64,000 bases of DNA. Source: an uncultured Elioraea sp. GTDB lineage: Bacteria; Pseudomonadota; Alphaproteobacteria; Acetobacterales; Acetobacteraceae. Below the pieces are notes generated by a model. It was not told where the DNA came from. It did not search any database and was given only the letters and a program-made list of their open reading frames with translations. The translations under genes and the position numbers were made by a program. Where the stretch lies: the NCBI GenBank assembly GCA_937928775.1, contig CALFVI010000009.1, forward strand, positions 1-64,000, written 5' to 3'. Below are positions 1 through 64,000 of the stretch, piece by piece. Numbering within the stretch: the stretch's first letter is position 1; each line of letters begins with the position of its first letter.

Positions 1-62
1 AGCTACACCCGCGCGATGAGGTCGGAACTACGGTTGCCGGGCAGCCCTGTCAAGCGTTGCCC

Positions 63-137
63 TGGTGGGCGGTGACGGGATCGAACCGCCGACATCCTGT
101 GTGTAAGACAGGCGCTCTACCGCTGAGCTAACCGCCC
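63..137 (-). tRNA. tRNA-Val (anticodon TAC)
   Basis: The minus strand folds as a standard cloverleaf. The 7-bp acceptor stem starts GGGCGGT, the D arm contains TAGCTCAGCGGTAGAGC, the anticodon loop is TTACACA (anticodon TAC), the T arm contains GGTTCGATCC, and the 3' CCA is encoded. It lies just downstream of the HU gene, a common arrangement in alphaproteobacteria. Confidence 0.95.
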
Positions 138-207
138 ACCCGCGCTGCGCCCCCACGACCTACCCGCACCCAGCGGCCGAAAGCAGGCGCGCGGCCGGCG
201 AAAAAGC

Positions 208-480
208 TCAGTTGACCGCCTCTTTCAAGCCCTTACCGGCCTTGAAGCGAACACTGACGGTGGCCGGGATCTTGATTTCCTCGCCGGTACGGGGGTTTCG
301 GCCCTTGCCGGCCTTGCGCTTCGAGGTCGAGAAGGTGCCGAAACCGACGATGCGCACCTCCTGCTTCTTCTTCAAAGCCGCTTCGATTGCGGCGAAGACC
401 GTGTCGATCACCTCGGCCGCCTTGGCTTTCGACAAGTCGGTTTTGTTGGCGACGTGTGCCACAAGATCGTTCTTGTTCAC
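208..480 (-). CDS. hupB: DNA-binding protein HU
   Basis: A 90-residue nucleoid-associated protein of the HU/IHF family that binds and bends DNA without strong sequence preference. The whole length matches the family: an N-terminal helical dimerisation part beginning NKNDLVAHVA, the GFGTF turn near residue 45, and the DNA-binding arm GRNPRTGEEI. I chose the GTG at 480 because homology starts exactly there. Sequence upstream in frame (residues rich in Arg and Pro) is not HU-like, and an AAGAGG-type ribosome site precedes the GTG. It is downstream of lon in the same orientation but has its own likely promoter at 554-583. HU rather than IHF is favoured by length and by position after lon. Confidence 0.95.
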   Translation of the reverse strand: MNKNDLVAHVANKTDLSKAKAAEVIDTVFAAIEAALKKKQEVRIVGFGTFSTSKRKAGKGRNPRTGEEIKIPATVSVRFKAGKGLKEAVN

Positions 481-553
481 CTCTGCTGCCCTCTTGCCCT
501 TGCGAGATCGGACGAACCGGCACCGACTCGGAACCGGCTCCGTACCGATCGGC

Positions 554-583
554 ACTCTAGGCAGCGGGTTCTGCGCCCGTCAA
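554..583 (-). promoter_or_regulatory. Putative sigma-70 promoter of the HU gene
   Basis: On the minus strand a TTGACG box (578-583) is followed after 18 bases by TAGAGT (554-559). The matches to the -35 and -10 consensus are 5/6 and 4/6. It would give a leader of about 65-70 bases before the GTG start at 480. Assigned by inspection only. Confidence 0.5.
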
Positions 584-594
584 TGAGAGCGGCG

Positions 595-624
595 GGAAAA
601 GTCGCGGAAATCCGCCACTTTTCC
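595..624 (-). terminator. Strong 30-bp inverted repeat between lon and HU, probable lon terminator
   Basis: The arms GGAAAAGT (595-602) and ACTTTTCC (617-624) pair perfectly. After one C/C mismatch the stem continues with GCGGA (604-608) pairing TCCGC (611-615), leaving a two-base loop. It sits about 80 bases past the lon stop and 12 bases upstream of the HU -35 box. There is no long T run beyond the stem, so it may be a terminator relying on the in-stem T tract, or an operator or mRNA-stability element. Confidence 0.4.
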
Positions 625-703
625 TCGCCCCTCCGTCCGTGACCCGATTTCGCCAGCTTGCCCACGCACCGACCCGGTGCCGGCCCACACGCTAGGCGGC
701 GGA

Positions 704-3130
704 TTAGTGCGCGAGTCGGCCGACGGATGCTTCGGCTCCGCCCTTTTCGGCCGCAGGCTCGACCGGCTCCTCCCACGTGATCGGGGTCGGTTGGCGTGTC
801 AGCGCCTCGCGGATCACCTCATCGACCGAGGAGACCGGAATGATCTTCAGCCCCTTCTTCACATTGTCGGGGATCTCGGCGAGGTCTTTCTCGTTCTCTT
901 TCGGAATCAACACGGTCTTGAGGCCTCCGCGGAGCGCGGCGAGTAGCTTCTCCTTCAGCCCCCCAATGGGCAGAACACGCCCACGCAGCGTGATTTCGCC
1001 CGTCATCGCGATGTCGCGCCCCACCGGGATGCCGGTGAGCGCGGAGACGATGGCGGTGGCCATCGCGACCCCGGCTGAAGGCCCATCCTTCGGCGTCGCC
1101 CCCTCAGGCACATGCACGTGGATGTCGCGCTTCTCAAATAAGGTCGGGCTGATGCCGAACTGCAGCGCACGGGAGCGCACGTAGCTCATCGCTGCCTGCA
1201 CGCTCTCCTGCATCACATCACCGAGCTTGCCGGTGTGCTTGACGTTGCCTTTGCCGGGCATAACCACAGCCTCGACAGAGAGGAGTTCGCCGCCGACCTC
1301 CGTCCATGCGAGGCCGGTGACGACGCCGATCATGTCCTCCACCTCGGCCTCGCCGTAGCGGAACTTCCGCACGCCGGCGTACTTCTCGAGGTTCTTGCGC
1401 GTGATGGCGACCTTGCTCGCCTTCTTCTGCACGATCTCGCGAACCGCCTTGCGCGCAAGCCCGGCAATCTCGCGCTCAAGGTTTCGCACCCCGGCTTCGC
1501 GTGTATAGTAGCGGATAAGGTCGCGGAGAGCGTCGTCGGAAATCGACCACTCGGTGGGCTTAAGTCCGTTCGCCTCAGACACTTTCGGGATCAAGTGGCG
1601 CCTGGCGATCTCCACCTTCTCATCCTCCGTGTAGCCGGGGATGCGGATGATCTCCATGCGATCGAGGAGTGGCTGCGGCATACGCAGGCTGTTCGCTGTG
1701 GTGACGAACATCACGTCCGAGAGGTCGTAGTCCACCTCCAGATAGTGGTCGTTGAAGGTGCTGTTCTGTTCCGGGTCCAGCACCTCGAGCAGAGCCGAAG
1801 AGGGATCGCCCCGCCAATCCGCGCCGAGCTTGTCAATTTCATCGAGCAGGAACAGCGGGTTCGAGGACTTCGCCTTCTTCATGCCCTGGATGATCTTGCC
1901 CGGCATCGACCCGATGTAGGTGCGGCGATGCCCGCGGATTTCGGCCTCGTCGCGCACCCCACCCAGAGACATGCGCACGAAGTTCCGCCCCGTCGCCTTG
2001 GCGATCGACTTGCCGAGCGAGGTCTTGCCAACCCCTGGTGGACCAACAAGACAGAGAATGGGGCCACGGATCTTCTGGCTCCGCGCCTGCACGGCGAGGT
2101 ATTCGAGGATCCTCTCTTTCACCTTGTCGAGACCGTAATGGTCATCGTTGAGAACCTTTTCGGCCGCAGAAAGATCGGTTTTGATCTTGGTCTTCTTCTT
2201 CCAGGGGATGGAAAGCAGCCAATCGAGATAATTGCGCACAACCGTGGCCTCGGCGCTCATTGGGCTCATGGTGCGCAGTTTCTTCAGCTCGGCGAGCGCC
2301 TTCTCGCGCGCCTCTTTCGACAGCTTTGTCTTGCGGATCTTCTCCTCGATCTCGGCCGCTTCGTCCCGCCCGTCCTCGCCTTCACCCAGCTCCTTTTGGA
2401 TCGCCTTCAGCTGCTCGTTCAGATAGTATTCGCGTTGCGTCTTCTCCATCTGACGCTTGACGCGGTTGCGAATCCGCTTCTCCACCTGAAGCACGCCGAT
2501 TTCGCCTTCGATATGGGCGAAAACCTTCTCCAGCCGCTCGGCGACGTTTGCCGTTTCTAGGAGTTCCTGCTTGTCGGGAATCTTGAGAGAGAGGTGGGAT
2601 GCGACCGTGTCGGCGAGCTTCGCCGGATCCTCGATCTGGTTGATCGTGACCAGCACCTCCGGCGGGATCTTCTTGTTAAGCTTGATAAACTGCTCGAACT
2701 GCCCGACCACCGTGCGCGCCAGGGCCTCAAGTTCTCGTGGCTCGCCGAAAACCTCCTCGATCGGCTGCACGAAGCCCTCGAAATAGGCCTCGGTTTGCTT
2801 GAACGCGACGATCCGCGCGCGCCGCACCCCCTCGACCAGCACCTTCACCGTACCGTCTGGCAGTTTTAACAGCTGCAGCACGGTAGCAATGGTGCCGACA
2901 TGGTAGATGTCATTGGTACCTGGGTCGTCCTGCGCCGCGTTCTTTTGGGTGACGAGCAGGATCTGCTTGTCGTCCTTCATCACCGCTTCGAGAGCGCGCA
3001 CAGATTTCTCGCGCCCAACGAAGAGCGGGACGATCATGTGCGGGAAGACGACGATGTCGCGAAGGGGCAGCACGGGCAGCGTGGCTGCAGTCTCCGGCCC
3101 CCCGGCGGACGTCTTCGGCTGATTGGTCAT
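704..3130 (-). CDS. lon: ATP-dependent protease Lon
   Basis: An 808-residue cytosolic AAA+ serine protease that degrades misfolded and regulatory proteins, of usual length for LonA. Domains in order are the N-terminal LON substrate-binding domain beginning [15 protein letters not shown], a coiled helical segment ([20 protein letters not shown]), the AAA+ module with Walker A GPPGVGKT and Walker B FLLDEIDK, and the protease domain with the catalytic Ser in PKDGPSAG and Lys in [12 protein letters not shown]. The ATG at 3130 is preceded by a GGGAG ribosome site. A longer in-frame extension exists but is not conserved. The gene lies between clpX and HU, the standard alphaproteobacterial order. 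A TATTAT box upstream (3208-3213) may be its promoter. Confidence 0.98.
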
Positions 3131-3207
3131 TCTGTCATCATCTCCCAATCGGCGGCACGGCCTGCGCACGTCGGGTCACGCCCGCCGGCCCCTTTTTACA
3201 ACCGATC

Positions 3208-3213
3208 ATAATA
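3208..3213 (-). promoter_or_regulatory. Possible -10 element of lon
   Basis: The minus strand reads CCCATATTATGATC here. This could be a sigma-70 -10 box (TATTAT) or, as lon is usually heat-inducible, a sigma-32-type CCCATAT box. No convincing -35 is seen 16-18 bases upstream, so the assignment is tentative. Confidence 0.3.
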
Positions 3214-3286
3214 TGGGACGGGCGCGCCTCTTAGGCACCCCTACGCCAGCACGGCGCCTGCGCGAGCAATGCAGCCGGCGACGCCG

Positions 3287-4549
3287 TCACGCGCTCGACG
3301 TCTCGCCCCGACGCTCAGCGTAGATGTAGAGAGGACTGGCCCGGCTTTCGGCCACCTCGCGGTTCACCACCACCTCTTCCACGCCGTCGAGGCCGGGCAG
3401 ATCGAACATTGTGTCGAGCAGGATGCTCTCCATGATCGAGCGCAACCCGCGCGCTCCGGTCCGGCGCTGGATGGCGCGCGCGGCGATGGTTTTCAACGCG
3501 TCGTCGGTGAAGGTGAGTTTCACACCCTCCATCTCAAACAGGCGCGCGTATTGCTTCACCAAAGCGTTCTTCGGCTTGGTCAGAATGTCGACAAGGGCCT
3601 GTTCGTCGAGGTCGTCCAGAGTGGCGATCACCGGCAGACGACCGATGAACTCGGGGATAAGGCCGAACTTCAAAAGATCCTCGGGCTCGACCTCGCGAAG
3701 AAGCGCTCCCGTGCGGCGCTCATCGGGGGCACGAACATCGGCGTTGAAGCCGATCGCCGACCCTTTGCCGCGGGCGGCGATGATCCGCTCCAGCCCGGCG
3801 AAGGCGCCGCCGCAGATGAACAGGATGTTCGACGTGTCGACCTGAAGGAACTCCTGCTGCGGATGCTTCCGTCCACCCTGCGGGGGCACAGAGGCGATGG
3901 TCCCCTCCATGATTTTTAGCAGGGCTTGCTGCACCCCCTCGCCAGACACGTCGCGCGTGATCGAGGGGTTGTCAGACTTGCGGCTGATCTTGTCGACCTC
4001 GTCGATGTAGACGATGCCCCGCTGGGCGCGCTCCACATTGTAATCGGCCGCTTGCAGCAGCTTGAGGATGATGTTCTCCACATCCTCGCCGACGTAGCCC
4101 GCTTCCGTCAGCGTCGTCGCATCCGCCATGGTGAATGGCACATCGAGGATGCGGGCAAGTGTCTGAGCAAGAAGGGTCTTCCCCGAACCGGTCGGCCCGA
4201 TCAGCAGAATGTTCGACTTTGCGATCTCAACGTCGTTGTTCTTCTGGCCATGGGCGAGTCTCTTGTAATGGTTGTGCACCGCCACGCTCAGCACACGCTT
4301 TGCGTGATCCTGCCCGATCACGTAATCATCCAGAACCTTGCAGATCTCGCGCGGCGTCGGAATGCCATCGCGCGTCTTCACGAGGTGCGATTTGTGCTCC
4401 TCGCGAATAATGTCCATGCAAAGTTCAACGCATTCGTCACAGATGAAGACCGCCGGGCCCGCAATCAGCTTGCGGACTTCGTGCTGCGACTTGCCGCAGA
4501 ACGAGCAGTACAGGGTGTTCTTGGAATCACTCGATTTGCTCATGCCCAT
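3287..4549 (-). CDS. clpX: ATP-dependent Clp protease ATP-binding subunit ClpX
   Basis: A 420-residue AAA+ unfoldase that feeds substrates to ClpP. The N-terminal zinc-binding domain carries the four cysteines CSFC...CDEC (residues about 15-40). The AAA+ core has Walker A GPTGSGKT, pore loop GYVGED, Walker [11 protein letters not shown] and a sensor region near RRTGARGLR. The ClpP-docking IGF tripeptide is visible in [10 protein letters not shown]. Length is normal. The start is either the ATG at 4549 or the in-frame ATG two codons later. The gene follows clpP by about 100 bases and precedes lon. Confidence 0.98.
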
Positions 4550-4649
4550 CCCCGCGCCCAGCGCGTCGCCAATTCAGGATGTTAGAGCCGACATCGCGGG
4601 GAGACAAGGACGGCGAGGCGGTCGCAACCGCCATACCCGCCGCCTGCGC

Positions 4650-5291
4650 TTATTTTTTCTCCCCCTCGGGAGCAGGGCGGTTCTCCACCACCTGGTCGAC
4701 AATGCCGAAGGCCTTCGCCTCCTCGGCTGACATGAATCGGTCGCGCTCGAGGGTCCGCTCGATCGTCTCCAGGTCCTGCCCAGTGTGTTTGGCGTAAATC
4801 TGGTTCAGCCGAGCCCGCACAGCCAAGATCTCGCGCGCCTGGATCTCGATGTCGGTCGCCTGACCCTGCGCCCCGCCCGAGGGCTGATGCACCATGATGC
4901 GGCTGTTCGGCAGGGCGTAGCGCTTGCCCTTCGCACCTGCTGCCAGCAACAGCGAGCCCATAGAGGCCGCTTGCCCGATGCACACCGTGCTCACGGGACT
5001 GCGGATATATTGCATCGTGTCGTAGATCGCGAGCCCTGAGGTCACGACACCGCCCGGGCTGTTGATGTAGAACGCAATATCCTTGTTGGGGTTTTCACTC
5101 TCCAAAAACAAGAGCTGCGCGCACAAAAGACTTGCCACCTGGTCAAACACCGGCCCGGTGAGGAAGATGATGCGCTCCTTGAGCAAGCGCGAGTAGATGT
5201 CGAACGCCCGCTCGCCGCGCGCTGTCTGTTCGATCACGATCGGCACCAGTGTGTTGCCGTACACCTCAAGCGGGTCACGCTCGCGAAACAA
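4650..5291 (-). CDS. clpP: ATP-dependent Clp protease proteolytic subunit ClpP
   Basis: A 213-residue serine peptidase that forms the tetradecameric barrel partnered with ClpX or ClpA. The catalytic triad is visible: Ser110 in GQAASMGS, His135 in MVHQPSGG and Asp184 in the [11 protein letters not shown] segment. The N-terminal loop [20 protein letters not shown] and the length are typical. It lies between tig and clpX in the usual tig-clpP-clpX-lon order and is probably co-expressed with them as part of the quality-control network. Confidence 0.98.
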
Positions 5292-5347
5292 AGTGGTTTC
5301 CTTCCATTCCCAAGGGTTATCGATCGTCCCCTCACCTGGATATAGGT

Positions 5348-6709
5348 TTAGTCCGCCTGCGCGCCAGCAACCGAGGGGGCGGTATCTGGTCCGTCCGGGT
5401 CTCGCATAAGCTCCGCCGGTTCAACCGACCGTTCCGTCACCTTGGCCAGGGCCAGCACAAAGTCGATCACCTTGTCCTCGAAGAGCGGCGCGCGCAGCCG
5501 CTCGACGGCCTGCGGGTTCTGCTGGAAGAACTCGACCACCTTGCGCTCCTGCCCCGGGTAGCGCGACGCCTCCGCCATCACCGCCCGACGCAGCTCGTCC
5601 TCCGAGACAGAGAGGCTGTTCAACCGCCCGATCTCGCCCAGCAGAAGCCCGAGCCGCACCCGCCGTTCAGCGATCGCGCGATACTCGGCCTTGAGCGTGG
5701 CTTCGTCCTTGCCGCGATCTGCCTCGTCAAGCCGCCCCTCCTTTCTCTCCTGCTCGACGCGCTGCCAGATGCCACGGAACTCGGCCTCGACCATGCCCTC
5801 AGGCACGGGAAAAGACGCGCGCTGAGCCAGCGCATCGAGCACCGCCCGCTTCAGGCGCAACCTGGACATTTGGTCCAACTCGCGCTGGATCGCCCCGCGA
5901 ACGGCGTCGCGCATCGCCTCGAGCGTATTGAAGCCGTGCTTTTTGGCAAGCTCCTCGTCGACCATGGGCGGCAGGGCGCGCCGCAACGCCTTCGCCGTGA
6001 CCGTAAACCTCGCCTCCTTTCCGGCGAGTTCGGCCGCCGGATAGTCGGCGGGGAAGGTGACGATGATCTCCCTCGTCTCGCCGGGTGCCAGCCCGACCAG
6101 CCTTTCGGCGAAGCCGGGAACGAAGCCCGATCCCCCGACCTCGATTTCGAAGTTGGACGCCGTGCCGCCCTTGAACGGCTTGCCATCGATCCGCCCAACG
6201 AAATCGACCACCAAAAGATCGCCAGCCGCCGCTGGACGGCTCTCCTCGATCGGCTCGCTGCGCCGATGGCGGCGTGCGATCTCCTCAAGCCGCCGCGCCA
6301 CTTCCTCCTCTGAGGCCGTCGCGACGAGCTTCTCGACCGCGATGTCGGAAAGCTCCGGGATCGTGATCTCCGGCAGCACCTCGATGTCGAGGGTGAACTC
6401 AAGATCCGCCCCCTCCGACCAGTTCACGATGTCGACGCGAGGCCGTGTGGCCGGCCTCAGCCCGTGATCAGCCACCACCCGGCGCGCCGCGTCGTCCAGC
6501 GAGCGCTCAAGCACCTCACTCATCACCGCCTGACCGTAGCGCTGAGCAACAATCTTCGGCGGCACCTTGCCTGGACGAAACCCTGGGAGCTTGAGCTGGC
6601 GGCCGAGTTCAGCGAGTCGCGCCTCCTTACGCGCGGCCAGTTCTGCCGCCGGCAGAACAACCGAAAACGCCCGCCGCAACCCTTCCGCCGGCTTTTCGAC
6701 CACCTGCAT
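5348..6709 (-). CDS. tig: Trigger factor, ribosome-associated chaperone
   Basis: A protein of about 453 residues that binds the ribosome exit tunnel and assists nascent chains. The N-terminal domain carries the ribosome-docking signature GFRPGKVP. It is followed by the FKBP-type prolyl isomerase domain (around residues 155-240, [14 protein letters not shown]...[12 protein letters not shown]) and the long C-terminal chaperone arms. I chose the ATG at 6709 ([10 protein letters not shown]), where homology starts; an in-frame TTG two codons upstream is less likely. It stands upstream of clpP, with tRNA-Leu just beyond its 5' end. Confidence 0.97.
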
Positions 6710-6756
6710 AAGCAAACCGCCCTACCTCACCCCGCCACGCCTGGCGATGCCTGCAC

Positions 6757-6841
6757 TGGTGCGGGCGGAGGGACTTGAACCCCCACGACTTGCGTCACCG
6801 GAACCTAAATCCGGCGCGTCTGCCAGTTCCGCCACGCCCGC
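6757..6841 (-). tRNA. tRNA-Leu (anticodon TAG)
   Basis: This is an 85-base class II tRNA on the minus strand. The acceptor stem is GCGGGCG/CGCCCGC, the anticodon stem-loop CCGGA-TTTAGGT-TCCGG has anticodon TAG, and there is a variable arm (GACGCAAGTCGT). The T loop is GGTTCAAGTCC and the 3' CCA is encoded. It is immediately upstream of tig. Confidence 0.95.
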
Positions 6842-6954
6842 CGAACCTGCGCCGACTGCACCGCCCGCGACAGAGCATGCGCCTCTAGCGCACCCCCGTG
6901 CGCGGGGCAAGGCGCCGTTGCCGGCACCTTGGAAGCGGCCCTAAAGAACGGGGC

Positions 6955-8499
6955 GTGCCTGCCGACAATCACAATCCCCATCCCCCGCCCCTCGACCTCG
7001 CAATTATTGGCGGTGGCATCAACGGCGCCGGTCTTGCGCGCGACGCCGCCGGCCGCGGCTGGAAGGTGGCGCTGATCGAACAGGGCGACCTTGGCCAAGC
7101 CACCTCGTCGGCCTCCACCAAGCTCATCCATGGCGGGCTGCGCTACCTCGAACACTTTGCCTTCCGCCTGGTGCGCGAGGCGCTGGCCGAACGCGAGGTG
7201 GTGTGGTCGATCGCACCCCACATCGTCTGGCCGCTCACCTTCGTCCTGCCGCATGACGGCCGCCACCGTCCGGCCTGGCTGCTTCGCCTCGGCCTCTTCC
7301 TCTACGATCATCTCGGCGGGCGTCACCGCCTGCCGGCCACGCGCGTGCTCGACCTGCGCAGTGCCGAAGAGGGCGCGCCCCTGCGGCCCGGGCTCAGGCG
7401 TGGTTTCGCCTATGCCGATTGCTGGGTCGACGATGCCCGCCTCGTCGTGCTCAATGCACGCGACGCGGCCGACCGCGGAGCGAGGATCCTCACCCGCACC
7501 CGTCTGATCGGCGCCGAACGGATGGACGGGTTCTGGCGGCTCACACTCGCGAACACGGAGACCGGAGCCCGCTCCCGGCTCGCCGCCCGCGCCCTGGTGA
7601 ACGCCGCCGGCCCCTGGGTTGCGCATGTGCTGGAGAGGGTCATCGGCACGCAGAGCCCCGCCCCAGTGCGGCTCGTGCGCGGCAGCCACATCGTCGTGCC
7701 ACGCCTGTTCGACCATGCTTCCGCCTACATCCTGCAGAACGACGACCGTCGCGTCGTGTTCGCCATTCCCTACGAGGACGACTTCACCCTCATCGGCACC
7801 ACCGATGTCGATCACACTGGCGACCCGGCCGAGGTGCAGGCGACGGAGGAGGAGGTCACTTATCTTTGCCGCGCTGTCTCTTCCTGGTTCCGCCGCCCCG
7901 TGTTCCCTGACAATGTCATCTGGTCCTTTGCCGGCGTGCGCGCTCTCTTCGACGACGGCGCCTCTGCCGCGCAGGAAGCGACCCGGGACTACGTGCTCGC
8001 CCTCGATGCGCCGGCAGGGGCCCCTGCCCTGCTCTCCATATTCGGCGGCAAGATCACCACCTATCGGCGCCTCGCCGAGGCCGCCCTCGCCAAGCTTGCG
8101 CCGCACCTGCCCGCCACGCACGGGCTCAGCCAGGGTTGGACAGGGCGTACGCCCCTTCCCGGCGGGGATTTCCCCGTCGACGGCGTTGAGGATCTCATCG
8201 CCGATCTGAGCGCCCGCTTCCCCTTCCTCGGAGCGCGCAGCTTGCACCGTCTTGCGCGGTCCTACGGCACCCTTGCCCCAAAGGTGCTTGGCGACGCGCG
8301 CTCGCCCGCCGATCTCGGGCACGACTTCGGGGCTGGGCTCAGCGAAGCAGAACTCCTCTGGCTTGTCCGCCACGAATGGGCGCGCACGGCCGACGACGTG
8401 CTCTGGCGCCGCAGCAAGCTCGGCCTCCGTCTCGACGCCAGGGCGCGCGAAGCCCTCGCCGACGCCCTCGCCGGCATGCGGGCGGAGGCTCCCGCGTGA
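6955..8499 (+). CDS. glpD: Glycerol-3-phosphate dehydrogenase (aerobic, FAD-dependent)
   Basis: A protein of about 514 residues that oxidises sn-glycerol 3-phosphate to dihydroxyacetone phosphate at the membrane and passes electrons to quinone. The FAD-binding Rossmann motif is GGGINGAG near residue 20. Further family blocks are [25 protein letters not shown] and [17 protein letters not shown], with the DAO_C domain at the C terminus. The start is uncertain: the GTG at 6955 is close to the start of homology, but an in-frame start at 6898 is possible. It overlaps glpK by four bases (GTGA), so the two are translationally coupled. Confidence 0.95.
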
Positions 8500-9992
8500 C
8501 GGGCTACATCCTCGCCATCGACCAGGGCACCACCTCCACCCGGGCCCTCGTCTTCGATGCCGGCCAGCGCCTTGTTGCCTCCGCCCAGGAGGAGTTTCCC
8601 CAACATTACCCCGCCCCGGGCTGGGTGGAGCACGATCCGGAGGACCTCTGGCGCAGCACGCTCTCCACTGCCCGCGCCGCTCTCGCCAGGGCCGGAGCAT
8701 CAGCCTCCGCTGTCGCCGCGATCGGGCTCACCAATCAGCGCGAAACGACGCTCATCTGGGACCGCGCAACCGGCCGTCCCATCCATCGCGCCATCGTCTG
8801 GCAGGATCGCCGCACGGCGGAGGAGTGCGCGCGGCTCCGCGCCGAGGGCCACGAGCCCGCCGTGGCGGCACGCACAGGGCTCGTCCTCGACCCCTATTTC
8901 TCGGCAACCAAGATCGCCTGGCTTCTCGACCATGTCGAGGGCGCGCGCGAGGCCGCGGAGGCCGGCCGGCTCGCCTTCGGCACTGTCGACTCCTGGCTCA
9001 TCTGGCGGTTCACGGGCGGCCGCGTCCACGCCACCGACGCCACGAATGCCTCTCGCACGCTGCTGTTCGACCTGGCACGGCTGCATTGGGACGACGATCT
9101 CTGCCGCCTCTTTCGCGTCCCGCGCGCCATCCTGCCCGACCTCCGCGACTGCGCCGACGACTACGGCACCACAGACCCCGCGCTCTTCGGCGCCGCGATC
9201 CCCATCCGCGGCGTGGCCGGAGACCAGCAGGCGGCGCTGATCGGCCAGGCCTGTTTCGATCCGGGCATGGTGAAGGCCACCTACGGCACCGGCGCCTTCG
9301 CCCTGCTCAACACCGGCACCAAACCCGTGCCCTCACGCAACCGCATGCTCACCACGCTTGGCTACCGGTTCGCCGACCGTACGGCCTACGCCCTCGAAGG
9401 CGCGGTGTTCGTCGCCGGCGCCGCCGTGCAGTGGCTGCGCGACGGGCTCGGGCTGATCGCTGCCGCGCCGGAGGCCGACCGCCTCGCCGCCGAGGCCGAC
9501 CCCGACCAGCCGGTGGTTTTGGTGCCAGCATTCACCGGGCTCGGCGCGCCATGGTGGGATGCCGAGGCTCGCGGTGCCCTGTTCGGCCTCACTCGCGGCA
9601 CCACGCGGCGGGAACTTGCCCGCGCCGTGCTCGACTCCGTCGCCTTCCAGACCTGCGATCTCCTCGCCGCCATGCGCGAGGACTGGGGCGGCGATGGCCC
9701 TTCGCTGCTGCGGGTCGACGGCGGCCTCACCGCCTCAGACTGGACGATGCAGCGCATCGCCGACCTCACCGGCACACCGGTGGACCGGCCGGGCATGCGG
9801 GAGACGACGGCCCTCGGCGCGGCCTGGCTCGCCGGATTCGCCGCCGGCCTCTACCCTTCGCCTGAGGAGACGGCCCGCGCCTGGGCCGCTGCTCGCCGCT
9901 TCGTCCCCGCCCTCGCCGAAGACGCTCGCGCTGCCGCTCTCGCGCGCTGGCGCGACGCCGTCCGCCGCACCCTCTCGACCGCGAGCAACTGA
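8496..9992 (+). CDS. glpK: Glycerol kinase
   Basis: A 498-residue FGGY-family kinase that phosphorylates glycerol to sn-glycerol 3-phosphate, the substrate of the upstream GlpD. Visible motifs are the N-terminal phosphate-binding [21 protein letters not shown], the glycerol-binding [10 protein letters not shown], and the FGGY segment [16 protein letters not shown] followed by KATYGTGAF. The GTG at 8496 overlaps the glpD stop codon as GTGA, and homology begins at once with GYILAIDQ, which fixes the start. Length is normal. No glpF or glpR is seen in the window. Confidence 0.97.
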
Positions 9993-10057
9993 CTGACGCA
10001 CCCGTGCCGTTGTCGTGCCATGCTGCCGCCGCGACGGCCTGCTTCGCTCGCGCTAGC

Positions 10058-11125
10058 ATGTCACGCGTGAGCCCGCTTCCCCATCCGCCCGTCCACGCCA
10101 GCTCGGAAGCCACCAAAGGCCCACGGCCTGCCCTCTCCGTCGTCGTGCCCGCCTTCAACGAGGAGGAGGTGCTGCCCGAGCTCCATCGTCGCCTCGCTGC
10201 GGTGATGGCGGGGATCGGCCTCCCATGGGAGGTGGTCTATGTCAACGACGGTTCACGCGACGGCACGCTTGCCGTCATGCTGTCCTTGCGCGAACGCGAC
10301 CCGCACGTCTCGGTGGTCAACCTCTCGCGCAACTTCGGCAAGGAGATTGCCCTTACCGCTGGGCTCGACCATGCCCGCGGTACCGAGGCGGTGATTGTCA
10401 TCGACGCCGACTTGCAGGACCCGCCCGAACTCATCCCCGATCTCGTGCGCGGCTGGCGTGAGGGCTACGACGTCGTCTACGCGCAGCGCCGGGCGCGCCA
10501 AGGCGAAACCTGGCTGAAGAGGGCCACCGCCGCCGCCTTCTACCGCGTCATGGAACGCCTCGGTGGGCGAGTGAAACTCCCGCGCGACACCGGCGACTTC
10601 CGTCTGATGAGCAGGCGTGCCACCGACGCGTTGTTGCAGCTGCGCGAACAACACCGGTTCATGAAGGGGCTGTTTGCCTGGATCGGCTTCCCCTCCAAGG
10701 CGGTGCTGTATGATCGCGCCCCGCGTGCGGCGGGCAGTTCCAAGTGGAACTACTGGCGGCTCTGGAATCTCTCGCTCGAGGGCATCACCAGCTTCACCGT
10801 CGCACCGCTGAAGGTCGCAACCTATCTCGGCCTGGTCTGCGCCACGGGGGCCCTCCTCTACGGCGCCTTCATGGTCGTGCACACGCTGCTCTTCGGCAAC
10901 CCCGTGCCCGGCTACCCGAGCTTAATCACCGTCATGCTCTTCCTCGGCGGGGTGCAGCTCGTCACCCTCGGCATCATCGGGGAGTATCTCGGCAGGGTAT
11001 TCAACGAGACGAAGGGTCGCCCTTTGTACATCGTCGAGCGGGCCTTGCCGGCTCGCGCTCCCTCACCCGCTGCGGCAGACGAGCACCACCCCGATCTGCC
11101 GGCAGTCTCGCGCGCCGCCGAGTAA
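10058..11125 (+). CDS. GT2 family glycosyltransferase, polyprenyl-phosphate (GtrB/DPM1-like)
   Basis: A 355-residue membrane-anchored glycosyltransferase. The GT-A domain starts LSVVVPAFNEEEVLPELHR and has the nucleotide-sugar motif VYVNDGSRDGT, the metal-binding DADLQDPPELI and the downstream NWNYWRLWNLSLEGITSF-type block. Two C-terminal transmembrane helices (ATYLGLVCATGALLYG and the VMLFLGGVQLVTLGIIG region) complete the GtrB/ArnC/DPM1 architecture. Such enzymes load undecaprenyl phosphate with glucose, mannose or aminoarabinose for later transfer by a GT-C protein; the sugar here is unknown. ATG 10058 is preferred over an in-frame start at 10004. Its 3' end overlaps the convergent DUF6311-like gene by 63 bases. 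Confidence 0.9.
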   Translation: MSRVSPLPHPPVHASSEATKGPRPALSVVVPAFNEEEVLPELHRRLAAVMAGIGLPWEVVYVNDGSRDGTLAVMLSLRERDPHVSVVNLSRNFGKEIALTAGLDHARGTEAVIVIDADLQDPPELIPDLVRGWREGYDVVYAQRRARQGETWLKRATAAAFYRVMERLGGRVKLPRDTGDFRLMSRRATDALLQLREQHRFMKGLFAWIGFPSKAVLYDRAPRAAGSSKWNYWRLWNLSLEGITSFTVAPLKVATYLGLVCATGALLYGAFMVVHTLLFGNPVPGYPSLITVMLFLGGVQLVTLGIIGEYLGRVFNETKGRPLYIVERALPARAPSPAAADEHHPDLPAVSRAAE

Positions 11126-12676
11126 AGCGCGCGCCTCGGGGAGGATCAGCCGGAGCTCGCCTGAAGCGGGAGGCAGGGCGGCGGTTTGGGCATCGCGGCA
11201 GACGGGAGGCTCAGGCCACCGCGCGAGGTGCATCGTGTTCGTGGGCTTCACCTGTTCGGAGACGAGCAGCAGAAGCTCCTGCACCCGCTCCCGCGTCGCG
11301 TGGCCCTCGAGCGGGATGCAGGGCCAGGAGGGTAGGATCGTCACCCGCTTCGCGTCCGCAATCAGGGGGCGAAGTGTGGCCGCCTCCACCGTCCAGGGCG
11401 CCCGGTGCGACGCCCATGCGGCGAGCGCTGCCCCGTTCGGCACGGCATCGACCACCTGGAGCAGCCCCAAGCAAAGAACCAGCACGGGCCCGGCATGAAA
11501 CGTCTGCGCAATGATGGCGAACGACCCGACGAGCAGCGCGTAGATGACGGGCCAGAAAAACCGGCCCGAGGAGCGGAATTGCTCGAGCGCGGCGGGCGGC
11601 GGCCCAAGGTCGAGCACGACGTGCTCTCCCACTCCGACGCGATGCGAGATGGCGAGGGCGGTCAGCCCAATGAGGGCGAGGGCAAGGCCAGCGTGACGGC
11701 GCACCACGCCGACCACGGCGCCCCATCGCGCCAGCACGACCAGCACGAGCGCCGCGATCAGCCCCATGCCAAGCCAGGCGTAGCCCTCCCAGCCGCCGAA
11801 GCCGGTGGCGTCGATCTCCTGTGTGACGTGAGGGAAGAAGATCGACCGCGCCGGCCAGACGGGCGAGAGGAGATTGAGCGCGTACCTGCCGTAGCCGCCC
11901 TCGCCTGTCGCGCCGAGGTAGCCGAACAGGACAAGTGCCACTCCGATGCAACCTGCCGCTGCCGCCACCCCGATCGCGGCTGCCATCCAACGCCGGTCTG
12001 CCCGCAACAGGAGGGTGAGGGGTGCGGCCCCCAACAGCGCCAGAACCATCGCAGCGAGGTAGGGGTGGACGAGCAGCGATGCGGGGGCGAGCACGACAGC
12101 CCAGACCCAAACCGCAACCCGGGGCTGACGCACAGCGGAAACCGACAGCCCGAGCGCCAGCAGGATGAGGAAATGCCCCATCAGCGCGGCATGGCCGTGC
12201 CGGGCAAGCCACGCCGGCGTGGCGAGCGCAGCCAGGGCGATCGCGAGGGCGGGCAGAAGCCTCTGTTCGCCCGCGCACCTGAGCGCGAACACCGCGGCGA
12301 GCGGCTGCAGCACGATCACCACCCCATGCCAGAGCCCGATGCCATGAAACGCCGGCGGCCAAACTGGGCGGAAGGCCTTCAGCAGAAGGGCAAACAGCGG
12401 AATGCCGTCGGCAAGAGCGATGTTCGTTCCCCCCTCGCCGAGACTGTGCGCGACCAGGACCGGCCACCCCCAAGGCTCGGCCAGGAAGTAGCGCTGGGCG
12501 ATGATGTGCTGGGCGAGGTCGCCGAGCCGTCGCCACTCGGGGGCGGCGGGGGGAAGCACGAAATCGCACGGCAGCAGCAGGGCGGCCGCGAGCAAGCCGA
12601 GAAGCGCCGCCACGGCGTAGCAGATCGCGCCGCTCCGACCTTCGCGCGCCGTCTCAACACGCCACAATCCCGCCAA
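11063..12676 (-). CDS. Polytopic membrane protein, DUF6311-like (copy 1)
   Basis: A 537-residue integral membrane protein with about ten hydrophobic helices and a soluble C-terminal portion containing several Cys residues. It resembles the DUF6311 group, membrane proteins of unknown activity with GT-C-like topology. It is clearly paralogous to the protein at 21310-22959: both share blocks such as ADGIPLFALLLKAF/VDAVPLLALSLKAL, GYGRYALNLLSP/GYGMTALDLLAP and a FRSSGRFFWPVIYALL/LRASERFVWPLAYTAL segment. Translation probably starts at a TTG at 12676, which has a good AAGGA ribosome site 7 bases upstream. It sits inside the polysaccharide locus but opposes its neighbours, so a role in glycan transfer or polymerisation is inference only. 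Confidence 0.75.
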   Translation of the reverse strand: MAGLWRVETAREGRSGAICYAVAALLGLLAAALLLPCDFVLPPAAPEWRRLGDLAQHIIAQRYFLAEPWGWPVLVAHSLGEGGTNIALADGIPLFALLLKAFRPVWPPAFHGIGLWHGVVIVLQPLAAVFALRCAGEQRLLPALAIALAALATPAWLARHGHAALMGHFLILLALGLSVSAVRQPRVAVWVWAVVLAPASLLVHPYLAAMVLALLGAAPLTLLLRADRRWMAAAIGVAAAAGCIGVALVLFGYLGATGEGGYGRYALNLLSPVWPARSIFFPHVTQEIDATGFGGWEGYAWLGMGLIAALVLVVLARWGAVVGVVRRHAGLALALIGLTALAISHRVGVGEHVVLDLGPPPAALEQFRSSGRFFWPVIYALLVGSFAIIAQTFHAGPVLVLCLGLLQVVDAVPNGAALAAWASHRAPWTVEAATLRPLIADAKRVTILPSWPCIPLEGHATRERVQELLLLVSEQVKPTNTMHLARWPEPPVCRDAQTAALPPASGELRLILPEARALLGGARDCRQIGVVLVCRSG

Positions 12677-12759
12677 AGCTCTGTCCTTGTCTCGACGAAG
12701 GTCCCTCCAATGATCTCAACCGTGCCGGCCGATGCGCCGGTGCGAAAGGGGTCCAACAG

Positions 12760-13518
12760 ATGTTTTCCGCCGAAATTCGCCAGGTGCTGCCGGTCGAGCA
12801 GCCGGCTGTCGCTGTCGAGCCAGGCGGTTTGCCGCTGACGGCAGCCGCGCCTGATGCGCTTCCCCCCCCGGCCAACGACATTGCCGCCACCCGCCGCCCC
12901 GGGCCGATCGCACGCGCGGTGAAGCGCGCGATCGACATCGTCGGCGCCGCCCTTCTCCTCATCGTCTTCGCCCCCATCATGCTGATCATCGCGCTCCTGG
13001 TGGCGCGTGACGGCGGCCCCGTCCTGTACGCCCACACCCGGGTCGGGCGCGGCGGCGTTCCGTTTCGCTGCCTGAAGTTCCGCAGCATGGTCGCCGATGC
13101 GGATGCCCGGCTTGCGATGCTGCTTGAGCGCGACCCGCTCGCCCGCGCAGAGTGGGAACGCACGCGCAAGCTGCGCAATGACCCTCGGGTGACGCCGATC
13201 GGCCGCTTCCTGCGCGCGACTTCGCTAGATGAACTGCCGCAGCTGTTCAATGTGCTCGCTGGCGACATGAGCCTGGTCGGGCCGCGCCCAGTGCAGCAGT
13301 CGGAGCTCGCACAGTTCTACGGCGCAGCTGCAGCGCACTACCGTGCGGTCCGCCCGGGGCTGACAGGCCCGTGGCAGATCAGCGGCCGCAGCGATACCAG
13401 CTATGCCGAGCGGGTTGCCCTCGATGTCGCCTATGTCGAGCGGTTCTCTCTGCTCGCCGACCTCCTCATTCTCCTTCGCACGCCCCTCGCCGTGCTGGCG
13501 CGCAAGGGCGCCTACTGA
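12760..13518 (+). CDS. Undecaprenyl-phosphate sugar phosphotransferase, ExoY-like
   Basis: A 252-residue polyprenyl-phosphate hexose-1-phosphate transferase that would start repeat-unit assembly by moving hexose-1-phosphate onto undecaprenyl phosphate. After a variable 50-residue leader there is KRAIDIVGAALLLIVFAPIM (one membrane helix), then the conserved core KFRSMVADADA, GRFLRATSLDELPQLFNVL, GDMSLVGPRP and RPGLTGPWQISGR. It lacks the four-helix N-terminal region of long WbaP-type enzymes, so it is the short ExoY type. ATG 12760 has an AAAGGGG ribosome site. It is the first gene of the plus-strand run that includes the flippase and glycosyltransferases. Confidence 0.93.
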   Translation: MFSAEIRQVLPVEQPAVAVEPGGLPLTAAAPDALPPPANDIAATRRPGPIARAVKRAIDIVGAALLLIVFAPIMLIIALLVARDGGPVLYAHTRVGRGGVPFRCLKFRSMVADADARLAMLLERDPLARAEWERTRKLRNDPRVTPIGRFLRATSLDELPQLFNVLAGDMSLVGPRPVQQSELAQFYGAAAAHYRAVRPGLTGPWQISGRSDTSYAERVALDVAYVERFSLLADLLILLRTPLAVLARKGAY

Positions 13519-13578
13519 CGCCGCGCTGCCGAGGCAGCGGTGCTGCGGCACCGCACCGATTGCGCTACGCCTCCCCGC

Positions 13579-15099
13579 ATGCAGAACCGCCTTCTCGGCG
13601 CCGCCGCCCCGGGTGACCAGACTGCGACCCGCCGCGTGGTTGGCGGCACGGTCTGGAACCTGCTCGGGCGTGGCCTGCCGCTGCTGGTGGCTCTCGCCCT
13701 CACCCCACCGCTCGTCTCCGCCCTTGGCATCGAACGGTGGGGCCTGTTCACCCTGGCGCTCGGTCTCGTCGGCGTGTTTGGCGTCTTCGACCTCGGCGTC
13801 GGGGCGGCACTAACCCGCACCATCGCCGACCGGTTGGGGCGAGGCGAACGAGAGGGCGAGGACGTGCTGATCGCGTCGGCCATCCTCCTCCTCATTGCCC
13901 TCAGCACCCTCCTCGCCGCCGGCCTTTGGGCGATGGTGCCTTGGCTGATGGGCCGGGCCCTGGCGGTGCCGCCAGACTTGGAGGGACAGGCGATCGCGGG
14001 ATTTCGCGTGCTGGTGGCCGCCGCCCCTCTCGTTGTGGTCAACGCTTCGCTGTGGGGTGTGCTCGCAGCGCACGGCAGGTTTCGCGGTGCCAACCTCGCC
14101 ACCATTCCGGTGGCGGTCCTGTACTATCTCGGACCGCTCCTGGTGCTTCCGGTCTGGGATTCGCTTGCCGGCGCGATGCTTGCCCTGGTTGCGGCAAGGC
14201 TTCTCAACACGATGAGCTATGCATGGCTGACGCGCGATCTTCTGCCCTTCTCCGCTTTTCGCCGCGCTCGCCTTGCGGCCGTCGTGCCGCTCTTGCGGCT
14301 CGGCGGCTGGCTCAGCCTTTCGGGTGTGCTCACGCAGGCAAGCCTCTATCTCGACCGGTTCCTCATCGGCGCCTTCCTTTCGCTGTCCGCGGTCGCGTTC
14401 TACGCCACCCCACTCGACCTTGCGATGCGGCTCTGGATCCTGCCCGTTGCGGTGGCGCAGGCGCTGATGCCGGCCCTTGCCTCCAGCTTCCGGGCACGGC
14501 CGGAGGAGACGGCGCGGCTGACGCGCCGGGGCGCACTGCTGATCAGCGCGCTCGTGCTGGCCGGATCGATCGTGCTGTCGGGCGGGGCGGAGACGCTACT
14601 TCGAGTATGGCTTGGCCCGGCCTTTGCCGAAGGCGGGGCGGGCGTGCTCCGCATTGTGGCGGTGGGGATCCTGTTCTCCTGCGCCTCCTTCGCTCCGGGC
14701 AGCCTGCTCGAGGCGATCGGCCGGCCGGACGTCACGGCACGGCTGCAGGCGGCGGTTGCTCTCGTTTCGATTCCGCTTCTTTTGCTTCTTCTTCGCGCGG
14801 GGGGGATCGAGGGTGCTGCACTCGCCTGGGCCTTGCGCTGCGCCGGAGAGTGGGCGAGCCGCAACTGGCTCGCATCGCGTCTCTATCCGCCAGCCGCCAC
14901 GGCGCTCCACCGTTCGGCCATTCCAATTGGCGCAGCGGGAACAGTGCTGGCGATCGCCTCGGCGCTCTCCCCCCCCGTACGCCTCGTCCTGCTTGCCGGC
15001 GCCGCTGGTCTCTTCGCTGGCCTCGCACTCCGGGCCCTCGATCCGGACGAGCGCGCCGCGCTGCGCCGGCCCATGCACCTGCTTCGCGCCACGCGATGA
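13579..15099 (+). CDS. Polysaccharide flippase, Wzx/MOP superfamily
   Basis: A 506-residue integral membrane protein with about 12-14 hydrophobic helices from end to end. The N terminus GGTVWNLLGRGLPLLVALAL, a following FDLGVGAAL-type motif and internal pseudo-repeats resemble O-antigen and exopolysaccharide flippases, which turn lipid-linked repeat units to the periplasmic face. Start ATG 13579 is preferred to a GTG at 13540. Its stop overlaps the start of the next glycosyltransferase as ATGA, indicating translational coupling. The sugar substrate cannot be read from sequence. Confidence 0.88.
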   Translation: MQNRLLGAAAPGDQTATRRVVGGTVWNLLGRGLPLLVALALTPPLVSALGIERWGLFTLALGLVGVFGVFDLGVGAALTRTIADRLGRGEREGEDVLIASAILLLIALSTLLAAGLWAMVPWLMGRALAVPPDLEGQAIAGFRVLVAAAPLVVVNASLWGVLAAHGRFRGANLATIPVAVLYYLGPLLVLPVWDSLAGAMLALVAARLLNTMSYAWLTRDLLPFSAFRRARLAAVVPLLRLGGWLSLSGVLTQASLYLDRFLIGAFLSLSAVAFYATPLDLAMRLWILPVAVAQALMPALASSFRARPEETARLTRRGALLISALVLAGSIVLSGGAETLLRVWLGPAFAEGGAGVLRIVAVGILFSCASFAPGSLLEAIGRPDVTARLQAAVALVSIPLLLLLLRAGGIEGAALAWALRCAGEWASRNWLASRLYPPAATALHRSAIPIGAAGTVLAIASALSPPVRLVLLAGAAGLFAGLALRALDPDERAALRRPMHLLRATR

Positions 15100-16163
15100 G
15101 GCTCGTGATCAACGGCCGCTTCCTCGCCCAGGCCGTGACGGGCGTGCAACGGGTCGCGCGCGAACTGGTCGCCGCCGCCGATGCGCTCGCCGCGGAGGGG
15201 CTCTGGCCCTCCTCCCGCCTCGTCGCCCCGCCGGCTGTGGACCTGCCCAGCCTGCGGGCGATCGTGGCCGAGACCGTGGGTCCCCTGTCCGGCCAAGCCT
15301 GGGAGCAGCTCGCTCTGCCGCGCGCCGCACGCGGAGCCTGGCTGCTCAACCTCGGCAATACCGCCCCTCTCGCCGCCCGTGCCCGGCAGACAGTGCTGAT
15401 CCACGATGCCGGGGCCTTCGACACGCCCACCTCCTACAGCCTCGCCTTCCGCACCTGGTATCGGCTGCTCCAGCGCGCGGTCGCACGATCGGGCGCGCGC
15501 ATCGTCACGGTCTCACAGTTTTCGCGCGGACGCATCGCTGCCGCCTTGGGGCTCGACCCGGCGGCCATCGCCGTGATTGCGGAGGGGGCGGAGCACATCC
15601 TGCGCGAGGCGGCGGATCCTGCAGTGCTGGCGCGCAACGGTCTGGTGCCACGCCGCTATGTTCTCGCCGTCGGCACCGGGGCGGCGCACAAGAACCTCTC
15701 GCTGCTCGCCGCCGCACGCGGCTTCCTCGCCGACCGAGGCCTTGCCCTTGCCATCGCCGGACGAGCCGACCCGGCCGTGTTCCGGCCTGCAGGCGCCCTC
15801 GAAGGCGCGATCTTGGTTGGGCGCGTGAGCGATGGCGAACTGCGCGCTCTCTACGAGAACGCCGCCGCCCTGCTGTTTCCATCCCGCTACGAAGGATTCG
15901 GCCTGCCGCCGCTCGAGGCCATGGCCTGCGGCTGCCCGGTGATTGCTGGCGAAGCGGGAGCCGTGCCGGAGGTGGTCGGGGAGGATGCGCTGCTCTTTCC
16001 GCCCGACGACGCACGCGCTCTGATCGCCGCCCTCGATCGCCTCCTCGGCGATGCCGCCCTCGCCAATCGCTTGCGCGAAGGCGGACGGCGGCGTGCGGCG
16101 CGCTACACGTGGCGGGCCGCGGCAGAGGCCTTGCGCGACACCCTACCGGAGACTGCGCGGTGA
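15096..16163 (+). CDS. GT4 family glycosyltransferase
   Basis: A 355-residue retaining glycosyltransferase with the GT-B fold. The N-terminal acceptor domain starts LVINGRFLAQAVTGVQRVARE, a start seen in mannosyltransferases of the WbdA/MtfB type. The C-terminal donor domain holds YVLAVGTGAAHKNL and the family E-x7-E motif in EGFGLPPLEAMACGCPVI. The ATG at 15096 overlaps the flippase stop by four bases and its own stop overlaps the next gene as GTGA. It probably adds one sugar to the lipid-linked repeat unit; mannose is plausible because manC is in the same window, but that is inference. Confidence 0.9.
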   Translation: MRLVINGRFLAQAVTGVQRVARELVAAADALAAEGLWPSSRLVAPPAVDLPSLRAIVAETVGPLSGQAWEQLALPRAARGAWLLNLGNTAPLAARARQTVLIHDAGAFDTPTSYSLAFRTWYRLLQRAVARSGARIVTVSQFSRGRIAAALGLDPAAIAVIAEGAEHILREAADPAVLARNGLVPRRYVLAVGTGAAHKNLSLLAAARGFLADRGLALAIAGRADPAVFRPAGALEGAILVGRVSDGELRALYENAAALLFPSRYEGFGLPPLEAMACGCPVIAGEAGAVPEVVGEDALLFPPDDARALIAALDRLLGDAALANRLREGGRRRAARYTWRAAAEALRDTLPETAR

Positions 16164-17287
16164 AGGTCGCCATCGTGCATGAATGGCTCGACACATACGC
16201 AGGGTCCGAACGGGTGCTTGAGCAGATGCTGGCGGTGTTTCCCGAGGCGGATCTCTATGCGCTCTGCGACTTCCTGCCAGAAGCGGAGCGCGCCTTCCTC
16301 GGGGGTCGCACACCGCGCACCACCTTCATCCAGCGCCTGCCTTTCGCGCGGCGGTACTTCCGCACTTATCTCGGGTTGATGCCGCTTGCGATCGAAAGCC
16401 TCGACCTCGCGGGTTACGACCTCGTGCTCTCTTCCTCGCATGCGGTCGCCAAGGGCGCGATCACCGGCCCCGGTACCGTGCACATCGCCTATGTGCACTC
16501 GCCCATGCGCTATGCGTGGGACCTGCAGGCGCAATATCTGCGCGAGACTGGCCTGGAGCGGGGCATCAAGGGCGCCTATGTGCGCTGGCTGCTGCACCGG
16601 CTGAGGCTATGGGACCAGGCGAGTGCGGCCCGGCCCGATGCGATCCTCGCCAACTCCAGCTACGTTGCGGAACGGATCCGCAAAGCCTGGCGACGCGAGG
16701 CCGAGGTTCTGCACCCGCCGGTCGATACGGAGGCGTTCTCGGTCGGAACCGAGCCACGCACGCACTACCTCGTCGCGTCCCGGCTTGTGCCCTACAAGCG
16801 GGTCGATCTCGTCGCAGCCGCCTTCCGGCGCATGCCTGATCGCCGCCTTGTCGTGGTCGGTGACGGGCCGCAGGAAGCCCAGGTGCGGGCAGCTGCGGCG
16901 GGTGCCCCGAACATCGAGGTTCGCGGCCATGTGCCACGCGCCGAACTTGTTCGCTTGATGCAGTCTGCGCGCGCTTTTGTCTTCGCCGCCGAAGAGGATT
17001 TCGGCATCGCACTTGTCGAGGCGCAGGCCTGTGGCACGCCGCTCATCGCCTTCGGTCGCGGGGGCGCACGCGATATCGTGCGAACCCCCGAGATGGGCGG
17101 GCCAGCCACGGGCCTCCTGTTCGCGGAACAGTCGGTGGAGGCGATCGTCGCCGCGGTTGAGCGGTTCGAGCGCGAGGCTTCGCTGTTCACCCCTGCCACC
17201 TGCCGAGCCAATGCGGAGCGTTTCTCCATCGCGCGCTTCCGCCAAGGCCTGCGCGACGCCATCGCGCGCCGTCTCGCTCATGCGTGA
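16160..17287 (+). CDS. GT4 family glycosyltransferase
   Basis: A 375-residue GT-B fold glycosyltransferase starting VKVAIVHEWLDTYAGSERVL, a form common in exopolysaccharide and colanic-acid-like loci. The donor-binding half has ASRLVPYKRVDLVAAAF, a VVGDGP motif and the E-x7-E motif in EEDFGIALVEAQACGTPLI. GTG 16160 overlaps the previous stop (GTGA), and its end overlaps the next gene by eight bases. It is part of the coupled run of four glycosyltransferases; the donor sugar is unknown. Confidence 0.9.
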   Translation: MKVAIVHEWLDTYAGSERVLEQMLAVFPEADLYALCDFLPEAERAFLGGRTPRTTFIQRLPFARRYFRTYLGLMPLAIESLDLAGYDLVLSSSHAVAKGAITGPGTVHIAYVHSPMRYAWDLQAQYLRETGLERGIKGAYVRWLLHRLRLWDQASAARPDAILANSSYVAERIRKAWRREAEVLHPPVDTEAFSVGTEPRTHYLVASRLVPYKRVDLVAAAFRRMPDRRLVVVGDGPQEAQVRAAAAGAPNIEVRGHVPRAELVRLMQSARAFVFAAEEDFGIALVEAQACGTPLIAFGRGGARDIVRTPEMGGPATGLLFAEQSVEAIVAAVERFEREASLFTPATCRANAERFSIARFRQGLRDAIARRLAHA

Positions 17288-18128
17288 CCCACGCTTCTCC
17301 CTGATCGTCGCCACCCTCGGCCGCGATGTCGAACTCGCCTCCCTGCTCGACAGCGTGGTCGCGCAAGGGCGCGCGGAGGTCGAGGTGATCGTGGTCGACC
17401 AGAACCCGGACGACCGTCTCGTGCCGGTCCTCGTGCCGTTTCGCGACCGCCTTCAGCTCCTCCATCTCCGCACGCCGCGCCCGCACGCGAACGCCGCGCG
17501 CAACCTGGGCCTGAAGCATGCGCGCGGCGACCTCGTCGCCTTCCCCGACGACGACTGCCTCCTTCCCGTGGGCGTGCTCGCTTGGGTCGATCGCACCTTC
17601 CGCGACGACCCGGCCCTCGCCGTGCTGACCGGCCCCGCAGTGTCTCCCTCCGGCGGATTGGGGTCCGGCCGCTGGCGCCGCGAAGGCGGCGTGATCGATC
17701 TGCGCACCGTCTGGACCAGCGTGATCGAGTTCAACCTCTGGCTCAGGCGCGAGGTGGCTCAGGCCTTGGGTGGCTTCGACGAACGCCTCGGCCCAGGCAC
17801 GCGCTTCGGGTCTGCGGAGGGCAACGACCTTGTCGCGCGCGCGATCCGCGCCGGTCATCGCGCCGTCTATGACCCACGGCTGCACGTGATCCATCCCGAC
17901 AAGCGGCGGACCGAGATCGCCGCTGCCCGTGCCCGCGTCTACGGCGCGGGGCTCGGCCTCGTGTTGCGACGCCACGCGCCGCTGTCGTCGACCCTGACGT
18001 TTCTCGTCCGCCCCCTAGGCGGCCTCCTCAGGGCCTTGCTTTGGCGCGAGACACTCGAGGCGCGCTACTTCGCGGCGACGTTGCGGGGACGCATCGAGGG
18101 CCTGCTCGCGTCGCGGGAGGGGCATTGA
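17280..18128 (+). CDS. GT2 family glycosyltransferase
   Basis: A 282-residue GT-A fold enzyme. The N terminus FSLIVATLGRDVELASLLDS, VVDQNPDDR and the metal-binding FPDDDCLLP (around residue 85) are typical of GT2. The acceptor-side block GGFDERLGPGTRFGSAEGND follows. The last 50 residues are hydrophobic and basic and may associate with the membrane. ATG 17280 lies inside the end of the preceding gene, so translation is coupled. Together with the next gene it forms a tandem pair of GT2 enzymes. Confidence 0.88.
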   Translation: MRDPRFSLIVATLGRDVELASLLDSVVAQGRAEVEVIVVDQNPDDRLVPVLVPFRDRLQLLHLRTPRPHANAARNLGLKHARGDLVAFPDDDCLLPVGVLAWVDRTFRDDPALAVLTGPAVSPSGGLGSGRWRREGGVIDLRTVWTSVIEFNLWLRREVAQALGGFDERLGPGTRFGSAEGNDLVARAIRAGHRAVYDPRLHVIHPDKRRTEIAAARARVYGAGLGLVLRRHAPLSSTLTFLVRPLGGLLRALLWRETLEARYFAATLRGRIEGLLASREGH

Positions 18129-18130
18129 CC

Positions 18131-19000
18131 ATGCGGCTCGCCATCGGCATCGCCACCCGCGGCAGGCCAGCCATCCTGGCCGAAACCATCGATGAACTCT
18201 CGCGCCAGACGCGGCTGGCGGATGAGCTTCTTATCTGCCATGTCAGCCCGGAGGATGTCGGCGATCTGCCGCACCATCGTCCCGACATCCGCTTCCTCCG
18301 CACCACCCCCGGCCTGCCGCGGCAGCGTAACGCGATCCTCGAGGCGACGGCGGCCGACATCCTCCTTTTCCTCGATGACGACTTCTTCCCGGCTCCCACC
18401 TATCTCGCCGTGCTCGAGCGCGTTTTTGTGGCGCATCCGGAGTGCGTGGTCGCCACCGGCACCGTGATCGCGGACGGAGCGAAAGGCCCGGGCATCACGC
18501 CCGCCGAGGCACGCGCCCTGCTCGCCGCCGACCGCCGGCCTGCGGACCCTCTCGCCGTTACGCCGCACTTCAACGGCTATGGCTGCAATATGGCGGTGCG
18601 CCTGGACGTGGTGCGACGGACGGGCGTGCGCGTCGACGAACGACTTCCTCTCTACGCCTGGTATGAGGACATTGACTTCACGCGCGCGCTCGGCCGCCAT
18701 GGCTCAATCCTCCGCCTCGCGGGGGCGCGTGGGGTGCATCTCGGCGTAAAGCAGGCACGCACACCTGGGGTCAGGCTCGGCTACAGCCAGGTGATCAACC
18801 CGATCTATCTCGCGCGCAAGGGCACCTTTCCCTGGAGCCACGCCATTCCCTCGGCTGCGCGCCACCTCGCCATCAACGCGGCGCGCTCGCTCTTTCCCGA
18901 ACCGCACATCGACCGCTTCGGTCGCCTGAAAGGCAATGTTCGCGGCTTGCTCGATCTCGCGCGCGGACGGGTGGAGCCGGAACGCGCTCTCGCCCTCTGA
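18131..19000 (+). CDS. GT2 family glycosyltransferase
   Basis: A 289-residue GT-A fold glycosyltransferase beginning MRLAIGIATRGRPAILAETI. The DxD-type motif is LFLDDDFFPAPTY near residue 80, and the acceptor block has NGYGCNMAVR, LPLYAWYEDIDF and GVHLGVKQART. It starts two bases after the previous stop. It is the last gene of the plus-strand glycosyltransferase run and converges on the ElyC/YdcF-like gene with only three bases between stops. Confidence 0.88.
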   Translation: MRLAIGIATRGRPAILAETIDELSRQTRLADELLICHVSPEDVGDLPHHRPDIRFLRTTPGLPRQRNAILEATAADILLFLDDDFFPAPTYLAVLERVFVAHPECVVATGTVIADGAKGPGITPAEARALLAADRRPADPLAVTPHFNGYGCNMAVRLDVVRRTGVRVDERLPLYAWYEDIDFTRALGRHGSILRLAGARGVHLGVKQARTPGVRLGYSQVINPIYLARKGTFPWSHAIPSAARHLAINAARSLFPEPHIDRFGRLKGNVRGLLDLARGRVEPERALAL

Positions 19001-19003
19001 GCA

Positions 19004-19801
19004 TCAGGGAGATGGGAACAGGGCGTCGCTTCTGCCGAGCACACGGTACGCGACGAGACCGACCCACTCCCGGATCCCCACTTCGAGGAGCTGCAGTCGT
19101 TGCGGGAACGGATCGTCGTAGAGCGCGGCGAAGCTCCGCCCCGTGCGGTAGTTCACCGGCCAGGCGAGGATCTCCCAGCCGGCCTTGCGGAAGGCCCCCA
19201 TCGCGCGCGGCATGTGGCTTGCCGAGGTGATGAGCAGCCATGTCTCGCCGCGCTTCGGCTGAACAAGGCGATGGGTGAACAGAGCATTCTCCCAGGTGTT
19301 GCGCGATTCGTTCTCGAACAAGAACCGCTCCTCCGGCACGCCCAGAGCGGTGAACAGCATCCGCGCCACGTCGGCCTCGCTCAGCGCACCGTGCACGAGC
19401 GAGCCCTGCCCGCCGGTGAAGACGAGCTGGGCTTCGGGGTAGCGTCGCGCCAGCACGACCAGCTCTGTCATCCGCTCCGCGGCCCCGTTGAGGGCCGGGA
19501 TGCCGCGCGCCTCTGTCAGGTTCTGCTCCACCGCTCCGCCCAGTACGATCACGCCATCGACGCGGGCGGGTGCGAAAGCGGGCCGGGGGAAACGCTCCTC
19601 CAACGGCATCACCACCAGAGGAGCGAGAGGCGTGGCGAGCACCACGAGGTAGATGCCTAGGCCCGCCGCGATCGGCCAACGCCCCCAGCGCCGGCCGCGC
19701 CAGATCGCGATGAGACCGACCAGCGCGATCAACAGCGCGAAGGTGCCAGGGCGGAAGGTGAACCAAACTGTTTTCGAAATGACGTGCAGGAGGGTGTCCA
19801 T
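19004..19801 (-). CDS. YdcF/ElyC-like DUF218 membrane-anchored protein
   Basis: A 265-residue protein with two N-terminal transmembrane helices followed by a DUF218 domain. The domain signature is GVIVLGGAVEQN, then VFTGGQGS, the FENESRNTWENA block and LLITSASHMPRAMGAF. In E. coli ElyC affects envelope and peptidoglycan-carrier metabolism, and SanA/YdcF relatives have related roles; the enzymatic activity is not settled. Its place in a polysaccharide locus fits a role linked to undecaprenyl carriers. It is the downstream gene of a minus-strand trio with the GT39-like and DUF6311-like genes. Confidence 0.88.
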   Translation of the reverse strand: MDTLLHVISKTVWFTFRPGTFALLIALVGLIAIWRGRRWGRWPIAAGLGIYLVVLATPLAPLVVMPLEERFPRPAFAPARVDGVIVLGGAVEQNLTEARGIPALNGAAERMTELVVLARRYPEAQLVFTGGQGSLVHGALSEADVARMLFTALGVPEERFLFENESRNTWENALFTHRLVQPKRGETWLLITSASHMPRAMGAFRKAGWEILAWPVNYRTGRSFAALYDDPFPQRLQLLEVGIREWVGLVAYRVLGRSDALFPSP

Positions 19802-19810
19802 CGCCCGGTC

Positions 19811-21313
19811 CTAGCCGTCTGGCCTGCGCAGGCGCCAGATCTCCACAGGTCCGCGTTCCTCCGCAACCGCCGCGGCGCGCTCGTAGGCCTCGGTCAAGGC
19901 GACCTCGATCGCCGTCAGCGCCTCCGCGCGGATGACGTGGGTCCAGCCGCGGTCGATCACGATCGCCGCCGGACGGGAAGCCAGAATGCGGGCGATCTCC
20001 ACGTCGGGGTCCACTGGCAGCACCTCGGCATGGTGGCCGGTCAGTTGCGCGGGAAAGACGAAACGGCTCGCCGGCTCCATGCCGGCGAGGAAGATCACCG
20101 CGACGTGGTAGTTGGCGAGGAAAACCGGCGCCCTGGGCGGCAGTTCGGCCGCAAGCACCCGCGCCACCTCGCGCGGCGGATCGGGACGCCAAAGCCCTGA
20201 GCCGGAGCGGAGACGGTACAAAGCCTCGTCCCGCAGCGCGTAGCCCGCAATGATGGCCACGAACAGCGCGACGGCGACCGCCGGCGCGGGCGTGCGCAAG
20301 CCAAGCGCAAGCCGCACCGCACCAATGCCGCCGAGCAGCGACAGGGGCGGCAGAGCGATCAGGAAATAGTGCAGGAAGTACATGCCGGGTGCGGCAATCG
20401 CGAGAGAGGCGACCATAAGCCAGATCCAACCGAAGAGGAGGGCATGGCCACTCGCGCGACGCGGCGGGATCGTCGCCACCACCGCAAGCCCGAGCGCGGG
20501 AAGCAAGGTGACAACCGGCGTGGTGATCGCCCAGACCCGCAGCTCGGGCGGGATCGCATCGCCCCGATACCGCAAGGGAGCGAGCACGAGCGCATCCCAC
20601 AGCACCTCCGCCGCCCCGAACATGCCGTAGACGGCGAACAGAACGGCGGTCGGCAGCGCGCAGGCAGCCGCGTACACGAGGGCGCGGCTGATCAGAGCCG
20701 TCGTCAACAGGGTGCGCGCCAGAAGTGCGGGCAGAACAGCGACCGCGAAGGCAAAACAGCCCTCGAAAACGACAACCTGCTTGATCAACAGGGCGAAGCC
20801 GATGAGCAGGCCCATGGCGGCGAGCGACGCGAACCCGATCGCCCGTTCGCCCGACGCTCGGGCCGCGCGCACCGCGATAAGCAGGGCGGCGGTGACGAAG
20901 GGCGCAAACAGGATCTCCGTGTTGGTTGCAAGCCCGCTCAAGAGCGAGGACTGGGCGGCGTAGAGGAGCCCCCCGGCGACAGCCGCTGCCCTTCCCACCC
21001 CCAGGCCACGCGCGAGTGCGACGAGCAGGCTCGCTGTCGCTGCGACAGCAACCACGCCAAGGAGGCGAACAGCGACCAGGCGTTCACCGAAGAGAGTGAA
21101 GGCAAGCACAAACAGCGCGGGCGCACCCGGCGGGTGCATGTCCCACACGGCAAGGAACGGCCACCCCCCCTCGCGCCAGGCGCGCGCCTGCAGGAGATAG
21201 AGGCCTTCGTCCGTGTCGATCACCGCCGGCAGGAAGGCGAAGGCACGCGCCACGCCAGCGACCACCAGCATCAGCACCAGCACGATGCCCGGCAGGTCGA
21301 GAAGCCGCCTCAT
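19811..21313 (-). CDS. GT39/PMT-like glycosyltransferase, multi-pass membrane protein
   Basis: A 500-residue GT-C type protein. After a first helix the periplasmic loop reads VIDTDEGLYLLQARAW and then WDMHPPGAPALF. This acidic motif followed by HPPG is characteristic of ArnT/PMT-type lipid-linked sugar transferases that use polyprenyl-phosphate sugars. Roughly eleven further helices follow, then a soluble C-terminal domain. The start ATG 21313 overlaps the upstream gene stop (ATGA). It could use the product of the GtrB-like enzyme at 10058, a known pairing for GT-C enzymes, but this link is inference. Confidence 0.82.
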   Translation of the reverse strand: MRRLLDLPGIVLVLMLVVAGVARAFAFLPAVIDTDEGLYLLQARAWREGGWPFLAVWDMHPPGAPALFVLAFTLFGERLVAVRLLGVVAVAATASLLVALARGLGVGRAAAVAGGLLYAAQSSLLSGLATNTEILFAPFVTAALLIAVRAARASGERAIGFASLAAMGLLIGFALLIKQVVVFEGCFAFAVAVLPALLARTLLTTALISRALVYAAACALPTAVLFAVYGMFGAAEVLWDALVLAPLRYRGDAIPPELRVWAITTPVVTLLPALGLAVVATIPPRRASGHALLFGWIWLMVASLAIAAPGMYFLHYFLIALPPLSLLGGIGAVRLALGLRTPAPAVAVALFVAIIAGYALRDEALYRLRSGSGLWRPDPPREVARVLAAELPPRAPVFLANYHVAVIFLAGMEPASRFVFPAQLTGHHAEVLPVDPDVEIARILASRPAAIVIDRGWTHVIRAEALTAIEVALTEAYERAAAVAEERGPVEIWRLRRPDG

Positions 21314-22959
21314 CGTGGTGCGAACCACCCAGGCGCCAGCACGGTCATGCCGTCGAAACAGCCAAGGAGATCGCGCGCGGGGTCGTACCCGGCGCGCGCC
21401 AGCGCCACCGTCTCGGCATCGCGCAGCACGTACAGGGTCGCCTCCTCGAAGCGGCCGGCGGCAAGGCGTTCGGCCATCTCGACGCGAAGTCGCGCGACCA
21501 GCCGTCCGTCGACGCGGGAAAGATAGACCGCGTCGGTCGGCAAGCCATGCATGACCGCAAACCGAGCAAGCGCTTCCCAATGCGCGCCGAAATTTTCCGC
21601 CGGAACCGCGCGCAGCGTTCTGTAGCGGCGGGCCGCCTCCTCCCAGAACGGATCAACGAGGCGCGCCAGAGGCTCTCGCGGCGCCCCGGCGACGAGGCTT
21701 TGCTGACGCTCGAGCCCGACCGAGATGTCGGCAAGCTGCACCGGCACGGCGAGGAGAAGGAGCGTTGCCGCCCGTTGCCCTCCCCATCGTGCAGCGATGG
21801 CGGCGATGGCAGCGAACAGGGCGGTGTAGGCGAGCGGCCAAACGAACCGTTCCGATGCCCGCAAGAGATCGGCCACGCGGCGAACTGGCTCCGGCAGGGG
21901 CACTTCGAACAGGATCATCCCGCCGATTGCTGGGCGGTTGCCGATGGCGAAGAGGAGAAGGCCGACCAGGGCGAGCAGCAGGGCAGCGTGGTGCGCGAGG
22001 ACAGGACGCCAGGCTGGCCCGCCCCGCGCCACAGCAACCAAGCCCGCCGCTAGCACGAGCAGGGAGCCCAGGCCGAGATAGGAGCCGCCATGCTCCCAGT
22101 GCCGGAGTGTGGGAAGTTCGGGCAGGAAGCGGCCCCACTCTACGGCATCGAACGGCGCGAGCAGATCAAGCGCGGTCATCCCGTACCCTTCGCCGATCGG
22201 GGAATAGCCCCCGCGCAGCACAAAGAACCCGGCAGCCCAGAGCGCGGCGGCCGAGAGGGCCGCTCCCGTCACGGCATCGATGAGGATGGTGAGCGCACGC
22301 TCTCCGCGCCGGGCGCGATCGATCAGGTCGGCTGCCCAAAGGGCAGCGACCATGGCGAGGAAATAGGCCTGGGTCAGCGACGCCACAGCGACCAAGGCCG
22401 ACCAAGCCACCCTCCGATGCAGAACCCCCTTCGGCGGACGGAAGGCAAGCGCGAGGGCCGCAAGCACCAGCCAGTGCGCGGCGAGCGCGAAGTGCCCGCC
22501 CATCCGGTTCAGCAGCATTGGCTGGGCGGCGAACAGAACCGCGCCCGCCCCGCGCGCCAGAGGGTTCGGGATCGCGCGCCCGATCAGCCACCAGGCCGCC
22601 GCGGCCTGCAGGGCAGCGCAGGCGACGAGCCAAGGCCCCCAATACTGCTGCACCTCCACCCAAGGCTGCAGCGCCTTCAGCGACAAGGCGAGCAAGGGCA
22701 CAGCATCGACGTAGAAGATGGATGAGCCGAGCTCGAGACCCCAGTCGGGGTTGAGGCCGGGGGGAACCAACCAGGGCGAGCGGCGGAAATAGGTCCAGCC
22801 GATCCAATAGGCGACGGGATCGGGGCCGAGAGGCCCGGCGAGCATCCACCCGATGTCGCCAACATCGAGGATCCGCCGGCCGAAGGCGAACAGCGGCAGG
22901 CTGGCCGCAATCAGCGTTGCGATGGAGAGGGAAAGCGCGGCGGCAGCCCGGGGCGGCAC
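21310..22959 (-). CDS. Polytopic membrane protein, DUF6311-like (copy 2)
   Basis: A 549-residue integral membrane protein with about eleven helices and a soluble C-terminal region of about 140 residues that starts near PREPLARLVDPFWEEAARRY. It is paralogous to the protein at 11063-12676 and resembles the DUF6311 group. The first loop DVGDIGWMLAGPLGPDPVAY and a GWTYFRRSPWLVPPGLNPDWG segment may form a periplasmic face. It heads a three-gene minus-strand operon with the GT39-like and YdcF-like genes. Biochemical function is unknown. Confidence 0.75.
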   Translation of the reverse strand: MPPRAAAALSLSIATLIAASLPLFAFGRRILDVGDIGWMLAGPLGPDPVAYWIGWTYFRRSPWLVPPGLNPDWGLELGSSIFYVDAVPLLALSLKALQPWVEVQQYWGPWLVACAALQAAAAWWLIGRAIPNPLARGAGAVLFAAQPMLLNRMGGHFALAAHWLVLAALALAFRPPKGVLHRRVAWSALVAVASLTQAYFLAMVAALWAADLIDRARRGERALTILIDAVTGAALSAAALWAAGFFVLRGGYSPIGEGYGMTALDLLAPFDAVEWGRFLPELPTLRHWEHGGSYLGLGSLLVLAAGLVAVARGGPAWRPVLAHHAALLLALVGLLLFAIGNRPAIGGMILFEVPLPEPVRRVADLLRASERFVWPLAYTALFAAIAAIAARWGGQRAATLLLLAVPVQLADISVGLERQQSLVAGAPREPLARLVDPFWEEAARRYRTLRAVPAENFGAHWEALARFAVMHGLPTDAVYLSRVDGRLVARLRVEMAERLAAGRFEEATLYVLRDAETVALARAGYDPARDLLGCFDGMTVLAPGWFAPR

Positions 22960-23081
22960 GTCAGGAGCAGCCGCGCCGGTCGATTGCGCCGACCGTCACC
23001 CTCACCCACCCGCGCGCTTGACCCATGGGGGAGCGAGGATCATGTTCTGGGCCGGAACGGACAGACACGCGAAGAGGGCTG

Positions 23082-23300
23082 ATGCCGAAGGAGGACATGA
23101 TCGAGTTCGACGGGACGGTGACGGAGTTGCTGCCGAACGCCATGTTCCGCGTCAAGCTCGACAATGACCACGTGATTCTCGCTCACACCTCGGGAAAGAT
23201 GCGCAAGAACCGCATCAGGGTTCTCGCTGGAGACCGGGTGAAAGTGGAAATGACTCCGTATGATCTGACCAAGGGGCGGATCACCTTCCGCTTCAAGTGA
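23082..23300 (+). CDS. infA: Translation initiation factor IF-1
   Basis: A 72-residue S1-like OB-fold protein that binds the ribosomal A site during initiation. Sequence features include [40 protein letters not shown] and [17 protein letters not shown], matching the family across its entire length. The ATG at 23082 is fixed by homology; the open frame extends further upstream without similarity. Its stop overlaps the maf start (GTGA), the usual alphaproteobacterial infA-maf pair. Confidence 0.98.
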
Positions 23301-23920
23301 GTCCGGCCCGCACGGTGCCGGGCGTGCCTCCGCTCATCCTTGCCTCCGCCTCGCCCCGTCGCCTCGAGCTGTTGCGTCAAATCGGGCTTGAGCCTGCGGC
23401 CGTCGTCCCGGCTGACATCGACGAGACGCCGCTGAAGCGCGAACGTCCTCGTGAGCTCGCACGCCGCCTTGCCCGCGCCAAGGCCGCCGCCGTGGCGCGG
23501 CTTCGACCGGATGCCTTCGTGCTGGCAGCCGATTCGGTGGTGGCGGTCGGCCGCCGTGTCTTGTCGAAGACGGAAGATGCCGAGGAGGCGCGGCGCCATC
23601 TCGGCCTGCTCTCCGGACGACGACACCGTGTGTATGCGGCAGTGGCGGTGTTCGCGCCGGACGGGCGCCGGGCCGAACGTCTGGTCACCAGCATCGTCGC
23701 CTTCAAGCGCCTGACGGACGCTGAGATTGCGGGCTACCTCGCCACCGGAGAGTGGCGCGACAAGGCGGGCGCCTACGCCATCCAGGGGCGTGCGGCCGCC
23801 TTCGTGCGCTTCCTTTCCGGCTCCTACAGCGCGGTGGTGGGGCTTCCCCTGGCGCAAACCGCTGCCCTGCTCGGCGGCCTCGGCTGCCAGTTGCCGTGGA
23901 TCGCCCGCGCCGGCTGCTGA
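23297..23920 (+). CDS. maf: Maf-like nucleoside-triphosphate pyrophosphatase
   Basis: A 207-residue house-cleaning enzyme that hydrolyses dTTP/UTP or modified nucleotides to monophosphates. The signature [19 protein letters not shown] is near the N terminus, followed by [29 protein letters not shown] (catalytic Asp and the conserved Lys), and [13 protein letters not shown] at the substrate pocket. The GTG start overlaps the infA stop codon by four bases. The 3' end overlaps the start of the RNase E/G-like gene. Confidence 0.95.
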
Positions 23921-25113
23921 TTGCCTCGCCGCCTGGGGAGCGCTGGCTCCTCGGCCTTTCGGGGGAACGGCTGGTGCGCGTGGAGATCGAACGTTTGCGC
24001 ACGCCCGATCGCGTAGGCGAAGTTCATGCCGCGCGCGTCACGGCCATCGCCCGCGGCCTCGGCGGCGCGTTCGTGGCACTCGGCGACGGGGCGGAGGCCT
24101 TCCTACCGGCAGAGGAGGCGGACCCGGAGCGGCCTGAGGCTGGCCCTATCCGTCCCATCGAAACCTGCGTGCGAGAGGGCGAGCTCGTCATCGTCCGCAT
24201 TGTCCGCGCCGCGATGGGCGGCAAGGGCCTGCGCGCGAGCCGTCGCGGCGTCGTAGGCGTGGGCTTAGCGTCTGCGCCAGCCGGCCCGGCGCTGATCGCC
24301 GCTCCGCCGCCGCGGGCGGTCTCACTCCTTGCCGAGGAGCCGGATGTTGCCGAGGTGTTGTGCGACGACGTGGCTCTCCTCCCCGCCTTGCGGGCAGCAC
24401 GGCCCGATCTCGGCGAGCGGATCCGTTTGCACACCCGCCCTACCCCGTTGCTTGACCCCGGGCTGGAAAGGGACGTCGAGGCGCTCGCCGAACCGACCAT
24501 CGTTCTCCCCGGCGGGCTCACCCTGCACGTGACCATGGCGCCGGGGGCCACGGTGATCGATGTCGATCTCGCCGGCGGATCCGACCGCGCGGCGGCGAGC
24601 CGCCGGCGCGAGGACGCCAACCGCCTTGCCATTGCCGAAGCGGCCCGGCAAATCATCCTACGCAATCTCGGCGGCGTGATCCTGCTCGACCTGGCAAGCC
24701 TCCCATCGCGGCGCGGGGCGCGCGAGGCGCTCGCACGGGCCATGGCGCAGGCGCTTGCCGGAGATCCCCTCGGCGCGCGCGTGCTCGGGGTGTCTCGGGC
24801 CGGGCTTTTAGAAATCGTTCGCCCTCGGGTCAGGCCGCCGCTCGCCGAACTGTTCGGCACGGCGGCAGCCGCCTTCCGTCCTTCGGCCACGACCGTGGCG
24901 CTTTGCGCCTTGCGTACGCTGTGGCGGGAGAGGCTCGCCCGACCCGCAGCGCGCCTTCGCCTGCGCGTCGGGCGCACGATCGGCGAGGCGATGGCGGAAG
25001 AAAGCGAGGCACTTGCAAGGACCGAGCTGCTGACCGGACGCCCCGTATCCTGGCAGGTTGATCCGGCCCTGGCGCCGTTCGCCTGGATGATCGAGGATGC
25101 ACGTGATGCTTGA
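23896..25113 (+). CDS. Ribonuclease E/G family protein, short alphaproteobacterial form
   Basis: A protein of about 405 residues related to the catalytic half of RNase E/G. An N-terminal S1-like RNA-binding domain ([31 protein letters not shown]) is followed by the RNase H-like/DNase I-like core. The two catalytic aspartates appear in ATVIDVDLA and VILLDLASL. The Asn that normally follows the first Asp is replaced by Asp, and there is no CPxCxG zinc link, so tetramerisation may differ from E. coli RNase E. The GTG at 23896 is the best start and overlaps maf by 25 bases. It is followed by yacG, as often in this class. Confidence 0.85.
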
Positions 25114-25330
25114 GATGAGACGGATCCCCCCCTGCCCCATTTGCGGCAAGCCCGCAGAGGTGCACTGGCGGCCCTTTTGTTCCCGCCGTTGCGCGGATGT
25201 CGACCTCGGGCGGTGGTTTGCCGGCGTCTATCGCGTGCCGACAGACGAGACGCCAGAGATGCCGGAGGCGGAGTGGACAGAGACGCCCGATGCGGCTAGA
25301 CGGATGGCCCGAGACCATGGGCCCAGGTAG
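25097..25330 (+). CDS. yacG: DNA gyrase inhibitor YacG, zinc-binding
   Basis: A small protein of up to 77 residues with the YacG zinc site: CPICGK near residue 13 and [15 protein letters not shown] about 14 residues later. YacG binds GyrB and inhibits gyrase in E. coli. The start may be the ATG at 25097 or in-frame ATGs at 25106 or 25115. The frame overlaps the preceding RNase E/G-like gene by up to 17 bases. Its TAG stop lies inside the first ten bases of the tRNA-Phe gene. Confidence 0.9.
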
Positions 25331-25396
25331 CTCAGTTGGTAGAGCACGTGACTGAAAATCACGGTGTCGGTGGTTCGATTCCGCCCCTGGGCACCA
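25321..25396 (+). tRNA. tRNA-Phe (anticodon GAA)
   Basis: A 76-base cloverleaf with acceptor stem GCCCAGG/CCTGGGC, D arm AGCTCAGTTGGTAGAGC, anticodon loop CTGAAAA (GAA), T loop GGTTCGATTCC and an encoded CCA. The first ten bases are also the last codons and stop of yacG, so processing of a joint transcript would remove the yacG stop. Confidence 0.96.
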
Positions 25397-25605
25397 CCGG
25401 CCTCACCGCGCGGCGTTGCTGAACTCGTCAACCGAGCTTCGCCGCCCCCTGGGCTACCTTGGCTGGCTCCCGGTTTGCCGAACTGTTGGTGCGTCTCGCC
25501 AAAGGCGGCAAATTCTGTGAAGGACTTGAGCGCGCGCATTGCACGAAGGCGGGTACCACTGGCGCGGCCCACCGCAAGGCCCTAGCGACGAAATGCAGTC
25601 GGCGT

Positions 25606-27288
25606 TCACACCCTTACGAGGGGCTTGTACTTGATGCGATGCGGGTCGGTCGCATGTTCGCCGAGGCGGCGTCGCTTGTCCTCCTCGTACATCTGGAAGT
25701 TGCCCTCGAACCACTCGACGTGGCTATTGCCCTCGAAGGCGAGGATGTGCGTGCAAAGACGGTCGAGGAACCAGCGGTCGTGGCTGATCACCACCGCGCA
25801 GCCGGCGAAGTCCATCAGTGCCTCCTCGAGCGCGCGTAGAGTGTCGACATCGAGGTCGTTCGTCGGCTCGTCGAGCAAGATCACGTTGGCGCCCGATTTC
25901 AGCATCTTCGCGAGGTGCACCCGGTTGCGCTCGCCGCCCGAGAGGATGCCGACCTTTTTCTGCTGATCGGGCCCTTTGAAGTTAAATGCGCCCACATAGG
26001 CGCGCGATTGCACCGCGCGCTTGCCGAGATAGATGATCTCCTCGCCGCCTGAAATCTCTTCCCACACGGTCTTGTTCGGATCGAGCGTGTCGCGGGACTG
26101 GTCGACATAGCCGAGCTTCACCGTCTCGCCGATGCGCAAGGTGCCGCGGTCGGGCTTTTCGATGCCGACGATCATGCGGAACAGTGTGGTCTTGCCTGCC
26201 CCATTCGGCCCGATGACGCCAACAATTCCGCCCGGCGGCAGTTTGAACGAGAGATCGTCGATCAACAGCCGGTCGCCATAGCCTTTGCTGATGTGCTCGG
26301 CCTCGATGACGACACTGCCCAATCGCGGGCCCGGCGGGATAATGATCTCCGCCACCCCCGTGGCCTTCTCATTCTGCTGCGCGAGCATCTCCTCGTAGCG
26401 CTGGATGCGGGCTTTGTTCTTCGCTTGGCGCGCCTTGGGGCTCGCTGCGATCCATTCCCGCTCTGCGGCCAGCGCCCGCATGCGCGCGGTCTCCTCTTTC
26501 TCCTCTTGCTCGAGGCGCTTGCGCTTTTGCTCGAGCCAGGCGGTGTAATTCCCCTCGTAGGGGTAGGCGCGGCCGCGTTCGATCTCGAGGATCCAGCCCG
26601 TGACGTTGTCGAGGAAGTAGCGGTCGTGGGTGACGACGATCACGGTGCCGGGGTAGGTGCGCAGCGTCTTCTCGAGCCAGGCGACACTTTCGGCGTCGAG
26701 ATGGTTGGTCGGCTCGTCGAGCAGCAGAAGGTCGGGCTTCTCGAGCAGGAGCTTGCATAGCGCCACACGGCGCCTTTCGCCGCCCGAGAGGTGGGTCACC
26801 GGGCTGTCCGCGGGCGGGCAGCGCAGCGCATCGAGCGCGATGTCGATCTGGCGGTCGATCTCCCAGCCGTTCGCGGCATCGATCTTCTCCTGCAACTCCG
26901 CCTGCTCGGCGAGAAGCGCGTTCATCTCCTCGTCGGACAGCGGTTCGGCGAACTTGGCCGAGATCTCGTTGAAGCGCTCGAGGGCGGAGACGATGTCGCC
27001 GAGGGCGGCCTTCACGTTCTCGCCCACCGTCTTCGTGGGATCGAGCTCGGGCTCCTGCGGCAGGTAGCCTACGCGCACGCCGTCCGCGGCCCAGGCTTCG
27101 CCGCCATAGTCCTTGTCGAGGCCGGCCATGATCTTGAGCAGGGTCGACTTGCCGGCGCCGTTGACGCCGAGCACGCCGATTTTCGCCCCCGGGAGGAAAG
27201 AGAGGGTAATTCCCTTAAACACCTCACGCCCGCCCGGATAGGACTTGGTGAGGTTCTTCATCACAAAGACGTATTGATAGGACGGCAT
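25606..27288 (-). CDS. ettA: Energy-dependent translational throttle protein EttA (ABC-F)
   Basis: A 560-residue soluble ABC-F ATPase with two nucleotide-binding domains and no membrane segment. The first has Walker [10 protein letters not shown] and signature [16 protein letters not shown]; the second has GPNGAGKTT and [15 protein letters not shown]. The linker and arm region ([17 protein letters not shown]) and the conserved N terminus [17 protein letters not shown] are specific to EttA, which binds the ribosomal E site and gates translation by ATP/ADP ratio. ATG 27288 starts the homology. It stands alone between tRNA-Phe and the oxidase operon. Confidence 0.96.
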
Positions 27289-27382
27289 GGTGCCTGGTCG
27301 TTTCCGTTCAGTTCGCCGCTGCTTCTAGCCCGGAGCGCGCGCGAGCAGCAACTCCGCTCCCGCCACCCCGTCGCGCCCCGCC

Positions 27383-28759
27383 TCAGGCGGTCTCGTAGAG
27401 GTGAACGGTCTGGCTTGGCCGCCAGTCCGGGTTCTCCCAGGCGAGCATCTTGCCTGGGTTGAGCAGGCCAAGCGGGTCTGCTTCGCGCTTGAAGGCAAGC
27501 TGCAGCTCGTCGACCTTTTTCATGCCCCCCTCTTCGAGCGTGTAGGCATGGGGGTTGAAGATCGGACACCCGGCCTCTTCGTGGATGGCGATGATCTCGG
27601 CGAGCCGCTCCTCGCTCCTGAAGCGCACGAGCTGCAGGCCGAAGCAGGTCACCTCTCCGCCGAACTTCACGAACTCGAGATGCATCGGCACCTCGTCGCC
27701 GAAGCGCGCCTCCATCGCTGCGACCTTGGCGAGATGGTCTGGCGGGGGAAACAGCGTCTGCAAGTAAGTGACGGTCTTGTCCGTCTTCAGCACTTGTAGC
27801 GTGGTGTGGTTCCAGGAGTGTTCGTAGAGCGGCACCTCCGCCGCCTCGGTGGGTTCGCGGTGCACCACCTCACCGCCATGGGCGGCGATGAAGGGGAAGA
27901 CGTGCTCGAGGAACGGGGCAGCGACCATGAGCAGCGCGACCGCGCGCCCCTGCGGGATCTTCCCCTCCAGCGCCTTGAAGTGCGTCTGCGGCACGCCGGC
28001 GGCGATAATCGAGACGAGCTTCTTCGCGATGCCATCCTGGCGGGTGAAAGCATCGCCGAAGCGGGCAGCGTCCATCAGCGTGGGGAAAGCCGCGACGAGA
28101 TCGATCCACTCCCAGGCCGGAGCAAGCGGCATCTCGACCTCGGTGATCACACCGTTCGTGCCGTAGGCGTGGTTGGCTTTCTGGATGTCGGGCCCGCGCA
28201 GCTCGATCACGCGCGGGCGCTCCTCCATTGTCAGCAGCCGGAGGCCTAGGATATTGCCGGGTTCGCGCAGGATGCCCCAGGTGCAGGAGCCGATCCCCGA
28301 CGAACCGCCGGCGATGAAGCCGCCGATGGTGGCGGTGCGCCGTGTCGAGGGGTGGAAGCGAAGCTCGCCGCCGACGGCAGCGCGCGTGTGCAAGTCGATG
28401 TCGATCAGTTTCGCGCCGGCCTCCGTGCGCACGACACCCGGTCTGGCCCACAGGATACGATCAAGGGCAGAGAGGTCGAGCACGATGCCGCCGCGGATCG
28501 GCATCGCCTGTCCGTAGTTGCCCGTCCCTGCCCCGCGCGGCGTGACCGCAACGCGATGGCGGAAGGCGGCGGCGAGGACGCGCGCCACCTCGGCCTCGGT
28601 CTTCGGCATTACCACCGCCTCGGCGGCGACCGCGTTCAGCTGTCGCTTCAGCACCGGCGAATACCAGAAGAAGTCGCGGCTCTTTTGCCGCACCAGAGCG
28701 CGATCGGTCTCCACCGCGATGCCGTCGAGTTCGGCGAGCAACGCCTCAACCCCGCTCAT
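27383..28759 (-). CDS. FAD-linked oxidase (GlcD/D-lactate dehydrogenase type), copy 2 of tandem pair
   Basis: A 458-residue flavoprotein with an N-terminal PCMH-type FAD domain (VTPRGAGTGNYGQAM, then STRRTATIGGFIAGGSSGIG) and a C-terminal cap domain ending GLLNPGKMLAW. Family members oxidise 2-hydroxy acids or similar substrates and hand electrons to quinones, cytochromes or oxygen. It is strongly similar to the product of the gene just upstream. The pair share KSRDFFW(Y/F)SP, an EYAWNHTTL/EHSWNHTTL block and the LNPG end. ATG 28759 overlaps the upstream stop by four bases. It is the last gene of a six-gene operon; the substrate is unknown. Confidence 0.85.
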   Translation of the reverse strand: MSGVEALLAELDGIAVETDRALVRQKSRDFFWYSPVLKRQLNAVAAEAVVMPKTEAEVARVLAAAFRHRVAVTPRGAGTGNYGQAMPIRGGIVLDLSALDRILWARPGVVRTEAGAKLIDIDLHTRAAVGGELRFHPSTRRTATIGGFIAGGSSGIGSCTWGILREPGNILGLRLLTMEERPRVIELRGPDIQKANHAYGTNGVITEVEMPLAPAWEWIDLVAAFPTLMDAARFGDAFTRQDGIAKKLVSIIAAGVPQTHFKALEGKIPQGRAVALLMVAAPFLEHVFPFIAAHGGEVVHREPTEAAEVPLYEHSWNHTTLQVLKTDKTVTYLQTLFPPPDHLAKVAAMEARFGDEVPMHLEFVKFGGEVTCFGLQLVRFRSEERLAEIIAIHEEAGCPIFNPHAYTLEEGGMKKVDELQLAFKREADPLGLLNPGKMLAWENPDWRPSQTVHLYETA

Positions 28760-30123
28760 CCTGCCATCTCCCTCTCGCTCACTGGCACATAGCTCGTCAT
28801 CCTGCCCGGATTGAGAAGCCCCCAAGGGTCGACGCGTCGCTTGAAGGCGAGACGGTCCGCCGCGACGAGCTTCCAACGCGCGCCCTCCTCCAAAGTGGAG
28901 ACGTGCGGGTTTGCGACCTGAATACCCATCGCTTCGCAGGTCGCGATCATCTCCGCCAGGGCCGCCGCTCCCTGCCAGCGGATCACTGGCAGCGCGCTCA
29001 TCGTCACCCGGCCCGAGAAACGGCCCACCTCGGTGTGCAGCCAAGCCGTATCGGTGAAGCGGGCGCGAAACTCGGCGACTGTCTCAAGCAGGCGATCGGG
29101 TGGGAAGAGCAGCTGCAGATAGGTGACACCCTTGTCGCGCTTTAGCACGTGCAGCGTGGTGTGGTTCCAGGCATACTCGTAGAACGGCGTCTGGTCGTGG
29201 TGCTGTTCGGCGAAGAGCGTGTCCTGTTCGGCGACGATCGTGCCCCCGTGCTCCCCTGCCAGATCGCGCGTCGCGGCCAGTCCCGATGGCGCGACCATCG
29301 CAAGCACGAGCGGCTTCCCCTCCGGCACCACCTCCTCCAGCCCCTTGAAAAACGACGGTAGCGGCCAGTCGATCACCGAACAGAGCTTTTTCGCGATCCC
29401 GTCTGCCAGGCCCAAGGCGAGGCCAAAGCGCGCGGCGTGATCGAAATCTGGGAAGGCGATGGCAAGGTCGCGCCAGGGGGTGGCGGGAGCGAGCGGGATG
29501 CGCACGCGGGTGATGATGCCCGTGGTGCCGAAGGCGTGGTTGGCCTGCGCGGCCTCCGCTCCCTCGAGCGACATCAAGCGCGGGCTTGCTTCCGCGGTGG
29601 CGATGGTCACGCCCGCCAGATTGCCTCGCTCTCGCAACGTTCCCCAGGCGATCCCACCGACCCCCGCGCCACCGCCGGCGACGAAACCGCCGATCGTTGC
29701 CATCCGCTTGGTCGAAGGCCAAAGCCGAAGCTCCCAGCCGAGCCCCCTCGCCCAGGCGTCGATCTGCATCAGTGTCACGCCCGCCTCGACCTCGGCGACG
29801 CCGTTGTCGATCGAAATCATTCGGTCCATCCCCGTGAGGTCGAGGATGGCGCCACCCGCCAGAGGCACCGCCTGGCCGTAATTGCCGGTGCCCCCGCCGC
29901 GAGGGGTGACGGGGATGCGGTGATGCACGCAGGCGGCGAGAGCGGCCAGCACCTCGTCCTCGCTGCGCGGGCGAATGACGAGGTCGCCGCGCCGGCCCTC
30001 CAGTGCGGCCTTTAGGATCGGGCTGAACCAGAAGAAGTCGCGACTTTTCAAGCGGACCACGACCGGGTCGGTTTCCGTCTCGATCGCCCTGAGGTCGGCA
30101 AGCAGAGCGTCGAGATCAGGCAC
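28756..30123 (-). CDS. FAD-linked oxidase (GlcD/D-lactate dehydrogenase type), copy 1 of tandem pair
   Basis: A protein of about 455 residues with FAD_binding_4 features VTPRGGGTGNYGQAVPLAGG, STKRMATIGGFVAGGGAGVG and a C-terminal LNPGRMTSY. It is homologous throughout to the downstream oxidase. The two may form a heteromer, as GlcD/GlcE do, though unlike GlcE both keep the complete FAD domain. The GTG at 30123 (PDLDALLADL) is chosen because homology begins there and it overlaps the creatininase-family stop by eight bases; a longer frame from 30147 is possible. Translation appears coupled on both sides. Confidence 0.85.
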   Translation of the reverse strand: MPDLDALLADLRAIETETDPVVVRLKSRDFFWFSPILKAALEGRRGDLVIRPRSEDEVLAALAACVHHRIPVTPRGGGTGNYGQAVPLAGGAILDLTGMDRMISIDNGVAEVEAGVTLMQIDAWARGLGWELRLWPSTKRMATIGGFVAGGGAGVGGIAWGTLRERGNLAGVTIATAEASPRLMSLEGAEAAQANHAFGTTGIITRVRIPLAPATPWRDLAIAFPDFDHAARFGLALGLADGIAKKLCSVIDWPLPSFFKGLEEVVPEGKPLVLAMVAPSGLAATRDLAGEHGGTIVAEQDTLFAEQHHDQTPFYEYAWNHTTLHVLKRDKGVTYLQLLFPPDRLLETVAEFRARFTDTAWLHTEVGRFSGRVTMSALPVIRWQGAAALAEMIATCEAMGIQVANPHVSTLEEGARWKLVAADRLAFKRRVDPWGLLNPGRMTSYVPVSEREMAG

Positions 30124-30919
30124 TGGCCTGCTCCGCCAGCAACGCATCGACGTCGATCGCGGCCATCTCCGCGATCAGCCGTGCTGTCGCCTCTCCGGCC
30201 CGGCGCAGGAGCTCGCGCCCAATCGTCTCGGAGGCGGCAGAGGCATCGCCCACCGCTCCAGCTGGGTTGAGATCCTGCGCCTGCCAGCCGAAAGCGACCG
30301 CCCCGCCACGACGCAGAAAGGAGAGAGTGTCCCAGGCCGCTGTAGCATTGGGAAACGAACTGAGCCGGTCCTGCCGCACGCGATGGGGCGCGAGAGCGAG
30401 CATCATCGAGGTCTCCAACTGGCCGCCGTGGATGCCGAAGCGGAGTTCATCGGCGGAGATCAGATCATCGAGCCGGATTAGGCGGTTCCACATCGCGGTC
30501 GCGGCGAAGATCCGGTGCGTGATGCGCAATCTGCGGCAGACGATTTCAGCAATCTGCGGCTGCCCACCATGCGAGTTGAGGAGGAGAAGGCGCCGGATGC
30601 CCGCTGCAGCCACCGAAGCGCCGATCTCCTCCCAGGCAGCGAGCGCCGTTTCCGGGCGAAGGGTCAAGGAGCCGGGATACCGCGCGTGTTCCACCGAAAC
30701 CCCGATGGACTGCGTTGGCAGAACGAGGCACTCGACATCGTCCGGCATACACGCCATGGCCGCTGCGACCACGCCTTCGTTGATCGCGGTGTCGACCGCA
30801 ACGGTGAGGTGCGGCCCGTGCTGTTCCGTGGCCGCAATCGGCAGCACAGCCACCGCATGCGCCTTGTCGAGGGCGGAGAACTCCGTCCAGGTGAGATCGT
30901 GCCAAAACCGGGCCGGCAT
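30116..30919 (-). CDS. Creatininase-family amidohydrolase
   Basis: A 267-residue metal-dependent hydrolase. The family's metal ligands are all visible: Glu and His in ATEQHGPHL, Asp in AVDTAINEG, His in LLNSHGGQPQI and Glu in HGGQLETSMM. Members cleave creatinine, other cyclic or formyl amides (for example the deformylase ArfB) or cyclic ketones of inositols, so the exact reaction cannot be assigned. It starts three bases after the ABC permease stop and overlaps the first FAD oxidase, which makes it the centre of the six-gene operon. A joint catabolic role is likely but inferred. Confidence 0.88.
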   Translation of the reverse strand: MPARFWHDLTWTEFSALDKAHAVAVLPIAATEQHGPHLTVAVDTAINEGVVAAAMACMPDDVECLVLPTQSIGVSVEHARYPGSLTLRPETALAAWEEIGASVAAAGIRRLLLLNSHGGQPQIAEIVCRRLRITHRIFAATAMWNRLIRLDDLISADELRFGIHGGQLETSMMLALAPHRVRQDRLSSFPNATAAWDTLSFLRRGGAVAFGWQAQDLNPAGAVGDASAASETIGRELLRRAGEATARLIAEMAAIDVDALLAEQASA

Positions 30920-30922
30920 GGC

Positions 30923-31708
30923 TCAATGTCCCGTGGCGTAGGCTGCCTGATCCATCCCCCGTGTGGCCCAGCCGGTCATCCGCCTCTCCAGCGCGGCAAA
31001 GATCGCATACATGCCAATCCCCATCGCCGCGACGACGACGAGAGCGGCGAAGACGAGCGGGATCTGGAACCGCGACGAGGCCTGCAGCATCAGGTAGCCG
31101 ACACCTTCATTCGATCCCACCGTCTCACTGATGATGGAGCCCACGAAAGCGAGCGTGATCGCGACCTTGAGCGAGGCGAAAAAGTAAGGCGCAGCACGTG
31201 GCAGGCCGACCTTGCGCAGGATGTCCAGCCGCGAGGCGCCGAGGCTGCGCAGCACGTCGCGCAACTCGGGCTCCAGCGTAGCGATCCCCGTCGCGACATT
31301 GACCACGATGGGGAAGAAACTGATCAGGAACGCGGTGATGACAGCCGGCACCGTGCCGATGCCGAACCAGATGATCAGCACCGGAACGATCGCCACCTTG
31401 GGGATGGAGTTGAACCCGACAAGGACGGGAAATACCGCCTTGTAGGCAACCTGGGAGGCGCCGATCGCTGCCCCGAGCGCCACCCCGCCGACCACGGAGA
31501 AGGCGAAGCCGACCAGCGTCGTCATCAGCGTGTGCAGAGAGTGCTGGGTGATCGGTCCTGCGAATTGCATGAGGGTGGCGAAGACTTCGGTCGGCGCCGG
31601 CAGCACGAAGGAAGGAAGCCGCGCGGCAATCACCACCCCCTCCCAAAGCACGAACAGCGCGACCACAACGAACCACGGTCCAAGCGCTTCCTGCCAGCGA
31701 CGCGACAC
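30923..31708 (-). CDS. ABC transporter permease, SsuC/TauC-like
   Basis: A 261-residue inner-membrane permease with about six helices. It belongs to the BPD_transp_1 family used by sulfonate, nitrate and pyrimidine-precursor importers. The EAA loop that contacts the ATPase is seen at DVLRSLGASRLDILRKVGLP. The PAPTEVFATL motif near the N terminus is typical of the SsuC/TauC group. Only one permease gene is present, so it should homodimerise. It lies 12 bases after the ATPase gene and 3 bases before the creatininase-family gene. Confidence 0.93.
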   Translation of the reverse strand: MSRRWQEALGPWFVVVALFVLWEGVVIAARLPSFVLPAPTEVFATLMQFAGPITQHSLHTLMTTLVGFAFSVVGGVALGAAIGASQVAYKAVFPVLVGFNSIPKVAIVPVLIIWFGIGTVPAVITAFLISFFPIVVNVATGIATLEPELRDVLRSLGASRLDILRKVGLPRAAPYFFASLKVAITLAFVGSIISETVGSNEGVGYLMLQASSRFQIPLVFAALVVVAAMGIGMYAIFAALERRMTGWATRGMDQAAYATGH

Positions 31709-31720
31709 GGCGGGCTCTCC

Positions 31721-32512
31721 TTAGGCAGCGACGCGCGCTTGCGCGATGCGCGCGCGAAGATGGTGCACGAGATCAATGAAGTGCGGCTCGAAGGTGGTCT
31801 CGAGCGTGCGCGGGCGGGGAATGTCGATCGTTGTCGTCTCAATCACCCGCCCGGGCCGCGCGCTCATCACGTGCACCGTGTCGGCGAGATAGACGGCCTC
31901 GCGCAGGTCGTGCGTGACCAGGATGCAGGTGAAGCGCCGCTGCAGCCAGAGGTCCTGCAGCACCGCCCAGAGCTCCTCGCGCGTGAACGCATCGAGTGCG
32001 GCGAAAGGCTCATCGAGCATCAGCAGGTCGGGTTCGTGGATCAAAGCCCGGCAGAGGCTCGCGCGCTGCTGCATGCCGCCCGAGAGTTGCCACGGATAGC
32101 GCTGCTCGAACCCCTTCAGCCCCACGGTGGCAAGCAATGCCTCGGCACGCGCGATGTGCTTCTCGCGATCGCGCCGGAACGTCGCCTTGTAGGGCTGGAC
32201 GATCTCCAGCGGCAGCAGCACGTTATCGAGCGTGGTGCGCCAGGGCAGGAGGGTGGGGTTCTGGAACGCCATACCAACGATCTTCAGCGGTCCCGCCACC
32301 TCGCGCCCGGCGACAATCACGTTGCCCCGCGAGGCCGGAGCAAGGCCGGTGATGAGCTTCATCAGTGTGGACTTGCCGCAGCCCGAAGGCCCGACCACGG
32401 CAGCGAATTCCCCGCGCGCGATGGAGATCGTCAAGCCCTCGACCGCGAGCGTGCCGCCGTCATACGTCAGGCTGACATTGTCGAGTTCGACGTACTTCAG
32501 TTCCGTTCTCAC
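31721..32512 (-). CDS. ABC transporter ATP-binding protein, SsuB/TauB-like
   Basis: A 263-residue ATPase with Walker A GPSGCGKST, Q-loop in GMAFQNPTLLPWRTTL, signature LSGGMQQRASLCRALI and Walker B LLMLDEPFAALD followed by the VTHDLREAVYLAD switch region. These features and the VMSARPGR end-block match the nitrate/sulfonate/taurine importer group. It overlaps the substrate-binding-protein gene by four bases, and with the permease it forms a complete importer. Confidence 0.94.
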   Translation of the reverse strand: MRTELKYVELDNVSLTYDGGTLAVEGLTISIARGEFAAVVGPSGCGKSTLMKLITGLAPASRGNVIVAGREVAGPLKIVGMAFQNPTLLPWRTTLDNVLLPLEIVQPYKATFRRDREKHIARAEALLATVGLKGFEQRYPWQLSGGMQQRASLCRALIHEPDLLMLDEPFAALDAFTREELWAVLQDLWLQRRFTCILVTHDLREAVYLADTVHVMSARPGRVIETTTIDIPRPRTLETTFEPHFIDLVHHLRARIAQARVAA

Positions 32513-33522
32513 GGAACGACCCTCAGGTCTTGAGCGGGAGGTAGGAATTTCGGGTCGTACACCTCGCTAGCCTTCATCTCGCGGGCGATGCCGAACGCCT
32601 CTCGCGCGATGTCGATCGAACGCTGCAGCCGCGCCATATCCACCGCGCTGAAGCCGTTGGCGAGCACATGCGGAGTGAAGGTGAGCTCGGCGAAGCCAAG
32701 GAGCATCCGCTCCTTTTCCACTGCAGGGTCGATCAGCGGATCGCGCCGGCGCAGAGCGGCGATGGCCGCGTCAGGATCCCGCCGCGCCTCGTTCTGGCCG
32801 CGCACGATCGCGCGAATGAGGCCCGTCACCGCGCGCGGGTTCGCTTCCGCCCAGCGCCGTGTCGTGAGCAGGCTGGTCGAATAGAGGTCAACACCGAACG
32901 CGCTGTATTTGAAGGTGACGATGTCCTCGGCGCGCGCCCCACCTGCCTTCAGAGACAGGATACCCGAGGTGATGAAGCCGGTGATCGCGTTCGCCTGGCG
33001 CTGCAGGAGCATGGATTCCCGAAGCTGCGGGCTCACCGTCAGCCAGCGCACGGACGCTGGGTCGATGCCGACCGCGCGGGCGAAGGCCGGAAAAAGCTGG
33101 CGGCCGGCATCCACCTCGGGAGCAGCGATCGTCTTGCCGGCGAGATCCTGCGGCCGGGTAATTCCTTCCCGTCGCAAAGTCATCACCGCCAGCGCCGTCG
33201 CATCGTAGATGATGAAGGGCGAGAAGATGTCGAGCTCGGGCCGCTCGAGCTTCATCCGAATGGTCGGGTTGAGGTCGGCGATGCCGACGTCGTAGGTGCC
33301 GGCGAGGATCTTGATCGGCACATCGCCCGAGCCGAAGCCGCGATCCATCGTCACGTTCAACCCCTCGTCCCGGAAGAAGCCGCGCTCGAGGGCAAGCAGA
33401 AAGGGCGCCTGCGGGCCCTGGAACGCCCAATCCAGGCTAAAGCGCACGTCAGTGGCGCGGGCCGGTCCGCCCACACAGGCGGCGATGCACGAGAACAACG
33501 CCACGATGTAGAACCGACGCAT
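32509..33522 (-). CDS. ABC transporter substrate-binding protein, NMT1/SsuA-like
   Basis: A 337-residue periplasmic binding protein with a signal peptide (MRRFYIVALFSCIAACVGGPARA, hydrophobic core residues 5-17) and an NMT1/THI5-like domain: FSLDWAFQGPQAPFLLALER, GFGSGDVPIKILAGTYDVGI and DLAGKTIAAPEVDAGRQLF. Homologues bind nitrate, sulfonates, taurine, hydroxymethylpyrimidine or formylaminopyrimidine. The Cys residues in the signal region do not form a clear lipobox. ATG 33522 is fixed by a GGAGGAGAGG ribosome site. It leads the operon, so the downstream hydrolase and oxidases presumably process the imported compound. Confidence 0.9.
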   Translation of the reverse strand: MRRFYIVALFSCIAACVGGPARATDVRFSLDWAFQGPQAPFLLALERGFFRDEGLNVTMDRGFGSGDVPIKILAGTYDVGIADLNPTIRMKLERPELDIFSPFIIYDATALAVMTLRREGITRPQDLAGKTIAAPEVDAGRQLFPAFARAVGIDPASVRWLTVSPQLRESMLLQRQANAITGFITSGILSLKAGGARAEDIVTFKYSAFGVDLYSTSLLTTRRWAEANPRAVTGLIRAIVRGQNEARRDPDAAIAALRRRDPLIDPAVEKERMLLGFAELTFTPHVLANGFSAVDMARLQRSIDIAREAFGIAREMKASEVYDPKFLPPAQDLRVVP

Positions 33523-33699
33523 GCCCCTCTCCTCCTTCACCTGTGGGCGAGATGACGTGTCGCGGGCGCCCGCGCAAGGCCGCCTGCCCACGGCGAGGCA
33601 AGCGCCGTGCCGAGGGGAGTGCGGCGAGTCCCATCGCCCTTCCTTGCACGCTGCTGCCTAGAGCCTTTCCACCTGCCCAAACAGCAGGCAATAGCGTCA

Positions 33700-34391
<692 letters not shown>

Positions 34392-34395
<4 letters not shown>

Positions 34396-35642
34396 GCCGC
34401 GCCGCGCACGATCTCGACCGGATTGAGACGCGAGGCTTTGCGTGCCGGCACGAAGGCTGCCACCATCGCAGCGATCAGGGCAAAGCCCCCCCCGGCGAGG
34501 TAGGGCCAGGTCTCGCGCGCGAGGATGAATCCATCGCGTCCGCGCAACGGTCCGCCGGCGGATTGGAAGCGGATCTGCGCCAAAACCTCGATCAACCCAT
34601 AGCCCACCGCCCAACCGACGACCGCCCCGGCCACCCCGACGATCACCCCCTCAAGCAGGAAGATCGCCTGGATGTCGCTCGCCCGGAAGCCGAGCGATTT
34701 CAGGATCGCGATGTCACGCGCCTTCTCGTGCACCACCTGCGAGATGATGGTGTAGATGCCGAAGGCTGCGACGAGCAGGATCGCACCCACCACGGAAAAC
34801 ATGATCGCGTTCTGGATGACGAACAGCGCAAGCACGTTGCGGTTGCTCTCCTCCCAGCTCTCCGTGCGGTAACCAAATGCGGTCTCGAGGCGGCGCGCGA
34901 GCGGCTCGGCCTTGCGCACATCCTCCAGCCTGATCCGGATCTGGTTGATCACGTTCGGCCGATCGAGGATCACCTGCGCGAGACGGAGCAGAACATAGGC
35001 CTCGCGCTCATCGAGCGCGGTCACACCGGTTTCGATCAGGCCGACAATGCGGAAACTGGTGGCTACTCCCGAGGGGGCGACCGCGATCACCGTGTCGCCG
35101 AGCGAGGCGCCGAGACGTTGCGCGACGCCGATGCCAACGATGACGCCGTTCGCGGTTGCACGCAGGTCCTCGAGGCGACCTGCGATCATGTCCTTCTCGA
35201 TGTTGGTCACGCGCCGTTCCCGCCCCGGATCGATGCCAGCAAGGCTCACCGCGACATCGCGCCCGCCATAGCGGAAGAGGGCGGGGCCGCGCAGCACCGG
35301 GGCAGCCGCCACACCAGGAATCGCCTCGATCGCCTCGATCTTCGCCCCCGCCTCGCGGATGCCGCGCACCGCCTCGCGCGGACGCACGCCGCGCACCACG
35401 ACCGCGCCGCCGGCGAAGGCGCGCTCTGCGGGCTGCAGGTCGGGCGAGCGGAATTCGTCCTTCATCACCACATGCGGTGCGACGTCGATCACCTGCTGCA
35501 CGAAGTAGGTCTGGAAACCCCGCATCAGGGCCGCGATCGCGACGAAGAAGCCGACCCCGAGCGCGACCCCAAGGAGCGAAACGACCGTCTGGCGCTTGCG
35601 CCGCTTCAGGTGCCCGACCGCGATGGCGAGTGTGAGCGACAT
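34392..35642 (-). CDS. ABC transporter permease, FtsX/MacB/DevC-like
   Basis: A 416-residue permease with one N-terminal helix (QTVVSLLGVALGVGFFVAIAAL), a large periplasmic MacB-PCD-like domain and three C-terminal helices in the FtsX domain. The N-terminal RRKRQTVVSLLGVALG and the conserved DIAILKSLGFRASDIQAIF coupling helix are diagnostic. Its stop overlaps the ATPase start, and it begins six bases after the HlyD-type adaptor gene. It most resembles DevC or MacB-like transporters that move lipids, antibiotics or peptides; cargo unknown. Confidence 0.92.
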
Positions 35643-35648
35643 CGCGCC

Positions 35649-36662
35649 TCAGCGCGTCGCCGCACCGGAGGGAAGGCGGATGCGCGCGCCGTCTGCCAGT
35701 TTCGCCGGCGGGTCCCGCACCACGAGCTGTCCCTCCTCGATCCCAGACTTCACCGCGGTGCGCAGAGGGCCGCGCACGCCGAGTTCTACCGGCACACGCC
35801 GCACCATCGCCCCCTCGACCACGAACAGCGTGCCGTCGCGCAAAGCAGAGGTGGAAACGAGAAGCGCCTCGGGGTCGGCGTGCAGGATGATGTTCGCCTC
35901 CACCGTCATGCCCACCATCAGCGGCGTGTCGTCAGGCAGCGCGATTCGCACGCGATAGACCTTGAGCCGAGGGTCGCCCTTCGGCGTGATCTCCGCCACT
36001 GTGCCCTCAAGGGTCCGGCCCGGGAAGGCATCGGCCTTTAGCAGCACCTTCAGGCCGGGGGCGACGCGCGGGATGTCCTCCTCGTCGACCTCCGCCGTCA
36101 CACGCAGGGGGCGAGTCTCGCCAACCCAGAACACGGTCGTTGTCGTATCCACCACCTCGCCGATCTCGCCGTCGCGGCGCAGCACCACCCCCGCGATCGG
36201 CGAGCGGAGCACGTAGTCGTCGAGGCGCCGGCGCGCCGCCTCGACGATCGCGTCCGCTGCGCGCGCCTCGCTTTCCGCCCGCTCCAGCGCGGCGCGGGCG
36301 ACGATCTCGCGCGAGGCGAGCGCCCTCAGCCGCGTGGCCTCCTCGCGCAGGAAAGCCGCGCGGGCCTCGGCCTCCTCGACCTGGGCGCGGGCCACAGTAT
36401 CATCCAGCCGCGCGAGCACGGCGCCGCGCTCCACGCGCTCGCCCTCCTGCGGGCCAAGCCAGACGAGCCGCCCTTTCACCAACGGGCCGATGCGCGCCCA
36501 CACCACCGGTTCGACGGTGCCGGTGGCATAGACCGCCTCGACAGCAGGGCCGCGGCTGACAGCTTCAGTCTCGACCAGCGGAGGGCGGGACAGCCACCAC
36601 CACCCGCCTGCAGCAGCGCCCGCGAGGCAGAACACGATCACGATCCGCGAAAGACGACCCAT
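35649..36662 (-). CDS. HlyD-family periplasmic adaptor subunit
   Basis: A 337-residue membrane fusion protein with a single N-terminal anchor helix (IVIVFCLAGAAAGGWWWL) and a biotinyl-lipoyl-like half motif GRLVWLGPQEGERVERGAVLARLDD. A helical hairpin of about 60 residues rich in Ala, Glu and Arg follows, then the second lipoyl half SPIAGVVLRRDGEIGEVV and beta-barrel parts. It would link the FtsX-type permease to the outer envelope. It is the first gene of the three-gene export operon, and beyond its 5' end begins the decayed region. Confidence 0.92.
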   Translation of the reverse strand: MGRLSRIVIVFCLAGAAAGGWWWLSRPPLVETEAVSRGPAVEAVYATGTVEPVVWARIGPLVKGRLVWLGPQEGERVERGAVLARLDDTVARAQVEEAEARAAFLREEATRLRALASREIVARAALERAESEARAADAIVEAARRRLDDYVLRSPIAGVVLRRDGEIGEVVDTTTTVFWVGETRPLRVTAEVDEEDIPRVAPGLKVLLKADAFPGRTLEGTVAEITPKGDPRLKVYRVRIALPDDTPLMVGMTVEANIILHADPEALLVSTSALRDGTLFVVEGAMVRRVPVELGVRGPLRTAVKSGIEEGQLVVRDPPAKLADGARIRLPSGAATR

Positions 36663-36751
36663 CTTCCCTGATTACCACGCGGTCACGGCCGCGGCTTGGT
36701 CTGGCGCAAGGCGGGGCGGGCGAAACCCGGACGGCAGCCGCAAGCGCGATC

Positions 36752-37690
36752 TCAGCCGCCTCCTGCTCGGATGAGAGCCGCTGCGACAAGAGCCGCAAGC
36801 CCAAGCACCGCAGCCGCGATTTTCTATGGGCTCCACGGCCGCTCACCATGCACCTGGTCGGTCTGGCCATTGCCCACGAAGCGCCAGGTGCGCCCGCGGT
36901 AGCGCTAGGCCGTGACCCAGATCGGCAGCAGGACGTGCGTGAAGGTGGCACGACTCCAGCGCGTGCGCATCGCCTCGATGCGTTGGGCATCGCCGCCGAT
37001 GTCGGCGCGGATGTCGGATTCGATCACTGCGCGCATCAGCGCCTGGGCCTCGGCGAAGCCGCGATCGAGCGGAACGTCTTAGAAACGCGAGCGGTATCCA
37101 GCCAGCCAACCGTCAGCGTACAGTTGGGCGGCGTGCGTGTTCCATCGCCCGGCCCGACCGAGATCAGAGAGCGGCAGGGCAGAAGTGGCCGGGACCAGCA
37201 CATCGTCGAAATAGCGCGCAACCCGGCCTAAGACGGGGGTCCAGCGCAGTTCGACGACGGGCCGCATCTCCGTCACCACCCTCCTCTGCACCTCGCGCGC
37301 GACAGGAACATGGCGGGTCACGCGCACGCCCCGCGCGCCCACGTAGTCGGTCACGGTATCGCAGTCGTACGTCCAGAACGGCAGATAGAGGCCTTCGAGG
37401 CGGGCTTCCGCCTCGGCCGTCCGAGTCAGGTCCGAGGGCGCGAACCAGAGCCCCGAGAGCCAGGCCCTCTGCCTCTCCCGCGCTGTTTTGCGCGAGATGG
37501 CGCACGGCACTACACCGTCGGGGCGGAAGAGCCGCGCCCACTCGAGCGAGGCGACGATCGCCTGCTCCTGCCCGCACTAGGCGCAGCGGACGGAACTCGT
37601 GCCCGGCGCGTAGGTGAGCTCCGCCCCGCAGGAGGAACAGGCGATCCGGGAGAGCCGTTCGCCCTCCTCCGCCGCGCCTCCAACGAGGGC
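36752..37690 (-). pseudogene. Decayed TFIIB-type zinc-ribbon membrane protein (YdjG-like)
   Basis: One continuous reading frame shows a zinc-ribbon start (RIACSSCGAELTYAPG, second pair RCA-stop-CG), a middle part with LEGLYLPFWTYDCDTVTDYVG, then HVLLPIWVTA, YRGRTWRFVGNGQTDQVHGERP and a C-terminal hydrophobic helix. This order is that of zinc-ribbon proteins found beside SPFH/GYF proteins, such as B. subtilis YdjG. The frame is interrupted by four in-frame stops: TAG 37577-37579, TAA 37079-37081, TAG 36905-36907 and TAG 36824-36826. It ends at a TGA at 36752-36754. Two of the stops clearly sit where Tyr or Trp is expected. No start codon remains where one would be expected just after the SPFH stop. 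Unlike its neighbours it has no frameshift. Confidence 0.8.
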
Positions 37691-37694
37691 GGGG

Positions 37695-38821
37695 TCAGGC
37701 TCCGGCGAGCGAGGGCGGGTTCGGGACCAGGGCAAAGGCGACCTCCGGCACGTGGCCCGCGCGCACCCAGCCGGAGAGGCCTTCGCGCCAGACGAGGGTA
37801 TCGCGCGTGAGATGCCCCGCCTGGGCTTCGGCCGCGAGCGCGCTTTCCGCGATTGGCCCGTGTGCCGTGCCGCCATAGGCGAGAAACCAGTGCTTCGGCG
37901 GAACGGGTGGCGGGGCGGCGGAAGGCGGGGGCGGAGGTGCAGGCGGTGCCGGCGGCGCCGCAGCCCAAGGCGTGTGCGCGAGCGTGTGCGCGATCTGCTG
38001 ACCGAGCGCCACCCCGGCGCCGACCCCAAGGCCCGCCCCTGCCGCGCCGCCAGGGTTGGCGGCCGCCTTCGCCAGCGACTCCGCCGCCTGGAACTGGCCA
38101 TAGGCGCGAGGATCGCCGATCGTGCCCATCTTCGTGCGCGCATCGAGAGCCGCTTCCACCTCGGGCGGCAGGGAGAGGTTCTCGACCAGAAGCCGAGTCG
38201 CGCCCGTATTTGGCGAAATCTGGCCTCAGGGCGTTGGTGAGATCGTGCGATAGCGCCTGCTGGTTGGCGGCGAGGTCGAGCAGCGGGATCGCTCCCGCGC
38301 CGAGCGCGGTCGCGAGCCGGGTGAGGATCATGTTGCGCAAAGCCTCCGCGATCTCGTCGGTGGTGAAGCGCCCGTCGGTGCCGACAAGCGCGCGCTGAAA
38401 GGTGGCAGGGTCTGCCACGAGCACCTTACAAGTGCCGAAGCTTCCTTAGCCGGACGGGGCCGAACTCGCGATCGCGCAGCATGATCGGGTTGCGCGTGCC
38501 CCACTTCAGGTTCGGGAAGCGGCGGGTGGCAATGAAGTAGACCTCGGCCTTGAAGGGGCTCTCGAAACCGTGCGGCCAAGCCTGCAGGGTGGAAAGCACG
38601 GGGAGGTTCTTCGTCTCCAGCCGATACATGCCGGGCGGGAAAATGTCAGCGATTCGGCCTTCGTTGACGAACACCGCGGTCTGGCCTTCGCGCACGGTGA
38701 GCTGGGCTGCGTATTTGATCTCGTTGCCTTGGCGCGGAAAGCGCCAGCACATCGTGTCTCCACTGTCGTCGGTCCAGAAGATGACGTCGACGAATTGGCT
38801 GCGGATGAGGTTCCAGACCAT
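37695..38821 (-). pseudogene. Decayed SPFH-domain / GYF_2 (DUF4339) protein (YdjI-like)
   Basis: Three consecutive reading frames make one protein of about 375 residues. The N-terminal 130 residues (MVWNLIRSQFVDVIFWTDDS onward, with VREGQTAVFVNEGRIADIF) are an SPFH domain of the 'virion core'/YdjI type. A frameshift near 38445 moves to a frame reading VLVADPATFQRALVG...NALRPDFAKYG. A second frameshift near 38205 moves to LLVENLSLPPEVEAALDARTKMG, a Gly/Ala and Pro-rich linker, and a C-terminal GYF_2 domain (HWFLAYGGTAHGPI). Intact homologues scaffold membrane-stress complexes. The first fragment could still be made as a 132-residue truncated SPFH protein. Confidence 0.85.
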
Positions 38822-38825
38822 CGTC

Positions 38826-39813
38826 TCACCCCTTCGCCCCTGATCCTCCCGGCAGCGCGGCGCGGGCCTTGGCGGCAGCGAGCACCTGCTTCAGTTCGGT
38901 CTCGCATGCGATCAGCACCTTCTCCGCCTCCGCCCGCTTCCTCTTGCCTTCATCGGCGATGGCGAGGCTTTCGTTGATGGTGGCGATCAGGTCCTCGTTC
39001 GCCTGCTTGATCGTTTCGATATCGAACACCCCGCGCTTGATCTGTTCGCGAATCTCCCGGTTCGCCTGGCGCAGGTTCTCAGCGTTCGCACGCAACAGGT
39101 CTTTGGTCAGGTCGGTTGCCTGCTTCACAGTCTTGCCCGCCTCCTGGCTGCGCGCGATGGTCACAGCCTGGGCGAGCTGCGTGCGCTAGAGCGGAACCGT
39201 GTTGGCGATGGTCGAGGTTGATCTTGCCGATCAGCGCCTTGTCGTTCTCCTGCACGAGGCGGATCGAAGGCAGGCTCTGCATCGCCACCTGACGGGTGAG
39301 CTTAAGGTGGTGCACGCGTCGCTCGAGGTCATCGCGCCGGGCGCGCAGATCCCACAGCTGGTGCGCCTTCAGCATCTCGCCTGAGGCCTGCACCGCGCGC
39401 TCGAGGGTGGGGATCGTCTCCTCGTCCAGCCGGCGCAGCGCTTCCTCTCCGGCCGCGATGTAGTCGGCGAGCGCATGGAAATTCTCGAGGGTCGCCTGGT
39501 AGAGGCGGTCGAGCGAGGCGATGTCGGTCATCAGCTTCGTGGTCCTCGAGCGTGTCGATAAGAGCGTCGATCTGCCCGCGCACCTCCTTGTAGCGTTGCA
39601 GGATCTTCGCGATCGGCGAGGCTGCACCGAACAGGCGGGAGAGGAAACCGCCACGGCGGGCCTCCTCCACGTCGAAGCCCCGCAGTGTCGCGACCATCTC
39701 GGAGAGCGCGTTGCCGGCCGCGCCAGCGTCTTTCGTACGCACCCCCTCGAGCATCTGATCGGAAATCAGAGCGAGCTCTTCCTGCGCCTTCGCCCCGAAG
39801 GTGAGTGTTCGGC
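38826..39813 (-). pseudogene. Decayed toxic anion resistance protein TelA (YaaN-like)
   Basis: TelA homology is spread over three frames: LISDQMLEGVRTKDAG...LQRYKEVRGQIDALIDTLE, then (frameshift near 39545) TDIASLDRLYQATLENFHALADYI...LPSIRLVQENDKALIGKI, then (frameshift near 39210) TIANTVPL-stop-RTQLAQAVTIARSQEAGKTV to the end. The stop in the last part (TAG at 39186-39188) replaces the Trp expected after IPL in TelA proteins. The usual N-terminal 60-80 residues are absent: the recognisable part begins right at the end of the XpaC-like sequence, so an internal deletion joined the two genes. Confidence 0.85.
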
Positions 39814-40572
39814 GAAGGCGCGTTCGCGTTCAGCGAGAAGTCGGCGATACCCGGCCTCGAGAGTGCCTTCCTGGACGCCGGCGCGGGGGTGCGTGGCGAG
39901 GTATTTCGCGGTCACCCGCTCCGCTCCCTTGAAGTAGACGGTTAGCGACTTGCGGGCCCGGCGGAGATCGCGCGGATCGCGCTCGATCTCGTCGACTACC
40001 GCGCGGGCCCAGCGCGCTACTCGGTCGAGCCGGGAGCGGAACTCGGCGGAGGCGAGCCTGGCCGAGGCGACTTCGAGGGAGGCCGATGCGGGCCATGGCC
40101 TGGTCGAGCTGGCGCCGTTCGTCGGCGGTGAAGGCGGCGACGCCCTCGCGCAGGCTCGGTTTCGCCGAGACACCGTCGGTGCCGTAGAGCAGAACCACGC
40201 GAGCCTCTGCGGCACGCCCGAGGCCGGCGGCGAAGAGCACCGAGTAGCCGCCGGCGAAGAAGGCGGTAAAGAAGGCCGCCCTGCCGGGGAGCGCGGCCGC
40301 CGCGCTGAACGGTCGGGGGAATCCCTCCGGTGCCTTGTCCTCTTCGCGTGCCGCGATCCCCCGCCCGACCAGCCAGGCGGCAGCGAGGACGAGGCCGAAC
40401 GGCAGCGCCGTGCCGGAAGGAGCGTGCCATCACCCCGCAACAGGGCAAGCAGCGCGGCAATCGGCAGAGGCCAGACGAACAGATAGAGGAGCGCGGCCTT
40501 GAGGGGCGCGAAGCGAGCGCGCCTGCGCGGCGGCGGTGGCGGGAGGCGGTCATCGGAAGAAGGCCGCCACAC
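39805..40572 (-). pseudogene. Decayed XpaC-like protein (5-bromo-4-chloroindolyl phosphate hydrolysis family)
   Basis: The N-terminal part (ARFAPLKAALLYLFVWPLPIAALLALLRG, one or two helices) is in one frame. A frameshift near 40422 moves to GTALPFGLVLAAAWLVGRG...GGYSVLFAAGLGRAAEARV...FTADERRQLDQAMARI. A second near 40085 returns to the first frame for ASARLASAEFRSRLDRVARWARAVVDEIE...TVYFKGAERVTAKYLATHP, the conserved XpaC core. XpaC partners TelA/YaaN in Firmicutes and many alphaproteobacteria. The gene is first of a four-gene minus-strand cluster, all of it broken. Confidence 0.8.
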
Positions 40573-40751
40573 TCATCGCCAGGGCGACAACCGAGGACAC
40601 ATCGAGCCCCGCCAGCAGCAAAACGACTCCAGCGAAACGCTGCACGCACCATTCTCTGAGTGCACGTTGCCTCCATTCATCCTTCGCCTCGCGACCTGGG
40701 AGGCAAGCGGCGCGGAACGCTGGCCAGCCCGCGCGCGATGGGAAAATGTCT

Positions 40752-40840
40752 AGGATTTTCGCTCGCTGACCTGTGACGGCCTGAGCCGTGGCATCACGCC
40801 CGTCACGGAATGTCCGTGTTGAGGATTTTCCCTCGCCGAC
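40752..40840. repeat. Imperfect 19-bp direct repeat spaced 70 bp
   Basis: AGGATTTTCGCTCGCTGAC at 40752-40770 recurs as AGGATTTTCCCTCGCCGAC at 40822-40840 (17 of 19 identical), in the stretch between the decayed XpaC gene and the secreted protein gene. Meaning unknown; it could be a regulator site or a remnant of a local duplication. Confidence 0.45.
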
Positions 40841-40866
40841 GCCTGCAAACCCAAGCGCCAGCGCCG

Positions 40867-41430
40867 TCAGCCTCGCCGGTCGAGCCGGGTGATGACGAGG
40901 TCGCGGTACGGCAGGCGAAGGCCCGCCACGTGACGATGCGTCGCCTTCAGCACCACGCCCGTCTCCGCATCGACCCAGTAGACCACCTCGGCGGCGAGCG
41001 AAACGGGCCCGCTCATGCGCATCGTCCGCTCGAGGCGAATGGCGCGGCGACGACCGCTGGCCAGCACGACCTCCTCCTCGAACCCACGCCGCCACGTCTC
41101 ATGCCAGGTGTCGGTCGCGACATGTTCGGAGAGCGAAACCTGGGTGCCGGGCGCACCGGTGAGCAGCGAGGCCAGTGCCGCGCGCGCGTGACCGATGTCG
41201 GGCCCGGGCGGAGCCCACAGGCCAAACAGCAGCTTCACCTCCTGATCGCCGCGGCGGATGACGCACAACCCGGGCTCGGACTCATCCTCACCGAGGAACT
41301 CGAGGCGGGCGCCGTCGTCTCGGATGGCAACCGTGCCGGGAGGCGGGCACGGCTCACGGCTCGCCCAAACCGGGGGCGGGAGGAGAACGGTCTGGGAGGC
41401 AATGGCGATGGCGACTGCAAAGCGGTGCAT
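40867..41430 (-). CDS. Hypothetical secreted protein
   Basis: A 187-residue protein I cannot assign to a named family. It starts with a likely Sec signal peptide (MHRFAVAIAIASQTVLLPPPVWA, cleavage after VWA). The mature part has two Cys (PCPPPG and GLCVIRR), charged beta-rich sequence, and a C-terminal stretch SLAAEVVYWVDAETGVVLKATHRH that resembles sequences reporting on substrate-dependent conversion, such as DUF4412-like or lipoprotein-carrier-like folds, but this is only an impression. A GGAGGG ribosome site five bases before the ATG supports the start. It is divergent from the cytochrome c gene. Confidence 0.65.
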   Translation of the reverse strand: MHRFAVAIAIASQTVLLPPPVWASREPCPPPGTVAIRDDGARLEFLGEDESEPGLCVIRRGDQEVKLLFGLWAPPGPDIGHARAALASLLTGAPGTQVSLSEHVATDTWHETWRRGFEEEVVLASGRRRAIRLERTMRMSGPVSLAAEVVYWVDAETGVVLKATHRHVAGLRLPYRDLVITRLDRRG

Positions 41431-41765
41431 GCGACCCTCCAGTGTCTCGTGGACACGGCGCCGTCCGCCCTCGCCCGACCCTTACCCGACCCCTGAACCC
41501 GGCCGGGTTTCGTCGGATCGTCGACAACGGACAAGCATAGAGGATGCCGGCGCATTTCAGAACAAAGAATGAACAACTGCCCCTTGCAACGCGTCCCGAA
41601 ATGACGCATCCGGCTCCGGCCCGGCGGCGGGGATGATTTCGTCCGCCGGGCGCGCCACGCACCTTCCCAAAATCGAAGGTTTGCATATTGTAAGGGGGCG
41701 CCGGGTAAGGGGAGACCGTCCATCGCGTCTCGAAGGCCGGCGTGCACCGGATGAAGGGAGACGCC
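41431..41765. other. 335-bp divergent intergenic region
   Basis: This stretch holds the promoters of the secreted-protein gene (minus) and the cytochrome c gene (plus). On the minus strand TTCTGA (41557-41562) and TATGCT (41534-41539) are spaced 17 bases and could be a weak promoter. The segment is less GC-rich around 41525-41580 and 41665-41695, as expected for promoters. I see no gene or stable RNA here. Confidence 0.4.
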
Positions 41766-42164
41766 ATGCGTTCTTGTCTGTTCGCCGCCGCTTTCGCTGC
41801 CTGCACCGCCTGGGCCGTGTCGACCCCCGCTTCAGCCGCTGGCGACCCAGCGGCCGGGCAGCGCGTGTTCAACCAGTGCCGCGCCTGCCACACCATCAAC
41901 GAGGGTGGCCGCCACGGAGTCGGGCCCAACATCTGGGGCATCGTCGGCCAGCCCGCCGGCAAGCGCGAGGGGTTCCGCTACTCCGCCAAGATGCAGGAGC
42001 TCGCGGGCCAGGGCCTGACCTGGACCGAGGACAACCTTCGCCGCTACCTCACCAACCCGAGGGATCTCGTCCCCGGCGGCTCGATGGCCTTCGCCGGCAT
42101 CCGCAACCCGCAGCAGCTCGAGGATCTGATCGCCTTCCTGCGGCAGAACGGCCCGCAGAGCTGA
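41766..42164 (+). CDS. Class I cytochrome c, periplasmic
   Basis: A 132-residue mono-haem cytochrome c with a signal peptide (MRSCLFAAAFAACTAWA, cleavage near ASAAG). The haem site CRACH is followed by TINEGGRHGVGPNIWGIVG, and the distal Met ligand is in the GGSMAFAGI region. The end QLEDLIAFLRQNG is the usual C-terminal helix. The arrangement matches cytochrome c2/c550-like electron carriers between membrane complexes. ATG 41766 has an AAGGGAG ribosome site and is preferred over an upstream in-frame start at 41742. Confidence 0.93.
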   Translation: MRSCLFAAAFAACTAWAVSTPASAAGDPAAGQRVFNQCRACHTINEGGRHGVGPNIWGIVGQPAGKREGFRYSAKMQELAGQGLTWTEDNLRRYLTNPRDLVPGGSMAFAGIRNPQQLEDLIAFLRQNGPQS

Positions 42165-42327
42165 TCGCCAGCCCCCTCGACAGCGGGCCCGAACAGGCCG
42201 CGCCCCGGAGAGGGGCGCGGCCTCACGCCCCGTCGGCGACCGTCGACGAGACCGTGTTCGACTGCGGGTCGGGCCGCCGCGTCGCCAGCCAAGCCAACGG
42301 ACCCCCGCCGTCACACGACCTTCGACG

Positions 42328-43482
42328 ATGACCCGCCTCGTGCTGGTCGGCGGGGGGCACGCGCATCTGGAGGTCCTCCGCCAGTTCGCCGAAGCGCCCG
42401 TGCCGGGCTGCTCGCTCACCCTGATCTCCGAGCGGCCGCACACGCTCTATTGGGGCATGGTTCCCGGCGTCGTCGCGGGCGACTACGCTCCCGACGCGCC
42501 TCTTATTCCGCTCGCTCCCCTCGCCCAAGCGGCGCGCGCGCGGTTCTTGATCGATGAGGTGTGCGGCCTTGACCTCGCTGCCGGCAGGGTGATGCGGAAG
42601 GCCGGTGAGCCCGTCCCCTTCGACCTTCTGTCCCTCGACATCGGTGGGGTCGCGGACCTGTCCGTTCCCGGGGTGGCCGAGCATGCGATCCCCACCCGCC
42701 CGATGGAACGTCTTCTCGGCTGGCTGGCTGATCTCGATTCCCTTGCGCAGACTGGTCCGCTGCCGGTGATGCTCGCGGTGGTGGGCGGTGGGGCAGCCGG
42801 TTGCGAGCTCGCCCTGGCTCTGACCGCCCGCTTGGGCCGAGACATCCGCGTCACACTGAACGCCGCCTCACCCACCCTGCTTCCGGGTTTTCCGTCTGCT
42901 GCACGGCGACGCGTCGTCGCTACCCTGGAAGAGAGGCTCGGCAGCGTCGTCACCGGAACACCGGTCGTTGGTCTCGAGAAATCATTCCTCAGCCGCGGCA
43001 ACCATACCCTGATGCTGGTCGATGCCGTTCTCTGGGCGACCGGAGTTGCCGCGCCGGCTTGGCTGCGCGAGACCGGCCTCGCGCTGGATGCCCGGGGCTT
43101 CATACGGGTCGACCGCACCTTGCGCAGCGTCAGCGACCGGCGCGTGTTCGCCGCCGGCGACGTCGCCGCGATCGACGGAGCGATGGTCCCGAAGGCCGGC
43201 GTGTGGGCGGTTCGGGCCGGGCCCGTGTTGGCGGAGAATCTCCGTCGCGCGGTGCGCGGAGACCCGCTGCGCGCCTGGCGGCCGCAGCGGCGGGCGCTCG
43301 CCCTGATCAACGCGGGATGGCAGACCGCGATCGGAGTGTGGGGCCCGTTCGTCTTCTCGGGACACTGGGTGTGGCGCTGGAAGGACCGGATCGACCGACG
43401 CTTCGTCGCGCGCTACCGCCTGCCCGAAGACGAGACCTCGCGGCGCCCCACGCCCGATCGCCTGACCGTCCCTGCTGGCTAG
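42328..43482 (+). CDS. FAD/NAD(P)-dependent oxidoreductase of the 'N-terminal to SelD' type, stand-alone
   Basis: A 384-residue pyridine nucleotide-disulfide oxidoreductase-like flavoprotein. The first Rossmann motif is LVLVGGGHAHLEVLRQF and the second AVVGGGAAGCELALAL; the C-terminal FAD contact is RRVFAAGDVAAIDG. The HAHLEVL signature and the YWGMVPG block are those of the domain often fused in front of selenide-water dikinase (SelD). No SelD domain follows here: the frame ends after the oxidoreductase. A type II NADH dehydrogenase-like activity is plausible. Its 3' end meets the decayed alpha-E gene with a four-base overlap of stops. Confidence 0.82.
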   Translation: MTRLVLVGGGHAHLEVLRQFAEAPVPGCSLTLISERPHTLYWGMVPGVVAGDYAPDAPLIPLAPLAQAARARFLIDEVCGLDLAAGRVMRKAGEPVPFDLLSLDIGGVADLSVPGVAEHAIPTRPMERLLGWLADLDSLAQTGPLPVMLAVVGGGAAGCELALALTARLGRDIRVTLNAASPTLLPGFPSAARRRVVATLEERLGSVVTGTPVVGLEKSFLSRGNHTLMLVDAVLWATGVAAPAWLRETGLALDARGFIRVDRTLRSVSDRRVFAAGDVAAIDGAMVPKAGVWAVRAGPVLAENLRRAVRGDPLRAWRPQRRALALINAGWQTAIGVWGPFVFSGHWVWRWKDRIDRRFVARYRLPEDETSRRPTPDRLTVPAG

Positions 43483-44473
43483 GCGCCTCCCGCTGCGGGC
43501 CGCCAGTCGCGGAAGAACGCGGTGCCGATCTCGGCGGATGCGGAGATCAGCATGCGCTGGACCCAGTCGAGGAACTCGTGCAGGCCGACATCGATGATGC
43601 GCTCGATCGAGCGCTCCTTGAGCCCCGCCCGCACCTCCTCGAGCCGTTCGGCGGCTGCCGCCACGTTGAGCCCGTAGCGGTGACGCAAGTCGTCGAGCAT
43701 CGCCTCGGCGCGGCGGATGCACAGCAGGGTCGAGCGCGGGAACGCGCCGTTCAGGAGCAGAAAATCGGCGACTGAGGCCGGGGTGAGACCGCGCGGGTGA
43801 ACCCTGCGGTAGGCATGATAGCCCGCAGCGACGCGCAGCAGCGCATGCCACTGCGAAAGGTCGAGCGCCGACCCGACGTCGGCGACGCTGGGCAGAAGCA
43901 GATGGTACTCGATGTCGAGCAGACGCGTCGTCTGGTCGGCGCGCTCGATTTGTCGCCCGAGTTCGAGAAACGGCCAGCCCTGGTCGCGGTAGAACGTGCC
44001 TTCGGTGATGCCGGTCTGCAGCTGCACCGCCTCCTTGATCCGCGTGCAGAGCGAAGAGAGCCGATCGGGAGCGATGTCCTCTTCCGTCAGTGCCGCCACC
44101 AAGCCGTGGAACTCGTTCATCTGCCGCCACATCTCGGTGCTGATCAATGGCCGCACGGTGCGGCCGTTGCGGCGGGCGGCGGCCACCGACGCCGGGATCG
44201 AGGTCGGCTTGTCGGCATCGAGCAGATAGAAGCGTCGTACCGTGTCGGGCTCGGGCAGGCCGTAACGCTCTCGGAAGAGCGCCTCGTCGGCGTTGATTCG
44301 CACCACGCTTTTCCAGGCCTGCGCCGGCCTGCCCGGCGACTCGAAGGTCTGCGTGACGTTGATGACGCGCGCGAGGTTCTCCACCCGCTCGAGAGAGCGC
44401 GCCATCCAGAACAGGGATAGAACAGGGATTCGGCGTAACGGGCGAGCAGAGGTACCTTCGACAGCGTGGTCAT
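43479..44473 (-). pseudogene. Alpha-E domain protein disrupted by an 11-bp tandem duplication
   Basis: The natural start is ATG 44473 ([18 protein letters not shown]), which overlaps the ATP-grasp stop as ATGA. The frame breaks within the conserved ARYAESLFWMARSLERVENLAR motif. There the 11-bp unit at 44408-44418 is repeated at 44419-44429, so a -1/+2 shift results. Removing one copy restores ...AESLFWMARSLERVENLARVINV and a normal protein of about 327 residues up to the stop at 43479. The longer open frame that enters from upstream codes a non-homologous leader. Alpha-E proteins accompany circularly permuted ATP-grasp enzymes and probably act in peptide-like modification. Confidence 0.85.
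44408..44429. repeat. Exact 11-bp tandem duplication
   Basis: The plus strand carries AGAACAGGGAT twice in direct succession (44408-44418 and 44419-44429). It lies in the alpha-E gene and is the cause of its frameshift. Consistent with slippage or replication-repair duplication. Confidence 0.95.
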
Positions 44474-45965
44474 TCCTGCACCAGCACCCAGGTGTCCTTC
44501 GATCCGCCACCTTGCGATGAGTTCGCCACCAGGCTCCCCGCCTTCAGCGCCACCCGCGACAACCCACCGGGCAGGGCCACGTCTCGCGGCCGGTGACAGC
44601 GTGGGGTCAAAGGTCGAGATGGCGCGGGCGCAGCCCGTCCACAGTCAGGGTCGGAGCGACCGACAACCCGATCATCGGCTGGCTGATCCAGTTTGCCGGG
44701 TCGGCAATGAGCTTGGCCCGCGCCGCCTCGAGGTCCGCCTGCAACGCTCTCGGCCTGATGGTGATGCCGTAGCCACCCAATTCGCCAACGGGCTGCAGCC
44801 CAAGCCGCTCGAGATTGACGAGCGCCGCGGCAAGCCCCTCGGGCTCGTGGCAGATGAGCGACTCGCCATAGGCGAGGATCGGTTCCTCGCTGAGAGAGTA
44901 GCGGATCATGCGCGGCATGGAGGCATAGATCGCCTTATCGTCGGCGACACCGGTGCCGACGGCATGGGCAAGCGCGATATTCCCCTTCCGCCAGGCACCG
45001 ACCAGACCAGGCACGCCGAGCAGGAACTTGGGTCGAAACACGGTCGCGTCGAGCAACGTATCGTCGATCCGCCGATGCATCGGGTGTTGAGAAAGAGCCC
45101 ACGCGTGGTGCGCATGAACACGCGTTCGTTCTCCACCACGAGCTTGGCCCCCTCGACCAGAGGCACCCCCATCTCGCGGGCGAGGACCACGTGCTCGAAA
45201 TACGCGCTGTTGTAGATGCCGGGCGACAGAAGCACGACCTGCGGACCGTCCACCTCCTGCGGTGCGATGTCGCACAGCGCCTCCAGAAGCTTGATGCCGT
45301 AGCCGTCGACGGGCCGGAGTGCGATCCCCTGCATCAGGTCGGGGCGGGCGCGCTGCATGGCGTGGCGATTTTCGATCACGTAGGAGACGCCGGAGGGCGT
45401 CCGTGCCTTATCCTCGAGCACACGGAAGATGCCCTGCTCGTCGCGCACAATGTCGATGCCGCAGATGTGCACGGAGGTTCGGAAGCGAACGGAGAACTCC
45501 CGCATCTGCGGTCGGTCGTTCGGGTTGCCGAGTACGAGGCCGGCCGGCACGACGCCGTCCTGCAGGATCTTCTGGCCGTGGTAGAGGTCGTGCAGGAACA
45601 GATTGAGCGCGCACACCCTCTGCACGACGCCGGCCTCGAGCATCCGCCATTCCCCCGCCGTGATGACACGCGGCACCGGATCGAAGGGCAGGATTCGGTC
45701 GATCGCATTCGCCTCGGTGTAAACTGTGAACGTGATGCCGAGGTTGAACAGGTTGCGTTCGGCCTGGGCGGTGCGGCGACGGAAATCGTCGACCGAAAGG
45801 GCCGATAGCCGGCGATGGATGAGCCCACGCGCGTCCCCTTCGGCGGGTTACGGCCGGGTCAGTTCGCAGAAGTAGGGCCCAGGATCGTAGCCGTCGAACA
45901 CGCCCGCCGATGGCGCAAGTGCTGAGGTGTCGAAGCGGGCGTGCAGATCCGTCGACTGTTTCCGG
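44470..45965 (-). pseudogene. Decayed circularly permuted ATP-grasp protein
   Basis: Recognisable family blocks appear in order: VFDGYDPGPYFCELTRP, then [119 protein letters not shown] and [20 protein letters not shown] at the C terminus. The frame is broken by TAA at 45848-45850, a frameshift near 45085, TGA at 44607-44609 (a CGA-to-TGA type change) and a two-base insertion near 44584. The 5' limit is uncertain. The stop overlaps the alpha-E start, so this was the first gene of a coupled pair. The transglutaminase usually found with them is absent. Confidence 0.85.
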
Positions 45966-46124
45966 TCACCACCCCGTGGCCGGCGCCTCCCGAACACACC
46001 CCACGACAGCGCAATCACGCCTCGGGCCAAGGCGAAACCTTGAACACGCGACCGCTTTGGCCGATAAGAGAAGCAGCTCGGCAGGAATTCTTGACCCGCC
46101 TGGCGTCTTTGGTGGGAGTGGGCG

Positions 46125-46628
46125 ATGCGTCACCTCGTTCTCAGCGCCGCCACCTTTGCCGCGATTGGCTTCGGAGCAGCCGAAGCCTTCGCGCAAGCGT
46201 GCGTCAACCCGCGCGAGAAGGCGGCGTTCGACCTTCGCGCGTTGCAGACGCATCTGATGGTCGGTGCCCTCTCCTGCGGCATGCACGACCGCTACAATGC
46301 CTTCGTCACCCGCTTCCAGTCCGACCTTGCCGGTGCCCATCGCAATCTCAGCGGCTATTTCAACCGCGCGCACGGTGCGCGCGGTCAGCGCGACCTCAAC
46401 GCCTACATCACGGCGCTGGCCAATGCGCAGTCCCAGGAAGGGATCCGTTACGGCACCGCCTTCTGCGCGCGCGTCGCACCCATGTTCGATCGCGTGATGG
46501 CGTCTTCGGGCGGAAGCGATCTCGCCGCGCTTGCGGCGCAGGCCAATCTGCCGCAGGCCTACGCGGTTATACCGTGCGAAGTGCGCGCGGCAGAAACTCC
46601 CTCCCGCGGGACGCCGCAGCGTCGTTGA
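46125..46628 (+). CDS. Hypothetical secreted protein with four cysteines
   Basis: A 167-residue protein of no family I recognise. It has a signal peptide (MRHLVLSAATFAAIGFGAAEAFA, cleavage after AFA) and a mature helical domain with four Cys (QACVNP, LSCGMHD, AFCARVA, IPCEVRA) that could form two disulfides. The RFQSDLAGAHRNLSGYF and GTAFCARVAPMFDRVM segments look amphipathic. A GGGAG site six bases before ATG 46125 supports the start. It is flanked by the decayed ATP-grasp gene and the convergent ompA-like gene. Confidence 0.7.
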   Translation: MRHLVLSAATFAAIGFGAAEAFAQACVNPREKAAFDLRALQTHLMVGALSCGMHDRYNAFVTRFQSDLAGAHRNLSGYFNRAHGARGQRDLNAYITALANAQSQEGIRYGTAFCARVAPMFDRVMASSGGSDLAALAAQANLPQAYAVIPCEVRAAETPSRGTPQRR

Positions 46629-46718
46629 GCTTTTGCACGACTGCGGCAACGCTTTCGGGCCGCGGGGAGCAAGTCCCGTCGTGTTTTGATTGACTCTGCC
46701 GCAGCATCTGGCGGGGGT

Positions 46719-46748
46719 CAGAAACAATAACCTCAGAAACAATAACCT
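46719..46748. repeat. Exact 15-bp tandem duplication
   Basis: The unit CAGAAACAATAACCT occurs at 46719-46733 and again at 46734-46748, in the intergenic space between the secreted protein gene and the OmpA terminator. A/T-rich relative to its surroundings. No function is evident. Confidence 0.9.
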
Positions 46749-46791
46749 TTGCGCGCCTCGCTCGCAGCCGGCCGGATGAGGCGAACAACAA

Positions 46792-46815
46792 ATGGGGGCG
46801 CCGAAGCGCCCCCAT
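46792..46815 (-). terminator. Rho-independent terminator of the ompA-like gene
   Basis: On the minus strand a 10-bp stem ATGGGGGCGC / GCGCCCCCAT closes a TTCG tetraloop (C-UUCG-G type, very stable) and is followed by TTGTTGTT. It starts 27 bases past the stop codon of the ompA-like gene. Confidence 0.85.
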
Positions 46816-46841
46816 CGTTAACCTTGAGAAAGCAGGTTAGC

Positions 46842-47909
46842 TCAGCGGAGAACGATCTCGACTCGCCGGTTCTGCGGCTCGCGCACATTCGGCCCCGTGG
46901 GAACCAGCGGCTGGGTGAAACCGCGGCCGGTGATGACCATCTGCGAGCGCGGAATGCCGCGGCGCTCAAGCTCGGCGGCAACCGCATTGGCGCGGCGCAC
47001 CGACAAGGCCTGGTTGTAGGCCGCCGTGCCGACCGTGTCGGTGTGGCCGGTGACCTCGATGCGGGTTGCCTGCACGCGCGGCGCATTGGCCGCGGCCTCG
47101 GCGATGATCTCGCGTGCCCGGTCGGTTAGAGCGGCGCTGTCGAAGTCGAAGAACACGAGGTAGGTGCGGGCCGGAGCCGGTGCAGCCGCGGGGGCAGGGG
47201 CCGGCGCTGGCGGAGGCGGAGGCGGCGTGACGCCGAAGGCGTAGCGCAGGCCGATCAAGAAGGTGTGGTTGTAGTTGTCAGCCTCGACCTTCCCTCCACC
47301 TGCGCCGGGCGCAACGCTGAACTCGTTTTTCAGCGTCCCGAAGAACCGATACTCAGCGTTGATGGCCAAGCCCGGCACGGCATCGACCGGCACCGAAAGA
47401 CCAGCAATGCCCTGGAACGCAAAGTTGTTGTCCGTGTCATCGACCAGCGTGACGCCGGCGCCGCGGACGCTGTCCCAGTTCGTCCACGCCCAGCCGACAC
47501 CTGCTCCGAGATACGGGAAGAGGAAGCCCAAACCTGGGTCGAAGTCAGCGATGGCGTTCACCATCGCACCATAGGTGCGCTGCTTGCCACCTTCGCTTCC
47601 CAACCGAGAACCCCCGAGACGAATGTCACTCACATCATTCTCTCGATAGTTGCCTTCGAGCTCGACTCGGGCACCAAGCCAGGGGGCTAGCCGGCCGAAG
47701 CCGTATCCGATGCGACCGATCACCGCCCAACCGCCATCGAACGAGACCTCGCTGTTCGGGCTTGGGGTCGGCTTCAAGGACAAGTCCGAATCCTGCACGA
47801 TGTTGGACCCGCCCATCAGGCCGATATCGAGCCCGTCCACAGGCTGGGCGCTGGCCAGGGCTGGGATCACTCCCATCGTTGCGGCCAGAAGCGCGGTGCG
47901 CAGCTTCAT
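46842..47909 (-). CDS. OmpA-family outer membrane protein
   Basis: A 355-residue outer membrane protein with a signal peptide (MKLRTALLAATMGVIPALASA) and an N-terminal eight-stranded beta-barrel of about 215 residues (aromatic-rich alternating strands such as GWAVIGRIGYGFG and HTFLIGLRYAFG). A Pro/Ala hinge (PPPPPPAPAPAPAAAP) leads to a C-terminal peptidoglycan-binding OmpA domain (YLVFFDFDSAALT, VTGHTDTVGTAAYN, LSVRRANAVAAEL, NRRVEIVL). ATG 47909 is fixed by an AAGGAGAG ribosome site. A strong UUCG-loop terminator follows. It links the outer membrane to the cell wall. Confidence 0.93.
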   Translation of the reverse strand: MKLRTALLAATMGVIPALASAQPVDGLDIGLMGGSNIVQDSDLSLKPTPSPNSEVSFDGGWAVIGRIGYGFGRLAPWLGARVELEGNYRENDVSDIRLGGSRLGSEGGKQRTYGAMVNAIADFDPGLGFLFPYLGAGVGWAWTNWDSVRGAGVTLVDDTDNNFAFQGIAGLSVPVDAVPGLAINAEYRFFGTLKNEFSVAPGAGGGKVEADNYNHTFLIGLRYAFGVTPPPPPPAPAPAPAAAPAPARTYLVFFDFDSAALTDRAREIIAEAAANAPRVQATRIEVTGHTDTVGTAAYNQALSVRRANAVAAELERRGIPRSQMVITGRGFTQPLVPTGPNVREPQNRRVEIVLR

Positions 47910-48094
47910 TCTGTCTCTCTCCTTACCCCAACTGGAGCGCGGCACGGGGCGTCGGTACGACCAGCCCATTGCCTCTCCATGATGCTGTTACGGGCACCAT
48001 ACCGAAGTCGGCGCTGTGGTGCAGCGGGGGGCGGAGGATTTTCCCGGGCTGTTGCAGAAAGAGCACAGTGTGGCTCACTTGCGCCCGAGGACGG

Positions 48095-48721
48095 TCAACG
48101 CAACGCCTGCCGAAAGGCCTCAGCCCGGCGTGCGACCTCCTCGGGACGGTCGCCAGGGCGGAACAGAGCGCGTCCCACCGCGAACCCGGCCGCCCCCGAA
48201 GCCCGCCAGCCAGAGATCGACTCGACGACGATTCCCCCAACCGCAAGCACCGGCAGGGAAGGAGGCAGAACGGCGCGCACCGCGGCAAGATGGGCAGGCC
48301 CTCCTGTCTCGGCCGGGAACAGGGTCAGGGCATCCGCCCCCGCCGCCAGAGCCGACAGCGCCTCGGTCGCCGTGAAGAAGCCGGGCAGGACGACGAGCCC
48401 GAGCCGATCGGCGTGCGCGATCACGCGCGCATCGGCATGGGGCATCATGATCAGACGCCCCCCCGCCGCGGCCACCTTTTCGACCTCGGCGATGGTGCGC
48501 ACCGTGCCCGCGCCGACCAGGATGTCGGCCGGCAAGGCCTCAGTGAGCCGAGCGATCGAGGCGAGAGCGGCCGGCGCACTGAGCGGCACCTCGACCACGC
48601 ACCAACCGGCCTCGACCACGGCCTTCGCCACCGGCACCACTTCCTCAGGCGTAACACCGCGTAGGATGGCGACGAAGGGGCAGCGGGCAAGCCAGGGCGC
48701 AATCCGCGACGTGTCGCTCAT
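48095..48721 (-). CDS. KDPG/KDPGal aldolase-family protein lacking the Schiff-base lysine
   Basis: A 208-residue TIM-barrel protein of the class I 2-keto-3-deoxy-6-phosphogluconate / -galactonate aldolase family. Conserved parts are FVAILRGVTPEEVVPVAKA, the general-base Glu in VVEVPLSAP, LVGAGTV, LIMMPHADARVIAHA and GIVVESISGWRASGAAGFAVGRALF. The VPL variant is more like the galactonate (DgoA) branch. The lysine that forms the imine, normally in the L-K-(F/L)-FPAE motif, is replaced by Thr (DALTLFPAE). The codon is ACC, not a one-base change from AAG or AAA. Either another residue serves, the reaction differs, or the protein is inactive. No sugar-acid dehydratase or kinase gene is beside it. 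Confidence 0.85.
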   Translation of the reverse strand: MSDTSRIAPWLARCPFVAILRGVTPEEVVPVAKAVVEAGWCVVEVPLSAPAALASIARLTEALPADILVGAGTVRTIAEVEKVAAAGGRLIMMPHADARVIAHADRLGLVVLPGFFTATEALSALAAGADALTLFPAETGGPAHLAAVRAVLPPSLPVLAVGGIVVESISGWRASGAAGFAVGRALFRPGDRPEEVARRAEAFRQALR

Positions 48722-49120
48722 GGCCGCATGCCGGGTGGGTGGTGACGGTCGACGGGAAAGGCGCAGGCGAGGCAGGAGGCAGGCGCGCAGCCATCGGGCC
48801 CGTACGCGGCCGCGTCGTCGGTCACGCCCGGATCGTGCATCTCCCCGCCTGGCCCCACTCTTAACTCCCCTTCGCCCTGGTACGCAGAGCCTGGGGCCAA
48901 GGCGAGGCGACCGAGGCCTGCCGTGCGGTTCCCGCCCAGGCCTGGGCCCTGAGGCCCTTCAGCCGGCTGGCGAGCGACCTCGCCGCCGGCAACGCTGCCT
49001 CCGGCCAGGTGACGGCGAAACGCGGCGCCGTGCGCAAAGGGCAAATCGCGCTCCTCGGCACGTCGGTGATCGCCCGGGTGCATCGCCAACGACCGTCCGC
49101 GCTTGCTTGACCAGCGGGCG
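48722..49120. other. 399-bp stretch without a recognisable gene
   Basis: Both strands have open frames because of high GC, but none shows a family motif. A plus-strand stretch near 48975-49110 reads like a protein C-terminus (LAAGNAASGQVTAKRGAVRKG...) before a TGA at 49108-49110 and may be a gene remnant. I see no RNA gene or clear terminator. Confidence 0.35.
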
Positions 49121-50554
49121 TCAGGCGCCGACTGCGCCGGAAGCGAGTCGCCCGGCACGCGCGATCGCGGCCTCGACCCTTGCCCGAGTCTCGGCAGGCC
49201 CAAGGGCCGCCGCCACGTCAAAAATCGGCGGCGAGGTTGTCATCCCAGTCAGCGCCGCGCGCAGGGGCATCGCCACCTCCTTCAGCCTAATGCCCCTCGC
49301 CTCGGCAAACGCGCGTGCTGCTGCCTCGAGCGGCGCGGGCTGCCAGGCCACGCCCTGCCAGGCGTCAAGCAGCGAGACCAGCAACGCGCAGGCCGCCGGC
49401 GTGAGCAAGGCCTCCGCCTTCGGCTCGAACGGAAGCGGGACGGGATGGGCCAGGAACACCGCCGAGTCGGCCAGCTCCTCGAGCGTGCGCGCCCTTTCCT
49501 TGAGCCCTGGCATCAGGGCGCGCAGCCGGCGGGCAACCTCTTCACCCGCAGCGGTTCCGAGGCGGGCTTCGAGCCGCGGCAGAGTCTCGGCCACCAGCCG
49601 TTCGTCGTCCGCCCGCCTGAGCCACACCCCGTTCAGATGGAGGAGCTTGGCGTAGTCGAACCGCGCCGCCCCCCGCCCGACATCGGCGAGGTCGAAGATC
49701 GCCGCTGCCTCTGCCATGCCGATCACCTCGACGTCGCCGTGCCCCCAACCGAGCCGGAGCAGGTAGTTGGCGACCGCCTCAGGCAGATAGCCCTGGTCGC
49801 GGAACTCAAGCACCGACACCGCGCCATGGCGCTTGGAAAGCTTGGCGCCGTCCTGGCCGTGGATCAGCGGGATGTGGGCGAAGGCCGGGCGCTGCCAGCC
49901 AAGCGCATCGTAGAGCTGGCACTGGCGGAAGGTGTTGGTCAGATGGTCGTCTCCGCGGATGACATGGGTGATGCCCATGTCGTGGTCGTCCACCACCACG
50001 GCGTGCAGGTAGGTGGGACGGCCATCGGAACGGAGGATGATCATGTCGTCGAGTTCGCTGTTGGCGACGCGCACCGTGCCCTGCACCAGATCTTCGACCA
50101 CCGTCTGACCCTCGCGCGGCACCTTCAGCCGAATCGCACCAGGCACGCCGGGAGGAGCCTCGGACGGGTCGCGGTCGCGCCACGCCCCATCGTAGCGCGG
50201 CGGCCGGCCCTCCTTCAGTGCCCGCTCGCGCATTGCCTGCAGCTCCTCCGCCGTTTCGTAGGCGTAGTAGGCCTTGCCGGCCGCGACCAGCGCCCGCGCC
50301 ACCTCGGCGTGCCGGGCCTCGCGCTGGCGCTGGAACACCGGCGGCTCGTCCGGGGTGAGGCCGAGCCAGTTGAGGCTCTCCAGGATCTGGTCCACCGCGC
50401 CCGGAACTTCGCGCGCTGTGTCGGTGTCCTCGATGCGCAGCAGGAACTTCCCCCCGTGGCGGCGGGCGAACAGCCAATTGTAGAGGGCGGTGCGGGCACC
50501 GCCGACGTGCAAAAAGCCGGTGGGCGAAGGAGCGAAGCGGGTGACGACCGTCAT
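49121..50554 (-). CDS. gltX: Glutamyl-tRNA synthetase
   Basis: A 477-residue class I aminoacyl-tRNA synthetase charging tRNA-Glu (and, in bacteria lacking GlnRS, often tRNA-Gln). The catalytic core starts [21 protein letters not shown], where HVGG stands for the HIGH motif, and KLSKRHGA is the KMSKS equivalent. [18 protein letters not shown] and [17 protein letters not shown] are further class signatures. Homology starts at ATG 50554; an in-frame start at 50587 is less likely. It is divergent from comEC with 77 bases between the starts. Confidence 0.96.
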
Positions 50555-50631
50555 GCGGGTGCTGATCTCCACCGACGGCGTTAGCATACTCGATCAAGGC
50601 GCGGTAAGCTGCACGCGATGGTTGCAGGCCG

Positions 50632-53439
50632 TTGAGCGTGCTGCAGGTTCCCTCTCCGGGTCCCATCCTCGGGGCCGACCGCCCGGCAGCCCTGCTCGGT
50701 CGCCTACTGCCGGCTGCGGCCGCCCCAGGCCCGACGGGGTTCGCGGTCGCATTCGGCGGGGGCATCGCCGTCTACTTCGCCTTGGATCGCGAGCCCGCTG
50801 CCTGGGTGGCGATTGCCGCCGGGCTGATCGCCGCCTGCCTTGCCGCACTTACACTGCGAACGCGTCTGATCGCGCTCACGGCGGCAGTGCTCGCCGGCTC
50901 GCTCGGCTTCTCAGCCGCCATGCTGCGCACCGCTGCCCAGCCCCCCCTTCTTGATCTGCCGGCGCGCGCGGTGACGGTGGAAGGCGTGGTCGCTTCGGTC
51001 GACATCCTGCCGGAGGGTCGGCGCGTCAGGCTGACGAGGCCAACCCTGATGGAAGAGGGAGCCGAGCTTCCGCGTGACCTCAGGATCAGGCTTCACCGAT
51101 CTGACGTTGAACAAATTTTTCCCGGAGAGAGAGTGCGCGTGCGGGCGCTGATCCGCCCGCCTGCGCCACCCGCTTCCCCCGGCGCTTTCGACTTCCAGCG
51201 CCACGCTTTCTTCTCGGGCCTCGGTGGGGTGGGGTTCGCGCTCGCTCCGGCCGAGCGGCTTTCGTCTGCCACCGCTCCTCAACCCTCGGCGAGGCTTGCC
51301 GCCCTGCGCCAGACCATCATCCAGCGCGTCCTTGCCGTTCTCGGCGGGACGGAAGGGTCGGTTGCCGCCGCCCTGCTCACCGGCCAGAGGCAGGCGATTC
51401 CGGAGCCGGTGCTGGAGGATCTGCGCCGGTCGGGGCTCGCCCACCTGCTCGCCGTCTCGGGCCTGCACGTGGGCATCGTCGCCGGGCTCGCCTATCTCCT
51501 CTGCCGCTTTGCCCTCGCACTGTGGCCGCCCCTCCTTCTCCATCTCTCGGCGAAGAAGGTCGCCGCCGTGGTCGGCGTGGCGGCCGGCTTCGGCTACATG
51601 CTGCTGACGGGAAGCCAGGTGCCGATGCGTCGGGCGCTGGCGATGGCCGCCTTAGTCGCGCTCGCCGTTCTGCTTGATCGCAGGCTCTCCGCTCTGCGCG
51701 CGCTCTCCTTCGCCGCCCTCGTCGTGCTCACGCTGCAGCCGGAGGCGCTGGTCGGCGCGTCGTTCCAGATGAGCTTCGCTGCCGTCCTCACCTTACTCGC
51801 CGTGTGGGAGGGGTTGCGGCGAAGCTGGCTCAGCCCTCGCCGCGACCGCGTCCTGCTCGTCCGGCTCGCGGTTGGCTTCGTCGCCCTCCTTCTCACCTCC
51901 CTCGTCGCTTCGGCGGCGACCGCACCTTTCGTCGCGCACCATTTCCAGCGCGTTCCCCTTTATGGTCCGGTGGCGAATGCGGTTGCCGTGCCGTTGACGA
52001 GCGTCTGGATCATGCCGTGGGGCTTGCTCGCCCTCGGGCTGATGCCGCTTAGCCTTGAGCCTCTGGCGCTCGCACCGATGGGCTGGGGAATTTCGGCCGT
52101 GGTGGCAGTGGCCAAGACCGTCTCAGCCTGGCCGCTCGCCGCACCGGCCTTGCCGGCCACACCCTCCTGGACTCCGGCTGCGGCAGGGCTTGGCCTCGTC
52201 CTGCTTTGCCTGGCACGCCCCGTGCTCAAGCCGGTCGGCCTCGTTCTGCTCGCCGCCGGCCCTCTCGCGGCGGTGCTTTCACCGCAGCCCGACGGGCTCA
52301 TTGCACCCGACGGCAGGGCGCTTGCGCTCAGGCTGGAGGGTTCCTGGCATCTGCTGGCTCGGCCTGATGCCGATCGGTTCGTGCTCGCGCAATGGCGGCA
52401 GCGCGCGGGCGACGCAGAATTCCTCCCACTCTCTCCGGCCCTTTCCCCCTCGTCCGGCATCCGGTGCGATGGAACCGCCTGCCTGATCGGCCCCGATGAA
52501 CGGCCGCACGCCATCCTTGTGCTGCGCGAGGGCCACGTCGCCCCGTGGTGCGGACGGGCGCCCCTGATCCTGTCGCTCGAGCCGGTCCGCGGGCGCTGTG
52601 CGGCGTCGATCGTGCTCGATCGTTTCGCGCCCTGGCGGAACGGAGCCTATGCCATCTGGTTCGAGGGGCCCGAGATCGTCTCCGACGCAGCCTGGCGGGG
52701 TGAGCGGCCCTGGGTCCGCTTCCCCGGCCGTCCCCCGAACGAGGGAAGGTGGCCGTCAGCCCGAAGCCCGACGCACCGCACCGAGGGCGAGCAGCGCAAG
52801 ACCAAACAAGGCGGCGGCTGCGGGTTCGGGCACGGGAAAGAGGTCGTCGCGCACGCGGACGCCGATATCGGGGTGGTTGCTGAACACGCCGTCCACGCCG
52901 CGACCGAAGAAAAGCCGATACGCCTCGGGATCGTCGGTCAGGGTGTAGACGTGCACGAGCAGACCAGCCTGCTGTGCCGTGCGGATGCAGGCCTCGGTCG
53001 CTGCCGGGGCATTCACCCCGATCCCGTCGGCAAAAGCGCGAAGGGCGGCGGCCGCCTCCGGCGTAGCCGGGCAGGTCGGAACCGGCGGCAAACCCGTTCC
53101 ATCCGGCCGGGTGAAGGTGAGAGCAACCAAGGGCAGCTTGGTTTTGGGGCGGAGATACTCCAGCACCGCCGGAATGAAGGACTGGATGAACACCGCTTCG
53201 CGGCGTTCGAACAGCCCCTCCCACCTTGGATCCGACAGTTCGGCGAGCAAAGCATCGGCCATCGCGGTGAGGTAGCTCATGCCGTCGGGGCCGAGCGCCT
53301 GGGTGAATTTCAGTTCCGGATAAACGCCGACGAGTTGTCCAGTTGCGCGGTAATGCTGATATGCGATCTCAAGAACCTCGGTGAAGGTCGCGACCTTGAA
53401 AGGTTCGCTACCATCGTAGAAGCCGTTGCCGGGGAGTGA
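50632..53439 (+). CDS. comEC: ComEC/Rec2-family DNA uptake channel protein with antisense C-terminal extension
   Basis: A polytopic inner-membrane protein. N-terminal helices and a DUF4131 OB-fold region are followed by the competence domain with ALLTGQRQAIPEP, RSGLAHLLAVSGLHVGI, TGSQVPMRRALAMAAL and GASFQMSFAAVL, then membrane helices and a short cytoplasmic tail. The metallo-beta-lactamase domain of long ComEC proteins is not seen; a shortened residual domain occupies about residues 560-690. Homology ends near 52740, but no stop occurs until 53437-53439, so the frame continues about 230 residues through the antisense of the glycerophosphodiesterase gene. The start may be TTG 50632 or GTG 50638. 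ComEC would import single-stranded DNA during natural transformation. Confidence 0.85.
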   Translation: MSVLQVPSPGPILGADRPAALLGRLLPAAAAPGPTGFAVAFGGGIAVYFALDREPAAWVAIAAGLIAACLAALTLRTRLIALTAAVLAGSLGFSAAMLRTAAQPPLLDLPARAVTVEGVVASVDILPEGRRVRLTRPTLMEEGAELPRDLRIRLHRSDVEQIFPGERVRVRALIRPPAPPASPGAFDFQRHAFFSGLGGVGFALAPAERLSSATAPQPSARLAALRQTIIQRVLAVLGGTEGSVAAALLTGQRQAIPEPVLEDLRRSGLAHLLAVSGLHVGIVAGLAYLLCRFALALWPPLLLHLSAKKVAAVVGVAAGFGYMLLTGSQVPMRRALAMAALVALAVLLDRRLSALRALSFAALVVLTLQPEALVGASFQMSFAAVLTLLAVWEGLRRSWLSPRRDRVLLVRLAVGFVALLLTSLVASAATAPFVAHHFQRVPLYGPVANAVAVPLTSVWIMPWGLLALGLMPLSLEPLALAPMGWGISAVVAVAKTVSAWPLAAPALPATPSWTPAAAGLGLVLLCLARPVLKPVGLVLLAAGPLAAVLSPQPDGLIAPDGRALALRLEGSWHLLARPDADRFVLAQWRQRAGDAEFLPLSPALSPSSGIRCDGTACLIGPDERPHAILVLREGHVAPWCGRAPLILSLEPVRGRCAASIVLDRFAPWRNGAYAIWFEGPEIVSDAAWRGERPWVRFPGRPPNEGRWPSARSPTHRTEGEQRKTKQGGGCGFGHGKEVVAHADADIGVVAEHAVHAATEEKPIRLGIVGQGVDVHEQTSLLCRADAGLGRCRGIHPDPVGKSAKGGGRLRRSRAGRNRRQTRSIRPGEGESNQGQLGFGAEILQHRRNEGLDEHRFAAFEQPLPPWIRQFGEQSIGHRGEVAHAVGAERLGEFQFRINADELSSCAVMLICDLKNLGEGRDLERFATIVEAVAGE

Positions 53440-53838
53440 ATACCCTGCCGTGCCGCGCGAACGCGCCGTCAGCTGCCGGATTTCGTCGAGATCGAAGTCG
53501 AACACATAGTAGCGGGGCACGCCGCCGACGATGCGGGCCCGATCGGTCCAGCCCTTCGCTGCCGCGACCTCCACGATGTTCGTCGTGGCATTCAGCGTGT
53601 CGTCGTGCAGGGCGACAAGTCTGCCGTCGCGGGTGAGGAAAAGGTCAGGCTCGATGAAGTCCGCCCCCTGCCGGATGCCGAGCCGGTAGGCCTCCACCGT
53701 GTGTTCGGGCAAATACCCCGAGGCGCCGCGGTGGGCGATCACGATCGGCCGCTCCACCAGAGGGCCGGAGGCGGCTTGAGGTACTGCTGCACCGAGAGCA
53801 CCGGCGAAGGCGATGGCCGCCATGAGTGATCGACGCAT
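52756..53838 (-). CDS. Glycerophosphodiester phosphodiesterase with PEP-CTERM sorting signal
   Basis: A 360-residue secreted GDPD-family enzyme that cleaves glycerophosphodiesters to glycerol 3-phosphate and an alcohol. The signal peptide (MRRSLMAAIAFAGALGAAVPQAASG) is followed by the catalytic block VIAHRGASGYLPEHTVEAY with the His/Arg pair, IEPDLFLTRDGRLVALHDDTL with the metal-binding Glu/Asp and second His, then VYPELKF and FSNHPDIG. It is of the long periplasmic GlpQ type. The C terminus VPEPAAAALFGLALLALGAVRR has the VPEP motif, a helix and a basic end, the exosortase-recognised PEP-CTERM signal. Its product could feed GlpK/GlpD metabolism. It lies antisense to the 3' extension of comEC. 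Confidence 0.93.
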   Translation of the reverse strand: MRRSLMAAIAFAGALGAAVPQAASGPLVERPIVIAHRGASGYLPEHTVEAYRLGIRQGADFIEPDLFLTRDGRLVALHDDTLNATTNIVEVAAAKGWTDRARIVGGVPRYYVFDFDLDEIRQLTARSRGTAGYSLPGNGFYDGSEPFKVATFTEVLEIAYQHYRATGQLVGVYPELKFTQALGPDGMSYLTAMADALLAELSDPRWEGLFERREAVFIQSFIPAVLEYLRPKTKLPLVALTFTRPDGTGLPPVPTCPATPEAAAALRAFADGIGVNAPAATEACIRTAQQAGLLVHVYTLTDDPEAYRLFFGRGVDGVFSNHPDIGVRVRDDLFPVPEPAAAALFGLALLALGAVRRASG

Positions 53839-53934
53839 GCGACGTTGCCCCCTTCTGCATGGACATGGTGTGTCAAATGTGTAGCTCTGATTGCGATGGC
53901 GTGGGTGACGATCGGGTGACGTTGCAGATACGGT

Positions 53935-54267
53935 TCAGACGAGGCGCGCCTCGAACGGCAGGCTGCCGTCGGGCGCTTCGATCTCCACCACCCAAAGATC
54001 GGGATCGCGCCTCAGCGCCCGGGCCACATAGGTGTCAAGCGCTGCCTCGTCCGCAGGCGCATCCCCGAGCGCGCACAGCCAAGCCGGCCGGCCCTGGCCG
54101 TCGCGCGCTTCGATGAAGGGAAAGAGCCCCTCGCGCGCCCTCAGGACCAGCACCACCCCACCCGAATCGGGGTCGCCCTTGCGCAGCACGACAGCGGTGC
54201 GCGCTGCGCGATCACATTGCCTGACGAGCGCCTGCACCCAGAACGCCGTCTTCAGCCTCGGATCCAC
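53935..54267 (-). CDS. DUF1491 family protein
   Basis: A 110-residue protein of the alphaproteobacterial DUF1491 family; function unknown. The diagnostic start DPRLKTAFWVQALVRQCDRA and the block VVLRKGDPDSGGVVLVLRA are followed by a small alpha/beta ending with a DLWVVEIEAPDG strand. I place the start at GTG 54267, preceded by a GGGGGAGGGG ribosome site. The frame stays open upstream without similarity. It diverges from the small basic protein gene at 54350. Confidence 0.85.
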   Translation of the reverse strand: MDPRLKTAFWVQALVRQCDRAARTAVVLRKGDPDSGGVVLVLRAREGLFPFIEARDGQGRPAWLCALGDAPADEAALDTYVARALRRDPDLWVVEIEAPDGSLPFEARLV

Positions 54268-54349
54268 CCTGCCCCTCCCCCGCCAGCGGCTTGAAGCGTC
54301 ATCAGGCCCCGAATACACCCAGCGCCCTGCAGAGGGCAGAGGGGAACCG

Positions 54350-54586
54350 ATGGCAAGGACGAAGCCAGACAAAGATCCGACCGCCGGCATGAGCGAAGCC
54401 AAGCGCGCTTACGAGGCGCGCCGGGCGGAGAAGGCCGGCATGAGCCTCGAGAAGTGGCTGGCGCAAAAGGAGAAGGCCAAGAACAAAAACGGCGAGAGGA
54501 CGGCGTTGGCTGCGCGGGTATCGCCCGTGCGGGCGGCGAAGAAGCCCGGCGTACTGCGCCGACTGTTCGGCGGCGGCAAGGGCTGA
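54350..54586 (+). CDS. Small basic hypothetical protein
   Basis: A 78-residue Lys/Ala-rich protein without a recognised domain. It begins MARTKPDKDPTAGMSEAKRA and has a predicted helical, possibly coiled middle (EARRAEKAGMSLEKWLAQK) and a Gly-rich end VLRRLFGGGKG. The start is supported by a GAGGGG ribosome site before ATG 54350. It could bind nucleic acid or act as a ribosome-associated small protein, but nothing in the sequence proves this. Confidence 0.65.
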   Translation: MARTKPDKDPTAGMSEAKRAYEARRAEKAGMSLEKWLAQKEKAKNKNGERTALAARVSPVRAAKKPGVLRRLFGGGKG

Positions 54587-54619
54587 GCCGGCGGTACACG
54601 CCGCAACGCGTCCACACCC

Positions 54620-55207
54620 TCACAGCATGCGCATCAATATGCCATCGCGGCGGATCGCGTGATGCCAGATCGCCGCACCGACGTGCACGACGAGCAGCAC
54701 CACCAGGGCATAGGCGATCCACGTATGGGTGGTTTGCAGAGCCCGCGCCAGCGTCTCGTCCTTGGCCACCACGGCAGGGATGTCGATGAAACCGAGATAG
54801 GCGGTCGCCCCCTGCATCGGGAAGCCCCACGCGTTGGTGGCGAGGAAGCCGAAGATGGGTTGCAGGATCAGCGCGGCATAGAGCATGCCATGCACCGCCT
54901 GCGCCCCAACCCGCATCGCAACCGGCAGGTGGGCCGGCAAGGGCGGCGGGGGGTTGGCGATGCGCCAGGCAAGCCGGGCGATCGAGACGAACAGGACCGT
55001 CAGCCCCGCACTCTCGTGAATGGCGTAGAAGACGAGCTTCGTCGCGAACGGGTCGGGGTTGATGTACTTGATAACGAACCCGGTGGGCAAAGCGACCAGC
55101 ATCAGCCCAAGCGTGATCCAATGAAACCACTTCGCAACGACGGTGTACTGTCCGTCCGGGTGCGCGGCATCGGTTCCCGCCAGCAAGCGCGCAGTCGCGT
55201 GGCTCAT
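54620..55207 (-). CDS. Cytochrome b561, CybB family
   Basis: A 195-residue four-helix di-haem membrane protein that oxidises quinol or similar carriers. Haem-ligating His are in VVAKWFHWITLGLMLVA, FYAIHESAGLTVLF, GAQAVHGMLYAALI and VVHVGAAIWHH. The WRIANPPPPLPAHLP loop is characteristic of CybB proteins. ATG 55207 has an AGGGGGG ribosome site; the upstream in-frame extension is not conserved. It is divergent from the TenA-like gene. Confidence 0.92.
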   Translation of the reverse strand: MSHATARLLAGTDAAHPDGQYTVVAKWFHWITLGLMLVALPTGFVIKYINPDPFATKLVFYAIHESAGLTVLFVSIARLAWRIANPPPPLPAHLPVAMRVGAQAVHGMLYAALILQPIFGFLATNAWGFPMQGATAYLGFIDIPAVVAKDETLARALQTTHTWIAYALVVLLVVHVGAAIWHHAIRRDGILMRML

Positions 55208-55299
55208 GATCGGTCGTCCCCCCTCGCCACTACCCTCAGCGCCATACATCTGGGCAGGGCAGCGTAAAAGCGTAGACCCGTGACACGGCAGCCAAGGCA

Positions 55300-55968
55300 A
55301 TGAGCACGACGTCCGCCCCGACGCGACCGACCGACATGTTGCGCGACCTTGCCGAACCCGACTGGTCTGCGGCCGTCGGCCACCGCTTCGTCTCCGAACT
55401 CGCTGGCGGCACCCTCGATCACGCGGTCATGCGCCGCTACTTGGTACAAGATTATCAGTTCCTCGATTCCTTTGTCGCCCTGCTTGGCGCCGCCATTCAC
55501 GCCGCCCCCGGCCTCGCGCAGCGGATCGTTCTGGGGCGCTTCCTCGGCCTCGTGGTCTCGGACGAGAACACCTATTTCCAGCGCAGTTTCGACGCCCTCG
55601 GCGTGCCCGAGGCGGACCGGACAGCCCCCGCCCTGCTTCCACCCACGGCCGGCTTCCAGGCGCTCATGCGCGAAGCGGCGGCGGGGGGGCGATGGGGCGA
55701 GATGCTCGCCGTTCTGACGGTCGCCGAGTGGTCCTATCTCACCTGGGCCTCCTCCGTCGCCGACCGCGACCCCGGCTGGTTCGTCTTCCGGGAATGGATC
55801 ACCCTCCATTCGGGCCCGCGTTTCGAATCCCTCGTTGCATTCCTGCGCGGGGAGCTCGATCGCGCCTGGGAGGCCTCCGGCCAGATCGAACGGGACCGCA
55901 TCGCCTCCCTGTTTCGGCGCGCAGTCGCCCTCGAGCGTGCGTTCTTCGACGCTGCCTACACGCCCTGA
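55300..55968 (+). CDS. TenA-family protein, lacking the nucleophilic Cys
   Basis: A 222-residue all-helical protein of the TenA/THI-4/PqqC superfamily, which in thiamin salvage hydrolyses aminopyrimidines or modified pyrimidines. Conserved DYQFLD near residue 48 (catalytic Asp and Tyr), EWSYLTWAS in the middle and ALERAFFDAAY near the end are present. The Cys of TenA_C enzymes that precedes W-x-Y is Ala here (VAEWSY), with Glu next to it, so it resembles the Cys-less TenA_E class. It overlaps the start of the DUF429-like gene. No other thiamin genes or TPP riboswitch are visible nearby. Confidence 0.85.
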   Translation: MSTTSAPTRPTDMLRDLAEPDWSAAVGHRFVSELAGGTLDHAVMRRYLVQDYQFLDSFVALLGAAIHAAPGLAQRIVLGRFLGLVVSDENTYFQRSFDALGVPEADRTAPALLPPTAGFQALMREAAAGGRWGEMLAVLTVAEWSYLTWASSVADRDPGWFVFREWITLHSGPRFESLVAFLRGELDRAWEASGQIERDRIASLFRRAVALERAFFDAAYTP

Positions 55969-56945
55969 GCGCGAGCCCGTTCACGATTGTCGCCCACGCG
56001 GACTGGAGCGGGGCGAAGACCGCGGCAGCAGCGAAGCGCCGCGTCACGGTCTGCCGCCGCGCGGCCGCCGGATGGCGGGTCGAGGCCCCTGCCGCAGTCG
56101 CTGAGCCGCTCCGGCTCGTCACCGACCTTGCCCGCAACGCTGAGGGCTTAGGCGGGGCGGCGCTGCTGGGCTTGGATTTCCCGATCGGTCTTCCGCTCGC
56201 CTTCGTCCGTCGCGCCGGTCTGCGCGGGAGCGGTTTCCTCAGCTTCCTCGAGGGGGCGTGCGATGGCGCCTTCCTCACCCCTGCCACCACGCTCGACGAG
56301 GTCTCGCCGGCCCGGCCCTTCTTTCCCGCCGGCCCTGCCTGTGGGCGCGGACTGAAAGCGGCCTTCCTCGCCCGGCTCGGTCTCGACGCCGAGAGGGCGC
56401 TCCGGCTCTGCGACCGGCGCGGCGAGACGGTTCGCGCGGCCTGCGGCCTCTTCTGGACACTGGGGGCGGATCAGGTCGGCAAGGCAGCGATCGCGGGGTG
56501 GCGCGAGCTTCTGCTTCCGGCACGACGCCTGGGCCTTCCCATCTCAGTCTGGCCGTTCGAGGGCGACCTCGCCTCCCTTGCCCGCCCCGGTCGGGTCGTG
56601 CTGGCGGAGGCCTATCCGGCCGAGGCCTACGCCCGCGTCGGCCTCGCGCGGCCGACCCGGAAGCGCGATCCCGCCTGGCGGGCGGCGCAGGCGGAGGCGA
56701 TCTTGGCGTTCGCGGCGCAACAGAGTGTGGTGCTGCAGCCGGAGGCGGCAGCGGCGGTGCGCGACGGTTTCGGCCCGTCGCCGGGCGGCGAGGACGCTTT
56801 CGATTCGTTCCTCGGTGCGCTCGGTCTGATCCCCGTCGCGGAAGGGCGGCACCCGGAAGCCCCGTCTCTGCCACCCGAGGTGCTGGCGTGGGAGGGGTGG
56901 ATGCTCGGCCGGATAGATCGTCCAAAACCACAGGATTGGGGATGA
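55965..56945 (+). CDS. DUF429-like protein with uncertain, non-canonical start
   Basis: A protein of about 326 residues that resembles DUF429-like predicted nucleases with an RNase H-type fold. Core signs are the N-terminal strand HADWSGAKT (acidic residue in strand 1), GLDFPIGLPLAF, an AEAYPAEAYARVGL segment and GGEDAFDSFLGALGLI near the end. The family start normally lies a few residues before ADWSG, but no ATG, GTG or TTG is found in frame there. CTG 55965 (overlapping the tenA stop as CTGA) or ATT 55986 would have to serve. This may be a genuine rare start, or the gene may be translationally coupled to or mutated at its start. Confidence 0.7.
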   Translation: MSASPFTIVAHADWSGAKTAAAAKRRVTVCRRAAAGWRVEAPAAVAEPLRLVTDLARNAEGLGGAALLGLDFPIGLPLAFVRRAGLRGSGFLSFLEGACDGAFLTPATTLDEVSPARPFFPAGPACGRGLKAAFLARLGLDAERALRLCDRRGETVRAACGLFWTLGADQVGKAAIAGWRELLLPARRLGLPISVWPFEGDLASLARPGRVVLAEAYPAEAYARVGLARPTRKRDPAWRAAQAEAILAFAAQQSVVLQPEAAAAVRDGFGPSPGGEDAFDSFLGALGLIPVAEGRHPEAPSLPPEVLAWEGWMLGRIDRPKPQDWG

Positions 56946-57011
56946 CTTCGGAGTGCCGGATGGGACGGAAGCGGGCACACTGTGCCAGCCAGCCCGGAGT
57001 CGCTCGCCAAG

Positions 57012-57698
57012 ATGATCCTTTCCCTCCGCTGCCTGTCCCGATCAGGTGAGGTGGTCGTTCCCTTCGTCCCCCGCGCCCTCGTCATCGCCGGGCTCACAGG
57101 CCGGGATCGGGTGGCGGTGGAGCACCATGTCGAGGAGCTACGCCGGCTCGGCGTTCGCCCCCCTCCGTCCATCCCGGCCTATTTCCGCAACAGCGCGACC
57201 CTGCTGACCACGGCGACCGAGATTGAAACCCTCGGCGCCGACAGTTCGGGCGAGGTGGAGTTCGTCCTCGTCTCGCTGCCCGACGGGCTTTGGGTCGGCC
57301 TCGGGTCCGACCACACGGACCGCAGGGTGGAATCCTACGCCATCGACGTCGCGAAGCAGCTCTGCCCCAAGCCCATGGCGCCGATCCTGTGGCGCTACGA
57401 TGAGGTCGCACCGCATTGGGATCGGCTCGTGCTCCGCTCTTGGATCGAGGAAGGAACCCCCCCGCGGCTTGTGCCATACCAGGAGGGCGTGACCGCTGCG
57501 ATCCGCCGCCCGGAGGAGCTGATCGCCGGTGTCACGGGTGGGGCGCCGCTGCCCGTCGGCACCGTCCTGTTCGGCGGTACCTTCGCCGCGCATGGGGGTA
57601 TCAGGCCGTCGCCGCGGTTTGAGATGGAGCTCGAGGACCCTGTGCTGGGCCGGGTGATCCGTCACGGGTATCGGGTGCACACGCTGCCGCTGGCCTAA
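57012..57698 (+). CDS. DUF2848 family protein
   Basis: A 228-residue protein of the DUF2848 group, related to the fumarylacetoacetate-hydrolase fold, function not established. Characteristic segments are VIAGLTGRDRVAVEHHVEEL, SIPAYFRNSATLLTTATEIE, the SGEVEFVL block, VGLGSDHTDRRVESYAIDVAKQ and VLFGGTFAAHGGIRPS. ATG 57012 has a GGAG site about 11 bases upstream; GTG 56982 is an alternative start. It converges on the acetyltransferase gene with ten bases between stops. Confidence 0.85.
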   Translation: MILSLRCLSRSGEVVVPFVPRALVIAGLTGRDRVAVEHHVEELRRLGVRPPPSIPAYFRNSATLLTTATEIETLGADSSGEVEFVLVSLPDGLWVGLGSDHTDRRVESYAIDVAKQLCPKPMAPILWRYDEVAPHWDRLVLRSWIEEGTPPRLVPYQEGVTAAIRRPEELIAGVTGGAPLPVGTVLFGGTFAAHGGIRPSPRFEMELEDPVLGRVIRHGYRVHTLPLA

Positions 57699-57708
57699 GC
57701 GCTCCCGT

Positions 57709-58206
57709 TCAGCGCGATCCCAAGATCCTTTGCATCAGAACGAGGTCGAGCCAGCGGCCAAACTTGCGGCCAACCTCGGGCAGGAAACCGACGCGAACGA
57801 AGCCGAAGCGCGCGTGCAGGCTGAGCGATGGGGCGTTGCCGGCCTCGATGGCGGCGACCATGACATGGACGTGCTGTGCCTCAGCGCGCGCGATCAGGGC
57901 AGCGAGCAGCGCCCTGCCATGGCCGCGACCTTGGGCGGTTGGGTGGACGTAGAGCCCGTGTTCCACCGTTTGCGCATAGCCCTCGAAGGGGCGAAAGGGG
58001 CCATAGCTCGCAAAGCCACAGACGCGCCCCTCCTCTTCTGCGACCAGCACCGGGAAGCCGGCAGCCCGCCGCTCCGCCATCCAAGCCGCGCGGCTCTCAC
58101 GGGTGGCGGGTCGGATATTCCAATTCGCTGTCGAGTTCAGGATCGCATCATTGGTGATCTCGAGGATGGCATCGAGATCGGTGTCTGTCGCGTCGCGAAT
58201 GGTCAT
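57709..58206 (-). CDS. GNAT-family N-acetyltransferase, phosphinothricin-acetyltransferase-like (PatA/MnaT type)
   Basis: A 165-residue acetyltransferase that probably acetylates methionine sulfoximine or phosphinothricin-like compounds. It starts TIRDATDTDLDAILEITNDAI; NSTANWNIRPATRES and VCGFASYGPFRPFEGYAQTVEHGLYV are typical of the pat/MnaT/YncA group, and QGRGHGRALLAALI is the acetyl-CoA loop. FVRVGFLPEVGRKFGRWLDLVLMQ forms the end. ATG 58206 begins the homology; a longer frame from 58242 is unlikely. Confidence 0.9.
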   Translation of the reverse strand: MTIRDATDTDLDAILEITNDAILNSTANWNIRPATRESRAAWMAERRAAGFPVLVAEEEGRVCGFASYGPFRPFEGYAQTVEHGLYVHPTAQGRGHGRALLAALIARAEAQHVHVMVAAIEAGNAPSLSLHARFGFVRVGFLPEVGRKFGRWLDLVLMQRILGSR

Positions 58207-58293
58207 GCGGGTCGGGGCTGCGGGGTTGCGCGAAGCTTGCATGCCACCGCCACGCCCCGCTGGCGAGAGGGCACCCCCTGCCCACCACGCCGG

Positions 58294-58479
58294 TCAGCGT
58301 TCCGCCTGCGGCTCCTCGATCGCCTCCAACGTGACCACCGCGACATTCACCAGAAGCTTGCCCGCATTCTCGAAATTCACCGTCACCCGCGCCCCCACCA
58401 CCGACTGCACCTGGCCCTCGCCCCAGTCGGGCCGGGCCGGGTTTCGCACGCGCATGCCAGGGGCAAGGGGGCAGCTCAT
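58294..58479 (-). CDS. DUF3553 family protein
   Basis: A 61-residue protein with the alphaproteobacterial DUF3553 fold, a small SH3-like/Tudor-like domain seen alone or at UvrD C-termini. The signature is MRVRNPARPDWGEGQVQSV, then VTVNFENAGKLLV. Function unknown. It lies between the acetyltransferase and htpX-like genes, all on the minus strand. Confidence 0.88.
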   Translation of the reverse strand: MSCPLAPGMRVRNPARPDWGEGQVQSVVGARVTVNFENAGKLLVNVAVVTLEAIEEPQAER

Positions 58480-58527
58480 GTCCTGAAGATGCAGGCCCGC
58501 CCGCCGCTCGCCAAGTGGCCGGCGGGC

Positions 58528-59466
58528 TCAGCGACGCCACGGCAGACGGCGCCGCGGAGGGGGCAAGCCCTGGCCCCAGGGCGTGTCACCCCAAAGCGGA
58601 AGGGCGGGACGCAGAACCACCGTCGCTTCGCGCAACGCGGCCACCCGCTCGGCGATCGTCGGGTGGGTGCGGAAGAGCCGCAGCCACCACGGACCACGGC
58701 TGGCGAGACGCTCGAAATCGTCGCCCTGGATTTGTTCGAGGGTGAGCAGGGCGGAGGCGAGTCCCTGCGGGTCCCCTGTCAGCTCCACGGCACGCGCATC
58801 GGCGAGGAATTCGCGCGTGCGCGACAGCGACAGGGTCAACAGGTCCGCAAGCAAGGGGGCAACGATCAGAAGGGCGGGAAGAAGCGGGTGCGCGCCCATC
58901 GCCCCGGTTCCCCACAGAAGAAGAACGAGCAGCCCCGCCTGGGCCATCGCTCGGGTGATGGCGGAAGCTTGCGCGGCGAGGCGCATGACGATGAGATCGC
59001 CGTGTCGGATGTGGCTGACCTCGTGCGCCAGCACCCCGGCAAGCTCGGCGGGAGTGAGGATCTCGACCAGGGAGCGGGTGAAGCCGATGCCGGGCTTCTC
59101 CGTCGTGCCGGCTGCCATGGCCTGCAGCACGGGCTGCGGCAGCAGATAAAGAGTGGGGGCCACTGCCAACCCCGCCCGCCGCGACAGCTCCGCAACCAAG
59201 GCGAACAGGCCCGGTGCGGCGGAGGGGCTAAGCCGCACCGCCCCATACCCGTGGACGAACACGGCATCCGCAGGCAGGGCGCCAAAGGCGAGCCCAGCCG
59301 CCATCATCGCCGCCCCGATCACCAGCCCCTCAGGCCCCGCCGCCAGCCAGCCGATCGCGGCAGCGAGCAGCAGGAGCGCGATGAGGGTGAGTGCCGTCTC
59401 AAGCCGGTTCCGCCTCTGCAGGCGGGCGAGCGTGGCGGCATCGACGGCGAGGTGGAGCATGCGCAA
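58528..59466 (-). CDS. htpX: Zinc metalloprotease HtpX-like (M48)
   Basis: A 312-residue membrane peptidase of family M48B involved in inner-membrane protein quality control. Two N-terminal helices (ETALTLIALLLLAAAIGWLAA and VIGAAMMAAGLAFGALPA) precede the zinc site AHEVSHIRHGD. The third ligand is the Glu in RTREFLADARAVELTGDP. Two more hydrophobic helices lie between the motifs. The start is ATG 59466 or 59460. It is close to but divergent from the decayed dapA-like gene. Some HtpX relatives (YcaL/LoiP) differ; membrane topology favours HtpX. Confidence 0.9.
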   Translation of the reverse strand: MRMLHLAVDAATLARLQRRNRLETALTLIALLLLAAAIGWLAAGPEGLVIGAAMMAAGLAFGALPADAVFVHGYGAVRLSPSAAPGLFALVAELSRRAGLAVAPTLYLLPQPVLQAMAAGTTEKPGIGFTRSLVEILTPAELAGVLAHEVSHIRHGDLIVMRLAAQASAITRAMAQAGLLVLLLWGTGAMGAHPLLPALLIVAPLLADLLTLSLSRTREFLADARAVELTGDPQGLASALLTLEQIQGDDFERLASRGPWWLRLFRTHPTIAERVAALREATVVLRPALPLWGDTPWGQGLPPPRRRLPWRR

Positions 59467-59602
59467 CCCTCTCGTTCTTGCAACATTACTGCAGACGGCG
59501 CGCCGCCTACTCGCTCAAGGCTGCCACGGCGGCGTCCTGCTCTGAGATACTTTGGGGGCATCGTCTTCACGACCCCGGAAGGCAACACCAAGCGGACAAA
59601 AC

Positions 59603-60036
59603 ATGTGGAAGATGCGCATCGAGGACAGTTTCGTTGCGCTGGTCACGCCGTGTAACGCAGATGGCACGGCGGACTTCGGGGCCTTCGGCGAACTCCTCGC
59701 TTGGCAGCAGGCGAACGGCACGGCGGCGGTCCTCATCATGGGCTCGACCGGTGCGGTGTCCCTTCTGTCGACGGAGGAGCGTCTGCGCATCGTCGAGGAG
59801 ACCATCCGCTTCCGTTGTGGCGGCATGAAGGTCTTCTACCGGTACACGGGAAACAACACGTGCCCCTCCTGCAGTTCATGATGGACTCGGCGATCAACCC
59901 GGTGGCGGTGAAGTCGCTGATGCGGGCGGTCGGCCTGCCGGTTGGACCGCTGCGTCGGCCGCACCAATCGCTACCGCCGGCTGACCTAGCGCGCGAGCTC
60001 GAGATGGTGCGCCTGCTGGGTCTCGATCGGCGCTAG
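59603..60036 (+). pseudogene. Internally deleted dihydrodipicolinate-synthase-family (DapA-like) gene
   Basis: The first 90 residues match the DapA/NAL TIM-barrel family (EDSFVALVTPCNADGTADFG, AVLIMGSTGAVSLLSTEERLRIVEE, KVFYRYTGNNT). Then the frame changes and only a C-terminal piece remains (AINPVAVKSLMRAVGLPVG...LARELEMVRLLGLDRR). Normal members have about 300 residues, so about half, including the Schiff-base Lys and the YN/GxG regions, is deleted at around 59860-59880. It heads a plus-strand run with TRAP-transporter remnants. Confidence 0.8.
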
Positions 60037-60082
60037 GGCTGGCGCTGCCCCATCGCGTGGCTCTCGCCGCGGAGTGCCCGCG

Positions 60083-60766
60083 ATGGTGTTCCGCCGCCAC
60101 CTGCTCGCTGCGCCCCTCGTTGCGACCAACGTTGCGCTGGCGCTCCCTTTCCTGTCGCGCGCCCACGCTGCGACCACGCTCAGGCTTCACACGCTGGTGA
60201 CCGCGCCACGCCAGTGCAACACGGCGGCGGAATGGTTCAGCCTGGAACTGGCGCGCCGCACGAAGGGCGCGCTGCGTTCGACCCGGTTCCCTTCCGCCCA
60301 GCTCGGCACCGATCGCGCTGTGCGCGATGAAATGCGTCTCGGCACGATCGACGTGATGATCTCCACCACCAACACCGCGTCGCGCAACTTGCGGCCTGCA
60401 CCGTGTTCTCCCTCGCCTATCTGATTCGGGACTACGAGTCGTTCCGCCGCGCGCTGCGCCCGAAGAAGTCGCCCCTTCAGCCTCACGCGCCATCAGATCC
60501 AGGTCGGGCACTTCACAGCCTCCGCCCGCAACCTCGGTCGGCTCGCGGAACCGCAGCGCACGGTCCTGCACGCGGTTGCTGCCGAGGCGATGGAGATCGG
60601 AACGCGCGCCGGCATCGAAGCGGACGAGACCGTCCTGCAGCGCGTACGGACCGGGTTCGGAGGCTGGATCCATGTCCATGAGCCGGACCGCGAAGCCTCT
60701 GCGCGCGTGCTCGCGGCTTTGCACAAGCAACCTCGCGTGGTCGCCGCCTCCGGCATCTACGGCTGA
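60083..60766 (+). pseudogene. Internally deleted TRAP transporter substrate-binding protein (DctP family)
   Basis: A signal peptide and N terminus (FRRHLLAAPLVATNVALALP...TTLRLHTLVTAP, WFSLELARRTKGALR) are in one frame. A few residues of the next region (FSLAYLIRDYESFRRAL) are in another. A final block (FSLTRHQIQVGHFTASARNL, then LRAL-type C-terminal helix with ADETVLQRVRTG and VHEPDREASARVLAAL) is back in the first frame. About 100 residues of the normal 330 are missing, with joins near 60400 and 60470. It is clearly nonfunctional. Confidence 0.8.
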
Positions 60767-60782
60767 CGCGTTGCCTATCTCG

Positions 60783-61206
60783 GGGCTGGACCTGCCATCA
60801 CGCGCTTTCTGCTCGGCATTGCCGATAGCTACTGGGGCCTGATGCCGCTTCCGGTCACCTTCCTGCTCGTCATCGGCATTCCGCGCGATCCGATCCGGGC
60901 GGTGCTGATCTTCCTGCCGGTGATCTTGGCGGTCAGAGAAGCGGCGGGGCCACACCCCATCCAGTTCGGGGTGATCGCTGTGACGGTTCTCGCACTGGGG
61001 CTTCTCACAGCCCGCCCCTCTCCATCTGTCTTCTCGTCGCCGCCCAGATCGCCGAGACGTCGGAGCCGCACGCGTTCCGGCACGCCTTGCCCATCATCGG
61101 CGTGACGCTGTTGGTTGTCCTCGTGCTCATCGCGTGGCCGAAGGTCGCGCTTGCGCTCCCCCGTCTGCTGTTCCCCGAGGTGTTCCCGGGCTCGGGAGCA
61201 GGCTAA
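60783..61206 (+). pseudogene. Truncated TRAP transporter large permease (DctM) remnant
   Basis: Only the C-terminal portion of a DctM permease is present: ITRFLLGIADSYWGLM, VIGIPRDPIRAVLIFLPVIL, PHPIQFGVIAVTVLALGLLT. After a frameshift near 61012 it continues as CLLVAAQIAETSEPHAFRHALP and LLVVLVLIAWPKVALALPRL before TAA 61204-61206. The first two thirds of the usual 430 residues and the whole small permease DctQ are missing. It belongs to the same decayed locus as the DapA-like and DctP remnants. Confidence 0.8.
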
Positions 61207-61244
61207 AGGGCTGCCACCCAGGTCGGCGTTGCTGCGAGGAGTGC

Positions 61245-62675
61245 ATGTCCGAGAGTTCGTCTCCCATCCATCCCGTCATCCTCTCCGGCGGGTCGGGCAC
61301 CCGGCTCTGGCCGGCAAGCCGCGAGAGTTATCCGAAACAACTCCTACCCTTGGTCTCGGAGAGGCCGATGATCGTCGAGACCGCGCTCCGGGCTCCCACT
61401 TCTGCAAGCTTCGCGCCGCCGATCGTGGTCTGCAACGAGGCCCATCGCTTCATCATCGCCGAACAGCTGCGTGAGGCAGGGATCGGGGGCGCGCGCATCG
61501 TGCTGGAGCCAGAAGGGCGCAACAGCGCCCCCGCGATCGCCGCCGCTGCCCTGCTCGTGGCGGAGACCGACCCGCACGCCGTGCTGTGGATGATGGCTGC
61601 CGATGCGGTGATCGACGACGTCGCCGCCCTGCATGCGGCGGCGGCAACGGCAGCGCGGGCGGCGCGGGCCGGCCGGATCGTCACCTTCGGCATCACCCCC
61701 ACCCGGGCGGAAACCGGCTACGGCTGGATCGCGCTGGGCGAACCGATCACCGAGGTCGAGGGGTGCTTCGCGGTCGCTCGCTTTATCGAGAAGCCGGATG
61801 CGACCACAGCGCAGCAGCTTTTGGAAGCGGGCGGCATGTTCTGGAACAGCGGCATGTTCGTCTTCACCGCGGACACCTTGCTTGCCGAAATGGAGCGCCT
61901 CGCCCCTGAGGTGATGCGCGCGGTGCGCGAGGCGGTGGCGGGGCGGAGCGTTGATCTCGACTTCATCCGGCTCGACGCCTCCTTCACCGCCTCGCCAGCG
62001 ATCAGCCTCGACTACGCGGTCGCTGAGAAGACGGACCGGGCGGCGGTGGTGCCCTGCAGCTTCGGCTGGTCGGACGTCGGGTCGTGGGCCGCGCTGTGGG
62101 AGCTCGCGCCGCGCGATGCCGCCGGCAACGCCGCCATCGGCACCGTGCTGATCGAGGACTGCAAAGGGTCGTATGTGCGCAGCCATGGCCCCCTCGTCGC
62201 TGCGCTCGGGCTCACGGACACCGTCGTCGTCGCCGAGGACGATGCGGTTCTCGTGGTTCCGCGCGCGCGCGCGCAGGACGTCAAGCGGATCGTCGATCGG
62301 CTGAGAGCCGAACGGCGGAGGGAGGCCACCGAACATCGCCGAATTTACCGCCCGTGGGGTTTCTACGAGGGGCTGATCGCCGGCGAGCGTTTCCAGGTGA
62401 AGCGCATTGTGGTACGGCCCGGACGGAGGCTTTCGCTGCAGAAACACTACCATCGGGCCGAGCACTGGGTGGTGGTAAACGGCACCGCGCTCGTCACGCG
62501 CGACAATGAACAGATCCTGCTGCGTGAGAACGAGAGCGTCTATCTGCCACTTGGCTGCGTGCACCGCCTCGAGAATCCGGGCAAAATTCCGCTCGCCTTG
62601 ATTGAGGTGCAGTCGGGCGCCTATCTTGGCGAGGACGACATCGTGCGGCTTGAGGACGTGTACGGGAGGGCGTGA
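61245..62675 (+). CDS. manC: Mannose-1-phosphate guanylyltransferase / mannose-6-phosphate isomerase (type II)
   Basis: A 476-residue bifunctional-type enzyme that makes GDP-mannose from mannose 1-phosphate. The N-terminal nucleotidyltransferase domain has GGSGTRLWPASRESYPKQ, then AVAEKTDRAAVVPCSFGWSDVGSW. The C-terminal type II PMI cupin domain has RPWGFYEGL, then SLQKHYHRAEHWVVV with metal-binding His. ATG 61245 is supported by a GCGAGGAG ribosome site. GDP-mannose would supply the GT4 mannosyltransferase-like enzymes of the 10-19 kb locus, though the genes are 40 kb apart. Confidence 0.95.
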   Translation: MSESSSPIHPVILSGGSGTRLWPASRESYPKQLLPLVSERPMIVETALRAPTSASFAPPIVVCNEAHRFIIAEQLREAGIGGARIVLEPEGRNSAPAIAAAALLVAETDPHAVLWMMAADAVIDDVAALHAAAATAARAARAGRIVTFGITPTRAETGYGWIALGEPITEVEGCFAVARFIEKPDATTAQQLLEAGGMFWNSGMFVFTADTLLAEMERLAPEVMRAVREAVAGRSVDLDFIRLDASFTASPAISLDYAVAEKTDRAAVVPCSFGWSDVGSWAALWELAPRDAAGNAAIGTVLIEDCKGSYVRSHGPLVAALGLTDTVVVAEDDAVLVVPRARAQDVKRIVDRLRAERRREATEHRRIYRPWGFYEGLIAGERFQVKRIVVRPGRRLSLQKHYHRAEHWVVVNGTALVTRDNEQILLRENESVYLPLGCVHRLENPGKIPLALIEVQSGAYLGEDDIVRLEDVYGRA

Positions 62676-62679
62676 GCGG

Positions 62680-64000
62680 CTACCGCGCCTTCTTGGGGGC
62701 TGCCCCCTTGCCCAGCGCGCGGGCGCGCGCCGAGGCCGCCTTCGGCTTGGCAGTATCCTTTTTCGGTGTCGGCTTGCGCCTGGCCGCATCGGCGCGGATG
62801 GCGGAGAGCGTGGTGCGGGTGGTGATCTGATCGGGGTTCATCCGGATCTCGACAATCGCGGGCTTGCCAGAGGCGACCGCCCGCTCCACTGCCGGCACGA
62901 ACTCCTCGGTCGCCTGCACCACCTCGCCGTGGCCACCGAAGGCATCGATGAAGCGGGCGAAATCGGGGTTCGTGAGCGCCGTGCCGGACACCCGGCCGGG
63001 ATACTCGCGTTCCTGATGCATGCGGATGGTGCCGTACATCTGGTTGTTGAACACCAGCACCACCGGATTGACGCCGTGGTGGAAGGCGGTGGCGATTTCC
63101 TGCCCCGTCATCAGCATCGACCCGTCTCCAGTCATGCTGATCACGACACGATCCGGATGGAGAAGCTTGGCCGCGATCCCAGCCGGAACGGAATAGCCCA
63201 TCGCGCCGCAACAGGGCCCGATCAGCCGCTGGGTGGCGCGATAGTTGATGAACCGCACGCCCCAGCCGGAGAAGTTGCCGGCATCGGTGGTGACGATCGC
63301 ATTCTCGGGCAGCATCGACTCCAGCGCGCGCATGCACGCAGCGAGATTGAGCGGACCGTCATAGTTGGGAATTTCTGTCGACCAGGCGAGGCGATTGGCG
63401 CGCAGCGCCTTCGTCCAATCGTGCCAGGCGGGGGGAACGGGCTCCATCGCCGCTGCAGCGGCGGCGAAGGCGTTGAGATCGGCAAGGATGGGCAGGTCGG
63501 CCCGATAGACTCGGCTCAGTTCCGCCCCGTCCGGCATTACGTGCACGAAGGGCACGCCCATCGCTGGCGGTGTGAACAGTGTGTAGCCCTGCGTGACCGG
63601 CTCGCCGAGGCGCGAGCCGACGGAGATGATGAGATCGGCCTCCCGCACGGCAGCAAACAGGGCGGGGTCGCCGCCATAGCCGAGATCGCCCACGTACTGG
63701 TCGAGCGTGTTGTCGACACAGGACTGACGACGGAAGCCGACCGCGGTGGGCAGATCGTTCGCCGTGATCCAGCGCGCGAGATCCTGCCGCCCTTGCTCCG
63801 TCCATGCCGCTCCCTGGCCGAGGATGACGAGGGGGCGTCTGGCTCGCCCGAGCATCCGTCGCAGTTCCGCCATCGCCGCCGGATCTGGCAACGCGCGCGG
63901 AACGATGACGGGCCGCGGGTCGGCGACCGTCACCACGTCAGTCTGCATGTCCTCGGGGATCGCCACAACGACAGGGCCCGGCCGCCCCGAGACCGCAACC
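62680..64000 (-). CDS. Thiamin-diphosphate-dependent enzyme, acetolactate-synthase-like large subunit (partial), with Lys/Ala-rich tail
   Basis: The C-terminal 440 residues of a ThDP enzyme are inside the window and the gene continues beyond position 64000. The central TPP_enzyme_M domain starts near LVILGQGAAWTEQGRQDLA with SVGSRLGEPVTQGY. The C-terminal domain has the ThDP/Mg motif GDGSMLMTGQEIATA...NN (VLVFNNQMYGT). This fits acetolactate-synthase-like, glyoxylate carboligase-like or benzoylformate-type enzymes; the substrate is unresolved. The last 35 residues (RRKPTPKKDTAKPKA, GKGAAPKKAR) form a basic histone-H1-like tail not usual in this family. It converges on manC with four bases between stops. 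Confidence 0.88.
   Translation of the reverse strand, partial: VAVSGRPGPVVVAIPEDMQTDVVTVADPRPVIVPRALPDPAAMAELRRMLGRARRPLVILGQGAAWTEQGRQDLARWITANDLPTAVGFRRQSCVDNTLDQYVGDLGYGGDPALFAAVREADLIISVGSRLGEPVTQGYTLFTPPAMGVPFVHVMPDGAELSRVYRADLPILADLNAFAAAAAAMEPVPPAWHDWTKALRANRLAWSTEIPNYDGPLNLAACMRALESMLPENAIVTTDAGNFSGWGVRFINYRATQRLIGPCCGAMGYSVPAGIAAKLLHPDRVVISMTGDGSMLMTGQEIATAFHHGVNPVVLVFNNQMYGTIRMHQEREYPGRVSGTALTNPDFARFIDAFGGHGEVVQATEEFVPAVERAVASGKPAIVEIRMNPDQITTRTTLSAIRADAARRKPTPKKDTAKPKAASARARALGKGAAPKKAR

Follow-up and report, generated by a model that had tools for sequence, protein, structure and literature searches.

A six-gene importer, hydrolase, and oxygenase operon in Elioraea

In the 64,000-nucleotide stretch of DNA from an uncultured Elioraea sp. 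analyzed here (the window), six open reading frames (ORFs), all on the minus strand, were confirmed at the coordinates given to them by a first-pass annotation:

32509..33522, minus strand: NMT1/THI5-like periplasmic binding protein (SBPa), 337 amino acids (Pfam NMT1, 104 bits)
31721..32512, minus strand: ABC transporter ATPase, 263 amino acids (Pfam ABC_tran, 106.2 bits)
30923..31708, minus strand: ABC transporter permease, 261 amino acids (Pfam BPD_transp_1, 98.4 bits)
30116..30919, minus strand: creatininase-family amidohydrolase, 267 amino acids (Pfam Creatininase, 228.5 bits)
28756..30123, minus strand: FAD oxidase/oxygenase paralogue 1 (OX1), 455 amino acids, GTG start at 30123 (FAD_binding_4, 95.1 bits)
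27383..28759, minus strand: FAD oxygenase paralogue 2 (OX2), 458 amino acids, a relative of 6V42 (FAD_binding_4, 89 bits)

Profile searches placed the Pfam scores of all six products above their cutoffs. Junctions computed from the ORF ends, from the binding protein through to OX2, were −4, +12, +3, −8, and −4, which reproduces the gene order and spacing first described and agrees with the earlier picture of an intact-looking catabolic operon in which an NMT1 importer stands with a creatininase-family hydrolase and a pair of paralogous oxidases, each keeping its FAD domain. The same six-gene order was present in a second Elioraea genome at 85 to 96% identity. The window operon contains no deaminase, RidA, or reductase gene. 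Three tRNAs were the sole Rfam matches in the window, where no riboswitch, TPP included, was detected at gathering score, and scans for promoters and terminators gave signals near chance level.

Tandem flavoproteins related to a folate catabolism enzyme

Near-full-length sequence, predicted fold, and clade all place OX2 with the 6V42-type flavin oxygenases, giving it a predicted activity of that kind. OX2 matched PDB entry 6v42 along nearly its full length (553.9 bits; 56% identity over 448 residues), an entry titled "Crystal structure of the flavin oxygenase with cofactor bound involved in folate catabolism." An AlphaFold model of OX2 (pLDDT 87.3, pTM 0.88, from an input with 38 aligned relatives; a single-sequence prediction at pLDDT 34.6 was unusable) matched 6v42_A with a Z score of 47.4 over 446 residues, and the next entry scored 29.4. 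In a tree of 49 of 121 oxidases, kept at less than 78% identity with near-identical rows dropped and long ORF ends trimmed, OX2 grouped with 6V42 in a clade of 28 rows (100/94) that excluded OX1. Among the loci compared at that stage, the nearest protein to 6V42 came from an uncultured Mesorhizobium (75%). The open-access literature yielded no publication on 6V42/6V43.

What the window adds to 6V42/6V43 is a second, older tandem paralogue. OX1 is 42% identical to 6V42 and fell outside the 6V42 clade in a separate 9-row clade (99/94), in a tree where the bootstrap was unsettled and two long branches meet. OX1 and OX2 have 101 conserved positions in common and are separated by 9 class-specific residue switches. 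By sequence, OX1 is a paralogue that diverged anciently from OX2.

The hydrolase and the importer

The creatininase-family protein belongs to its Pfam superfamily (PF02633, 228.5 bits against a cutoff of 31.3), and its motifs EQHG (from residue 32), NSHGG (from 115), and HGGQLET (from 164) align with those of 3a6e and 1q3k, leaving intact the metal-site motifs, whose residues we take to act as metal ligands. It scored below the cutoffs of both the creatininase equivalog (TIGR04448, 73.1 versus 235 bits) and MftE (TIGR03964, 99.4 versus 172). In a tree of 45 of 94 relatives (less than 80% identity, near-identical rows dropped, long ORF ends trimmed, two very long rows included), the window protein lay within an Acetobacterales cluster clade (99/97).

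SBPa is an NMT1/THI5-family protein (PF09084, 104 bits against a cutoff of 20.5) that scored below the SsuA (50.4 versus 163.5) and TauA (22.9 versus 304.25) models. Its closest solved relative is 3ix1, a binding protein for N-formyl-4-amino-5-aminomethyl-2-methylpyrimidine (E value, 3.2e-10). The NCBIfam matches listed for the ATPase, at least 25 and led by taurine, SaoA, and nitrate types, were all below cutoff. SBPa co-occurred with OX1 in all 19 loci that carry SBPa.

Conservation of the neighborhood

Related neighborhoods were compared in 80 loci, the best of 213 confirmed by similarity to OX2, and neighbors were counted by translated search, since greedy ORF tables miss or misplace some genes. 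The exact six-gene order occurred in 3 of the best 80 loci, all Elioraea, and in two sister genomes only the ATPase, creatininase, and OX2 genes remain at the operon site; the operon is therefore partly split elsewhere, an outcome that the first-pass annotation had named as counting against a six-gene unit. What is conserved is a core. After removal of 22 loci shorter than 21 kb, 49 of 58 full-length loci had a creatininase-family gene near the oxidase, 47 a cytosine-deaminase-like amidohydrolase, 45 a flavodoxin-fold reductase, 36 RidA, and 53 an NMT1 binding protein. Eleven lacked a nearby deaminase and 9 a nearby creatininase gene, and none of the 58 lacked both. In the 21 full-length loci of the Elioraea/Roseomonas type, the creatininase gene was always present and the deaminase was present in 10; RidA was seen in 0 of 35 loci of this type. 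The neighborhood spans alpha-, beta-, and gammaproteobacteria, and annotated plasmid clusters containing creatininase, importer, amidohydrolase, FAD oxidoreductase, and RidA genes were found in Rhizobium, Comamonadaceae, Pantoea, and Klebsiella.

Creatininase-family genes occur at a background of about 0.68 per Mb (55 rows in 16 genomes, about 80.5 Mb, a rate that includes one row under cutoff, counts clustered copies, and uses rounded genome sizes), so among 58 stretches of 21 kb about one would be expected to contain such a gene by chance, compared to the 49 observed. Because the loci are mutually related and were picked by similarity to OX2, these counts are not an independent test of linkage. 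As a control, 19 distant FAD oxidases had no creatininase or deaminase neighbor within 1.5 kb on each side of the match; within 1.5 kb of OX2, a creatininase gene was found in 33 and a deaminase in 56 of 80 loci. The creatininase-family protein and the FAD oxygenase are a conserved core, and the six-gene order is not a conserved unit.

A Rieske oxygenase as a further module member was a weak idea, set aside with the host relative (51%) being a lone gene at G000:C74. Each of the 15 loci bearing a Rieske gene also had OX1.

A second locus in the same genome

A second locus in the host genome (G000:C38) contains an importer, a cytosine-deaminase-like amidohydrolase, and two flavodoxin-fold reductases. 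The amidohydrolase scored 608.7 against PRK07583 (cutoff, 403), which NCBIfam names cytosine deaminase; from this family name and a database title, it is read here as a candidate pterin deaminase. In Elioraea rosea, the operon half and the deaminase half are adjacent. Three further genomes (G002, G004, and G005) carry the deaminase locus, and in these the operon genes were not found, the best of the weak creatininase matches in G002 being 31% over most of the protein. A check for the empty site in these three found no close match to the neighboring ABC-F gene either (best identities, 34 to 36%), so that absence of the operon may reflect missing contigs.

Amidohydrolases of the cytosine deaminase kind, found at C38 and in 59 of the best 80 loci, recall the Variovorax sp. 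F1 pterin deaminase and Arad3529, and the window operon differs in having no deaminase. According to PMC9513972, a paper on how pterins are deaminated when bacteria degrade folate, the Variovorax enzyme has 399 amino acids, V. paradoxus has "endoribonuclease" genes downstream, and the Variovorax enzyme and Arad3529 are 37.0% identical. The Pantoea cluster amidohydrolase also has 399 amino acids, with RidA downstream, and the deaminases of the Rhizobium-type and Comamonadaceae-type clusters, which are other sequences, are 37% identical.

A proposed split pathway for pterin or folate catabolism

These results suggest, with a probability of roughly 0.7, that the operon supplies half of a pterin/folate catabolic pathway that is split in this genome, with the other half at C38. 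The NMT1-type ABC importer would take up a pterin or folate breakdown product, and the C38 amidohydrolase would convert pterin to its 2-oxo (lumazine) form. OX2 and OX1, supplied by the NAD(P)H/FMN-type reductases from C38, could then oxidize the pteridine ring or side chain, each acting on a different intermediate, and the creatininase-family metal hydrolase would subsequently hydrolyze a ring amide of the oxidized pteridine. Folate or pterin as substrate is suggested by the 6V42 title and by family names, with the folate link drawn from that one PDB title; the order of the reactions, the step assigned to the creatininase-family protein, the pairing with the reductases, and the way OX1 and OX2 share the work are inferred. 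Evidence against the pathway includes the thiamine pyrimidine bound by the best solved relative of SBPa, the lack of deaminase, RidA, and reductase genes in the window operon, and the deaminase locus in genomes where the operon was not found. More tentative, with the odds somewhat against it, is a specific pteridine-ring route in which a creatininase-family hydrolase opens an oxidized pteridine, two FAD oxygenases that diverged long ago act one after the other, and two unlinked Elioraea operons each have their own NMT1 importer.

The first-pass annotation had modeled a cyclic amide or similar compound being imported, hydrolyzed, and then oxidized, which was right in kind and missed the partner genes and the folate link. 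It knew of no named pathway, a view not supported by the closeness of OX2 to 6V42 or by the deaminase and reductase genes of most related neighborhoods, and nothing was found that would set ring opening before oxidation. The overall kind of system is already known; what is new is the split arrangement, the anciently diverged tandem oxygenase pair, and the lineage-specific transporter.

Folate and pterin cofactors occur very widely, yet how bacteria dismantle the pterin ring is poorly described. To our knowledge, the ring-degradation steps of bacterial folate and pterin catabolism have had biochemistry since the 1960s and still have no genes; Fan et al., working on Arad3529 in 2013, reportedly stated that the pterin degradation pathway was undescribed. 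If correct, our reading would place genes on those steps. By linking this importer, creatininase-family protein, and oxygenase pair to a deposited folate catabolism enzyme, it points to candidates for every step that lacks a gene and casts doubt on many proteins now annotated as "creatininase" or "cytosine deaminase." No description of this gene set was recognized among the matches listed in the open-access literature, a scope that leaves subscription journals mostly outside.

Alternative substrates

The same chemistry might instead degrade some other N-heterocycle, fused or simple, such as a purine, a modified pyrimidine, or a flavin fragment. This is improbable, although it would fit the cytosine deaminase family name; folate is the compound named in the 6V42 title. 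The Rut uracil pathway similarly uses a flavin oxygenase, a reductase, a RidA-type protein, and a hydrolase on an N-heterocycle, and its importer differs from that of the window. RidA and a RutB-like isochorismatase (2 of 58 full-length loci; in Elioraea, only weak, partial relatives, at best 40%) recall this pathway, but both scored below the RutC and RutB cutoffs, and the window oxygenases are FAD_binding_4 proteins with RutA absent from their NCBIfam matches.

A reading in line with the model first proposed, in which GlcD-type hydroxy-acid dehydrogenases take part in breaking down creatinine, a hydantoin, or a lactam, has in its favor the family names and the intact creatininase-family motifs, and is very unlikely given the low creatininase equivalog score and the grouping of OX2 with an enzyme that is an oxygenase by title. 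GlcD/GlcE are likewise adjacent paralogues with the FAD_binding_4 domain, but the window pair scored far below the GlcD and GlcE cutoffs (GlcD, 64.9 and 60.1 versus 567.9), which argues against hydroxy-acid oxidation, and the FAD domain is kept in both copies.

We give slightly less credence to thiamine-pyrimidine salvage, in which an imported formylaminopyrimidine would be deformylated by the creatininase-family protein: the relation of SBPa to 3ix1 favors it, but the window has no TPP or other riboswitch at gathering score, the operon has no thiamine gene, and we know of no role for tandem FAD oxygenases in this salvage.

Like the readings based on creatinine, GlcD, and thiamine, a role in riboflavin biosynthesis as BrbF, the AFRPP formamidase of Sinorhizobium and Brucella, was set aside after testing and is the least probable of all: BrbF, a creatininase-family enzyme acting on a formylamino-pyrimidine, was originally annotated as a creatininase-type protein (PMC9478397), and the window gene is the single creatininase-family gene found in the host genome (81.5% complete), but a GTP cyclohydrolase II domain was found in 7 of 7 Elioraea genomes searched, two BrbF-like genes (L168 and L175, selected on the CobW motif of the neighboring gene product) formed their own pair (100/100) inside a Rhizobiales clade, and the window protein lies in the separate Acetobacterales subclade and in an importer-oxygenase operon.

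An operon encoding two putative flavin oxygenase paralogs

The first-pass annotation had described a six-gene minus-strand operon, and the same coordinates and junctions (−4, +12, +3, −8, and −4 bases) were recovered from the open reading frames of the window, with a Pfam domain above cutoff in all six genes. In order, the operon encodes an NMT1 binding protein (SBPa), an ATPase, a permease, a creatininase-family protein, and two FAD oxidase/oxygenase paralogs (OX1 and OX2).

33522-27383, minus strand, six-gene operon
33700-36662, MacB/FtsX-type exporter set, flanking the operon on one side
25606-27288, ABC-F-like ATPase, flanking the operon on the other side

No riboswitch reached gathering score within the window, and promoter and terminator scans gave results near chance.

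The closest solved relative of OX2 was PDB entry 6V42 (553.9 bits, 56% identity over 448 residues), titled "Crystal structure of the flavin oxygenase with cofactor bound involved in folate catabolism." In a structure search, an OX2 model built from 38 aligned sequences (pLDDT 87.3, pTM 0.88) matched 6v42_A with a Z score of 47.4 and an rmsd of 2.2 over 446 residues, the second-best match being a lactate dehydrogenase (Z score, 29.4). No paper describing 6V42 was found in the open-access literature searched, and the folate link of the gene set rests on that title.

OX1 and 6V42 share 42% identity over 445 residues. In the tree, OX1 fell in a separate 9-row clade (99/94), with OX2 and 6V42 together in a 28-row clade (100/94); the bootstrap had not settled. 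We interpret the two genes as products of an ancient duplication rather than of recent tandem copying. Across 16 OX1 and 60 OX2-type sequences, 101 positions were conserved and identical in both classes, and 9 were conserved inside each class yet differed between them. We infer that OX1 and OX2 probably share one type of flavin chemistry but differ in the substrates on which they act. A third related pair, in which an NMT1 binding protein (48% identity to SBPa) adjoins an oxidase-like gene, lies in the host genome (contig C25, locus L043, 1586-3527) and in same-genus genome G001 (C5:286576-289107); in the host the oxidase-like gene is missing its N-terminal portion, and in G001 it is split over two frames.

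A probable, partly known folate/pterin gene set

Neighborhoods were compared in the best 80 of 213 loci from one scan of named genomes, with gene content counted by translated search. The exact six-gene order did not prove to be a conserved neighborhood, occurring in only 3 of 80 loci (L053, L056, and L057), all Elioraea. Gene content recurred more widely: the creatininase-family gene was present in 64 of 80 loci and a cytosine-deaminase-like amidohydrolase, the putative pterin deaminase, in 59. Among the 58 full loci (over 21 kb), 49 had the creatininase-family gene, 47 the deaminase, 38 both, and none neither; 45 had a flavodoxin-fold reductase, 36 RidA, and 53 an NMT1 binding protein. Counted over 16 genomes (55 rows), creatininase genes have a background density of ~0.68 per Mb, and therefore about 1 of the 58 loci would be expected to carry one by chance, compared with the 49 observed, bearing in mind that loci are not independent.

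The OX1-OX2 tandem occurred in 26 of 80 loci, every one among the 35 Elioraea/Roseomonas-type loci, which include some unclassified alphaproteobacterial bins. RidA was found by translated search in none of these 35, and the 21 full loci of this type all carried the creatininase-family gene (21/21), with the deaminase in 10.

In incomplete gene tables, creatininase-family, importer, amidohydrolase, and FAD oxidoreductase genes were annotated together on plasmids of Rhizobium, Pseudooceanicola, Comamonadaceae, Leisingera, Pantoea, Klebsiella, and Alloyangia, and without the amidohydrolase on the Agrobacterium F2 plasmid. This A. tumefaciens F2 locus (L048, 7138-13086), in which no deaminase is annotated, combines the creatininase-family gene with genes for an FAD oxidase, an NMT1 importer, and an oxygenase of the 2-oxoglutarate/Fe(II) type. 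Plasmid p2B30155 of a Klebsiella pneumoniae blood isolate (L052) carries a whole cluster of PDR/VanB-type reductase, amidohydrolase, RidA, creatininase-family, importer, and FAD oxidoreductase genes. In a variant neighborhood (L035, 4679-11469; L170; L173), the creatininase-family gene is paired with a CocE/NonD (S15) hydrolase; L035 additionally has an OX2-type oxidase and genes for an importer. An ABC-transporter gene run adjoining the atzD cyanuric acid genes (plasmid pADP-1, L148, 8935-10266; L149, 8935-10239) ends in an amidohydrolase with ~52% identity to the Comamonadaceae cluster amidohydrolase.

The presence of the deaminase strengthens the folate link. Fan et al. (2013) reportedly placed Arad3529, a tested pterin deaminase, at the start of a pterin degradation pathway that had not been described. 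Rhizobium-type and Comamonadaceae-type cluster amidohydrolases are 37% identical to each other. A Variovorax pterin deaminase has 399 amino acids and 37.0% identity to Arad3529, and "endoribonuclease" genes lie downstream of the genes predicted in V. paradoxus (PMC9513972). The Pantoea cluster amidohydrolase likewise has 399 amino acids and RidA downstream. Lengths, identities, and RidA position are consistent with, and no proof of, the cluster amidohydrolases being pterin deaminases. The operon most likely belongs to a partly known folate/pterin catabolic gene set; new here are the tandem, anciently diverged oxygenases, the operon's own transporter, and the separation from the deaminase half.

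The CREATININASE-family protein of the operon retains the family motifs and scored below the cutoffs of the creatininase, MftE, and IolN models. BrbF is the riboflavin-synthesis enzyme that removes the formyl group from a formylamino-pyrimidine; the paper describing it leaves more distant homologs open, and neither of the two that it tested complemented (PMC9478397). A GTP cyclohydrolase II domain was present in 7 of 7 Elioraea genomes searched. The operon's protein is unlikely to be a BrbF: its closest grouping in the tree was with further cluster members from Acetobacterales (99/97), and the BrbF-like genes linked to CobW lay outside this group. As part of a folate/pterin gene set, it would hydrolyze a ring amide in an oxidized pteridine.

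Split arrangement and transporter in Elioraea

The host genome (2.32 Mb, 81.5% complete) belongs to Elioraea, with G001, G003, and G006 as same-genus relatives; the window OX2 is 95% identical to that of G001. Because OX2 relatives (E value of 1e-60 or better) occurred in 23 of 150 genomes of the host's family, the trait is patchy. The deaminase was present in all seven genus genomes searched. In E. rosea (L056) and an Elioraea MAG (L057), a reductase gene and a divergent deaminase-permease-ATPase-binding protein set come after the six genes. In the host, the deaminase set lies on another contig (C38, L142; NMT1 binding protein, ATPase, permease, deaminase, reductase, cupin, reductase), and G001 contig C2 carries both units ~230 kb apart. 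Operon absence in G002, G004, and G005 is no sign of loss, since a neighboring gene is absent there too.

In 19 of 19 loci, SBPa co-occurred with OX1. In 16 of these 19, SBPa directly adjoins the creatininase-family gene, with no space for an ATPase or permease gene between them, which makes the ATPase and permease of the operon look like a gain specific to its lineage; elsewhere, SBPa may borrow the permease of the other operon. G003 and G006 retain only the ATPase, creatininase, and OX2 genes at the operon site, and elsewhere a permease relative (61 to 62%) adjoins a binding-protein relative (40%).

In the host, the gene for a VanA-type Rieske oxygenase stands alone (C74:23678-24658). Among loci carrying this gene, it was near SBPa in 14 of 15 and near OX1 in 15 of 15; matches in G005 (C29) and G004 (C215) were fragmented, with internal stops.
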